DNA from: a virus | Strand: one strand, 5' to 3' | IMG/VR virus record: IMGVR_UViG_3300025889_000564 | Location: 1-31,722 of that record | DNA length: 31,722 nt | Shown: in pieces, positions 1 through 31,722 of the stretch | Layout of the letters: each line of letters opens with the position of its first letter | Position numbering within the stretch: position 1 is the first letter of the stretch | Position numbers and translations under genes: made by a program | Notes under the pieces: model-generated | Seen by the model: the letters and a program-made list of their open reading frames with translations, nothing else | Databases searched by the model: none | Told to the model about the DNA's origin: nothing

Positions 1-651
1 ACCCTCTTCCATGTCGATCTGATCCAGTCGTAGCGCCAGCAGCGTTGAGCGCCGCAAGCCGGTGTAGTAGGCGAAGCACAGCAATGGCCGTAAATATTCC
101 GGCAACGCGCGCTTCATTCGCTCGTACTCCTCCGGCGTCAGGAAACCAGTCCGCACGTTGTCCCCTTCGTCCAGGTGCGGCACTTGTACCGCCCTCGGAA
201 TCATCCCGTACTCGTCCGACGCGGCCAGCCGAAGCGCCCGCCGCAGCAGGGACAGTTCCCGGTTGATCGTCGAGTCCTTGACGTGATCCTTCCGCCGCTT
301 TGCCACATACGCCCAGATCGCCCGAGGCGTCAGCGATGCCGCCCGCTCGTGTCCTATGACCGGCCCGATGACCGACTCGGCCCTCAACTGTGGAATGTCG
401 GCGTCCTTTCCGTTGCGGCGGTAGTCGGCAATCACGAGCTTCAGGCAGTCGGCCACGGTCACGTCCCCGCCGGCCTTGCGAACTGGAGTTCCCGCCGCGA
501 CTTCGCCGACGCGCTGGCGCAAAAGCTTCTCGGCTTTCGCCCGCGTCTCGCCTCCGAATTCTTCGTGTTGTCTGCCGTCCATGCCGTAGTACCTGACGTA
601 GAACTTTCCGTTTCTCTCTCTCACTGAGCCTGATTTGTACTTGCGCTTCAT
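1..651 (-). CDS. int: Tyrosine recombinase (phage integrase), C-terminus beyond window
   Basis: The reading frame opens at ATG 651 and stays open to base 1, giving the first 217 residues of a site-specific integrase that would join phage and host att sites. The N-terminus (about 1-50) looks like an Arm-type DNA-binding domain (GSVRERNGKFYVRYYG). A SAM-like core-binding region follows at about 65-150. The catalytic domain starts near 168, with the box I motif YTGLRRSTLLALRLDQID, in which R200 is the likely first catalytic arginine. The remaining H-x-x-R and Tyr residues lie off the window, so activity cannot be judged. The gene begins 9 bp after the excisionase-like gene and ends the early operon. 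It is certain as a family member and partial only because of the window edge. Confidence 0.95.
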   Translation of the reverse strand, partial: MKRKYKSGSVRERNGKFYVRYYGMDGRQHEEFGGETRAKAEKLLRQRVGEVAAGTPVRKAGGDVTVADCLKLVIADYRRNGKDADIPQLRAESVIGPVIGHERAASLTPRAIWAYVAKRRKDHVKDSTINRELSLLRRALRLAASDEYGMIPRAVQVPHLDEGDNVRTGFLTPEEYERMKRALPEYLRPLLCFAYYTGLRRSTLLALRLDQIDMEEG

Positions 652-660
652 GCCCCAAGT

Positions 661-888
661 CTAGCGCTTGGCTGCGTCGATGAACTTCTCCAGGTCGGCA
701 ACCTTAAGACGCGGATGGCTGTCGTAGAGCACAGGCCGCAGCCTGCCAGCCGCGATGAGATTCCGCACCTGTTGTTTGCTGCACGCGAGGTATTCCGCCG
801 CCTTATCGATGGTCAGCAGGCCGCGCGGCTGGACGTTGATGCGGTCGGCTATGGCTGCGGCTAGGTCGTCGATGTTCAGCAGCGTCAC
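661..888 (-). CDS. Excisionase-like helix-turn-helix protein
   Basis: A 75-residue protein with a MerR/AlpA-like winged-helix signature: LLTIDKAAEYLACSKQQVRN followed by LIAAGRLRP and a C-terminal helix. This is the typical helix-turn-helix/excisionase domain in which the second helix reads DNA. The start is GTG 888, preceded by a GGAGGTGG ribosome site and overlapping the upstream stop as GTGA. Its position directly upstream of int, same strand and 9 bp apart, fits a recombination directionality factor (Xis). A transcriptional regulator of the AlpA type is the alternative; sequence alone does not separate the two. Confidence 0.8.
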   Translation of the reverse strand: MTLLNIDDLAAAIADRINVQPRGLLTIDKAAEYLACSKQQVRNLIAAGRLRPVLYDSHPRLKVADLEKFIDAAKR

Positions 889-1253
889 GGCCCCACCTCC
901 GGATCGGGCTGGATGGTCGCGGGCGCGGGCTGCGGCTGGCCGGAGATGGGCGAGGTGGCGAGGACTTCGGACATGATTTCGGACGGGATATCCTCTCCAG
1001 CGTGCGAATCAAACTGGCGCTTGGCATACCTGACCGCCCCCTCCAGCCGCGCGACGTACTCGATCAGGGCGCGGCGCTCGTGGCTCACCTGCTTCAAATA
1101 GTGCGCCATGTCCAGCGCCTCCTCGTATGCGTCCTGTAGCGGATCGCGCCCGTTCACGTCGTTCATCAGGTAGCGGCCATAGGTCTTCTTGCCGACCTCG
1201 GCGCGGGCTTCCACGTCGCGGATGACTTGGCGGTAAATTGGTTCGTTGCTCAT
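885..1253 (-). CDS. Small phage protein with MazG/dNTP-diphosphohydrolase-like motif
   Basis: A 122-residue protein. ATG 1251-1253 is chosen because GGGAGGAGAGAG precedes it and it overlaps the upstream stop as ATGA; a longer frame upstream is a shadow. Residues about 18-55 carry YGRYLMNDVNGRDPLQDAYE followed by EALDMAHYLKQ. This resembles the conserved NGRD-x-L-x-D-A-x-x-E-x-x-D segment of phage dATP/dGTP diphosphohydrolase-like (MazG-type) proteins, where the acidic residues would bind metal. The C-terminus is Pro-rich and likely disordered. The family assignment rests on this one motif, so an all-helical protein of other function remains possible. Confidence 0.6.
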   Translation of the reverse strand: MSNEPIYRQVIRDVEARAEVGKKTYGRYLMNDVNGRDPLQDAYEEALDMAHYLKQVSHERRALIEYVARLEGAVRYAKRQFDSHAGEDIPSEIMSEVLATSPISGQPQPAPATIQPDPEVGP

Positions 1254-1822
1254 CTCTCTCCTCCCGAACTCTCCGGAATTCCCGGATGGTTGACCATTTT
1301 CCCAACGTCGGCAAAATGGTCCCGCTCGGCGGCGATGGCGTCGGCACGGTCGAGCAGTTGATCGCTGGTCCACAGCCGTTCAGCGTTCATGACAGGCGTA
1401 TTTGCCGCCAGCCGCCGCAACTCTTCCGCCGCCCCCAGCGCCTTCATTCGCCGGTCGCGGGCGTCGAGGCCTTTCTGCGCCTCGGTGATCTTCGACAGGT
1501 AGTGAGCCGCCGCGCCATTGGCAGATTCGATACCCTGCCGTAGTTCCGCGATCTCCTTCGCCGCCGCCTCAGCCGCCTCCATCTCGGAGTGGAATCCGCG
1601 ATTCGGCAGGGCCTCGCGCAGAATCCGCAGCGTCTCGTTGGCCGAGTCGTCGCGGACTTGAACCTCGGCCTCCAGTTCGCGCACCCGCTTCCGCGCCTCG
1701 CGCAGTTCGGCGGCGATGGCGGGGTAGGCGTTCCACAGAAACGCGGCCCGAGACGTCCACAGAATCGGCGCGGCTTCGGCTTCCGCTACCATTCGGTCGA
1801 GCGCCTCGAGGTCTACTTGCAC
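1250..1822 (-). CDS. Coiled-coil hypothetical phage protein
   Basis: A 190-residue protein. The GTG at 1822 is preferred because GGAGGTGA sits just upstream; a TTG at 1852 would add ten residues without a good ribosome site. Residues about 35-75 (ELREARKRVRELEAEVQV) and 90-140 are Ala/Glu/Arg-rich heptad-like helix, predicted coiled coil. No catalytic motif or recognisable domain is visible. It starts inside the end of the preceding 58-residue gene and ends in an ATGA overlap with the next gene, so it is translated as part of the early operon. Function unknown. Confidence 0.7.
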   Translation of the reverse strand: MQVDLEALDRMVAEAEAAPILWTSRAAFLWNAYPAIAAELREARKRVRELEAEVQVRDDSANETLRILREALPNRGFHSEMEAAEAAAKEIAELRQGIESANGAAAHYLSKITEAQKGLDARDRRMKALGAAEELRRLAANTPVMNAERLWTSDQLLDRADAIAAERDHFADVGKMVNHPGIPESSGGER

Positions 1823-1989
1823 GGCGTCACCTCCACGCGGACGGGCTTCCAATCGCTTGCATCACCGAATGGCGCAAAGGATACGCCACGCGCTTCCGCT
1901 CTCGTTGTGTACATGCAGTATGAATGCGCGTATCTCCGCACCTCGCCGGTCTGCTTGTGGACCAGCACCCACGCCTTAAACGGTTTCAT
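1813..1989 (-). CDS. Small hypothetical protein (58 aa)
   Basis: This short frame begins at ATG 1989 after a strong GGAGGAGGAGGAAG ribosome site and ends at TAG 1813-1815, 10 bp inside the following gene. The product starts MKPFKAWVLVHKQTGEVRRY, looks like a compact beta-rich fold and ends in a short basic tail. It resembles nothing I can name. The ribosome site, packed gene order and overlap with the next gene argue that it is real although it is under 60 residues. Confidence 0.65.
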   Translation of the reverse strand: MKPFKAWVLVHKQTGEVRRYAHSYCMYTTRAEARGVSFAPFGDASDWKPVRVEVTPCK

Positions 1990-2011
1990 CGGCTTCCTCC
2001 TCCTCCAATCC

Positions 2012-2197
2012 TTAAAACATCTCGTCGAAACACGGCCCGCAGGTTTGCGAGATCAGCAGTTCACGGTCGTCTTCGCTCATTCCGGGAAAGGCTCGTTGGG
2101 CCAACACCCCGGCCTCCCATGCCGCAAACTGTTCCGCTGGAGCGGACACCGGATACCGCTTGTGGCACATAAGGCAAGTGATGCTTCGAGTTATCAT
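2012..2197 (-). CDS. Small putative zinc-ribbon protein
   Basis: A 61-residue protein with two C-x2-C pairs, C8/C11 (CLMC) and C53/C56 (CGPC), separated by a helical linker that includes AEQFAAWEAGVLAQ. The spacing suggests one structural zinc site closing a small domain. The start ATG 2197 follows GGAGGAGGAAAA, which is also the coding end of the upstream gene (ATGA overlap). Small Cys-knuckle proteins of this type are frequent in phage early operons and often inhibit or adapt host enzymes, but no target can be inferred here. Confidence 0.65.
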   Translation of the reverse strand: MITRSITCLMCHKRYPVSAPAEQFAAWEAGVLAQRAFPGMSEDDRELLISQTCGPCFDEMF

Positions 2198-2391
2198 TTT
2201 TCCTCCTCCAACCCACCCCGCTCAGCCGCGAACCTCGCCAGCCGCGCGGCGAGGCGCATATCAGAAATATCCTGCTGCCAATATTCGACCAATGAAGAAG
2301 GCCAGCCTGGCTCCGAAAGCAAATCATTCTCTTGTCCAGTCGCCTGCTCATCAATCCGCGCCGCCCACGCGATCAACTCGGCGGGCGTCAT
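2194..2391 (-). CDS. Small hypothetical protein (65 aa)
   Basis: Starts at ATG 2391 in an ATGA overlap with the upstream gene and ends in an ATGA overlap with the next. The sequence begins MTPAELIAWAARIDEQ and is predicted helical throughout, ending in an acidic LEEEK tail whose codons form the next gene's ribosome site. A longer frame reaching 2547 is rejected as a shadow of the upstream gene. No family is recognised; the tight coupling to both neighbours is the main support. Confidence 0.55.
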   Translation of the reverse strand: MTPAELIAWAARIDEQATGQENDLLSEPGWPSSLVEYWQQDISDMRLAARLARFAAERGGLEEEK

Positions 2392-2762
2392 GCGGCACCG
2401 CCGTTGGTCTTGTACAGCGTCTCCGGTGGCATCCCGTACAGCGGCAAAAACGGCCGGCCCTCCAGCCGAGACGCGCGGCGCAACTGGCCTTCGGTCAGCT
2501 CTTCGCCCGTGTCCGTGCGCTTCCAGTAGCTCCGGCCACGCTTCCACCCGACGTAGAAGGCGACGATGCTGTTGGAGGTCTTCGGCGTGATGATCGCTCG
2601 CGGCGCTCCGGTTTCCGCAGCCTCACGGTAAAGCGCCCAGATGGACACGCTGCGGCGGTCACGGTCGCCCATGCGCCACATCTCCAGCCGGTCGCCGACG
2701 ACTTCGACGAGGATCGGACGGCCCATCGCTTCTGCGGTGGTGCGGATACCCTTTTGCTTCAT
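2388..2762 (-). CDS. Hypothetical phage protein (124 aa)
   Basis: The start ATG 2762 overlaps the upstream stop as ATGA; the frame extends further upstream but only as a shadow. The product begins MKQKGIRTTAEAMGRPILVE and has an alternating beta pattern (VEVVGDRLEMWRMG) followed by YVGWKRGRSYWKRTDTGEEL, rich in Trp, Tyr and Arg. This composition suits nucleic-acid contact, but no named domain is apparent. Function unknown; the gene call is well supported by context. Confidence 0.6.
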   Translation of the reverse strand: MKQKGIRTTAEAMGRPILVEVVGDRLEMWRMGDRDRRSVSIWALYREAAETGAPRAIITPKTSNSIVAFYVGWKRGRSYWKRTDTGEELTEGQLRRASRLEGRPFLPLYGMPPETLYKTNGGAA

Positions 2763-2953
2763 CGCGCCACCTCCGCGCTCAGGTACTCCTTGCGCCGCTC
2801 CTCGCGCGTGATCGCCGCGTCTCGGTTCGAAAACGCCCACGCGCCAACTCGGTGCCACATCGCCACGCGCTTGGGCAGCACAACCAGATACACCGAAAGG
2901 GCCATCAACCCAGCGCCACACACAATTGCAAACATCATTTCGTTGCTTTCCAT
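2759..2953 (-). CDS. Single-pass small membrane protein
   Basis: A 64-residue protein from ATG 2953, preceded by GAGAGGAGAGAG. Residues about 5-25 (MMFAIVCGAGLMALSVYLVV) form one clear transmembrane helix; the rest is short, basic and soluble (about 26-64), probably cytoplasmic by the positive-inside rule. No lysis-protein signature is seen. It is the first gene after a 237-bp structured gap and heads the downstream part of the early operon. Role unknown. Confidence 0.6.
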   Translation of the reverse strand: MESNEMMFAIVCGAGLMALSVYLVVLPKRVAMWHRVGAWAFSNRDAAITREERRKEYLSAEVAR

Positions 2954-3190
2954 CTCTCTCTCCTCTCTCGTTTTCCGCCGCCCCAATCCTCCCCTGAGAG
3001 GTCAGGGCGGCGTTAGAATCAACACATTCATCTGAAGCGTTTATTGCTGCGGCTAGGCATACCTCCTATGAACCGTATTAGAGGCCACAGCCTCCGGCGA
3101 GTGGATTCCAGGGACCGCGCCAATCCTGAAACGTCGGTGTCTCTCCCCGGTCGTCCACCCGCCGCAGGCTGCGCCACCTGCGGCACCCGA
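2954..3190 (-). other. Structured intergenic region with several inverted repeats
   Basis: No convincing protein gene. It contains an 8-bp stem GCCGCAGG/CCTGCGGC at 3161-3184, directly after the ssb stop. A GAGGC/GCCTC hairpin lies at 3081-3094. A pair of mutually exclusive hairpins at 2976-3012 consists of an outer CGCCGCCC/GGGCGGCG stem and an inner CCCTGA-GAGG-TCAGGG stem, sharing bases 3005-3007. None is followed by a U tract on the minus RNA, so they are not simple intrinsic terminators. On the minus strand an AGGAGGT ribosome site precedes a 10-codon frame (ATG 3060 to TGA 3028). Together this resembles a leader, attenuator or mRNA-processing region, but that is inference. Confidence 0.4.
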
Positions 3191-3619
3191 TCAGAAGGGC
3201 AGGTCGTCAGAGTCGGCTAGCGAATCGCCAGCGGTGGCAGCGAACGGCGAACCGCTCAACTCCATCGGTTTTGATCCACTGCCTGGGACGTACAGCCCCT
3301 TCAAATTCGTCCGCCCGTTGTACTCCTCGGCCTTCGCCTGGACTTGCTTGCCAGTCATCACGGTCGCGATATGGACGCGCCAGCCCGCCGATACGAGCGC
3401 CTGTGCATCACAGCCGAACTCTATCAGCTTCTCGAAGATGCGGTCGTTGTTCGATTTGCCGTCCTTGCCCTTGTTGGAGCCCAGCCAGCACATCGAATTG
3501 ACGGTTTCGCCGTCGACGAACATCTGGATTTGAAACGCCGGTTTGTTGTTTTGGCCGACCTCGACAACCTCGAATCCGACCCACTCGCCCGTGTAGTATT
3601 TGCCCGCTTCGAGTTGCAT
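3191..3619 (-). CDS. SSB-like single-stranded DNA-binding protein
   Basis: A 142-residue protein with a beta-rich N-terminal half (YYTGEWVGFEVVEVG, QIQMFVDGE), consistent with an OB-like fold, and a flexible C-terminus ending D-S-D-D-L-P-F (136-142). That acidic tip is the hallmark by which SSB proteins recruit DNA-metabolism partners. The start ATG 3619 overlaps the stop of the annealing-protein gene as TAATG. Gene order nuclease, annealing protein, SSB is typical of phage recombination modules and supports a role coating ssDNA during recombination or replication. The body diverges from classical SSB, so the call rests on tip, size and context. Confidence 0.7.
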   Translation of the reverse strand: MQLEAGKYYTGEWVGFEVVEVGQNNKPAFQIQMFVDGETVNSMCWLGSNKGKDGKSNNDRIFEKLIEFGCDAQALVSAGWRVHIATVMTGKQVQAKAEEYNGRTNLKGLYVPGSGSKPMELSGSPFAATAGDSLADSDDLPF

Positions 3620-4287
3620 TACTGCACCCCCTCACGCGCGGCGGCGAGGCGTTCTTTGATGGCTTCCGTTGCGGTCGCCGTCTTCGCTTCCGTCGCGTCG
3701 ATAACCTGCTCGATGGTCAGTTCCTGCGCGTCGTACATGACCGCGCCGACGACTTCGGCGGCGTACCAGCGGTGGAAATTCGAGATGCACCGCGCGTGCA
3801 GCATGTTGCGCGGGATCTTGTCGTAGTTGCCGACCTTACCACCGCCGCGCGAGTTGTTCACCCATCCGGCCTTCTCCGCGTCCTCCATCGTCACCGTCAG
3901 GTCCAGCGGCGCACCGTTCACGTCCTGCATCGGCTGGCCCTTGTACCAGAACCGCAGCGTTACCTGCTTTTCCGTGTGAACCACCGGACGCCAGTCGTAA
4001 CCGGCCTGCTTCAGAAACATCGCGCGGGCATTGGCCGACAGCGCCGGTTTGCCGCTGATGATGTGGATCATCTGCAACGACAGAGCCGGGTTGAGGCCAA
4101 GGTCGCGCCCCATCGCGATGGCGTAGGCGTTCGCGTCCGTCGCGTAGACCTTCGCCGTCAGGGCGTCGGCCCGCGCCGCTTCGGCCTGCTGCCGCGCCGA
4201 CGTGTTCTCCACAATCGTGTCAAGAATCGACGGCTGCGCCGCCTGTTGCACTTGCGCCGCTTCCGGCGTCGTCTGAGTCGTGCTCAT
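3619..4287 (-). CDS. RecT-like single-strand annealing protein (recombinase)
   Basis: A 222-residue protein starting at ATG 4287, in ATGA overlap with the nuclease gene; the longer frame to 4485 is shadow. After a Gln/Ala-rich N-terminus, residues about 55-92 carry AYAIAMGRDLGLNPA and HIISGKPALSANARA. A beta segment follows (VTLRFWYKG), then KIPRNMLHARCISNFHRWYA at about 157-176. These blocks match the pattern of phage RecT-superfamily annealing proteins, where a Pro-Arg-x-Met-Leu-x-Ala-Arg block is conserved. It would anneal the 3' overhangs made by the adjacent exonuclease, with the SSB-like protein as partner. The family is assigned by pattern memory and neighbours, not by search. Confidence 0.65.
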   Translation of the reverse strand: MSTTQTTPEAAQVQQAAQPSILDTIVENTSARQQAEAARADALTAKVYATDANAYAIAMGRDLGLNPALSLQMIHIISGKPALSANARAMFLKQAGYDWRPVVHTEKQVTLRFWYKGQPMQDVNGAPLDLTVTMEDAEKAGWVNNSRGGGKVGNYDKIPRNMLHARCISNFHRWYAAEVVGAVMYDAQELTIEQVIDATEAKTATATEAIKERLAAAREGVQ

Positions 4288-5279
4288 GCTTTCTCCTTCT
4301 TCGTTGTCACCCGCAGCGGCCTGGACAAAGACCGAACCGCCACTTCCTTGTAAATCTCCGGGTACTTCAACTTCAGCCCCGCCGCGTCGATCCGCATGGA
4401 CTCCTGCGGCGCGTAGCTGACTTTGTACGGCCCCGCGTAAGCCGTCGCCGTGTCGCCCAGCGCTTCGACCAGCCGCGACTGGCACTGCTCTTTGTGCTCC
4501 TCGGCAGACTTCACAATCGCCCGCGCATCGTCGAACTGCTGGACGATCTGAATCAAGTCATCCCGCCGCTCGTCGCCGCCGACGTTGGCCCATTCCTCAT
4601 CCCGACAGCTCGCGCCGAATTCGCAGCCGTCGCAGCGGGTGTCCCGCGGATTCAGCGGCGGCGGCGGGTTGCGGTCGGTGACGCGCTGCCAGAACTCGTC
4701 CACTCGCTCCGATACCAGCGCCATCAACTCGTCGTCGTACTCAAATTGATAGAGCTTAACCTCGCCGTCGCCGTCGTGTTCACGGTTCCACGCGGCTATC
4801 GCGCCCCACTTCCAGCCCGTGAGCCGCATGTACCACTGGAGTTGCAGGACATACTGCTGCGGCACGCCGTCAAATAGCCATTTCCAGTACGCCTGACGGC
4901 CAATGCACTTGATCTCCAGCACTCCCGGCCCGCGCTCGTCCATGGCAACGATGTGCCGGTCGATATGCGCCCCTTCGTGCTCCATTCCCTGCACGGGGGC
5001 TTTCCGGCGCAGCTTTAAGCCGAACTGCCGCTCGACCTCATCGGCAATCCAGTCTTCCATGACGGTGCCGACGCGCATCGGGCCGGTTTCGCGAAACGGG
5101 CGATCCTCGGGTTGGTGGGTCTTGCGATACCACAGCCGGCGGGCGCAGCCGTAAGGCTCCAGGTTCAGGACGGCGGCGATCTCGGACCCGCCGACGTATC
5201 CGCGCCGATTGCTGGCGTCCTTGGGGATCGGTGCGGGGTTGTGGGCTTCGAGTTGGTGGAAGCGGTGGGTGAAGGTCAT
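4284..5279 (-). CDS. YqaJ/lambda-exonuclease-like recombination nuclease
   Basis: A 331-residue PD-(D/E)xK nuclease. The start ATG 5279 is in ATGA overlap with the upstream gene. Motifs in order are YVGGSEIAAVLNLEPYG (28-44), VMEDWIADEVER (73-84, E75), HIDRHIVAMDE with D107, VLEIKC with E122/K124, and VPQQYVLQLQWYM (139-151, the Gln motif). These are the expected active-site blocks of phage recombination exonucleases that resect dsDNA ends 5' to 3'. Residues C45, C216, C219 and C225 (C-x2-C-x5-C at the C-terminal side) resemble the iron-sulfur cluster layout of AddB/Cas4-type nucleases. It pairs with the annealing protein immediately downstream. Confidence 0.88.
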   Translation of the reverse strand: MTFTHRFHQLEAHNPAPIPKDASNRRGYVGGSEIAAVLNLEPYGCARRLWYRKTHQPEDRPFRETGPMRVGTVMEDWIADEVERQFGLKLRRKAPVQGMEHEGAHIDRHIVAMDERGPGVLEIKCIGRQAYWKWLFDGVPQQYVLQLQWYMRLTGWKWGAIAAWNREHDGDGEVKLYQFEYDDELMALVSERVDEFWQRVTDRNPPPPLNPRDTRCDGCEFGASCRDEEWANVGGDERRDDLIQIVQQFDDARAIVKSAEEHKEQCQSRLVEALGDTATAYAGPYKVSYAPQESMRIDAAGLKLKYPEIYKEVAVRSLSRPLRVTTKKEKA

Positions 5280-5461
5280 GCCAACCCCACAGCAACCGCG
5301 ACCACAGACGCGAGCGCATACCACGCCGAGCGGTTGAACTGCGCGTTGTGGTAGCGCCAGTTGTGCTTACCCTTTGGCCCGAAGGCGCGGCGGAAGCACA
5401 GCCACGCGAGGATCATAAGGTCGGCAGCGGCGCAAAGCCAGAGGATCACGGCGGGGGTCAT
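5276..5461 (-). CDS. Small two-helix membrane protein
   Basis: A 61-residue protein with two hydrophobic helices, about 3-23 (PAVILWLCAAADLMILAWLC) and 45-60 (AWYALASVVAVAVGLA), joined by a basic loop (RRAFGPKGKHNWRYHN). It overlaps both neighbours through ATGA. It could be an early membrane protein, for instance for superinfection exclusion, but nothing in the sequence proves this, and holin function is unlikely given its place among early genes. Confidence 0.55.
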   Translation of the reverse strand: MTPAVILWLCAAADLMILAWLCFRRAFGPKGKHNWRYHNAQFNRSAWYALASVVAVAVGLA

Positions 5462-5646
5462 TGCGTCACCGCCTCAGCCGTCGCCATCGTCACGGGCAGT
5501 AGGCCAATCGCCCTCATCCGCGCCTCTCCGAGGTAGTGCAGCGCATAGTCCAGTCGCCCCGCCTTCGCCATCGCCAGCGCGTTCTGCGCCAGTTGGATCA
5601 GTTCGCTGTCGACGACTCTCTTACCTGGCAATCCAAGTGGTTCCAT
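5458..5646 (-). CDS. Small helical hypothetical protein (62 aa)
   Basis: Starts at ATG 5646 after GGAGGAGCCAAAGAG and ends in an ATGA overlap. The product contains a TPR-like helical pair (LIQLAQNALAMAKAGRLDYA and LHYLGEARMRAIG). One TPR-like hairpin is too short for a confident repeat call. No family is recognised. A strong GC-rich hairpin lies immediately upstream of its ribosome site. Confidence 0.5.
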   Translation of the reverse strand: MEPLGLPGKRVVDSELIQLAQNALAMAKAGRLDYALHYLGEARMRAIGLLPVTMATAEAVTQ

Positions 5647-5660
5647 CTCTTTGGCTCCTC

Positions 5661-5688
5661 CCCGGCCCGCGTCGGCTTGCGGGCCGGG
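5661..5688 (-). promoter_or_regulatory. Strong GC-rich hairpin between early genes
   Basis: A perfect 10-bp inverted repeat, CCCGGCCCGC at 5661-5670 and GCGGGCCGGG at 5679-5688, with an 8-base loop. It fills the gap between the gene ending at 5704 and the ribosome site of the gene starting at 5646. There is no U tract on the minus-strand side, so it is more likely an mRNA-stabilising or processing element, or a factor-dependent pause, than an intrinsic terminator. Confidence 0.5.
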
Positions 5689-5703
5689 TCTGTGTTGATT
5701 TCG

Positions 5704-5949
5704 TTACGCCGTGCGGCCCATCGGCGGGTTGAACCGCGCCTCGTTGTGTCCAACGCGCCGCCCGCGTTCAAACATCGCGGCGTCACAGATGTCGTCCACC
5801 TGCCACCGCTGGATTCCGTACTCGCGGGCGATGGTGAATCGGCTAGTGCCGAACACTAAAGCTCGCCTTGCGATGCTGGCTTTTTCGTGCTGATTCAACT
5901 TCACGGGAACAAGCGCCCGCGAATGTACCACTTGCAGCTGTGCGGTCAT
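5704..5949 (-). CDS. Putative helix-turn-helix DNA-binding protein (81 aa)
   Basis: Residues about 20-62 (EKASIARRALVFG, TSRFTIAREYGIQRWQVDDI) read as a tri-helical helix-turn-helix, with AREYGIQRWQVDDI as the likely turn and recognition helix. The tail is basic and short. The start ATG 5949 overlaps the upstream stop as ATGA, so it is co-translated with the ribbon-helix-helix-like gene that follows the control region. It is the second gene of the leftward early operon, the usual position for a Cro/CII-type regulator. The regulatory role is inferred. Confidence 0.6.
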   Translation of the reverse strand: MTAQLQVVHSRALVPVKLNQHEKASIARRALVFGTSRFTIAREYGIQRWQVDDICDAAMFERGRRVGHNEARFNPPMGRTA

Positions 5950-6149
5950 GGCTTTTCTCCCTTGGGTCTATCATCGTGAGTGCCTACCAGCAGGTCGATA
6001 GCCTGCTCGATAGCGCCACCGATCATCAGTCCGCGAGTACGAGCGTAAATCGCTAGTCGCTTTGCCTTCGACGGGCGAAGTTTCCAGTGGTACGTTCTCC
6101 GTTCCTCGATTTCGATATGATTAGGTGTCGCTTCGGTGTCGCTGCTCAC
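5946..6149 (-). CDS. Ribbon-helix-helix-like regulator, first gene of leftward operon
   Basis: A 67-residue protein. From about residue 18 the pattern strand (RTYHWKL), helix (PSKAKRLAIYARTRG), turn, helix (GAIEQAIDLLVG) fits the Arc/CopG/MetJ ribbon-helix-helix fold, in which paired strands read the major groove. The start is GTG 6149; no ATG is available before the fold, and only a weak AGG lies upstream. It is the first gene behind the minus-strand promoter at 6156-6185 and faces the divergent gene at 6220. It could repress its own promoter through the tandem repeat there. Confidence 0.6.
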   Translation of the reverse strand: MSSDTEATPNHIEIEERRTYHWKLRPSKAKRLAIYARTRGLMIGGAIEQAIDLLVGTHDDRPKGEKP

Positions 6150-6155
6150 AACCTG

Positions 6156-6185
6156 ATACTACAGTCAGACAGTCAGACATTGCAA
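6156..6185 (-). promoter_or_regulatory. Leftward early promoter
   Basis: On the minus strand, TTGCAA (6185-6180) and TAGTAT (6161-6156) are separated by 18 bp, each matching four of six sigma70 consensus bases. Transcription would start near 6148-6150, almost at the GTG start of the first early gene, giving a very short or absent leader. The tandem operator-like repeat fills the spacer. TTGCAA is self-complementary, so it could serve as a -35 in either direction, but I see no convincing matching -10 for the rightward gene. Confidence 0.55.
6163..6178 (+). repeat. 8-bp tandem repeat, candidate operator
   Basis: Two exact adjacent copies of AGTCAGAC lie between the -35 and -10 boxes of the leftward promoter, and a further CAGAC occurs at about 6195. 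Short tandem direct repeats in a promoter spacer are the usual binding mode of ribbon-helix-helix repressors, which dock as adjacent dimers. Both flanking genes encode proteins of that apparent fold. The function is inferred from position and pattern. Confidence 0.55.
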
Positions 6186-6219
6186 GCAGAAAAACAGACT
6201 TTTCAAAACAAAGTGCTTT

Positions 6220-6597
6220 ATGAAAACTTCCAAATGGCGTCCGACTCTTCTCCTGCCTCCCGAGGCTGAAAACCAACTCCAAGTGCTCGCCGCGAAACTC
6301 GGCGTGAGCCTTCAGGAAATGATGCGCGACGCCGTAATGTCTCTACTGCGCCCGCAGTCCATGCCGTTGAGCAAAAAAGATGAAGATGTGTTAGCATTTC
6401 TAGGCGACATCACGCTAAACAGCCCGAAAATCGCGGAGTCTATTAGAGATCTAATCGCTAAGTGTGCGGAGGAATACACGGCTCATGGGCACTCTACACT
6501 CGATGAACGAATCGAGACAGAGCTTGGAAAAGCGCAGCGAATTGTGGGTGCGCCTGCGCGAAGTACGAGACGCAATAAGGCGACTCGAGGCGCTTGA
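6220..6597 (+). CDS. Ribbon-helix-helix-like protein, candidate lysogeny repressor
   Basis: A 125-residue plus-strand protein, divergent from the early operon. Residues 7-44 fit ribbon-helix-helix closely: strand RPTLLL, helix PPEAENQLQVLAAKLG, turn VS, helix LQEMMRDAVMSLLR. The C-terminal half is helical and probably oligomerising. No ribosome site precedes ATG 6220, suggesting a leaderless or weakly translated mRNA. Codon use looks less GC-rich than the neighbouring genes. Its position opposite the early operon is where temperate phages carry the repressor, and no CI-like protein was found elsewhere. The repressor role is inference. Confidence 0.6.
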   Translation: MKTSKWRPTLLLPPEAENQLQVLAAKLGVSLQEMMRDAVMSLLRPQSMPLSKKDEDVLAFLGDITLNSPKIAESIRDLIAKCAEEYTAHGHSTLDERIETELGKAQRIVGAPARSTRRNKATRGA

Positions 6598-6646
6598 AAA
6601 GGAGATTCTCGCCCGCCTCGAAAATGAAAAAGCCCCCCGGCGTTAA
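6485..6646 (+). CDS. Small coiled-coil protein overlapping the repressor-like gene
   Basis: A 53-residue frame starting at ATG 6485, preceded by GGAGGAA with 10-base spacing and overlapping the 3' end of the upstream plus-strand gene by 113 bp. The product (ELWVRLREVRDAIRRLEALE in its middle) is a strongly charged helix, predicted coiled coil. Its TAA lies in the loop of the terminator hairpin. The upstream codon ATG 6464 is less well placed. The long overlap leaves open that only one of the two frames is expressed. Confidence 0.5.
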   Translation: MGTLHSMNESRQSLEKRSELWVRLREVRDAIRRLEALEKEILARLENEKAPRR

Positions 6647-6657
6647 CCGGAGGGCTT
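6630..6657 (-). terminator. Leftward intrinsic terminator of the late transcript
   Basis: Arms AAGCCCCCCGG (6630-6640) and CCGGAGGGCTT (6647-6657) pair with one C/A mismatch around the loop CGTTAA. On the minus-strand RNA the stem is followed by CUUUUUCAUUUU, a good U tract; the plus-strand side has none. It would stop late transcription before it runs antisense through the repressor-like gene. The stop codons of both converging genes lie inside the six-base loop. Confidence 0.8.
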
Positions 6658-6888
6658 AGAAAACCACCACAAATCTATCCGCCGCTCGACGGATGGAAAC
6701 CCCCACCCGCCTGGGTGGGAGCATTTCGGAACGCCGCGAGGCACCAGCTCGCGCGCCGCAGCCGCCGCCCGTTTGCGCGCGCAGTCGCAGACGACCGGAG
6801 CGCGACGGTACCAGCGCCAGCCGCATCCGTGGCACTTGGCGCAGCCGACGCGGGCGAGCGCCAGCGGGCTAAAAGGCAGCGACGACAT
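6643..6888 (-). CDS. Small Cys-rich putative zinc-finger protein, last late gene
   Basis: An 81-residue protein with five clustered cysteines: C16, C19 and C22 (CAKCHGCGWRW) and C34, C36 (CDC). This is similar to the zinc knuckles of DnaJ-like and other phage CxxCxGxG proteins. A basic helix follows (ARKRAAAAARELVPRG). The start ATG 6888 overlaps the upstream gene by 20 bp, with only a weak GAGG ahead. The TAA falls in the terminator loop. The role is unknown. The C-terminal part has a less typical composition, so the gene could be degenerate. Confidence 0.55.
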   Translation of the reverse strand: MSSLPFSPLALARVGCAKCHGCGWRWYRRAPVVCDCARKRAAAAARELVPRGVPKCSHPGGWGFPSVERRIDLWWFSKPSG

Positions 6889-7234
6889 CCTCGGCGTCCC
6901 ACGGCACCAGCGGCACCACGCGGCCAGCTTCTACGCGGTAGTCGAGGCCGGGAAGCTGGACGAGGCCGTTTCGCGCCACGGCCAGTCGGCCCTGCGCGTC
7001 GTATGAGCCGTCCGTGTTGCGCGTCAGCCGCACGGGCGCCGGCCGAGCCGCGCGAAGCTCACCGCCAACGATCTCGACGCCAGATCCGAGGCGAAGGCTG
7101 TAGAACTGCCCCGCGCCGTCAACGGCCACGATCTCGGCGGGCGTCTGCGAGCCGCGCCGGAGCTGGCCTCCAGTGATGCGGCTCTGCGCCCAGAGAGCGG
7201 CGGATATAGCGAGGATTGCAATAGCCGTTTTCAC
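6869..7234 (-). CDS. Small predicted secreted protein, fibre cassette B
   Basis: A 121-residue protein from GTG 7234 (GTGA overlap with the gene before; longer frames upstream are shadow). The N-terminus MKTAIAILAISAALWAQ is a typical Sec signal peptide with cleavage near WAQ/S. The mature part is beta-rich: RITGGQLRRGSQTPAEIVAV, LRLGSGVEIVGGEL, VRLTRNTDGSYDAQGRLAVA, ending in VPWDAEDVVAAF. No named domain is recognised. It is the third gene of the cassette of fibre-like protein plus two small secreted proteins, suggesting a joint job outside the cytoplasm or in the periplasm. Confidence 0.65.
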   Translation of the reverse strand: MKTAIAILAISAALWAQSRITGGQLRRGSQTPAEIVAVDGAGQFYSLRLGSGVEIVGGELRAARPAPVRLTRNTDGSYDAQGRLAVARNGLVQLPGLDYRVEAGRVVPLVPWDAEDVVAAF

Positions 7235-7632
7235 TTTTCGGTCCTCGCCGCGTCGAACAGCGCTTTCCGCTTGGCCTCCAGCGCTGCTTTCTTCGCCGAT
7301 AATTCGGCCACATCGGCCTGGGTCGCCGCGCTCGGGTATTGGCTTACAATAGACTCCAGCAGCGAGATGAGATGCGCCTTGGTCAATTCGGCGGCGTTGG
7401 CGTACTTCGGCGTGCATACGGGCGGCGTAGCGGTGTCGCAGGTGGTCTGCGTCGCCATCCATTGCATCAGCGAGTCGAGCCCAGCACTGGCGGCGGTGCC
7501 GGTGATTTTGGCGGTTGTGACAACGCCCGCGTCATCCGTCACGCGAATGATAATCGATGCTTTGGGGGTTTGCGCCTGGAGGCCCAGCGCGAAGATGAGG
7601 AGGGCCGCAGCCCGGATGAGGATGGTGGTCAT
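7231..7632 (-). CDS. Small predicted secreted coiled-coil protein, fibre cassette B
   Basis: A 133-residue protein. ATG 7632 is chosen because it begins the signal peptide MTTILIRAAALLIFALGLQA, with likely cleavage at LQAQ/T. The mature N-terminal part is beta-like (ASIIIRVTDDAGVVTTAKIT) and holds two Cys (TTCDTATPPVCTP), perhaps a disulfide. The C-terminal third (LSAKKAALEAKRKALFDAAR) is a charged coiled coil. It overlaps the next gene as GTGA and lies 17 bp after the fibre-like gene. The presence of a disulfide-capable pair agrees with export. Function unknown. Confidence 0.65.
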   Translation of the reverse strand: MTTILIRAAALLIFALGLQAQTPKASIIIRVTDDAGVVTTAKITGTAASAGLDSLMQWMATQTTCDTATPPVCTPKYANAAELTKAHLISLLESIVSQYPSAATQADVAELSAKKAALEAKRKALFDAARTEK

Positions 7633-7649
7633 GGTTTTTCCTTTATTGG

Positions 7650-9266
7650 TTAGAATGCTGCCAGTGTGGCGCGTTTGATGACGCCGGAAGCCGTGCAAGC
7701 GTAGACATACGATGCGTCCGCCCAGAGAGCACCAGCGGTGCAGGCGTCAGTGGAGGCAGAGGGGGTGGACTGGGATACGACGATTTTGCCGAGGCCGGTG
7801 GAGCCGTCGGTGACTTTGAGGTAACCGGCTGCGGCGCGTCGAAGTCCGATATCCTTAGACCCTGCAAAGCTCACTGTACTCGACCATGCAAGGCCACGGC
7901 TTGAAGCAAACAGCAGGTTATCGGTGGCGTCGAAATCATCCTGCAGCGCCCAGCCGTTATCAATTAAAGACGTGAACCGAGGGCCAAACATGCGCCCGGT
8001 TGATCCGGTAGCAAGAAGCACCGTACCCGCATAATTCTGCCACTCCGTCAGGTTCGTCGTACTCTGCCCTGCTCCGGCGCGGATAACGGCTTTGGTGACG
8101 CCGGTGGTGGCGGTCTGGTCGTAGACGCGTAGCGTGCCGGAGGAGCCGGAGTTGGCGACTTCGAGCTTGTAGTTTCCGTCCGTGGTGCCGCCGATGAGGA
8201 GGTTGCCTGTGGTGCTGGCAAGTCTCATTTTTTCAGAGTTGTTCACCGAAAACTTCAGCGCGTTCGTGCTCGCAGTGTTAATGGACATGTCAATTCCAGC
8301 GACTCCATCAATACCCTGCATCCTTGCCCCGCCAGCAACATCGAGGGTGTATGCTGGACTACACGTCCCCACCCCCAACCGATGATTCGTCGTATCCGCG
8401 CAGATCACGCTATCACTCGTCGGTACCCCCGTTCCCTGGCCAATCCACAGCCGCCCGGATGCCACGGTGGACGACAGCGCGGTTGCGGTGCTGGCGTTGC
8501 CGGTGAGGGCACCGGTGAATCCCGTCGAGGTCACCGACGTAAGCCCGGTGATCGTAGCGGGCAGGGACAGCGTAATCGCTCCCGTCGCCGCCGAAGCCGT
8601 GATCTGGTTGGCCGTGCCGCTGATCGTCGTCGGCAGAGCCGTGCAGGACTCGCTGTTGCCCGAAGCATCGACGCCCAGCGGAAACGTACCAGCCGCGCAG
8701 TTGGTGCCGTTGGCCGCGAGGGCGGTGGCGGTCCCGGCGTTGCCCGCGATATTGGTCGTCCATGCCGGATAACCACCCGACAGCGCCAGCACCTGCCCGT
8801 TGCTGCCAGCCGCCAGCGCGGTTCCCACGCCCGCGGACGAGCCGTAGACCATCGAGCCAGCGGCCAGCGCCAATTGCGACGCCTGGAAGGTCGCCGTCGG
8901 CGTCGGCACGGTCGTCGAGCGCATCGCCCGCACGGTGGTGGTTCCGGTGGCAGGCGTCCACGTCTCGGTCCACGGTGCGCCCTGCGAGGGTATGAAACGC
9001 GCCGAATACGAAGTCCCGCTAGGCGTAATCGAGTCCGTGCAAACCAGCGTCACCGCAAACGCGCCAGCCGTCACCGTGACAGTCCGCCGCCAGCCGGTGA
9101 GCGTGGTACTGCCGGTGTACAGCGGCTGCGCGGAGGCCGGATTGTTCAAGCTGATCTCGACGCGGCCCGTGAAGGCGGTGCCGTCGAAGTTGGTCAGCGT
9201 GTCGCTGATGACGCAGTCGGTCGCGTGGGCTGACAAGGCCAGAAAAAAAAGTGCGAGGAAACGCAT
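7650..9266 (-). CDS. Fibre-like protein with signal peptide (cassette B)
   Basis: A 538-residue protein. The N-terminus MRFLALFFLALSAHATDC is a predicted Sec signal peptide (cleavage near AHA/T). A beta domain follows (about 20-110, DTLTNFDGTAFTGRVEISLN), then long Gly/Ala/Thr/Ser-rich low-complexity stretches typical of trimeric phage fibres (NIAGNAGTATALAANGT, LTGNASTATALSS). The fibre motif HRLGVGTCSPAYTLDVAGGA occurs in the middle. The C-terminus, SASTDACTAGALWADASYVY and on, resembles a terminal module seen in other phage-like fibres. GGAG lies 12 bases upstream of ATG 9266. A virion fibre should not need export, so it is either a secreted adhesin-like product or a fibre with an unusual N-terminus. 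Confidence 0.75.
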   Translation of the reverse strand: MRFLALFFLALSAHATDCVISDTLTNFDGTAFTGRVEISLNNPASAQPLYTGSTTLTGWRRTVTVTAGAFAVTLVCTDSITPSGTSYSARFIPSQGAPWTETWTPATGTTTVRAMRSTTVPTPTATFQASQLALAAGSMVYGSSAGVGTALAAGSNGQVLALSGGYPAWTTNIAGNAGTATALAANGTNCAAGTFPLGVDASGNSESCTALPTTISGTANQITASAATGAITLSLPATITGLTSVTSTGFTGALTGNASTATALSSTVASGRLWIGQGTGVPTSDSVICADTTNHRLGVGTCSPAYTLDVAGGARMQGIDGVAGIDMSINTASTNALKFSVNNSEKMRLASTTGNLLIGGTTDGNYKLEVANSGSSGTLRVYDQTATTGVTKAVIRAGAGQSTTNLTEWQNYAGTVLLATGSTGRMFGPRFTSLIDNGWALQDDFDATDNLLFASSRGLAWSSTVSFAGSKDIGLRRAAAGYLKVTDGSTGLGKIVVSQSTPSASTDACTAGALWADASYVYACTASGVIKRATLAAF

Positions 9267-9347
9267 TTTTTGCTTGATCTCCTTACGATAAGCGGTTAAT
9301 GTATAGACATAGGGCAGCGGCGAACGCGGCCCGAGAGGAGAGAGAAA
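9267..9347 (+). promoter_or_regulatory. Divergent gap with possible moron promoter
   Basis: An 81-bp gap between the minus-strand fibre-like gene and the plus-strand cassette. TATAGA at 9302-9307 is a possible -10 for rightward transcription, but no good -35 lies at proper distance (TTGATC at 9274 is 22 bp away). A strong GAGGAG ribosome site for the 9348 gene lies at its right end. The isolated plus-strand genes would need their own promoter, and this is the only place for it. Confidence 0.3.
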
Positions 9348-9521
9348 ATGGTCAGACTGTACGGCAACACCTACCCGGTAAAAGAAGCTCTCAAGGCTAT
9401 TGGCGCTCGCTGGAACGCCGCCGAAAAAGCCTGGTACGTTCCGTCCAACCAGTCTCTCGTCGCAATGGCAATGATCGAACGCGGCTGCACCGCCGATGAG
9501 TTTTACGGACGCAACAATTAA
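9348..9521 (+). CDS. DUF5710-like small protein (moron cassette)
   Basis: A 57-residue plus-strand protein that starts at ATG 9348 after GAGGAGAGAGAAA. The sequence MVRLYGNTYPVKEALKAIGA followed by RWNAAEKAWYVP matches the compact DUF5710 pattern (LxGxTYPVKdxLKalGgrWnaxxKaWxVP), a small domain found alone or fused to phage and plasmid primase or DNA-handling proteins. It is transcribed against the surrounding late genes, together with two small genes downstream. Family recognition is good; molecular function is not established. Confidence 0.75.
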   Translation: MVRLYGNTYPVKEALKAIGARWNAAEKAWYVPSNQSLVAMAMIERGCTADEFYGRNN

Positions 9522-9535
9522 CCACAGAGGAAACC

Positions 9536-9763
9536 ATGACCACCATCACCCACAACGGAAAACAGGCTCGCTTGCGGGCCGAGATTGGCGAATTCATCAC
9601 CGAAACGCAAGCCAAGCGCGCCCTCAAGGCCATCGGCGGCAAAGGCCATTGGTTTGTTGGCGACAACGGCGTGCAGATTTTCAAACTGCACAACGGCCCG
9701 TTTGTTCTGCGCCAGCTTTCGCCGGATCAGGTCGCCGCCGTGCGGGAGGCGTCCAATGCCTAA
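9536..9763 (+). CDS. Small hypothetical protein (moron cassette)
   Basis: A 75-residue protein from ATG 9536, with GAGG 6 bases ahead and 14 bp after the DUF5710-like gene. Its middle, ETQAKRALKAIGGKGHWFVG, echoes the KEALKAIGARWN segment of the gene before, and a beta hairpin follows (NGVQIFKLHNGPFVLRQL). The two may therefore be distant relatives or partners. The stop overlaps the start of the next gene by 8 bp. Function unknown. Confidence 0.65.
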   Translation: MTTITHNGKQARLRAEIGEFITETQAKRALKAIGGKGHWFVGDNGVQIFKLHNGPFVLRQLSPDQVAAVREASNA

Positions 9764-9926
9764 AGACCCCGCCGCCGTCGCCCTCGGCCGCAAGGGCGGG
9801 CAGGCGAAGGTTAGTAAAGGCCCAACCAAAAGTATGACACCGGAAGAGAAATCCGCTTGGGGCAAGCGGCAAGCGGAGGCCAAGAAAGCCAAGCGGGCAG
9901 CTACCGCAGACGCTCCCAAGCCTTGA
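9756..9926 (+). CDS. Small basic protein with GRKGG motif (moron cassette)
   Basis: A 56-residue protein from ATG 9756, overlapping the previous gene by 8 bp with GGGAGG upstream. It begins MPKDPAAVALGRKGGQAKVS and is Lys/Ala-rich to its end. Short A-x-GRKGGxA proteins are common in phages and bacterial genomes, and the basic character suggests nucleic-acid contact. It ends 26 bp inside the converging minus-strand gene. No terminator is evident. The gene is supported by coupling with its partners. Confidence 0.6.
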   Translation: MPKDPAAVALGRKGGQAKVSKGPTKSMTPEEKSAWGKRQAEAKKAKRAATADAPKP

Positions 9927-10080
9927 CCACATCAGCCCACGCCTTTAAGTCCAGAACGCCGTCCTTCAACCGGGCGGCGTACCCGTTATAGGCCGTTGCG
10001 AATTCGTTCATCCGCGCCTCGTCCACCGGAGCGTGCGGCTGCTCGGCTGCGGCGAGCATCAGCAGTTCGCGCCTCCTCAT
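9901..10080 (-). CDS. Small hypothetical protein (59 aa)
   Basis: The frame starts at ATG 10080 in an ATGA overlap with the HExxH gene and ends at TAG 9901, overlapping the converging plus-strand gene by 26 bp. The product MRRRELLMLAAAEQPHAPVD and onward is helical, with a Trp-containing C-terminus (DLKAWADVVKAWERLR). No family is recognised. It is supported by the coupled start and uninterrupted frame. Confidence 0.55.
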   Translation of the reverse strand: MRRRELLMLAAAEQPHAPVDEARMNEFATAYNGYAARLKDGVLDLKAWADVVKAWERLR

Positions 10081-10364
10081 CGCCGCACCAGAGCCCGCGC
10101 GATGTCGTCAATCCAGGCCTCGTGGCACGGGTCCGTTAGCCCGGTTCGGACGTGCAGTAGCTCATGCACCAGCACTCGCTCCATGTCCGCCCGCAGCCCG
10201 CGCCGGAGCCGCACGGTCCAGACGGGCGATTGTGAGCCGTCGTACTCGGCAAGGCCCAAGCATCCCGGCAGTTCACGTTCCATGAACAGGGCGGGCGGCT
10301 GAACAATGCCGAGGCGTCCGCACCACGCCAGCATCAGCGCTTGCGCGCGGTCGGCTTCTCGCAT
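10077..10364 (-). CDS. Putative HExxH zinc metalloprotease-like small protein
   Basis: A 95-residue protein whose C-terminal half carries VLVHELLHVRTGLTDPCHEA. H67-E68-x-x-H71 is the zincin zinc-binding and catalytic signature, and H81, E82 or D86 could supply the third ligand. The N-terminal part (ALFMERELPGCLGLAEYDGS, VWTVRLRRGL) could form the substrate-binding sheet, as in minimal SprT/Wss1-like folds. The start ATG 10364 follows GGGAGGTGCC. It sits between a winged-helix gene and a small helical gene in the late region. The substrate is unknown; a chance HExxH is possible but the surrounding helix pattern fits. Confidence 0.65.
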   Translation of the reverse strand: MREADRAQALMLAWCGRLGIVQPPALFMERELPGCLGLAEYDGSQSPVWTVRLRRGLRADMERVLVHELLHVRTGLTDPCHEAWIDDIARALVRR

Positions 10365-10597
10365 GGCACCTCCCGGTAATGCGGCACTGGGTAGATTTTG
10401 CCGCCGCTGCGAATACGGAACGCGCGGACCTCGACCAGCCCAGCGGCCACGGCGCGGCGGATTACTTCGGACGCTCTCGGCACCGACTTGCCCGAGTCGG
10501 CGGCAATTTGCGACATTGTGCGCCAGCCATCTGGCACGGCCTCGGCGGCTTTGTCGTCGAGCGCGGCGGCGAGGCGGGCTAGGAGGTTATCAGCCAT
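10334..10597 (-). CDS. Winged-helix DNA-binding protein
   Basis: An 87-residue protein starting at ATG 10597; the track of the same frame further upstream overlaps the phosphoesterase gene and is shadow. Residues about 24-55 (WRTMSQIAADSGKSVPRASE, VIRRAVAAGLVEVRAF) form a standard winged helix-turn-helix, and GGKIYPVPHYR completes the wing. It is probably a transcription regulator or DNA-binding accessory. The start overlaps the upstream gene by 19 bp, and the end overlaps the HExxH gene by 31 bp. Target unknown. Confidence 0.65.
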   Translation of the reverse strand: MADNLLARLAAALDDKAAEAVPDGWRTMSQIAADSGKSVPRASEVIRRAVAAGLVEVRAFRIRSGGKIYPVPHYREVPCEKPTARKR

Positions 10598-11334
10598 CGG
10601 GGGCTCTCCTTCTCGCCGTGGCCGCAGCGCCAATGCAACAGATTCCCAGTGCTGTCGTCGTCGCAATACTCGCCGTAGGCTAGCCCGTGTCCCCATGCGA
10701 GAGTTTGCCGGCGGCGGCGGGCGTATCCCATTTTTCTCGGGTCCGCGCCGAGGCCAACGCAGATTCCCCACGGCGCTCCAATGACCCGCCCGGGGACGAA
10801 CTCCGGCTTGTGGACGTGCGCCATGACCACGTTGTTTCCGCGCCGCATCTCAACGTGGTCGCGAACGGCGTTGACGTTGTACATGAACCCGTGTCCGAAG
10901 TCGGTGTTGCCGAGGGTGAGCCAGCCTGTCTCGATGTCGTAGTGATGGATCTTACACTTGACCGACCCCGCCGCCGCCTGCATATCCGCCCACAGCCGCC
11001 GCGACAGTTCGGACACGATTGCGGATGGATGGTCGATCAGTTCGACCACGCGCGTGTCGTGGTTGCCGAGCATCCAATCACTCGGCTCCATTTCCTTGAT
11101 CCAGTTCAGCGCGGCGCGCACGTCTGGCTCGAGCGGTTCCGCCTCGTCTTTCGTGCCGCGCGCCCCGCCACGCAGGCAGGCGGTGTCGAGAACGTCGCCC
11201 AATTCAATGTGTCGGTCGGGCTTGAAGTCGCGCTTGAACGCGCGGACGTTTCGCTGGTACTCGCGACAGGCATAAACGCTGTGCAGGCACCCCGTCGCCA
11301 TCCACCGCCGCCATCGCCTATTTAGATTGGCCAC
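10579..11334 (-). CDS. Calcineurin-like metallophosphoesterase
   Basis: A 251-residue protein. Motifs are ELGDVLD (44-50), GNHDTR (90-95), FGHGF (146-150) and AHVHKP (172-177), the GD, GNHD, GH and GHxH-type blocks of dimetal phosphoesterases. The first block, normally D-x-H, appears as GCLH (15-18), so the usual Asp is replaced by Cys; related phage enzymes in memory also show a GCxH form. The start is GTG 11334 (17-bp overlap) or ATG 11301. It would hydrolyse a phosphodiester or phosphomonoester. Phages carry such genes near lysis or accessory regions, with unknown substrates. Confidence 0.85.
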   Translation of the reverse strand: MANLNRRWRRWMATGCLHSVYACREYQRNVRAFKRDFKPDRHIELGDVLDTACLRGGARGTKDEAEPLEPDVRAALNWIKEMEPSDWMLGNHDTRVVELIDHPSAIVSELSRRLWADMQAAAGSVKCKIHHYDIETGWLTLGNTDFGHGFMYNVNAVRDHVEMRRGNNVVMAHVHKPEFVPGRVIGAPWGICVGLGADPRKMGYARRRRQTLAWGHGLAYGEYCDDDSTGNLLHWRCGHGEKESPRWLITS

Positions 11335-11614
11335 CGGCCACCGCCTGAAGAATCCACGACGCCAGCCCGCCTACGATGGACGCGACCGCCACCGCAGCCT
11401 TCCACGCTCCGCGCGCCTCGATAGCAGCCATCTCGATGGATGTCAGCCTCTCCTCGCTTTTGCCGACACGGCCATTGAGCCGCGCCAGGTGTTCGCGGAT
11501 CTGTGTTATCTCCTGCCTGATAAGAGCCGATTCCGTTCGGCTTTCCCCTTGCTCGGCAAGAATTCCGTCTAGTTTTTCCGAGAGGCGCTCGAATTGGTCC
11601 AAGGTCAACTCCAT
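11318..11614 (-). CDS. XhlA-like coiled-coil/transmembrane protein, lysis-associated
   Basis: A 98-residue protein. Residues 1-65 form a charged coiled coil (ALIRQEITQIREHLARLNGR), and residues about 72-92 (AAVAVASIVGGLASWILQAV) form one C-terminal transmembrane helix. This is the layout of XhlA/hemolysin-type lysis accessory proteins that work with a holin and endolysin. GGAG precedes ATG 11614. It follows the two-helix membrane protein by 14 bp and lies in the same region as the M15 endolysin. A tail-anchored membrane protein of other function remains possible. Confidence 0.65.
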   Translation of the reverse strand: MELTLDQFERLSEKLDGILAEQGESRTESALIRQEITQIREHLARLNGRVGKSEERLTSIEMAAIEARGAWKAAVAVASIVGGLASWILQAVAGGQSK

Positions 11615-11628
11615 ACAGAGGGTTACTC

Positions 11629-11847
11629 CTACTGCTGGTCGGGGCGAGGCCCGGTTGCTCCCGTTCCGCGCGAGGGCGGCGGGGTGTATAGCCCGTGCAG
11701 GGCAAGTACAGTCTGCAAACTGCCGACGACGAGAATCAGCCAATGGCCGAGCGGGTCATCGGCCAGAAGTCCCTGCGCCTGCGCCCCGTAGACGACTAGG
11801 AACACGAAATGCAGGAACATTTGGATAGGCGCGGGTAGGTGTTTCAT
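11629..11847 (-). CDS. Small two-helix membrane protein, candidate holin
   Basis: A 72-residue protein with two hydrophobic segments, about 9-28 (QMFLHFVFLVVYGAQAQGLL) and 35-54 (HWLILVVGSLQTVLALHGLY), and a short polar Pro/Gly/Arg tail. This is the class II holin layout. ATG 11847 overlaps the upstream stop as ATGA. With the adjacent coiled-coil membrane protein and the endolysin upstream, it is the best holin candidate in the window. Small membrane proteins are hard to classify, so the holin call is contextual. Confidence 0.6.
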   Translation of the reverse strand: MKHLPAPIQMFLHFVFLVVYGAQAQGLLADDPLGHWLILVVGSLQTVLALHGLYTPPPSRGTGATGPRPDQQ

Positions 11848-12020
11848 TTCGGCTCCAACGCGGAGAGTATCCGCTCAACACGCTCCAGCCCCGCGATGCG
11901 GACCAGATCGAACCGCTTGCGGATTTCCGGGTCCATCGTTTCGCGATCCTTTGCGGCCAACTCAATCAGCGCCGTCCCAAACTGCAACGCGGCGACAATC
12001 ACGCCTTCATACGGGAGCAT
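11844..12020 (-). CDS. Small helical hypothetical protein (58 aa)
   Basis: The frame runs from ATG 12020 (GAGG upstream, 14-bp overlap with the gene before) to TGA 11844, overlapping the holin-like start as ATGA. The product begins MLPYEGVIVAALQFGTALIE, is helical, and ends in LERVERILSALEPK. No transmembrane helix or known motif is certain. Tight coupling on both sides supports it as a real gene in the lysis cluster. Confidence 0.6.
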   Translation of the reverse strand: MLPYEGVIVAALQFGTALIELAAKDRETMDPEIRKRFDLVRIAGLERVERILSALEPK

Positions 12021-12435
12021 TGATGCCTCTTTTCCTCAGCGCCTGGCTGATCTTGACGGGGTCGGTTTTCCGCTGGCCAAGTTTGTTCGACAAGACCTCC
12101 CAGCCGTGACCGAACAGACCAACCAGATCCCAGGGGTTCCAGTGGTCGAAGTCAATCTCGTGCCGCCCGTCGTCATGCAGTACGATCTGCGCCGCGCATC
12201 TCCCGCGGGACTCGCGCCAGCCGGCGACCGCCGTATCGCCGTGGTTGCGGTAGTTGGCGGGCTTGAGGTCGCCACGGCTGACGACGTACTTCACCGACTC
12301 GGCCATGTTGAACGACGGCGCGAAGAAGCACCTATCGGCCCGCATCTCGACGGCGTTGCTCAACTCGATTCCAACATGCCGCGCCCACGCGCTGATGTTC
12401 GCGTAGCAGCGCATTTTCGGGGTGAGGTGCTTCAC
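12007..12435 (-). CDS. Hypothetical late protein (142 aa)
   Basis: GTG 12435 is chosen because it overlaps the upstream stop as GTGA with GGGGGAA upstream; the longer frame to 12660 is shadow. The product starts MKHLTPKMRCYANISAWARH and includes GRCAAQIVLHDDGRHEIDFD and HWNPWDLVGLFGHGWEVLSN. The alternating hydrophobic pattern and conserved-looking Asp/His/Trp positions suggest a folded, possibly enzymatic domain, but no family is recognised. It lies between the 161-residue protein and the lysis membrane proteins. Confidence 0.6.
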   Translation of the reverse strand: MKHLTPKMRCYANISAWARHVGIELSNAVEMRADRCFFAPSFNMAESVKYVVSRGDLKPANYRNHGDTAVAGWRESRGRCAAQIVLHDDGRHEIDFDHWNPWDLVGLFGHGWEVLSNKLGQRKTDPVKISQALRKRGINAPV

Positions 12436-12917
12436 ACTTCCCCCTGTGGACGCTTCGAGAACTCCTTGGCGATCTCCCGACGCACGCCGTCGAGAAAGCT
12501 CTCGGTGTGGCGGTAGTAGGTGCTGGCGAGCAATCCGGCGTTCAACACCGCATCCCGGCCACCCTGTGTGAAGTGGACCATCCACTTGTCGCGCCACATG
12601 AAAGGGCCGACCTTCACCTCTTCCATCGCCAGTTCGTACTTCCAGCCGTTCATGCCCCACTCGTCGCCGAACTTTTCCTTGATGATTTCGGCGATCTTCG
12701 CGGCCGTCTCCGGCGCTGCGAACTGGAGGGGGTTGTTGTCGTAGAACTTGTTCAGCGGCCAGTTCCAGATCGGCACGTTCAGGAACCGAAACCCGGTCCA
12801 GAACTTCACCCGCGGGATCGGAGTATCCGGCTGGGCGAACGGGTCCGGTTTCCCGGCAATCTCCAGAACCAAGACGCCATCGTTGTCGATGTAGGCGCCG
12901 TCCTGCAACTCAATCAT
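12432..12917 (-). CDS. Hypothetical late protein (161 aa)
   Basis: ATG 12917 follows GGGAGGAGTTGCC and overlaps the endolysin stop as ATGA. The product starts MIELQDGAYIDNDGVLVLEI and is rich in Trp, Phe and Tyr (FLNVPIWNWPLNKFYDNNPL, WGMNGWKYELAMEE). No motif is recognised. The aromatic content suggests a structural or carbohydrate-contacting protein, but this is not evidence of function. It is cotranscribed with the endolysin. Confidence 0.6.
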   Translation of the reverse strand: MIELQDGAYIDNDGVLVLEIAGKPDPFAQPDTPIPRVKFWTGFRFLNVPIWNWPLNKFYDNNPLQFAAPETAAKIAEIIKEKFGDEWGMNGWKYELAMEEVKVGPFMWRDKWMVHFTQGGRDAVLNAGLLASTYYRHTESFLDGVRREIAKEFSKRPQGEV

Positions 12918-13336
12918 GGCAACTCCTCCCATTTCCCGCTCCACTTGACCTGATTGCCGTCGCGATCGTAGGCCCAAATCACTCGGCCTCCCGGCTTCAC
13001 GCATTGGCGCATGTCAACGTGGATGAATCCCTGGTGCGGCGCAACACCGATTCCGACGAACTCGGGAAAGTCGGCCAGCGTGTGCCAAATCTTCTTCAGT
13101 GGGTGGCCGGCGATGTCGGCCGCGATGCCGAGGGTGTGCTGCCCCGGCTTCTGCTTCTTCGCCTCGACAGGGTGTTTCTCGCAGCGATACCCGCTCGTGA
13201 TCTGCACCGGCCCGCCAAGCGCGTCCCGAAGGCCCTGTAGCGCCTCGACCAGCGCGAACTTGATGCCGTGCTTGCCACAGTGCTTGCAGACAAACTCGGA
13301 TGCGTTGAAGTCGCGCGTGAGCTGATCGGTCGTCAC
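12914..13336 (-). CDS. Endolysin: M15 family D-Ala-D-Ala carboxypeptidase-like
   Basis: A 140-residue peptidoglycan peptidase. Motifs are SGYRCEKHP (48-56), HTLGIAADI with H67 and D74, and FIHVDMR with H106 and D108, the zinc-binding and catalytic pattern of peptidase M15 (VanY-like). A C-x2-C pair near the N-terminus (C17, C20) precedes it. There is no signal peptide, so release needs a holin, consistent with nearby membrane genes. It would cleave stem-peptide bonds in the cell wall at lysis. The start is GTG 13336, 2 bp from the stop of the preceding secreted protein gene. Confidence 0.88.
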   Translation of the reverse strand: MTTDQLTRDFNASEFVCKHCGKHGIKFALVEALQGLRDALGGPVQITSGYRCEKHPVEAKKQKPGQHTLGIAADIAGHPLKKIWHTLADFPEFVGIGVAPHQGFIHVDMRQCVKPGGRVIWAYDRDGNQVKWSGKWEELP

Positions 13337-13338
13337 GA

Positions 13339-13677
13339 CTATTTCTCTTCTGTCAGAACCTTGATCTCGACCGACGTATGCTCAATGCCGTCAAAGACCA
13401 GCATCGCTACCTTCCGCCCGTATGAATCGGTCGAGATCTGCGTGTATTTCGTGACGCCACCAACAGTCGCAGAGGCAACATCACCTCGCTTGGCGTGGAT
13501 CAATACCTGCGTCTGCTTTCCCTTGCCAACGAAGAATGGCGATAGTTTCGCAAGCGCGTCAAAGTCAACGCACGCAACCTCTGCGTGATCGACGTATGGA
13601 TTGGCTGGGCGGGCGCCGCAAATCGTCGGTTCTGCGATCAAGATGGAAGCGGTAACGGCGAGTAGTGCCAGTTTCAC
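13339..13677 (-). CDS. Small predicted secreted protein, fibre cassette A
   Basis: A 112-residue protein from GTG 13677 (GTGA overlap). The N-terminus MKLALLAVTASILIAEPTIC followed by GARP is a signal peptide with probable cleavage near CGA/R; no standard lipobox is seen. The mature part is beta-rich (QVLIHAKRGDVASATVGGVT, KVAMLVFDGIEHTSVEIKVL) and lacks known motifs. It lies between the other small secreted protein and the endolysin. An outer-membrane spanin role was considered, but there is no lipoprotein signal or spanin gene pair. Function unknown. Confidence 0.65.
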   Translation of the reverse strand: MKLALLAVTASILIAEPTICGARPANPYVDHAEVACVDFDALAKLSPFFVGKGKQTQVLIHAKRGDVASATVGGVTKYTQISTDSYGRKVAMLVFDGIEHTSVEIKVLTEEK

Positions 13678-13946
13678 TTCTTCGCCTCCTCGCGCTTCTG
13701 CACGGTCAACGTCTGCGGGTCGATTTGGCAGTTGCCAGGGTCGATCCCAGCGCGGGAGCAGATCGCCTTTACGGTCGTCTGCTGCTCCTCCTGGATGCGC
13801 TCGAACTGTTGCTTCGCGAGGGCGGCGCGCAGGCTGAGGTTTTCCAGCATCAGGCGCTCCTCGTTCGTCAGCTTCGCGGGCTGTTTCGGCTGTTCAGCCG
13901 CCGCTACTGCCGCGAGGAGTAGCGTGAGTGCGATGATGGTTCGCAT
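13674..13946 (-). CDS. Small predicted secreted coiled-coil protein, fibre cassette A
   Basis: A 90-residue protein from ATG 13946. Residues 1-18 (MRTIIALTLLLAAVAAAE) are a clear signal peptide. A central charged helix (ENLSLRAALAKQQFERIQEE) is predicted coiled coil, and C63 and C72 flank a short loop (CSRAGIDPGNC), perhaps a disulfide. It follows the first fibre-like gene by 6 bp and overlaps the next as GTGA. Its counterpart in cassette B also pairs a signal peptide with a C-terminal coiled coil and two Cys, although the sequences are not clearly homologous. Confidence 0.65.
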   Translation of the reverse strand: MRTIIALTLLLAAVAAAEQPKQPAKLTNEERLMLENLSLRAALAKQQFERIQEEQQTTVKAICSRAGIDPGNCQIDPQTLTVQKREEAKK

Positions 13947-13952
13947 AAGTCG

Positions 13953-15770
13953 TTAGCACGTTCCGCCGGTCATAATCCCGGCTGAGAACGTGAGGGTGCA
14001 ATCCGATGCGCCGCCGGCGGCCCGCACCGTCTTCGTGCCGGTGAACGCCGTTCCACTAGGAGGAATTATCGTTCCGGTAACGTCGAGATCCTGGGTCCAA
14101 GTTTTAAGCCATCGACCTGTGGCGGCACCAAGAGAACCACTCAGAGACGTGGCCGGCTGTACATTTCCGCCATGCGTTCTGATAGATGTCGTTCGAACCA
14201 TGTTCCAGTAATTCGTCGACGATCCGAGTACGTAAGTGTCCGTGGTCGCCGGAATGAGATCCCCAGTCACGTTACCGCTAATGTTGAAGTTGCTGGTGTA
14301 GACGTTCGCCCAGCGGAAGGAGCCGCCGCCGAGAATGTAGGTATTGTTGGCTGATGGGGTCAGGTCGCTGGACACGCTTCCGGTGAGGGTGAGGCCAACG
14401 AACGTGGCATCCCTGGAGGCATTGATAACAGTGGTTCCGCTCACGCGGTAAGCCGGACTACCGGTGGCGTTAAAAGTGGTTGTGGAGACAATCCCGCCGA
14501 AGTTGGCGCCAGCGGTGGTTGTCAGGAACCCATTCTCCTCCATCACAAAGTGTTCTGTTCCGTTATGGTCAAGCACCCACCGAGACACAGCGCCAGATGG
14601 AGTTGTCCCAGCCGACCACGCGCCAGCAGTTGAACTGCTGGCCCCGACTGTCCAATAAACTTTCTGGTTTGTACCTCTTGTCGCTCTATCGAGAACAAAA
14701 GAGTTTCCGTTGATAACCCAGGACTGGGCATTGACGGTAACTGTGTCATTGAACGTCTGTGCGCTAGTAAATGTTTGACCGATATTGGTGCCAGCCAGGG
14801 TGTACGAGGCGTTCTGCGGGGTCAGGACGCGCGTGGTGGCGGTAGTGAGGCCGTCAACCTCAAAGCGCAACTGCTTGGATGTGTCAGAACTTCCAGTAAC
14901 AATGGATGTTGTGTCAACAGCAGGCAACCCACCAGGGCATCCAGTACAGGACCCGGTGATCGTGAGGTTGGCAACGGTCGCGTTGCGGCTGGCGTCGATG
15001 ACGGTGGTCCCAGCCACCTCGATGGCACCCGATCCGATAACGTCGATCGAACCGTTGACCGTCAGTTCCTCTGTTACCGCCGCAGTTCCAATGCCGACAC
15101 GCCCATCGGCAGCGACATAAAGGTCGTTGATCGGCACCGCGGATTCGTCGTCCTTGAACCGGCTCAGGGTCCAGTCCTCGGTTAGATAGCTCCAGTACAT
15201 CCCCCTCGTCCACCCAGAGGTATTCGGAATGGTGGTTCCGAAGAGAATCGCGCTGTTCGCACTAGTCCTAAACCGCGCTGCAACGACTTGATTGTATGGC
15301 GTATAGGCGTATCCGTTCGAGCCGTACACGGAGAGCAGTCCTTTGGACGGCGCCGTTTCACCGATTCCGGTCACGCCAGAGACCGACGCCGTTCCCGTCA
15401 CCGTGAGCGTTTGTCCCGGCGTCGAGGTGCCAATGCCGACGCTTCCCGTGGTCCGGTACGCATCGGAGCCAGAAACAGTCCAGCCCCCGCCAGCCGGAGT
15501 AGACCACGACAATACACCCGCGCCGTTTGTCGTCAGCGCTTGGCCGTTGGTGCCGTCCACCGACGGCAGATCCCACAACAACGACGTACCAACCGACTGC
15601 GGCGCGCGAAAACCAACATGCTCCTGCCCATTGGTCCGCCGCTCCTGTAACCGGATTTCGCCCGTAAGGCTTCCAGCGCTCTGCACGACAGTGAGAGGTG
15701 TGGACACCTGCGAAAACGCGACAGCGCCCGCCAGAACGCCAGCGGCGATGATTTTATTGAGTGTCGTCAT
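13953..15770 (-). CDS. Fibre-like protein with signal peptide (cassette A)
   Basis: A 605-residue protein from ATG 15770; a longer in-frame start at 15815 overlaps the hub gene. Residues 1-21 (MTTLNKIIAAGVLAGAVAFSQ) are a predicted signal peptide. Fibre-type modules follow: VGFRAPQSVGTSLLWDLPSV, NGQALTTNGAGVLSW, VGIGTSTPGQTLTVTG, two related VI(D/N)ASR-DATV-type blocks, and three copies of a D-L-x-P...T-Y-x-L-G...W repeat near the C-terminus. The end (TVRAAGGASDCTLTFSAGIM) resembles a terminal module of other fibre-like proteins. The hub gene upstream suggests a tail fibre; the signal peptide suggests export. Both are kept open. Confidence 0.75.
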   Translation of the reverse strand: MTTLNKIIAAGVLAGAVAFSQVSTPLTVVQSAGSLTGEIRLQERRTNGQEHVGFRAPQSVGTSLLWDLPSVDGTNGQALTTNGAGVLSWSTPAGGGWTVSGSDAYRTTGSVGIGTSTPGQTLTVTGTASVSGVTGIGETAPSKGLLSVYGSNGYAYTPYNQVVAARFRTSANSAILFGTTIPNTSGWTRGMYWSYLTEDWTLSRFKDDESAVPINDLYVAADGRVGIGTAAVTEELTVNGSIDVIGSGAIEVAGTTVIDASRNATVANLTITGSCTGCPGGLPAVDTTSIVTGSSDTSKQLRFEVDGLTTATTRVLTPQNASYTLAGTNIGQTFTSAQTFNDTVTVNAQSWVINGNSFVLDRATRGTNQKVYWTVGASSSTAGAWSAGTTPSGAVSRWVLDHNGTEHFVMEENGFLTTTAGANFGGIVSTTTFNATGSPAYRVSGTTVINASRDATFVGLTLTGSVSSDLTPSANNTYILGGGSFRWANVYTSNFNISGNVTGDLIPATTDTYVLGSSTNYWNMVRTTSIRTHGGNVQPATSLSGSLGAATGRWLKTWTQDLDVTGTIIPPSGTAFTGTKTVRAAGGASDCTLTFSAGIMTGGTC

Positions 15771-15772
15771 GG

Positions 15773-17644
15773 TTAATCGAAGTTCACCGAGTAGGGAGCG
15801 CACACGGCCCACCATTTCCCGTCCGAACGGCCCCGGAAATGGAACGCTGTCACCGCGCCGCTTTTTGCTGGGATGTTGGTGTCGAAGTCGGTATTGAAGT
15901 CTGCGTCAAAGCTGATCGTGTACGGCCCAGCGCCCTGCGTGATGTAGACGTACAGCACATCGCCCGCGCTGGGAGTGTACGGGCTCGCGATGGTCGTATT
16001 GGCCGACAGCGTGATTTCAAGCGACGTACTTCCGCCGCCCGTTCCGACGCCAGAGACAGCGCCAGCCGCGCCAATCGTGGATGCGGTTCGGCCTCCGCCG
16101 GCAAACGACTTCCAGTAGTCGACTACGCCGATATACCGGGTCGCATCAATAGCTTTTACGCCGATCCGCAGCCACTGCCCGCCCACGTCGGTGATCGAGA
16201 CTTGGCGGATTAGGTACGTGCCGCTCGACACGTTGAAATAGCTATTCGCGATGGTCTGAAGCTGGCCCGGCCGCAATGAGTGCGCCGTCGCCTCTACCTG
16301 CTGATCCGTCTCATAGCTGATCTCGTTGACGATGCGCTTCCGTTCGGCGATGATTGCGTTGCCATCGGCCAGCGCCTGCGCCTGCCCAATTCCAGGCCGC
16401 TCAAAGACGCCCTGATAGATTCCACTGTTCCCTTCAGCTGTAGCTGTCGAGGAGATGTCAGCCGAATCGTCGGTGTAAATGACGTTCGCGCCGAACTTCC
16501 GGTACGTCACCACTAGCGTGTCTGAGGTCGTCAGCACGGCTTCATCCGGGTCCTGACGGATTGTAGCCGTGCCTTCCTCGTAGTAGTACGCGCGGTCTGA
16601 TTCGGCCAGCCAAACGGCGAATTCCTTCTTTTCGCCATTGACCGACACGGAAATCATCTGGCCGACCCGATAGGCCAGGGTCCAAGAGGTCGCGCTGCCA
16701 TTGCCGGTGAACGTCTCTTCCTCGTAGCCGATCTGGTCCCAGTCAACGCGCATCAGCGCCGCGTTGACTTTGTCCTCCCGAGTGCGGCGAACGGACAAAT
16801 TACGGTAATTGCCACCACTGCTCGACAAAGAAAACGGCGCAGTCGTGAAAGTGCGCGGCTGGAAGTACAGCTCCCGCTCTTCGTCGATCCACCATTGGAA
16901 ACCGGACACTTCCGCTAGTTGGCTGATCGCCTCCGCAACGCTCGTTTCCTCGTTCCAAAGGATCGTATCGACCACGGCCCCTTTGGCGACGTTTGTATCT
17001 CCCAGCGGCTCGGACGTGGCCGCGTCGACCAGCAGCGCCTTGACCACGTCGCCCGCGCGGTTCGCAACCAAGACCTGCTCAAGCGTCCCGGCGTCGATGA
17101 TGTTGACCGCAGCGCCGCCCGACGTGAGCGACAGCTTCAGCGTCGAGGTGCCAGCAGAGACAACGTAATACTCAATGGTCGAATCCAGCCCACCGCAGAG
17201 GGCCCCATTCGCGTGCGCTCGCACCTTCACCCGGTCGCCGTTGCTCAGCCCGTGACTGCCGACCGTCGTTAGGGTGTCGGTCGACGGATCGGCAGTCAAC
17301 AGAAAGTTCCGCGAGTACCGCAGCGGCCGCCCGTTCGCCACATCCCAGCAATAGCGGCGGTCCAAGTACTGCTCCCACGTCACCCCGCGCAGCGCATAAC
17401 GGCGAAACGTCGGCGCGGCCTCGGTGAGTGACATTTCATTCACTTCATCGACCGAGCCCGCCCACAGTTTCGACGCGCCCTCGAATAGTTCGATGTCCTG
17501 TCCGCACGTCGGGCGGAAGCTGGCGTTAGCCGACTGCACGACGACATCCAACGTCGCCCGGTTGCCGAGCGATGCAGATACGTTCAGCGTGCCGGGGACG
17601 GCTTCCACCGTGGTCCCGCCGATCTTGACGATAGGGTCAGGCAT
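15773..17644 (-). CDS. Tail hub/baseplate protein (Tal-like)
   Basis: A 623-residue protein. The N-terminus, IVKIGGTTVEAVPGTLNVSA to LFEGASKLWAGSVDEV, matches the opening beta domain of siphophage tail hub proteins that continue the tail tube and gate DNA exit. The middle region has a hub-like mixed alpha/beta composition (SGFQWWIDEERELYFQPRTF). The C-terminus (about 540-623) is a Gly/Ser-rich linker followed by a beta module (LVYVYITQ-like, FHFRGRSDGKWWAVCAPYSV) resembling fibre-tip domains. The start ATG 17644 overlaps the tape measure stop as TAATG. Position directly after the tape measure gene supports the call. No separate Dit gene is seen. Confidence 0.8.
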   Translation of the reverse strand: MPDPIVKIGGTTVEAVPGTLNVSASLGNRATLDVVVQSANASFRPTCGQDIELFEGASKLWAGSVDEVNEMSLTEAAPTFRRYALRGVTWEQYLDRRYCWDVANGRPLRYSRNFLLTADPSTDTLTTVGSHGLSNGDRVKVRAHANGALCGGLDSTIEYYVVSAGTSTLKLSLTSGGAAVNIIDAGTLEQVLVANRAGDVVKALLVDAATSEPLGDTNVAKGAVVDTILWNEETSVAEAISQLAEVSGFQWWIDEERELYFQPRTFTTAPFSLSSSGGNYRNLSVRRTREDKVNAALMRVDWDQIGYEEETFTGNGSATSWTLAYRVGQMISVSVNGEKKEFAVWLAESDRAYYYEEGTATIRQDPDEAVLTTSDTLVVTYRKFGANVIYTDDSADISSTATAEGNSGIYQGVFERPGIGQAQALADGNAIIAERKRIVNEISYETDQQVEATAHSLRPGQLQTIANSYFNVSSGTYLIRQVSITDVGGQWLRIGVKAIDATRYIGVVDYWKSFAGGGRTASTIGAAGAVSGVGTGGGSTSLEITLSANTTIASPYTPSAGDVLYVYITQGAGPYTISFDADFNTDFDTNIPAKSGAVTAFHFRGRSDGKWWAVCAPYSVNFD

Positions 17645-19962
17645 TAGCGAGGGATGACGCCGTACTGCTTCAGTAGGCGGGTGATCTCAGTCAGTGTTTG
17701 CTGCGGATTGCCGCCGTTGATGTTGATCGTTACCGTTGCGCCGCCGCCAGCCTCGGCTACGGCCATCTGCCGCGTCTCCATGCGGATGAGCGACTCCCAG
17801 ATGTTTTTGAGGTTCGGCAGGAACTCGTTGTTCTTTTCGAGCAAGTGCAGCAAGTGGATTTGCGAGTACCGCGTCTCCTTCTCGATCAAATCAAGCGTTT
17901 TGTTCATCCCCGCCATCTGGAAATTGCCGATGATCCCGGACACGGCAGACGCAATGCCTGTGACCATTCCGACAGCGGCAGATAGACCGGTAGACGCCGC
18001 AGCGCCAGCCGCTTGACCAGCGCCACCGCCCGCACTTCCAACGGCCCCAGCGATTCCGCCAGCAGCCGACGCGCCACCACCGCCAACGGCAGACATAACG
18101 GCACCCGTGCCGCCGCCGAAGACCTTGCCCATGATGCCGCCAACATCGAGCAGCTTCCCGGCCAGCTTGGCGAGCGCTTTTTCGACCAGTTCGCGAATGA
18201 TCGCCTCGCCCGCCGACTTCACCACGCCCTGAAGCATGGAGCCCCAACCCTTCCACTCGATAATCGAGCGAGCGATCCCGCGCGAGAGGTCAGTGAGCAC
18301 GGTAGACACTTGGCGCAACGCGGCAGACTGAGCCTTCGCAGACGACTGCGCCGCGCGCTTCATCGCCTCGTACTGCTCCTTGGTCTGCATCCCGAGATCG
18401 CCAATGTTTTCGCCCATCTTGCGGAATTCCTCGAAGCTACCGGGGAAAACTGGCATTTCCGGTTTCGGAACGTCTTTCATCCCGCCGCCGATGCCGGGGA
18501 TCTTCACGTCAGGCGGGTTTTCGAGAATGCGGAAGTAGCGGAACAGCGTGTCCGCAACTTGAATATTGAGCGCGATCTGCTCGCGCGTGATCCCGCCGTA
18601 CTTGATGCCCAACTCAGCCGCCTTGTCGATGGCTTTGTTGTAGTCATCCATGTACTCTTTGGCCATCTTCTGCGCGATGGCTCCGTCGAGAGTGGCGACC
18701 TTCAGTTCGATGTGCGCCTTGGCTTTGCGGGTAATCTTCTCGGCAGCGACAGCAGCCACTTCGCCCGTCTTGGCCGTCTCTTCATTCGACGGCTTTAATA
18801 CCTGCATGTAGCCCATGACGGCGTCGCGCGCCGCGCTAAAAGCCACTGGCGCGCCGGTTCCGACGCGTTCATTTAGGCGCTTGATCGCTTCCGCCGACGT
18901 GTCCACCGTGTTCTGCCGGTGGGTGTTCAGGATGTGCATGAACCCGCCAACAGCGGCGGCGGCAGCGGTCGCAGCGGTACCCGCAAGCGTGATCCCGCCC
19001 GCGAATCCTTTGAGAATCGGCAGCAGCTTATTCAGCGTCGCAATGACAATCGCGCCCTTTTCAAATAGCGTGCCAAGGGCAACTATCAGGATAGGCGCGG
19101 CGGCGGCAGCGACCGACAAGCCAGCAGCAAAATTCTGCGTTGCCGTCGGCAGCTTCTGGAACTCCTGCGCGAATGCCTTGGCTTTTTCAATACCTGGAGT
19201 CAGGAAGTCATCGAGGACGCGCTGCGCCATCGGCAACAACGTCTTACCGAACTCCGCAGCCGCATCCTTCGCGGCCATCTGAATGTTTTCCCAAGAATTC
19301 TTGTAGGTATTGCCCGCGCGCTCGCCCTTCGCCAATTCGTCCACGAGGATGCGGATGAACTGCTGCGACGAGATGCCCATCTTTTCAAACGTCTTCGCGG
19401 GGTCGCCCAGCGCCTGCGCGCCGAATTTTTCCTTGATGATGGCGGCGATCTGCGGGATGCGCTCAACGATTGGGTCGAGATTTTCCTTGGTGACCTTGCC
19501 GACCGCGCCCAACTGCGACAACTGCCGGATTACCTCGCTGAAGTCCTCGCGCCCGCCGCCGACAGCCGCGAGAGCGTTCCCGAGTTCGGCCATGATGCGG
19601 CGCGATTCGCTGGCCGAATTGCCGAGGATTTGCAGGCGCACGGAGCCCCGCACGGCTTCTTCCAGCCCCAGCCCCGGCAGCTTCGCCACCTCGCGCAACT
19701 TCGCCATCTCGGCGGTAGTCGCGTCGGTCGTCTTCATGACCGCTTTCAGGCCCATTTCGAGCGACTGCATATCGCTCGCGGCCTTGATCGCGGCCCCGCC
19801 AGCGGCGAGAATTGGCGCGGAGAATCCAATAGCCATCGCCTCGCCCGCAGCGGTTACGGACTGCGCGAACCGCTGCGCCTTGCCGAGCGCCGCGTTGACT
19901 TTTTTATCGTAGTCGTCAGTCGAGGCGCCGATGCGGACGATGAGGTTGGAGAGGATAGGCAT
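17644..19962 (-). CDS. Tail tape measure protein
   Basis: A 772-residue protein, the longest in the window. The N-terminus MPILSNLIVRIGASTDDYDK begins a long helical, Ala-rich tape measure region (AAIKAASDMQSLEMGLKAVM). Hydrophobic segments follow near 270-340, and a Gly/Ala-rich region (about 600-690) may be membrane-active. It ends in a folded domain (ATVTININGGNPQQTLTEIT). Tape measure length sets tail length; at about 1.5 angstrom per residue this implies a tail near 110-120 nm (inference). It starts 4 bp after the stop of the frameshifted chaperone product, the conserved order in siphophages. Confidence 0.93.
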   Translation of the reverse strand: MPILSNLIVRIGASTDDYDKKVNAALGKAQRFAQSVTAAGEAMAIGFSAPILAAGGAAIKAASDMQSLEMGLKAVMKTTDATTAEMAKLREVAKLPGLGLEEAVRGSVRLQILGNSASESRRIMAELGNALAAVGGGREDFSEVIRQLSQLGAVGKVTKENLDPIVERIPQIAAIIKEKFGAQALGDPAKTFEKMGISSQQFIRILVDELAKGERAGNTYKNSWENIQMAAKDAAAEFGKTLLPMAQRVLDDFLTPGIEKAKAFAQEFQKLPTATQNFAAGLSVAAAAAPILIVALGTLFEKGAIVIATLNKLLPILKGFAGGITLAGTAATAAAAAVGGFMHILNTHRQNTVDTSAEAIKRLNERVGTGAPVAFSAARDAVMGYMQVLKPSNEETAKTGEVAAVAAEKITRKAKAHIELKVATLDGAIAQKMAKEYMDDYNKAIDKAAELGIKYGGITREQIALNIQVADTLFRYFRILENPPDVKIPGIGGGMKDVPKPEMPVFPGSFEEFRKMGENIGDLGMQTKEQYEAMKRAAQSSAKAQSAALRQVSTVLTDLSRGIARSIIEWKGWGSMLQGVVKSAGEAIIRELVEKALAKLAGKLLDVGGIMGKVFGGGTGAVMSAVGGGGASAAGGIAGAVGSAGGGAGQAAGAAASTGLSAAVGMVTGIASAVSGIIGNFQMAGMNKTLDLIEKETRYSQIHLLHLLEKNNEFLPNLKNIWESLIRMETRQMAVAEAGGGATVTININGGNPQQTLTEITRLLKQYGVIPR

Positions 19963-19965
19963 GGA

Positions 19966-20136
19966 TCATCTACGCCGCGCGGACGCGGCTGCTTCGGCTT
20001 GCTGGCGCTCTTTCGCTGTCAGTTCCAGGTAGGACCACCATTCCGCGAATTCACGCGATGGCATGGCCTCGATTTCGCACACCTGGCAGTGCAGTTTTTC
20101 GGCGAGGGCGAAGACTAATCGCCGCTCGCCTCGGAG
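19966..20136 (-). CDS. Tail assembly chaperone, -1 frameshift extension (T part)
   Basis: This open frame has no good start of its own and is entered by -1 slippage at the heptamer 20136-20142. It adds 56 residues (LRGERRLVFALAEKLHCQVC and EAMPSREFAEWWSYLELTAK in the middle, ending SARRR) to the first 109 residues of the upstream chaperone, giving a 165-residue fusion. The Trp-containing EFAEWWSYLEL stretch resembles the conserved region of phage G-T type chaperone tails. The stop at 19966 lies 4 bp before the tape measure start. Equivalent to the lambda gpGT extension. Confidence 0.85.
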   Translation of the reverse strand, partial: LRGERRLVFALAEKLHCQVCEIEAMPSREFAEWWSYLELTAKERQQAEAAASARRR

Positions 20137-20142
20137 TTTTTT
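20101..20142 (-). promoter_or_regulatory. Programmed -1 ribosomal frameshift signal
   Basis: On the minus strand, codons GAA-AAA-AAC place the canonical slippery heptamer A-AAA-AAC at 20142-20136. After a 5-base spacer (TCCGA) comes a strong hairpin at 20130-20101: GGCGAG-C-GGCGA pairs with TCGCC-CTCGCC, 11 bp with one bulged C, around the loop TTAGTCT. The zero-frame TAG stop (20117-20115) sits in that loop. Heptamer, spacer and stem are all of the textbook form, and the -1 frame is open for 57 codons. Confidence 0.9.
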
Positions 20143-20462
20143 TCGATGTCCGCCTGCGCGTTAGCGGTCATGGCCGACAGGTCGAAAATGGCGTCGGTGA
20201 CAAACTGGACGCCTTTGCCGGGAAGCTTGGCTAGCGTGTCACGGTCGGCCTTCTCGAAAGCAGGTTTGCCCGTCTCAGGGTCGAAGGTGCTGTCGATCAT
20301 CAGTTCGATCAGCGCCTTGATACCGGACTTCTGGAAAGCAATCGAGAAGTTGAGCCGCTGCTCGACCGTCAGTTCGCGGATGCCGATTTTCTCGTCCCAT
20401 TCAGGAACGTCGATGATGTCCGTCCGCAGCTTCTGCGCGAGGACTTTTTCACGTAGACTCAT
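20115..20462 (-). CDS. Tail assembly chaperone (G part)
   Basis: A 115-residue helical protein between the tail tube and tape measure genes, where siphophages encode the G/GT chaperone that coats the tape measure during tail assembly. Its sequence (KIGIRELTVEQRLNFSIAFQ, DLSAMTANAQADIEKNSEAS) is of the usual acidic, helical type. Codon 109 (AAC) ends the slippery heptamer, so a minority of ribosomes should shift to make the longer form. The start is ATG 20462, preceded by TAGGAGAG. The 0-frame product alone is expected to be the major species. Confidence 0.85.
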   Translation of the reverse strand: MSLREKVLAQKLRTDIIDVPEWDEKIGIRELTVEQRLNFSIAFQKSGIKALIELMIDSTFDPETGKPAFEKADRDTLAKLPGKGVQFVTDAIFDLSAMTANAQADIEKNSEASGD

Positions 20463-20469
20463 ATCTCTC

Positions 20470-21075
20470 CTAGGTCACGAAATCGACAGGGCCGTCGGCG
20501 GCAAACTGCACGTTTTCCTTGACCGTTTCGTTTTCTCCGACCGTGATGCCCTGCGAGGTCACATGAGCCGCGCAGGCGTAGTAAGTTCCGCCCGGCTGGT
20601 CGATGTACAGCCGCACAACGTAGCGGTTGCCGATGTTGGTGCGGAAATAGCCGTCCTCGTAGAAACGCTGGAACGAAATCGTCGCGCTGCGGTTGATCGC
20701 CGTGCGCTCCTTCCACGAGTCCCCGAAGGTCTGCGTTTCTTCGAGGTCCGTCTGCACGTCCAGCGTCCACTCGTAGCCCTGCGCGGCCTGCGACAACGAC
20801 AGGTATTCACCCGTCACCGTCACCGTTCCGGCAGGCGTGTAGCCGTTGGTAAACGTGATTTTTCCGGTGCCCCAGGTCACCTGGTAGTTCTGCGCCGGAA
20901 CCGTCGCCACGCCGTCCAAAACGGTCAGCGCGGCGGTGGGATTGATCGCCCGTTTAGCGGAGTCCGTGATCTGGTAGACTCCGCTTCCGAGCGACGTGAC
21001 CGCTTCGCCGGTCATGGCCGTGCCGGTGCCGGTGGCGATGTAAATGTCTGCTGTACGCCCTGCAAGTACGGCCAT
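20470..21075 (-). CDS. Major tail tube protein, long paralogue
   Basis: A 201-residue beta-rich protein, ATG 21075 after AAGGGGGA. Residues 103-126 (WTLDVQTDLEETQTFGDSWK and on) are shared with the 126-residue gene just upstream, showing a duplication. This copy has about 80 extra residues at the N-terminus (YQVTWGTGKITFTNGYTPAG), an additional beta domain. It lies directly ahead of the chaperone gene, the standard place of the tail tube gene. Which paralogue forms the tube, or whether both do, cannot be told from sequence. Confidence 0.8.
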   Translation of the reverse strand: MAVLAGRTADIYIATGTGTAMTGEAVTSLGSGVYQITDSAKRAINPTAALTVLDGVATVPAQNYQVTWGTGKITFTNGYTPAGTVTVTGEYLSLSQAAQGYEWTLDVQTDLEETQTFGDSWKERTAINRSATISFQRFYEDGYFRTNIGNRYVVRLYIDQPGGTYYACAAHVTSQGITVGENETVKENVQFAADGPVDFVT

Positions 21076-21084
21076 GATTCCCCC

Positions 21085-21465
21085 TTAGGTGAGCGAGAGC
21101 GCGCCGGAGCCGGTGATGGTGTAGTTGACCGTCACGAGGCCGTTTTCGGCGGCGGCGATGCTGGCGTTAACGAACGCCGTGCCGCTGTAGTAGTTGGTTC
21201 CATCGACGTAAAACCGCGCCGATACGGTCGTTCCGCCGAGGAACGCGGTGCCGAGGGCAACGTGTCCGTTGGTGTCCGTGTCGTCGAGGCGACCGGAGGC
21301 GCTGCCACTCCACTCGCGGATCGTCGCCGTGCGCTCCTTCCAGGTGTCGCCGAAAGCCTGAGTTTCTTCGAGATTGGTGGAAACGTCGAGGGTCCAGTTG
21401 TCGATCTCCGCGACGGTATTTGAGCCGATCTTGAACGATCCGGCGTTGCCCACAAGAATAGCCAT
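21085..21465 (-). CDS. Tail tube protein, short paralogue
   Basis: A 126-residue beta-rich protein starting MAILVGNAGSFKIGSNTVAE. Residues 24-47 (WTLDVSTNLEETQAFGDTWK and on) align closely with residues 103-126 of the next gene, and the following beta strands also correspond (FYVDGTNYYSGTAFVNASIA). GGAGGAG precedes ATG 21465, with a short hairpin immediately ahead of it, as at the major capsid gene, suggesting strong expression. It could be the main tube protein, with the longer paralogue as a minor or terminal ring. Confidence 0.78.
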   Translation of the reverse strand: MAILVGNAGSFKIGSNTVAEIDNWTLDVSTNLEETQAFGDTWKERTATIREWSGSASGRLDDTDTNGHVALGTAFLGGTTVSARFYVDGTNYYSGTAFVNASIAAAENGLVTVNYTITGSGALSLT

Positions 21466-21477
21466 GGTTGTCTCCTC

Positions 21478-21490
21478 CTGCCTGTGGCAG
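21478..21490 (-). promoter_or_regulatory. Small hairpin upstream of tail tube ribosome site
   Basis: On the minus strand CTGCC-ACA-GGCAG sits directly before AGGAG of the short tail tube gene. A closely similar element (CTGCC-GTGAAA-GGCAG then AAGGAG) precedes the major capsid gene. The stem may protect the mRNA 5' side or keep the ribosome site open. Confidence 0.4.
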
Positions 21491-21528
21491 TTCTAGTTGA
21501 TAGCCGCCACGCGGCCCGCATCCGCGCC

Positions 21529-21954
21529 CTAAAGGTCGTGGATGATGTCGAAATCGAGAATCACCGCGTACAGCTTTTGCGATGTTTCGAGCGCGTCCTC
21601 GAACTCGTTGCGGCGTCCGTTCAAATGCGTGCTCTTGACCGTAAGAGAACCCGCTGCGGTGGTGATCGCCGCCTCTTGCGCGATGATTGCCGCGTATACG
21701 GCGTCCGCGAGGTCTTCAGCGGCCTTGTTGTTGCCCTGCGCCATGCAGTACAGCGCAACGGGGCGGCGCGTCGCGGTCGGCGCGGCTGGGCCGATAGAGT
21801 GAAACGGCTGCGAGTCGATGACCTCGATCACAATCGCCGGATAGTCCGTCACGCGGCCCTGATCGGCGTGCATGTCATAGACCCGCGTGCCGACGAGCGA
21901 TGTCACGCCAGAGACGGTCTGGAGGTACTTGTACAGCGCTTGATAAAGCCTCAC
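21529..21954 (-). CDS. Tail terminator/completion protein, DUF3168-like
   Basis: A 141-residue protein starting at GTG 21954 in a GTGA overlap. The pattern LYQALYKYLQTVSGVTSLVG and TRVYDMHADQGRVTDYPAIV, followed by alternating strands (RPVALYCMAQG), a helix (AAEDLADAVYAAIIAQEAA) and a final strand pair (KLYAVILDFDIIHD), is the signature of the DUF3168/gp17-like tail completion family that caps the tail and joins the head. It sits between the HK97 gp10-like gene and the tail tube genes, the expected order. Family call from pattern memory. Confidence 0.8.
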   Translation of the reverse strand: MRLYQALYKYLQTVSGVTSLVGTRVYDMHADQGRVTDYPAIVIEVIDSQPFHSIGPAAPTATRRPVALYCMAQGNNKAAEDLADAVYAAIIAQEAAITTAAGSLTVKSTHLNGRRNEFEDALETSQKLYAVILDFDIIHDL

Positions 21955-22475
21955 GCGGCCCTCCCGAGTGCGTCAAGCGCGGCCTTGACCTTGCTTTCCA
22001 GCAGGCGCTTGATACGGTTGCGTGTCTGCGCGACTGCCTTCGAGAAAAACGGGATCGGGCGCGACCCAGGATGCTGCGCTTGCTTCGCAAACCGCTTGAA
22101 CCGATTGCCGAACGCGAGCATTTTCTTGTTGGTCGGCTTGATCGCGTGCGCCTTGGTGCCGAACTCGACCAGATGCGCGTGCGGTGCGCGAACCTTTAGC
22201 GTGTACGCAAAGGCTTGCAGGAAGTTCTTGTAAGCGCGCCCAGCAGCCGCCGTGAGCGACGCGCGCAGCCCGCCAGGGTTGATGTACTTGCCCCGGTAAT
22301 ACGTCGGATAGGGCGCGACTGGCGCGTTTGCGCGGGCCTGCTGGCTGACGATCTGCGCGGCGTCGAGGAGGGCAGATTGCACGTCGCGGCCCTGCGGGAT
22401 ACGCTTCAGCTTTTCCATCTGCTGCGTGAGTTCGTCGAGTCCTTCGATTTTGATCTGCCGCTGTCGCGTCGCCAC
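21951..22475 (-). CDS. HK97 gp10-like head-tail/tail component
   Basis: A 174-residue basic protein from GTG 22475 (overlapping the upstream TAG). It opens with KIEGLDELTQQMEKLKRIPQ, then AAQIVSQQARANAPVAP, GGLRASLTAA and HAHLVEFGTKAHAIKP. The E-F-G-T-x-x-H motif and this order are diagnostic of the HK97 gp10-like family found in the neck of siphophages. It lies between head closure and tail terminator genes as expected. Confidence 0.88.
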   Translation of the reverse strand: MATRQRQIKIEGLDELTQQMEKLKRIPQGRDVQSALLDAAQIVSQQARANAPVAPYPTYYRGKYINPGGLRASLTAAAGRAYKNFLQAFAYTLKVRAPHAHLVEFGTKAHAIKPTNKKMLAFGNRFKRFAKQAQHPGSRPIPFFSKAVAQTRNRIKRLLESKVKAALDALGRAA

Positions 22476-22816
22476 TAGATCACCACCTCAGAGCACTGCA
22501 AGCGCAGCATCTCGTCCAGTTCGTCTGGATTGTTGACGGCGCGGATGTTGAAGTAGCGCGCGACGTCTGAATTCTTGGGGTCAACGTACTTCACGCGCAT
22601 GTCTGTCGTGATGCCCGCGACGTACCGGATAATCACGTCATGCGAGAGGTCAGTGATCGTCTGCTTTGCGCCGAAGAACTCGCGCCCGCTGCCGCTGCGA
22701 ATGTTGCCCCAGCATTCGGCGAAAGTTGCCCATGTTTCCGTCCGGTCGCCATTGGAATCGACCGCGACGGTCTTGGACTCGATGAGCAGCCAGTGGCGCA
22801 GATCGCCCGCGCGCAT
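22475..22816 (-). CDS. Head closure (head-tail adaptor) protein
   Basis: A 113-residue beta-rich protein starting MRAGDLRHWLLIESKTVAVD, with WATFAECWGNIRSGSGREFF and VKYVDPKNSDVARYFNIRAV. The N-terminal R-x-G-x-L-R and ETWATFAECWGNI pattern is that of the SPP1 gp16/HK97 head closure (head-tail joining) family. The start ATG 22816 overlaps the connector stop as TAATG, and the next gene is gp10-like. Forms the ring below the connector that closes the filled head. Confidence 0.82.
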   Translation of the reverse strand: MRAGDLRHWLLIESKTVAVDSNGDRTETWATFAECWGNIRSGSGREFFGAKQTITDLSHDVIIRYVAGITTDMRVKYVDPKNSDVARYFNIRAVNNPDELDEMLRLQCSEVVI

Positions 22817-23406
22817 TACCAGATTCTCCAGTTGGCGACGAGCGCATCGAAACCCTGCTCAAGCATCTTCGACTCGACCGCAGCCGAATCGCCAACGATC
22901 ACGCTTTCGCGGTGCGCGTAAAGGTGCCCAGCCATGAGCAGGATGGCCGCGCGAAGGTCGTAGGGTACGTCCGCTGCCGTGGTCCACCCGCACACGAATT
23001 GAATTTCGATGGGGTCGAGGACGCGCAGCGTCGTAGATGGCCAGGAATAGCCGTAGGATAGCGCCAGGACGCCGGGATCACGCGAGGTAGAGATTTCCCA
23101 TGCGTCTGTCGAAAACGTCGTCTGTACGCCCGCTGTGTCGGTGTATTTGACGTGTGTTACTGACTGCAACTGCCCGAACGGCATCTCCATCCGGTCGCCA
23201 CATGGCCAGTCGTCGCGGAAGGCTTTCCACGTCTGCGTGATTAGCTTCCGGTTGGTGATCTTTTCCGTGTACGCCTGCGCCGCGTAGACATACGGCTGAT
23301 ATTGGATCGCCGGTTGCCCATTCGCGCGGGCGTGCGCCTCCATCTCCGCATCGGTGATGGCGAATCCGGTCGGGCCGGTCACGAGGGAGTAGGAGTAGGT
23401 GTTCAT
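22816..23406 (-). CDS. Head-tail connector (gp6-like adaptor)
   Basis: A 196-residue protein with the gp6/connector-like layout: a helical N-terminus (HARANGQPAIQYQPYVYAAQ, AQAYTEKITNRKLITQTWKA), a central beta segment (VTHVKYTDTAGVQTTFSTDA) and a C-terminal helix pair (PYDLRAAILLMAGHLYAHRE). It sits just before head closure. ATG 23406 lacks a clear ribosome site; the nearest GGGGAGG lies inside a terminator-like hairpin upstream. It would form the ring bound to the portal. Confidence 0.8.
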   Translation of the reverse strand: MNTYSYSLVTGPTGFAITDAEMEAHARANGQPAIQYQPYVYAAQAYTEKITNRKLITQTWKAFRDDWPCGDRMEMPFGQLQSVTHVKYTDTAGVQTTFSTDAWEISTSRDPGVLALSYGYSWPSTTLRVLDPIEIQFVCGWTTAADVPYDLRAAILLMAGHLYAHRESVIVGDSAAVESKMLEQGFDALVANWRIW

Positions 23407-23419
23407 GGTGGAGAAAAGT

Positions 23420-23443
23420 GCGGGGAGGTGGTTGCCTCCCCGC
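23420..23443 (-). terminator. Terminator-like hairpin between capsid and connector genes
   Basis: GCGGGGAGG (23420-23428) and CCTCCCCGC (23435-23443) form a perfect 9-bp stem with a 6-base loop. On the minus RNA it is followed by ACUUUUCU, a short U-rich run, and then the connector start. It could partly terminate transcription so that capsid genes are expressed more than neck genes. The U run is short, so it may be an attenuator or RNA-stability element instead. Confidence 0.55.
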
Positions 23444-23477
23444 CAAGGAGGAAGAGTGAACGGTCGGAGGGAGGTGG

Positions 23478-23954
23478 TTAGTCGATGGCCGAGTTGGTCG
23501 CAGAGCCACCGAAGCGCGGCTGATACAGCGCAATGGCGATGCCGCCGAGAACCGGCGAGTCAACGACTTCGACGGCCTTCAGGCGAACGTACTTGTAGCC
23601 CGCGCTCGCCAATTCCTGCGAGTCCACGGCGACGGCGTAGATTTGCGAGGAGCCAGCGGTCGTCGCAAAGCCAGCGGCGGCGGCGGCGGTCATTGCACCC
23701 TGCACGTCGTTCGACGTGATGGCCTTGTAATAAAACGGCACCGCCGTCGTATTGGACGGCGTAACGTCGTCGCACGCTTCGACCGTGATGGTCGAGGTGC
23801 CGGTCGTGCCGACGCCCTTGTAGACGAGGAACAGCGCCCCGCCGTGGTTGGAAACGTCCACCACGTCAGAGGCAACAGTGCCCGAAAACGCATCCGCCAC
23901 CGGGTCGATGCCCTTGACGAAGTGCAGGTTCTGGAGAAGTTCGTAACGCTGCAT
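23478..23954 (-). CDS. Capsid-adjacent structural protein, possibly decoration
   Basis: A 158-residue beta-rich protein immediately downstream of the major capsid gene, starting MQRYELLQNLHFVKGIDPVA. It contains long Gly/Ala/Thr/Val segments (VDVSNHGGALFLVYKGVGTT, GFATTAGSSQIYAVAVDSQE) and ends with RFGGSATNSAID. Position and composition suit a head decoration or minor capsid protein. The family is not recognised with certainty. GAAAGGAAAAC precedes ATG 23954. A hairpin separates it from the capsid gene. Confidence 0.65.
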   Translation of the reverse strand: MQRYELLQNLHFVKGIDPVADAFSGTVASDVVDVSNHGGALFLVYKGVGTTGTSTITVEACDDVTPSNTTAVPFYYKAITSNDVQGAMTAAAAAGFATTAGSSQIYAVAVDSQELASAGYKYVRLKAVEVVDSPVLGGIAIALYQPRFGGSATNSAID

Positions 23955-23979
23955 AAGTTTTCCTTTCGTTTTGGGTTGC

Positions 23980-24002
23980 GAGGGCGGTGATTAGCCGCCC
24001 TC
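23980..24002 (-). promoter_or_regulatory. Hairpin after the major capsid gene
   Basis: GAGGGCGG and CCGCCCTC form an 8-bp perfect stem with a 7-base loop in the gap after the major capsid stop. No U tract follows on the minus RNA, so it is more likely to protect the abundant capsid mRNA from 3' exonucleases than to terminate. Confidence 0.4.
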
Positions 24003-24010
24003 CCGGTGAA

Positions 24011-25321
24011 TTAGGCGCGCACAGCCGTGGTCACAAACGGCGACTGGCTGTTGGAGCCTTTGAACGGAGTGACGGGCTTCTTCACGACCGAGTGGCCGTT
24101 GATGTCGTAGCCCCACTTGAAGGTCATCTCGTCGTAGATGAACCGGACGTGCATCGACGAGGCCGACTTCATCCCGCCCTGCGTGGCGACGACATACTTG
24201 GACAGGTTCGCCAGAACCACGTCACCCGCGTCTCCCAGCGTTTCCGCCTGCTCCACGATGATAATCGGGTAGCCAAACAGCGTGCCGTAGTACGGCGAAC
24301 CGGCGGCGTTGTTGTTCGGCAAGAACACCGGCTGTTGGCCGACCGTCATCAGCGGCAACTGTCCGATGGTGTCGCGGTTGACGAGCCACGCGATGTTGTC
24401 GCCGGGTTGCGCGTAGAGGCGCGAAAGCATGGCCGTCGCGTTCTCGATAACGAACGTATCGGCGGTCTGCGCGGCCTTCTTCGCCACTTCGACCAGCAGG
24501 GCCGAGCCCTCGTAGTTCTGCGTAGCGAACCCGAGGCACTGACCGACGCCCGTGCCGCGCCAGATTTCGTTGTCGATGGTGAAAGCCATCTCCGACGCAA
24601 AGGCGTTTTCGAGGATCGCGGAGGTCGCCGTGGCGTTCCGCAGCTGCCGCTCGGAAACGTAGGCGAGGCCTTTGAGCGTTTCCAGCTTCAGCTCGTGACG
24701 GCCCAGCTTCGGCTTGGTCGAGGTCGGCGCGTCCGTTTCGGCGGTGCGGTACACGCGAACGCCACCCCAGCGGGAGCCCGTCGCGCGGCTTGTCTCGTCG
24801 ATATACGGAATCTCAACGCTGTCGTTGCCTTCCGCAATCGGGATCTCGAAGCACAGCGGCAGGATCTTCGCCGTCTCACGGACGCGGCCCAGCAGCGCCG
24901 TCGAGAACTGCGTGCCCACGAGGTAGCCGCCGTCAGCGGGAACCGTCGTATTCATGCCGGAGGCCGCGAGGTTCTGCTCAAACAGGCGCTTATCTACCTG
25001 ACCGCCGAGGCCGTGGAAGGCACCGGCAGGCGACTGCGCGTAGGCAACGGCGGCGAGGAATTCACCGAAGTTGCCGAACGGGCGCTTGGCCTCGTTGTCG
25101 CTGGTGACGCGAGCGGGCTCGCGGGTCACGTTGGCCTTCGCCTTCGCTTCCAGCGCCTCAACGGCAGACAGTTCCTGCCGTGCCTGCGTCAATTCCGCTT
25201 CCTTCGCGTCCACGGAGGCCAGATGGGCAACCGCGTCGGTAGCGGCTTCCGTGGCCTTCAGCAGCGCTTCATATTCGCCGGAAAGCGCGGCGATGCGATC
25301 CTGAAGAAGCTTTTTCTTCAT
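24011..25321 (-). CDS. Major capsid protein, HK97 gp5 family
   Basis: A 436-residue protein. Residues 1-70 are a charged coiled-coil delta-like scaffold (DAKEAELTQARQELSAVEAL), normally removed by the prohead protease. The HK97 fold follows: RPFGNFGEFLAAVAYAQSPA, GGYLVGTQFSTALLGRVRET, VSERQLRNATATSAILENAF, FTIDNEIWRGTGVGQCLGFA, LFGYPIIIVEQAETLGDAGD. Gene order portal ... protease, capsid, connector supports it. AAGGAG precedes ATG 25321, with a small hairpin ahead of it. Forms the icosahedral shell. Confidence 0.94.
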   Translation of the reverse strand: MKKKLLQDRIAALSGEYEALLKATEAATDAVAHLASVDAKEAELTQARQELSAVEALEAKAKANVTREPARVTSDNEAKRPFGNFGEFLAAVAYAQSPAGAFHGLGGQVDKRLFEQNLAASGMNTTVPADGGYLVGTQFSTALLGRVRETAKILPLCFEIPIAEGNDSVEIPYIDETSRATGSRWGGVRVYRTAETDAPTSTKPKLGRHELKLETLKGLAYVSERQLRNATATSAILENAFASEMAFTIDNEIWRGTGVGQCLGFATQNYEGSALLVEVAKKAAQTADTFVIENATAMLSRLYAQPGDNIAWLVNRDTIGQLPLMTVGQQPVFLPNNNAAGSPYYGTLFGYPIIIVEQAETLGDAGDVVLANLSKYVVATQGGMKSASSMHVRFIYDEMTFKWGYDINGHSVVKKPVTPFKGSNSQSPFVTTAVRA

Positions 25322-25333
25322 GGTTTTCTCCTT

Positions 25334-25349
25334 CTGCCTTTCACGGCAG
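25334..25349 (-). promoter_or_regulatory. Small hairpin upstream of capsid ribosome site
   Basis: On the minus strand CTGCC-GTGAAA-GGCAG lies immediately before AAGGAG and the major capsid ATG. The same stem sequence precedes the short tail tube gene, the other very highly expressed structural gene. Likely a translation-enhancing or mRNA-protecting stem. Confidence 0.4.
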
Positions 25350-25362
25350 TTGTTGGTAAGGT

Positions 25363-26010
25363 TCAGCGACCGAGGACGCGGTAGCGGCGGGCCTTGATAG
25401 CCAGCGCCAAACGCGCCTTTTGTTCGCTGTCATCTGCGCCGTGACGGGCAGAAAATTCACGGGACCGCAGGCGTTCCAGCCGTGGGTCCATACTCAAAAA
25501 CTTCGCGCCAGGGTCAGCGCCAATCGGGACCACGCTGATTTCGAACGGTTGCCACGAGGTCGCCATGTAGTGCTTACGCTTGGCCTTCTTGTCCTCTTCG
25601 GCGAGTTCGATTTTGTTGATCTTGACGCCCATCGAAACGTCGCGAAGCGTGCCGTCCTCGATGCGCTGCCAGATCGGGTCCACGTCCTCAGCCTCGGAAA
25701 ACCGAAGCGTTGCCACGTAGCCACCGGCTTCGCGACGGGGGTTTTCCACAGCGCCAATCACGTCGAGAGCGCTGTATTTCGAGTGGCCATTGAGGACGCG
25801 ACCACGGGCGATCAACTCCGACAGGTCCGCGCCATCCATGGAGAACGACAGGTCGTAGGATTCGTCCGTCCACCAGTCGTAGCGCTCGACCTTCGCGCCG
25901 GAGTAGAACAGCACGTCGCGGCGACGCGGCTCTTTCGCTTCGTCCTCAGACAGCGAGGCGACGAGGTAGCCAGGTGCCGCTTGGATTGATTCGAGTAGTT
26001 CAGTGCTCAT
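25363..26010 (-). CDS. Prohead maturation protease (HK97 gp4-like, S78)
   Basis: A 215-residue serine protease. RGRVLNGHSKYSALDVIGAV contains the likely catalytic H76, and TLRDVSMGVKI contains S126. The block SWQPFEISVVPIGADPGAKF follows, as in U35/S78 prohead proteases. The C-terminal tail is basic and likely self-processed. It lies 41 bp before the major capsid gene, whose N-terminal coiled coil it should cut. ATG 26010 follows GGGGACA. Confidence 0.92.
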   Translation of the reverse strand: MSTELLESIQAAPGYLVASLSEDEAKEPRRRDVLFYSGAKVERYDWWTDESYDLSFSMDGADLSELIARGRVLNGHSKYSALDVIGAVENPRREAGGYVATLRFSEAEDVDPIWQRIEDGTLRDVSMGVKINKIELAEEDKKAKRKHYMATSWQPFEISVVPIGADPGAKFLSMDPRLERLRSREFSARHGADDSEQKARLALAIKARRYRVLGR

Positions 26011-26019
26011 TGTCCCCGC

Positions 26020-27018
26020 CTATGCGATCAGTTTCAAAAACTCTTCTTCCTCAACCAGCCACCGCGCCCGCTCGTATCGCGCTTGCGCCCCCTGTGCTTT
26101 TTTCAACAGGATTGCCACAGAGCCGCGCCTCGATACCGACTTACTCACTCGCGCATCAGCCACGAGCGATAAACGCGCTCCCGTCGCCGCTGGAGCCTTG
26201 ACGACGGAAACCGGAGAGGTGCCGCCAAGGGTGGGTCCACCGCTGCCCTCGTAGCGGAAAATCGACCAGTATGTCGTGCGCCAGATCGGCGCTTGCTCTA
26301 CCCGCCGAATCCACCACGATCCGCCGCTGCCAGCTTGCTCCTGCTCCTGCTGCGGTGTGGCCTCGACGTACTGTGTCGCCGCTGCGCCGCCAACCGTTAC
26401 GCCGCCAGTTGCTGCGTACGGGTACTCAGTCGCGCCAGCCGATAGATACGATGTGTCCGCAGCGCCAGCTAAAACCGTGCCGCCAGACGCCGCTGGAGAG
26501 TACGTCCTCGCCAGTACCGCCGAGCCGCCGAGCGTCGCGCCGCCCGATACGGTCGCGGTGTAGACCGCGATCTCTGATGTTGCCGCCGCGCCGCCGAGCG
26601 TTACGCCACCGGACACTGTGGCGATCAGCGTGCGGGCGATGACCGCAGTTCCGGCCAGCGACGTTCCGCCAGAAACCGTTACCGCGTATGTTCTTGCAAG
26701 AGCCGCCGCCCCGGCCAGCGTTACGCCGCCACTGGGCGAATAGGTGTATGTCGTCGAGCCGCTGACATACTCGGTAGCCGCTGCCCCGGCCACGACCACG
26801 CCGCCGGAAACCGACGCCGTGAAAACCGTCGATTTCGAGGTGGTCGCCGCTCCGGCGAGCGCTACACCACCGCTGGCGATCCAGTATTGCGTGATGCCGA
26901 ACAGCTCATTGCGCGAAAGATTGCTTTTTGCTGTGTCGGCATTGCCGAACTCATGGTTGCGCTGGATCGAGGTGCTGCTGATCGGAAGCGCTGGGTAAAG
27001 CTCTACATTGCGAGCCAC
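26020..27018 (-). CDS. Tandem-repeat beta protein of the head gene cluster
   Basis: A 332-residue protein from GTG 27018. From about residue 49 to 265 it contains nine copies of an S-G-G-x-x-L-x-G-A-A unit with a period of about 18-25 residues (examples: SGGVALAGAA, SGGVTLAGAA, SGGVTLGGAA, TGGVTVGGAA), plus a Gln-rich/Trp break near 222-250 (TPQQEQEQ, GSWWIRRVEQAPIW). The C-terminal 50 residues are charged and helical (RGSVAILLKKAQ, ARYERARWLVEEEEFL). It is probably a beta-helix or stacked-hairpin structural protein. Inserted between portal and protease with two other uncommon genes, it could be a head fibre or decoration. Confidence 0.7.
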   Translation of the reverse strand: MARNVELYPALPISSTSIQRNHEFGNADTAKSNLSRNELFGITQYWIASGGVALAGAATTSKSTVFTASVSGGVVVAGAAATEYVSGSTTYTYSPSGGVTLAGAAALARTYAVTVSGGTSLAGTAVIARTLIATVSGGVTLGGAAATSEIAVYTATVSGGATLGGSAVLARTYSPAASGGTVLAGAADTSYLSAGATEYPYAATGGVTVGGAAATQYVEATPQQEQEQAGSGGSWWIRRVEQAPIWRTTYWSIFRYEGSGGPTLGGTSPVSVVKAPAATGARLSLVADARVSKSVSRRGSVAILLKKAQGAQARYERARWLVEEEEFLKLIA

Positions 27019-27021
27019 GAG

Positions 27022-27828
27022 TTAGCCTTGGGCGTAAACGATTGATCCGGTGATATTGGTGGCCGTCGTCCCGGTCGGCATGAAAAGCAGCTGAGGCACG
27101 GTGTTGTCGTACAGCCGTGGGAATCCGCCCGTGAAGGCGTCGATCTGCGCGCCGACGTTGGCCGTGGTGAGCGGCAGTTCGGCGATCACGCGATACGCGA
27201 CCAGATGGATAGTGCCGCCGCCGTAAGAGGTGCCAAGGGTCAGTGTCTGGATCGAACGGATACCAGTATCACCGGCCTGCAATTGGAACGGCACAAAGGT
27301 ACCCGCGACAGCCGTAGCCGGAAACGACGAGATAGTGGCCGTGCGCGACCCGGTACCCGCATCATTGGTGTACGTAAGGGTCGTGTTTGTGACTGCGCCA
27401 GCATTCGTTGTAGCCGTCGAAACCTCGATAGCGACTAGCACACCGACTCCGTTCGTCGAGCCGTTTCGGTCGCGCGCGGGAAATGTGGCAGATGTGATCG
27501 TCTGCCCGGTGGTGGTCGTCTCAGCGATGGTGTCGTTGTGCCAGAGACGATCAATCAGCACCAACTTCCCCGCCGTCGTCGCCGAGGCTGTTAACCGAGC
27601 GAGATAGGTATTGCCGCTCACTGGATTAGTGAACGGCAACTGCCCCGCGTAGCTGGTCAGCGCCGCACCGGAAAGCGCCTGCGCGTTAGCCGCCGCCGCA
27701 CCAGGACTGCCGGAGACGTAAAACGGCGTGTAAAAGATGCCCGCCGCCTCCATCGTCGCGCCGACTTTCAAAAAATCAATCGGCGGCTGAAGGCCAGCGA
27801 GCAGCCCGTCTGTCGTGGTGATCGCCAT
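27022..27828 (-). CDS. Structural-type phage protein of unknown role (268 aa)
   Basis: A 268-residue beta-rich protein beginning MAITTTDGLLAGLQPPIDFL. It includes SGAALTSYAGQLPFTNPVSG, KLVLIDRLWHNDTIAETTTT and TFPARDRNGSTNGVGVLVAI. I have seen the overall pattern in phage structural clusters, usually unannotated, but no function is firmly assigned. It lies between the portal-side small protein and the tandem-repeat protein. Likely on the virion surface or head. Confidence 0.7.
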   Translation of the reverse strand: MAITTTDGLLAGLQPPIDFLKVGATMEAAGIFYTPFYVSGSPGAAAANAQALSGAALTSYAGQLPFTNPVSGNTYLARLTASATTAGKLVLIDRLWHNDTIAETTTTGQTITSATFPARDRNGSTNGVGVLVAIEVSTATTNAGAVTNTTLTYTNDAGTGSRTATISSFPATAVAGTFVPFQLQAGDTGIRSIQTLTLGTSYGGGTIHLVAYRVIAELPLTTANVGAQIDAFTGGFPRLYDNTVPQLLFMPTGTTATNITGSIVYAQG

Positions 27829-27829
27829 G

Positions 27830-28222
27830 TTAGCTCGCGGTTATCGTCGGCGTGATTTTGATCTGGTCGCCGTTGTTGGCGATGTTGTACGGGCCGTCAG
27901 TAAATCGCTCGGCGGCAACCAGCGTGCCGCTACTGGCCTGCGTGAGATAGTAGCCGTACACGTTGCCCAGCGCGCCCGAAAACGTGAAGGTCTGCTGTGC
28001 GTAGCTGATCGAGCCACCGCTGGCTGAACCCCACGATGCGCCCGTTAGCGTGATTGCGCTGTACCCGTTGCCGCTGGCCTCCGTGTAGGTGCCAGCCGTG
28101 TCAGATTCGCCGGGCGTCGTGTTGGACGTGTAGAGACGCAAAACAAGATTCTGCGGCGCGGTCTTGTTGACGAGGGCTTCGAGAACGATATTCTCGCCAG
28201 CGTCAGGAAATACGATTGCCAT
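27830..28222 (-). CDS. Small structural-type protein after portal (130 aa)
   Basis: A 130-residue protein starting MAIVFPDAGENIVLEALVNK, then LVLRLYTSNTTPGESDTAGT, WGSASGGSISYAQQTFTFSG and YGYYLTQASSGTLVAAERFT. The all-beta, Gly/Ser/Thr-rich character suggests a virion component such as a decoration. The start is directly after the portal stop, and its stop is 1 bp before the next gene start. No family name is recalled with confidence. Confidence 0.65.
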   Translation of the reverse strand: MAIVFPDAGENIVLEALVNKTAPQNLVLRLYTSNTTPGESDTAGTYTEASGNGYSAITLTGASWGSASGGSISYAQQTFTFSGALGNVYGYYLTQASSGTLVAAERFTDGPYNIANNGDQIKITPTITAS

Positions 28223-29560
28223 TTAGTCTGACTCCTCGATACCAACCATCGCGCCGTTTTCGTCGCGGATGATTCGCTTGGTTTTGTTCGGCTTAGGAAC
28301 GTGAACGGTAAGGTTCATCGGCTGGCCAGATTGCGCCATTTGCTGCTGCTGCTGTTGGCCCGCCATATCCACAGGCACCATCGCGCCTTGAACCATGAAA
28401 ATGTCGCCGCCGTCGTAGCTGTTCAGGCCCTCTTTGCGGCGGATCTCGTTTGCGTTCATCGCCCCGATATTCCGCATCGACGAGTAAAACGACGCCCGCG
28501 CCGCAGAATCGCCACGCATAAGCGCGTCGAGGTTGAATTCGATGTACCAGCGGGCCGACTCGCGCGGGCCGAGTAGCTGCATGTTCAGCCGCTTTTCGAT
28601 GCGCGTGCATTCTGGGCGCACCGTGTCGGTTACCCACTCGATGCCCTGGTGCTCGATGTTGTTGTTCGTGCTGCGGTCGAGGTCGCCGATTTTGTGCGGT
28701 GGAACACGATAGCCGCGCGCGATTTCGGCCACGCCGAACTTGCGCAGCTCCAGAAACTGCATATCGCTGTGCTTGATCGGCACAGTCTTGATTTCCATAC
28801 CCTCTTCGAGAATCCCGAGACGGCCCGCATTGCGGACGCCGCCGAACCGCTCAAGCATGTAGTTAAGGATTCCCTCTTTGGTCGAGGTCGTCAGCTTCTG
28901 CGGGTGCGAGATGTAGGCGGGCGGGATGCCGCCCTTGGTGAAGAAGTTCACGCCGTAGGCTTCCGCCGCCGCCTGACCCTCGATAGAGTTCCGCATACAC
29001 TCAATCGGGCTCATGCCCTTCAGCCGGTCCACGCCGTTGTAGCCGCGCCCGGGGATATGCAGCAGGTCGGACGAAACATACGTCTCGGTCGTGCCGTTGT
29101 TGCGATAGGTGTAGACAATGATCCCGGTTTGGCGGTCGCGCGAAACGTCCATCAGTTCCGGCGTCAGCGGATGGAGCGCGCTGACCTCGTTGCGCCCGTT
29201 GGTTTCGATGCGCGCGTAGAAGTTGCCGTCGATGCACAGATCTTGCTCGACCGTCTGCCAGAATTCAAAAGCAGACATGTAATCGTTGGGCGAATCGTGC
29301 AACAGGCGATGCAGCGGGTGGTCGCGGTCGATGCTGCGGTTGTCGCCGTCGCGGCGGTAAATGTTGCACGGCAGCGAACCGATCGTTTCAGACCGCAAAG
29401 AGACGCAAGCAGCCACCGCATTGATGCGAAGCGCGGTGTCACCGCTGGCGAACTGCGCGATATACGACCCCATTGGACCGCTCACGGGCGCGTACCAGAA
29501 ACCGTCGTCGGGAGGAGGAGTAGCGCCGAGCTTGACTAGCATTTTTCCGAAGGTGTTCAT
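28223..29560 (-). CDS. Portal protein, HK97 family
   Basis: A 445-residue protein. Motifs are AVAACVSLRSETIGSLPCNI, HPLHRLLHDSPNDYMSAFEF, NGFYARIE-like and LHIPGRGYNGVDRLKGMSPI, then FGVAEIARGYRVPPHKIGDL, all characteristic of the HK97 gp3 portal family. The portal ring forms the DNA gate at one capsid vertex and docks the terminase and connector. ATG 29560 overlaps the large terminase stop as ATGA. The C-terminus is Gln/Met-rich (QQQQQMAQSGQPMN) and probably flexible. Confidence 0.93.
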   Translation of the reverse strand: MNTFGKMLVKLGATPPPDDGFWYAPVSGPMGSYIAQFASGDTALRINAVAACVSLRSETIGSLPCNIYRRDGDNRSIDRDHPLHRLLHDSPNDYMSAFEFWQTVEQDLCIDGNFYARIETNGRNEVSALHPLTPELMDVSRDRQTGIIVYTYRNNGTTETYVSSDLLHIPGRGYNGVDRLKGMSPIECMRNSIEGQAAAEAYGVNFFTKGGIPPAYISHPQKLTTSTKEGILNYMLERFGGVRNAGRLGILEEGMEIKTVPIKHSDMQFLELRKFGVAEIARGYRVPPHKIGDLDRSTNNNIEHQGIEWVTDTVRPECTRIEKRLNMQLLGPRESARWYIEFNLDALMRGDSAARASFYSSMRNIGAMNANEIRRKEGLNSYDGGDIFMVQGAMVPVDMAGQQQQQQMAQSGQPMNLTVHVPKPNKTKRIIRDENGAMVGIEESD

Positions 29561-31266
29561 TCAGGCGCGCCCCGTGTCTCCCAAATACTTTTGGGCTGCG
29601 CGTCTCGCACCGCGAGCCCTAAAAACCATGCGATAGCGCCGTCAATCTTGGCGTCGGCGCGTTCTTTCGTCGGATAAATCATGTCGCCGCGATTGCGATG
29701 GGCGACGACGTTGGAAATCATCCACGTCATGACCGGGTTGCGGTCGTGCTGGAACTTGCCACCGAGCACGATGGCCTCGGCGTGCTTCATAGGCTCCGAG
29801 AAGTTCGCGGTGGTGCTGCGAACCTCGACCATCGGGAACCCGTCGTTCAGAAGCTGCTGCGGAATCACCCGGTCGAAGCCAGGGTCGTATCCGATTGCGG
29901 CGGGGTTGTATTCCTTCGCCAATTCCGCGATCTCGAAGCGGACGCGCTCATGGTCGAGCACGTTTCCGTCAGTGGCCGTCAGGTGATCGTTTTCGGCCCA
30001 GCCTGAGTAGGCGGCGTTGTCGGATTCGCTAATGGCGTCTTCGGGCAACCAATGCCGCGTGAAAAGCCGATACTCGCCGTCGCGGTGGAACAGAATGGCG
30101 AGGCTGGCGATGTCCGTCTTGCTGGCGAGGTCGAGGCCGAAAACGCAGTCCCAGCCCCGATAATCCTCAAGCTCAATGTCGCGGCCCGCACGATCCCAGG
30201 CCAGCATGTCCATCCAGGCCGCGTCGGCGTTGACCCAGATGTTGTGGCGCTTGGTGAGGTAGTTCGGCTGCGCGCTGGCGACGTGCGAGGCCTTGCGGGC
30301 CTGCCGCCGAAGGTCGTCGAGGTAGACCGATACGCCAAGGTTCGGGTTCGACTTGAGCCATACCGACTCGTCCTGCCAGTCGTCGCCGTCGTCGAGCGTG
30401 TAGATCAGTCCGAAAAACGTGTCATCGACCGCGCTGTCGCCGTCAATCTTGTAACCCAGCCCGCCGTGCTGGTGAAGCGTAGCGTTCAGGATGCGGGTGA
30501 GGTATCCACGAATCTCGTAGCAGATACCGGCGCGGTTGCTACCAGCGGTCGTAATTGCTGCAAGCAGCGGCTGGGACCGCGCGCCGGTACCTGTTTCGAG
30601 CACGTCCCAGACCTCGCGGGTCCGGTGCGCGTGTAGCTCGTCCACGATGGCCCCATGCGGACTAAGGCCGTCCAAGGTGTTCGCCTCGGCGGAAAGCGCT
30701 TTGAGATAGCTGTCGGAAGACTCAACGGTGACGGAATCCTTCCAACATGTGATGCCAAACCGCTCGCGGAACTCTGGCTCCTTTTGAGCCATCGACTTAG
30801 CGGCGTGGAAAACGATTTTCGCCTGGTCACGAGTCGTTGCCGCGCTGTAGACCTCGGCCCCGCTTTCGCCGTCGCACGCGAGGAGGTAGAGAGCGATTAC
30901 GGCGAGCAGGGTAGACTTGGCGTTCTTGCGGGCGACTTCTAGGTAGAGCGTTCGGAACCGGCGGCGACCATCGGCGCGTTTCCAGCCGAACAGGCAGCAG
31001 AGAACGAATGTCTGCCAGTCCTCCAGCTTGATTTTCTCGCCGCGCCGCGCCCATTCGCCTTTCGTGTGCGGCATCGCCTCGGCGAAGAGGCACACCCGAT
31101 TAGCGGCGGCGGCGTCAAACGTGAACTCGCCCGCCGCCATGTCGTCGAGATGGCGCTGGCAGGCGGCTTTAACCCATTTGCAGGCGAGGATTTCGCCAGA
31201 TACAACTTTGGCGGCGTAGGCGTTGGCGCGGTCGGCGTAGGTTAGCCCGTTGCCAGTTCGTCCCAT
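29557..31266 (-). CDS. Terminase large subunit
   Basis: A 569-residue DNA-packaging motor. The ATPase Walker A variant is VARKNAKST (111-119) and Walker B is HGAIVDE (204-210), with LETGTGARSQPL and the coupling-type TTAGSNR (239-245) following. The C-terminal RNase H-like nuclease starts with VFGLDLASKTD (375-385), with D379 as the metal ligand, and AIGYDPGFDRVIPQQL further on. It belongs to the YmfN/HK97-type Terminase_1 group. The start ATG 31266 overlaps the small subunit gene by 25 bp, and the stop overlaps the portal start. Confidence 0.95.
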   Translation of the reverse strand: MGRTGNGLTYADRANAYAAKVVSGEILACKWVKAACQRHLDDMAAGEFTFDAAAANRVCLFAEAMPHTKGEWARRGEKIKLEDWQTFVLCCLFGWKRADGRRRFRTLYLEVARKNAKSTLLAVIALYLLACDGESGAEVYSAATTRDQAKIVFHAAKSMAQKEPEFRERFGITCWKDSVTVESSDSYLKALSAEANTLDGLSPHGAIVDELHAHRTREVWDVLETGTGARSQPLLAAITTAGSNRAGICYEIRGYLTRILNATLHQHGGLGYKIDGDSAVDDTFFGLIYTLDDGDDWQDESVWLKSNPNLGVSVYLDDLRRQARKASHVASAQPNYLTKRHNIWVNADAAWMDMLAWDRAGRDIELEDYRGWDCVFGLDLASKTDIASLAILFHRDGEYRLFTRHWLPEDAISESDNAAYSGWAENDHLTATDGNVLDHERVRFEIAELAKEYNPAAIGYDPGFDRVIPQQLLNDGFPMVEVRSTTANFSEPMKHAEAIVLGGKFQHDRNPVMTWMISNVVAHRNRGDMIYPTKERADAKIDGAIAWFLGLAVRDAQPKSIWETRGAPE

Positions 31267-31652
31267 ACTGTGCGAGGTTTCGGTTTCGGCGGCGCGGCCA
31301 CCTTCGATTGCGCTGCCGGGGTCCGGCCCAGTTGCATCGCCAATGAGTGGAACGTCTGCCGCTCCGATGCCGTCATCACCCGCGTACCGGCTACGTCCTC
31401 GCGAAAGCGCCCGTAGAGCGTGCAGTAGTGCTCAAGGGCCTCACGGTGCCCGGAATTGAGAACGGGGCTGTAATCGGCGTCTGCGGTGATTTCAAGCCAC
31501 TTCTCGCGGGCGTGGGCTTCGAGGTAGTCGGGCGGCGCGCCGATGGCCCCGGTGATCTTCGGCTCATTGGCGCGGGCGCGAACGCGCTGCGGGTCGTGCT
31601 TTGCGGAGCCGTTCGCTATCAGAATCGGCGTCGGTTTCCGTGGGCGTCCCAT
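31242..31652 (-). CDS. Terminase small subunit, P27 family
   Basis: A 136-residue protein starting MGRPRKPTPILIANGSAKHD, then PPDYLEAHAREKWLEITADA and GHREALEHYCTLYGRFREDV. This is the pattern of P27-type small terminase subunits, which recognise the packaging site and hand DNA to the large subunit. It is the first late gene in the window, immediately before the large subunit with a 25-bp overlap. No clear ribosome site precedes ATG 31652, so leaderless or weak initiation is possible. Confidence 0.88.
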   Translation of the reverse strand: MGRPRKPTPILIANGSAKHDPQRVRARANEPKITGAIGAPPDYLEAHAREKWLEITADADYSPVLNSGHREALEHYCTLYGRFREDVAGTRVMTASERQTFHSLAMQLGRTPAAQSKVAAPPKPKPRTVWDELATG

Positions 31653-31722
31653 GCGGTTTGGTTATAGTGTTTCGTCGCAGTATTATCTGCGGTTATGAAT
31701 ATCGCGGAGCGATGCGCGTGAT
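31653..31722. other. Region upstream of terminase with a small inverted repeat
   Basis: The last 70 bp hold no gene. CGCAG-TATTAT-CTGCG (31676-31691) is a perfect 5-bp inverted repeat with an AT-rich loop. On the minus strand TATAAC at about 31664 could be a weak -10, but no fitting -35 is seen. A cos or late promoter site is commonly found upstream of the small terminase gene; nothing here is strong enough to prove it. Confidence 0.3.

Follow-up and report, generated by a model that had tools for sequence, protein, structure and literature searches.

The locus considered here raises the question of whether the tail assembly chaperone gene of a siphophage encodes, besides its own product, a longer fusion protein reached by programmed -1 ribosomal frameshifting, as had been claimed in a sequence-only reading of the DNA. 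The window, by which we mean the whole stretch of DNA analysed, is a viral record of 31,722 bases whose capsid, portal, terminase and tail genes are of HK97 type. Its chaperone gene, G, lies directly between tail-tube and tape-measure genes, in the order tail tube, G, T, tape measure. The features on which the argument depends are the following:

20470-21075 and 21085-21465, minus strand: two tail-tube-like genes just upstream of G (PHROG 1407, 1.4e-5 and 8.6e-17)
20115..20462, minus strand: G, tail assembly chaperone, zero-frame product of 115 aa (ORF and translation, PHROG 344, 2ob9 profile and fold)
20136..20142, minus strand: slippery heptamer A_AAA_AAC in the zero frame (sole A6C on both strands; codons invariant in relatives)
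20131..20135, minus strand: 5-nt spacer TCCGA (sequence between heptamer and hairpin)
20101..20130, minus strand: predicted stimulatory hairpin of 11 bp with one bulged C and a 7-nt loop (folding energy, invariant lower stem, matched arms)
20115..20117, minus strand: zero-frame TAG stop inside the hairpin loop (sequence; position varies among relatives)
19966..20136, minus strand: -1 frame, T part of the GT fusion, 56 residues plus TGA (translation, relationship to lambda T, helical model)
17644..19962, minus strand: tape measure protein (PF20155 TMP_3 at 4.5e-18; start 3 nt past the T stop)

PHROG 1407 is common to both adjacent genes upstream of G, and in the Arthrobacter phages Kharcho, Kovu and Wheelbite the chaperone is likewise preceded by a pair of genes annotated as major tail protein.

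The translated minus-strand ORF ends in ...DIEKNSEASGD*, and its product matches the PHROG 344 tail assembly chaperone family (8.4e-18). A profile of G and its relatives matched the HK97 chaperone 2ob9 at 2.8e-4, the identity between 2ob9 and the window G being about 20-23%, and the predicted structure of G (mean pLDDT 86) shares the 2ob9 fold (Foldseek E 5.9e-6; VIA-align Z 10.9 over 99 residues, rmsd 3.7). By sequence, PHROG 344 is the fitting family for G rather than Pfam PF06222 (Phage_TAC_1), against which it scores 18.8 bits, below the gathering cut-off of 25. Based on the profile match and the predicted fold, G is an HK97-type tail assembly chaperone, and its earlier identification as a tail chaperone stands.

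Towards its 3' end G carries the heptamer A_AAA_AAC in the codon context ATC GAA AAA AAC TCC. This is the single in-frame A_AAA_AAC within the gene; A6C occurs once over both strands of the 31,722-base record, and in-frame heptamers of the form X_XXY_YYZ number just 8 in 6,032 codons of likely genes in the window. The spacer is followed by a hairpin with the sequence GGCGAG-[C]-GGCGA / TTAGTCT / TCGCC-CTCGCC (20130-20101), so that the slippery sequence, 5-base spacer, 11-bp single-bulge stem and stop codon in the loop described earlier are all present in that arrangement. The 40-nt hairpin stretch folds with -21.2 kcal/mol, against a shuffle mean of -11.3 (z -4.0; reached in 0 of 200 dinucleotide shuffles), and the 35 nt 3' of the heptamer rank among the best 0.15% of 35-nt coding segments by folding (beating 99.8%). 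Synonymous randomisation attains the observed hairpin energy in 4% of trials. The strength of the hairpin derives in part from the T peptide, because the segment GERR...FALAE is encoded by near-complementary codons. Taken alone, the window hairpin is thus only moderately unlikely by chance, and given the 4% of synonymous randomisations that match it, the comparative evidence is the stronger support.

A weak Shine-Dalgarno-like AGGCGG is also found about 6 nt 5' of the heptamer (20143-20166, minus strand). It was rejected as an upstream stimulator, being not significant in the window, where 19% of control segments are equally good; among relatives the corresponding match is strong in some (-9.5 to -13 kcal/mol; AGGAGG in L004) and there is none in others.

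The -1 frame is open for 57 codons, as previously stated, comprising 56 sense codons and a TGA ending at position 19966. The predicted GT fusion is 165 aa long, with its junction at N109/L110, which agrees with the residues 109-110 named before. The T part alone is predicted to fold as a helical domain (pLDDT 91). Comparison of the extension with phage proteins, along the lines of a check that had been suggested, linked it to phage lambda: an alignment of T domains aligns directly to lambda T (hhalign P 6e-6, probability 85), and the T domains of relatives match PHROG 337, as does lambda T. The window's own T gives a weak match to PHROG 337 (0.017), and in BFVD its model returned weak Foldseek matches (E 0.02 or worse), including two named tail assembly chaperones. 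By these sequence comparisons the -1 frame product is a relative of lambda T.

Searching with G yielded 39 viral loci, one of which ends before the 3' end of the gene. In 38/38 of the relatives in which this end is present, G has an in-frame heptamer there together with a T-like -1 frame; 34 carry A_AAA_AAC and four G_GGA_AAC. Homologues lacking the slippery site and the T frame, which would have spoken against the proposal, accordingly numbered 0 of 38; a far more distant homologue, discussed below, encodes its T part in another frame. Searching by a DNA pattern for the element retrieved 33 viral contigs, some of them also in the first set, and in 33/33 it falls in the chaperone gene with the same layout. 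Compared pairwise, 30 representatives agree in 435/435 pairs at both slippery codons (AAA, AAC) and at the lower-stem codons (GGC GAG, CTC GCC), against a mean synonymous identity elsewhere of 0.61 in G and 0.62 in the remainder of T. These representatives are related and do not count as independent events. About half of them came in through the DNA pattern, in which the heptamer and the 5' arm are preset, and for those only the 3' arm is therefore independent evidence.

The upper stem occurs in two designs, either bulged, as in the window, or continuous. Matched upper-stem halves average -20.8 and -22.6 kcal/mol and swapped halves -18.4 and -13.9; since the swapped halves fold worse, both arms have changed together. 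In the distant loci L042-L046 the sequences are different, yet hairpins are again found at about the same place, and the arrangement as a whole is seen again in dozens of contigs whose protein identity goes down to about 30-45%. The presence of the site and its conservation among relatives are established observations.

The position of the zero-frame stop is not shared in the same way. Relatives mostly terminate right after the heptamer (AAC TAA or AAC TGA) or one codon on (AAC TCG TAG). Among close relatives, a stop six codons on and inside the loop is limited to the window and its two nearest neighbours (L002 and L003), while a later stop also appears in some distant members (L043-L045 and the contigs L082 and L083 described below). 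Comparison of these sequences indicates that the stop in the loop is a lineage trait and not a conserved working part. A functional role for it as a general feature was rejected on account of these earlier stops in relatives. The earlier description of every element as unusually clean was likewise overstated: the sites of relatives are equal or stronger, and the loop stop is peculiar to the close lineage.

A close-alignment profile scan of genome contigs recovered no relative, and a scan with a wider alignment returned two Gemmatimonadota MAG contigs. In both L082 (around 2018) and L083 (around 5986) a related chaperone gene comes with A_AAA_AAC as well as a T frame, and these contigs are possible prophages. 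As an indication of host range they are weak and do not suffice to name a host. The Microcystis phage Mae-JY09 (L084 1462-2014) has a distant chaperone homologue whose T part lies in the +1 (or -2) frame. A search of this homologue for an X_XXY_YYZ heptamer found none, TTT_C being a candidate for a +1 site. Within the chaperone family the shift may have changed direction.

We consider it almost certain that the window site is a programmed -1 ribosomal frameshift of the lambda G/GT type, in a siphophage with an HK97-type capsid, although the shift itself and its efficiency are matters that we infer. In the best-supported mechanism, tRNA-Lys and tRNA-Asn slip in tandem by -1 on A_AAA_AAC with the aid of the hairpin. 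An RNA structure suitably placed 3' of the slippery site is frequent, though not invariable, in phage G/GT frameshifts. The majority of ribosomes would terminate at the TAG and release the 115-aa G. A minority would be held up at the hairpin while tRNA-Lys occupies AAA and tRNA-Asn occupies AAC; both tRNAs would slip back one base onto AAA AAA, and reading would continue in the T frame and yield the 165-aa GT fusion. On the model of lambda, from which the functions of G and GT are taken (PMC5009743), G would coat the tape measure protein and GT would recruit the tail-tube protein, in which case the ratio of G to GT would matter for tail assembly. HK97-like chaperone genes placed in reporters gave 6-7% frameshifting (PMC3711429). 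In E. coli, A_AAA_AAC is a much weaker site than A_AAA_AAG (PMC5009743), and the efficiency in the natural host of the window phage may be different.

A fusion could also arise if RNA polymerase dropped one A or added two within the run of seven A in the window, the altered mRNA then being translated normally, and poly-A runs can slip in transcription as they can in translation (PMC3711429). Runs prone to this are usually of nine or more, however, and 8 A have been called non-slippery (PMC1088944). Seven in the window and six in many relatives (ACAAAAAAC, GGAAAAAAC) fall short of the homopolymer length of about nine or more, and we rejected the run as a transcriptional slippage site. The relatives with six A nevertheless retain A_AAA_AAC, four others carry G_GGA_AAC, and slippage by the polymerase has no need of a conserved hairpin, all of which makes this explanation very improbable.

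It is less probable still that T is made separately from a start codon of its own with no frameshift. Lambda T is annotated as its own ORF and some relatives carry a separate downstream ORF in their annotation, but the T frame of the window has no ATG, GTG or TTG ahead of the GERR..FALAE segment, the first candidates falling within the domain. Separate initiation was rejected on the ground that no start codon is available where the T domain begins, and the T frame moreover overlaps G and is conserved from the heptamer onward. The remaining explanation, that the seven-A run is a homopolymer sequencing error or the T frame an accident, draws on the error-prone nature of such runs and on the fact that the strength of the stem partly follows from the T peptide. 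It is refuted by the comparative data, as the arrangement recurs in dozens of contigs with A6, A7 and G_GGA_AAC variants, and we assign it a negligible probability.

Programmed -1 frameshifting at the lambda G/GT pair is well known (Levin 1993; Xu, Hendrix and Duda 2004, as summarised in the review PMC5009743). The window resembles lambda in its gene order, in that a -1 shift lengthens a small chaperone gene into a T frame immediately ahead of the tape measure, and in having a T part that is a recognisable relative of lambda T (hhalign; PHROG 337). It differs in that lambda G belongs to PHROGs 42 and 32165 and the window G to PHROG 344, and in the length of T, which is a 144-aa ORF in lambda and 56 residues here. 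A_AAA_AAC has been predicted in the tail chaperone genes of phiCbK (PMC3556154), vB_AbaS_Loki, where it is immediately adjacent to the stop (PMC5313236), and HCTV-2 (PMC5009743). We liken these three to the window by their heptamer and their place in the tail operon alone, and in contrast to Loki the window has its stop six codons on, inside the hairpin loop. The Arthrobacter phages Kharcho and Kovu have a G in PHROG 344 and a T homologous to that of the window, but their heptamer is G_GGA_AAA; Sinorhizobium phage phi3LM21 has A_AAA_AAC like the window but is annotated without a fusion. The chaperone pairs of Kharcho, Kovu and phi3LM21 share only about 30% identity with that of the window.

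The end of T also bears on how the tape measure is translated. The T stop and the tape measure start read TGA TCC ATG, with the ATG at 19962, so that the gap is 3 nt and not the 4 bp given earlier; in relatives of the GER family it ranges from -1 to +9 nt. No Shine-Dalgarno-like motif is found at the window's tape measure start (19962-19985, minus strand). A start that lacks this motif and lies 3 nt past the T stop led us to consider that the tape measure of the window phage might be translated mainly by the few frame-shifted ribosomes, in which case the frameshift would set both the GT level and the tape-measure level. We regard this as unlikely. Such coupling finds no support across relatives, many of which have the same layout and a fair Shine-Dalgarno match at this position.

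The tail-chaperone frameshift site described here is real and conserved among relatives, but ordinary, and of a kind already well known. Its main value is for annotation, since the beginning of T offers no usable start codon and T is omitted or split in several deposited relatives, as the sequence-only reading had anticipated of automated annotation. In GenBank a join is annotated in Kharcho, Kovu, Dubu and phiSASD1; T is given as a separate ORF in phi3LM21, Yara and Mae-JY09, is split in Edmundo and is lacking in Wheelbite. The natural variants of the element, comprising runs of six or seven A, stops at 0, 1 or 6 codons and two stem designs, could provide material for examining how frameshifting in phages is tuned by the position of the stop and the shape of the stem.

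Follow-up and report, generated by a model that had tools for sequence, protein, structure and literature searches.

A repeat protein gene in a phage head cluster belongs to a three-gene cassette that may encode a virion appendage

What is a protein built from short repeats doing among the head genes of a tailed phage? The question is raised by a 332-residue protein, here called REP332, encoded in a 31,722-base IMG/VR virus record that we analyzed over its full length (hereafter the window). The record carries a minus-strand structural cluster of siphovirus type, with genes for terminase subunits, portal, protease, capsid, connectors, tail terminator, tail tube, chaperone, and tape measure. 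It fits the HK97-type order TerS-TerL-portal-protease-capsid-connectors-tail on one strand, interrupted by the cassette described below. The first-pass annotation of this DNA had considered it plausible that REP332 forms a stacked beta structure serving as a head fiber, a decoration, or a host-binding spike.

Repeat Architecture of REP332

The nine repeats claimed at first pass are borne out by a relaxed motif, [ST]GG...[AG]G[ATS], which occurs nine times (residues 49, 71, 96, 116, 136, 158, 178, 204, and 259; spacings 22, 25, 20, 20, 22, 20, 26, and 55); 20,000 shuffles of the REP332 residues contain it 0.016 times on average and twice at most. The strict form SGGxxLxGAA, which had been given for all nine, is found in four, the others having the relaxed form only. 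Eight copies are contiguous, from about residue 46 to residue 226, and a 32-residue insert splits them from the ninth (table 1); the repeats fill the stated two thirds of the protein if the insert is counted, but not otherwise. Identical residues of the 10-residue cores share a codon in 46% of 240 comparisons and Tandem Repeats Finder detects no DNA array at repeat length, in agreement with the earlier view that the copies have diverged at the DNA level and are no recent expansion. The C-terminus is charged as described, but the helix ascribed to it amounts to a single short one (324-331) of very low model confidence.

In an off-diagonal comparison REP332 obtains a repeat score of 476 with a best lag of 20 (200 shuffles: mean 19, maximum 94). 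Among the 18 window proteins tested the same detector is also positive for the tape-measure protein (z 27), and it gives a moderate internal-repeat score (z 7, lag 35) to a 620-aa protein encoded at 13953-15815, 3' of the tail genes; thus, the score alone cannot tell repeats from low complexity. Ala, Gly, Ser, Thr, and Val together account for 203 of the 332 residues.

REP332 has no significant match to any Pfam, PHROG, or NCBIfam family and contains no enzyme or lectin domain recognized by Pfam. Full-length homologs were absent from the phage collection, and the IMG/VR viral contigs yielded only one near-identical contig of 13,764 bases, which agrees with the window at 11,698 of 11,700 compared bases, both mismatches falling outside the cassette. 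A sequence search of the PDB gave two matches, at chance level. The repeat profile retrieved a bacterial protein kinase chain (PkwA, E 2e-4) from the PDB, a match that we read as compositional and set aside.

Table 1. Features of the cassette and its flanks in the window.
Feature	Position	Strand	Basis or remark
Portal protein, upstream flank of the cassette	28223..29560	-	Pfam Phage_portal, E 4.5e-101
g130, small beta protein, 130 aa	27830..28222	-	Pfam Gp80, sub-threshold; phrog_10467
g268, conserved beta-sandwich (jelly-roll-like) partner, 268 aa	27022..27828	-	449 relatives; AlphaFold2 model
REP332, repeat protein, 332 aa	26020..27018	-	GTG start; ORF read from sequence
REP332, N-terminal 45 residues, ahead of the repeats	26884..27018	-	Direct reading
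REP332, eight contiguous SGGxxLxGAA-type repeats of 20-26 residues, about residues 46-226	26341..26883	-	
REP332, 32-residue insert (residues 227-258) with several W, R, Q, and E, splitting repeats 8 and 9	26245..26340	-	
REP332, ninth repeat core, SGGPTLGGTS	26215..26244	-	
REP332, charged C-terminal segment with acidic-then-aliphatic tail EEEEFLKLIA, and stop	26020..26214	-	
Head maturation protease, downstream flank	25363..26010	-	phrog_4523 (major head and protease protein), E 3.3e-37

The Cassette and Related Loci

REP332 does lie between portal and protease, as first noted, but two more genes, g130 and g268, separate it from the portal. The three follow one another in the order g130, g268, REP332 with few bases between neighbors, and REP332, the third, directly follows g268, 3 bases away and in the same orientation. 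The protease, assigned through PHROG, scores 16.7 bits against Pfam Peptidase_S78, under the cut-off.

In 11 of 11 related loci (L004-L014 in our numbering of loci, which we use below) the reading frame of the portal overlaps that of the protease, and g130, g268, and REP332 all went undetected in the stretches retrieved, some of which are partial. Their portals are 68.5-70.7%, their capsid proteins 75.7-77.9%, and their proteases 33-40% identical to those of the window. Since these loci represent few lineages and the proteases are this divergent, the cassette may have been either gained here or lost there.

Recurrent Linkage of g268 to Repeat Genes

A profile scan of the IMG/VR viral contigs returned 449 relatives of g268, which itself has no significant Pfam match and no PHROG family. 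We assembled 81 loci from the best 80 of these relatives (77 loci), one further search, and one phage record, after setting aside the twin of the window and duplicates; 4 of the 81 lack a called g268, and 66 are left once g268 copies at least 90% identical are removed. The gene after g268 encodes a repeat protein in 32 of the 62 loci with a called next gene, and no repeats were scored in the other 30. At offsets -4 to -1 and +2 to +5 around g268, taken as a control, repeat proteins number 29 of 449, an enrichment with a Fisher p of 2e-17 that is nominal because the loci share ancestry. Gene calls were automatic; a second g268 was missed on L036, and the repeat gene of L112 was first missed and later seen, so that 32 of 62 is probably too low. 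Among the 32 repeat proteins the best lag is 19-23 residues in 24 and longer in 8.

Other shared features are partial. An N-terminal block ending in a W-x-DWFFG-like motif occurs in 25 of 34 repeat proteins directly after g268 (14 of these served as HMM seeds), and REP332 does not match the resulting HMM up to E 100 with filters off. The acidic-then-aliphatic C-terminal tail of REP332 recurs in 8 of the 34, versus 20 of 1,059 other ORFs, although the pattern was composed after the sequences had been inspected and is a minority feature.

Head genes are prominent in the neighborhood of g268. Among the 25 families listed of 126 found upstream are terminase, portal, and small virion families, with phrog_644 in 15 and phrog_3758 in 13 of 142 proteins; among the 25 listed of 154 downstream are head morphogenesis, protease, and capsid families and also endolysins, with 2-4 members each of 104. 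These scans covered 142 of 149 upstream and 104 of 116 downstream candidates, all non-repeat proteins of 90-700 aa outside L027-L029 and L032, and one member may match several families. In a prophage of Rubrivivax pictus W35 (L112), g130 and g268 come after head protease, capsid, and two genes lacking an assignment, and are followed by the gene for a 243-aa repetitive protein and then by those for head-tail adaptor and head closure. Low complexity is pronounced in this repetitive protein, which scores 477 against a shuffle maximum of 280.

The survey also brought out peculiarities of single loci. On L054 (4912-10275; contig shared with L024) six tandem g268 homologs, with a 127-aa gene in mid-array and repeat proteins on the flanks, represent an expansion of the partner gene into paralogs. 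Upstream of its three g268 homologs, L120 (1320-2600) encodes three short proteins whose repeats measure 23-24 residues, and the one of these proteins that was scanned against Pfam had no match. In the phage record MW202795.1 (L032) g268 sits between two repeat proteins of one type, and g268 and one repeat gene (3453-4259 and 4262-4636) have no annotated CDS in the deposited record. A Hyphomicrobium MAG (L117) encodes a collagen-repeat protein (5169-6620; Pfam Collagen, E 1.2e-13) directly 5' of its g268 homolog. The g268 domain is preceded by an extra N-terminal part of about 130 residues on L027, L028, and L029, and a distant g268 relative is present in Pseudanabaena phage PA-SR01. On L113 and L115, contigs binned as Paceibacterota or Patescibacteria, g268 homologs stand near chromosomal-looking genes, for TatC (Pfam E 1.7e-39) and a PAS/histidine-kinase protein, respectively, which points either to mis-binning or to a cellular use of the family. 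The terminase large subunit of L030 (5884-8205) is apparently interrupted by an intein (Pfam Intein_splicing, residues 222-429, E 4.7e-5, below the cut-off).

Repeat Turnover and Glycan-Active Domains

The repeat units vary greatly among phages (LAATEAxDT, GSYTLTGQxA, TSQAQT, LSSSGVSTNAF, and others), and their sequences are mostly unalignable between phages while g268 stays alignable. In pairs drawn from the window and the 34 loci with a repeat protein directly after g268, the repeat proteins match (E < 1e-10) in 9 of 58 pairs at g268 identities of at least 60%, in 10 of 190 at 50-60%, in 3 of 238 at 40-50%, and in 1 of 104 below 40%. Among the closest relatives of the window g268 in IMG/VR, L034 and L036 carry other kinds of repeat, and the next called gene on L035 encodes a non-repeat protein. 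Repeats resembling those of REP332 occur on L061 (193 aa), L110 (910 aa), and L111 (499 and 639 aa). These share with REP332 a unit SGG/SGN-x-x-L/V/F-x-G-x-A of about 20-22 residues but differ from it in copy number, N-terminal domains, and gene location, and none has a named function. On L110, which also has a g130-like gene close by, the array lies ahead of the tape-measure gene (phrog_8462, E 7e-48), and no g268 was detected on the examined stretches of L110 and L111; neither the head location nor g268 is thus universal.

Glycan-active domains are found on two proteins linked to g268. On L125, right after two g268 genes, N-terminal 22-residue repeats are joined to an alginate lyase (Pfam Alginate_lyase, E 1.3e-18), and the gene directly after g268 on L055 encodes a polysaccharide deacetylase domain (Polysacc_deac_1, E 3.2e-17) plus repeats. 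A repeat protein of L111, which has no detected g268, approaches the lectin-like Laminin_G_3 at 25.3 of the 27.6 bits needed. The scan took in 66 proteins, namely 51 of the 62 encoded directly after g268 and 15 others picked by hand; its remaining hits are to four non-glycan families of one member each, two of them phage tail-protein families (Dit_like and DUF2460).

On balance we lean, by a little better than an even chance, toward REP332 as the repeat-stalk (or payload-bearing) part of a three-gene virion-appendage cassette that moves between unrelated tailed phages, whose structural clusters, chiefly those of the head, receive it. In this view the conserved component is the jelly-roll-like g268, which would probably serve as base or joint, and g130 resembles small fiber proteins. 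The repeat protein would be a beta-rich stalk, in which every 20-23 residues would contribute about two short strands, carried on the virion and projecting from a presumed attachment site on head or neck, where it might touch host-surface glycans either itself or through a fused enzyme domain. The structural, external, host-facing role proposed at first pass is in part supported, by gene order and by the relatives, in which repeat genes recur 3' of g268, terminase, portal, head-morphogenesis, and protease genes (and some endolysins) are among the neighbors, and glycan domains appear on L125 and L055; what had been missed is the cassette of three genes.

Structural Models and Alternative Readings

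The AlphaFold2 model of g268 is a confident beta-sandwich (pLDDT 95.2, pTM 0.92). Its structural matches are weak and tied, mostly to jelly rolls, the best being a TNF ligand (Z 5.3). Foldseek gave low TM scores against the PDB and, in a viral library, good matches solely to uncharacterized proteins of uncultured phages; searches of the PDB with g268 and g130 profiles gave no convincing match. A jelly-roll-like partner among head genes could be a capsid decoration, with g268 as a cement protein on an HK97 shell and REP332 as a flexible surface tether lacking a specific receptor, and the matches to chains from the capsids of cyanophage Pam1 (Z 5.0), KHP30 (Z 4.2), and BPP-1 (chainmail jelly rolls, Z 4.2) are in keeping with this. 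These Z values, however, equal those of non-phage jelly rolls and lie under the level that the tool rates informative, and the fusion of glycan enzymes to two of the repeat proteins linked to g268 would be unexpected for a cement role. We consider this reading unlikely.

The case of g130 brings up the tail. The window protein belongs to phrog_10467 (function unknown; E 1.5e-22), is 63% identical to its counterpart on L110, and matches cyanophage proteins (E 2e-8 to 6e-8), one of which is annotated as a tail fiber rope protein. It also touches Pfam Gp80 (PF23140), the family of fiber I of podophage GP4, over residues 10-124 (E 2.3e-5), at 25.2 bits against a gathering score of 27. REP332 might on these grounds be the stalk of a tail or neck side fiber whose gene is only located in a head cluster, as L110, where the array nearest to that of REP332 stands directly before a tape-measure gene, would also suggest; in addition, gp35 of Alishewanella phage LSH1 was matched by its authors to the GP4 fibril that links an adhesin to the tail nozzle collar (PMC13243795). 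We hold this to be quite unlikely: the families beside g268 are prominently those of terminase, portal, head morphogenesis, and protease, and of 22 g130-like proteins just 1 has a Gp80 match, below the cut-off. In 17 of the 66 loci a g130-like gene is found no more than two genes upstream of g268.

For REP332 itself an AlphaFold2 monomer, built on a 13-row repeat alignment, shows about two short strands per repeat and no confident fold (pLDDT 35.4, pTM 0.34; pLDDT below 50 in 316 of 332 residues), leaving the stacked beta structure suggested at first pass a candidate. In Foldseek this model, too poor for a meaningful search, returned nothing below E 1 and solenoid look-alikes above that value only. 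One could also see in REP332 a low-complexity filler that is intrinsically disordered, weakly selected, and linked to g268 by hitch-hiking. This would agree with these pLDDT values, with the biased composition, and with the lack of an alignable homolog next to the closest g268 relatives, but is very improbable given a regular spacing (20 or 22 in five of seven contiguous steps), residues kept while codons diverged, a linkage that recurs over phages whose terminase and portal families are of many kinds, and the statement by the LSH1 authors that poorly predicted segments, suspected of repetitiveness, consistently accompany the payload domain (PMC13243795).

Returning to the appendage cassette, its support comes from the linkage of repeat genes to the position after g268, the head-gene neighbors, the W35 prophage, the 11 cassette-free loci, the domains on L125 and L055, the joint presence of g130 and SGG repeats on L110, and the LSH1 module. 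Weighing against it are the poor fold of REP332, its unmatched N-terminus, and its want of an enzyme or lectin domain, together with the repeat-free loci (30 of 62), the modest frequency of g130-like genes, the endolysin neighbors, the other repeats of L034 and L036 and their absence on L035, the rarity of the tail pattern, and the exceptions L110 and L111.

A wider proposal, which we advance as tentative and somewhat short of an even chance, is that g268 marks a widespread, hitherto unnamed system of exchangeable appendages, in which a g268 among head genes is combined with a stalk of wholesale-replaced repeats and varied glycan enzymes, so that, independently of the tail, phages could swap the host-surface contacts of head or neck. 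A phage repeat gene of ordinary appearance has in any case turned out to be a member of a recurrent cassette. If the proposal is true, repeat proteins that phages encode in large numbers without annotation would gain a testable role, and adhesion or glycan-degrading devices would be encoded in head clusters and not in tail-fiber loci. With 449 relatives in one collection, g268 provides a simple sequence handle to find such devices, and the prophage of the sequenced strain W35 makes the cassette model directly testable.

Comparison with Known Systems

Text searches retrieved no published general description of such a cassette besides that of LSH1, a weak indication of absence since subscription papers were mostly out of reach. 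The capsid fibers of Agrobacterium phage 7-7-1 were not taken as support, the fiber proteins being called unknown by the authors. Fiber I of Ralstonia phage GP4 (gp80, PF23140) is like the cassette in the match of the window g130, below the Pfam cut-off, and unlike it in that of 22 g130-like proteins a single one has the match. According to PMC10966104, the neck fiber of Anabaena phage A-1(L) is likewise the product of three genes in one operon (gp82-gp81-gp80) and extends from the head-tail junction. It is, however, a chain of trimer beads, with gp81 in about 14 trimers, and not a repeat within one polypeptide chain.

The closest parallel is the "extra structural module" gp34-gp35-gp36 of Alishewanella phage LSH1, here compared by its description in PMC13243795. 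Within LSH1-related genomes its genes are never found apart; half of the IMG/VR genomes with an LSH1-like hub and side fiber have them, and its proteins were detected in virions by the authors' mass-spectrometry survey. The LSH1 module differs in lying downstream of the lysis genes and in a payload with a lyase-like N-terminal domain. In both cases, nevertheless, three genes co-occur, which in LSH1 specify a GP4-fibril-like protein, an Ig-like beta-sandwich, and a payload that is in part poorly predicted. As far as the descriptions can be set side by side, the LSH1 module thus appears similar to the cassette of the window and is the nearest published description that we found.
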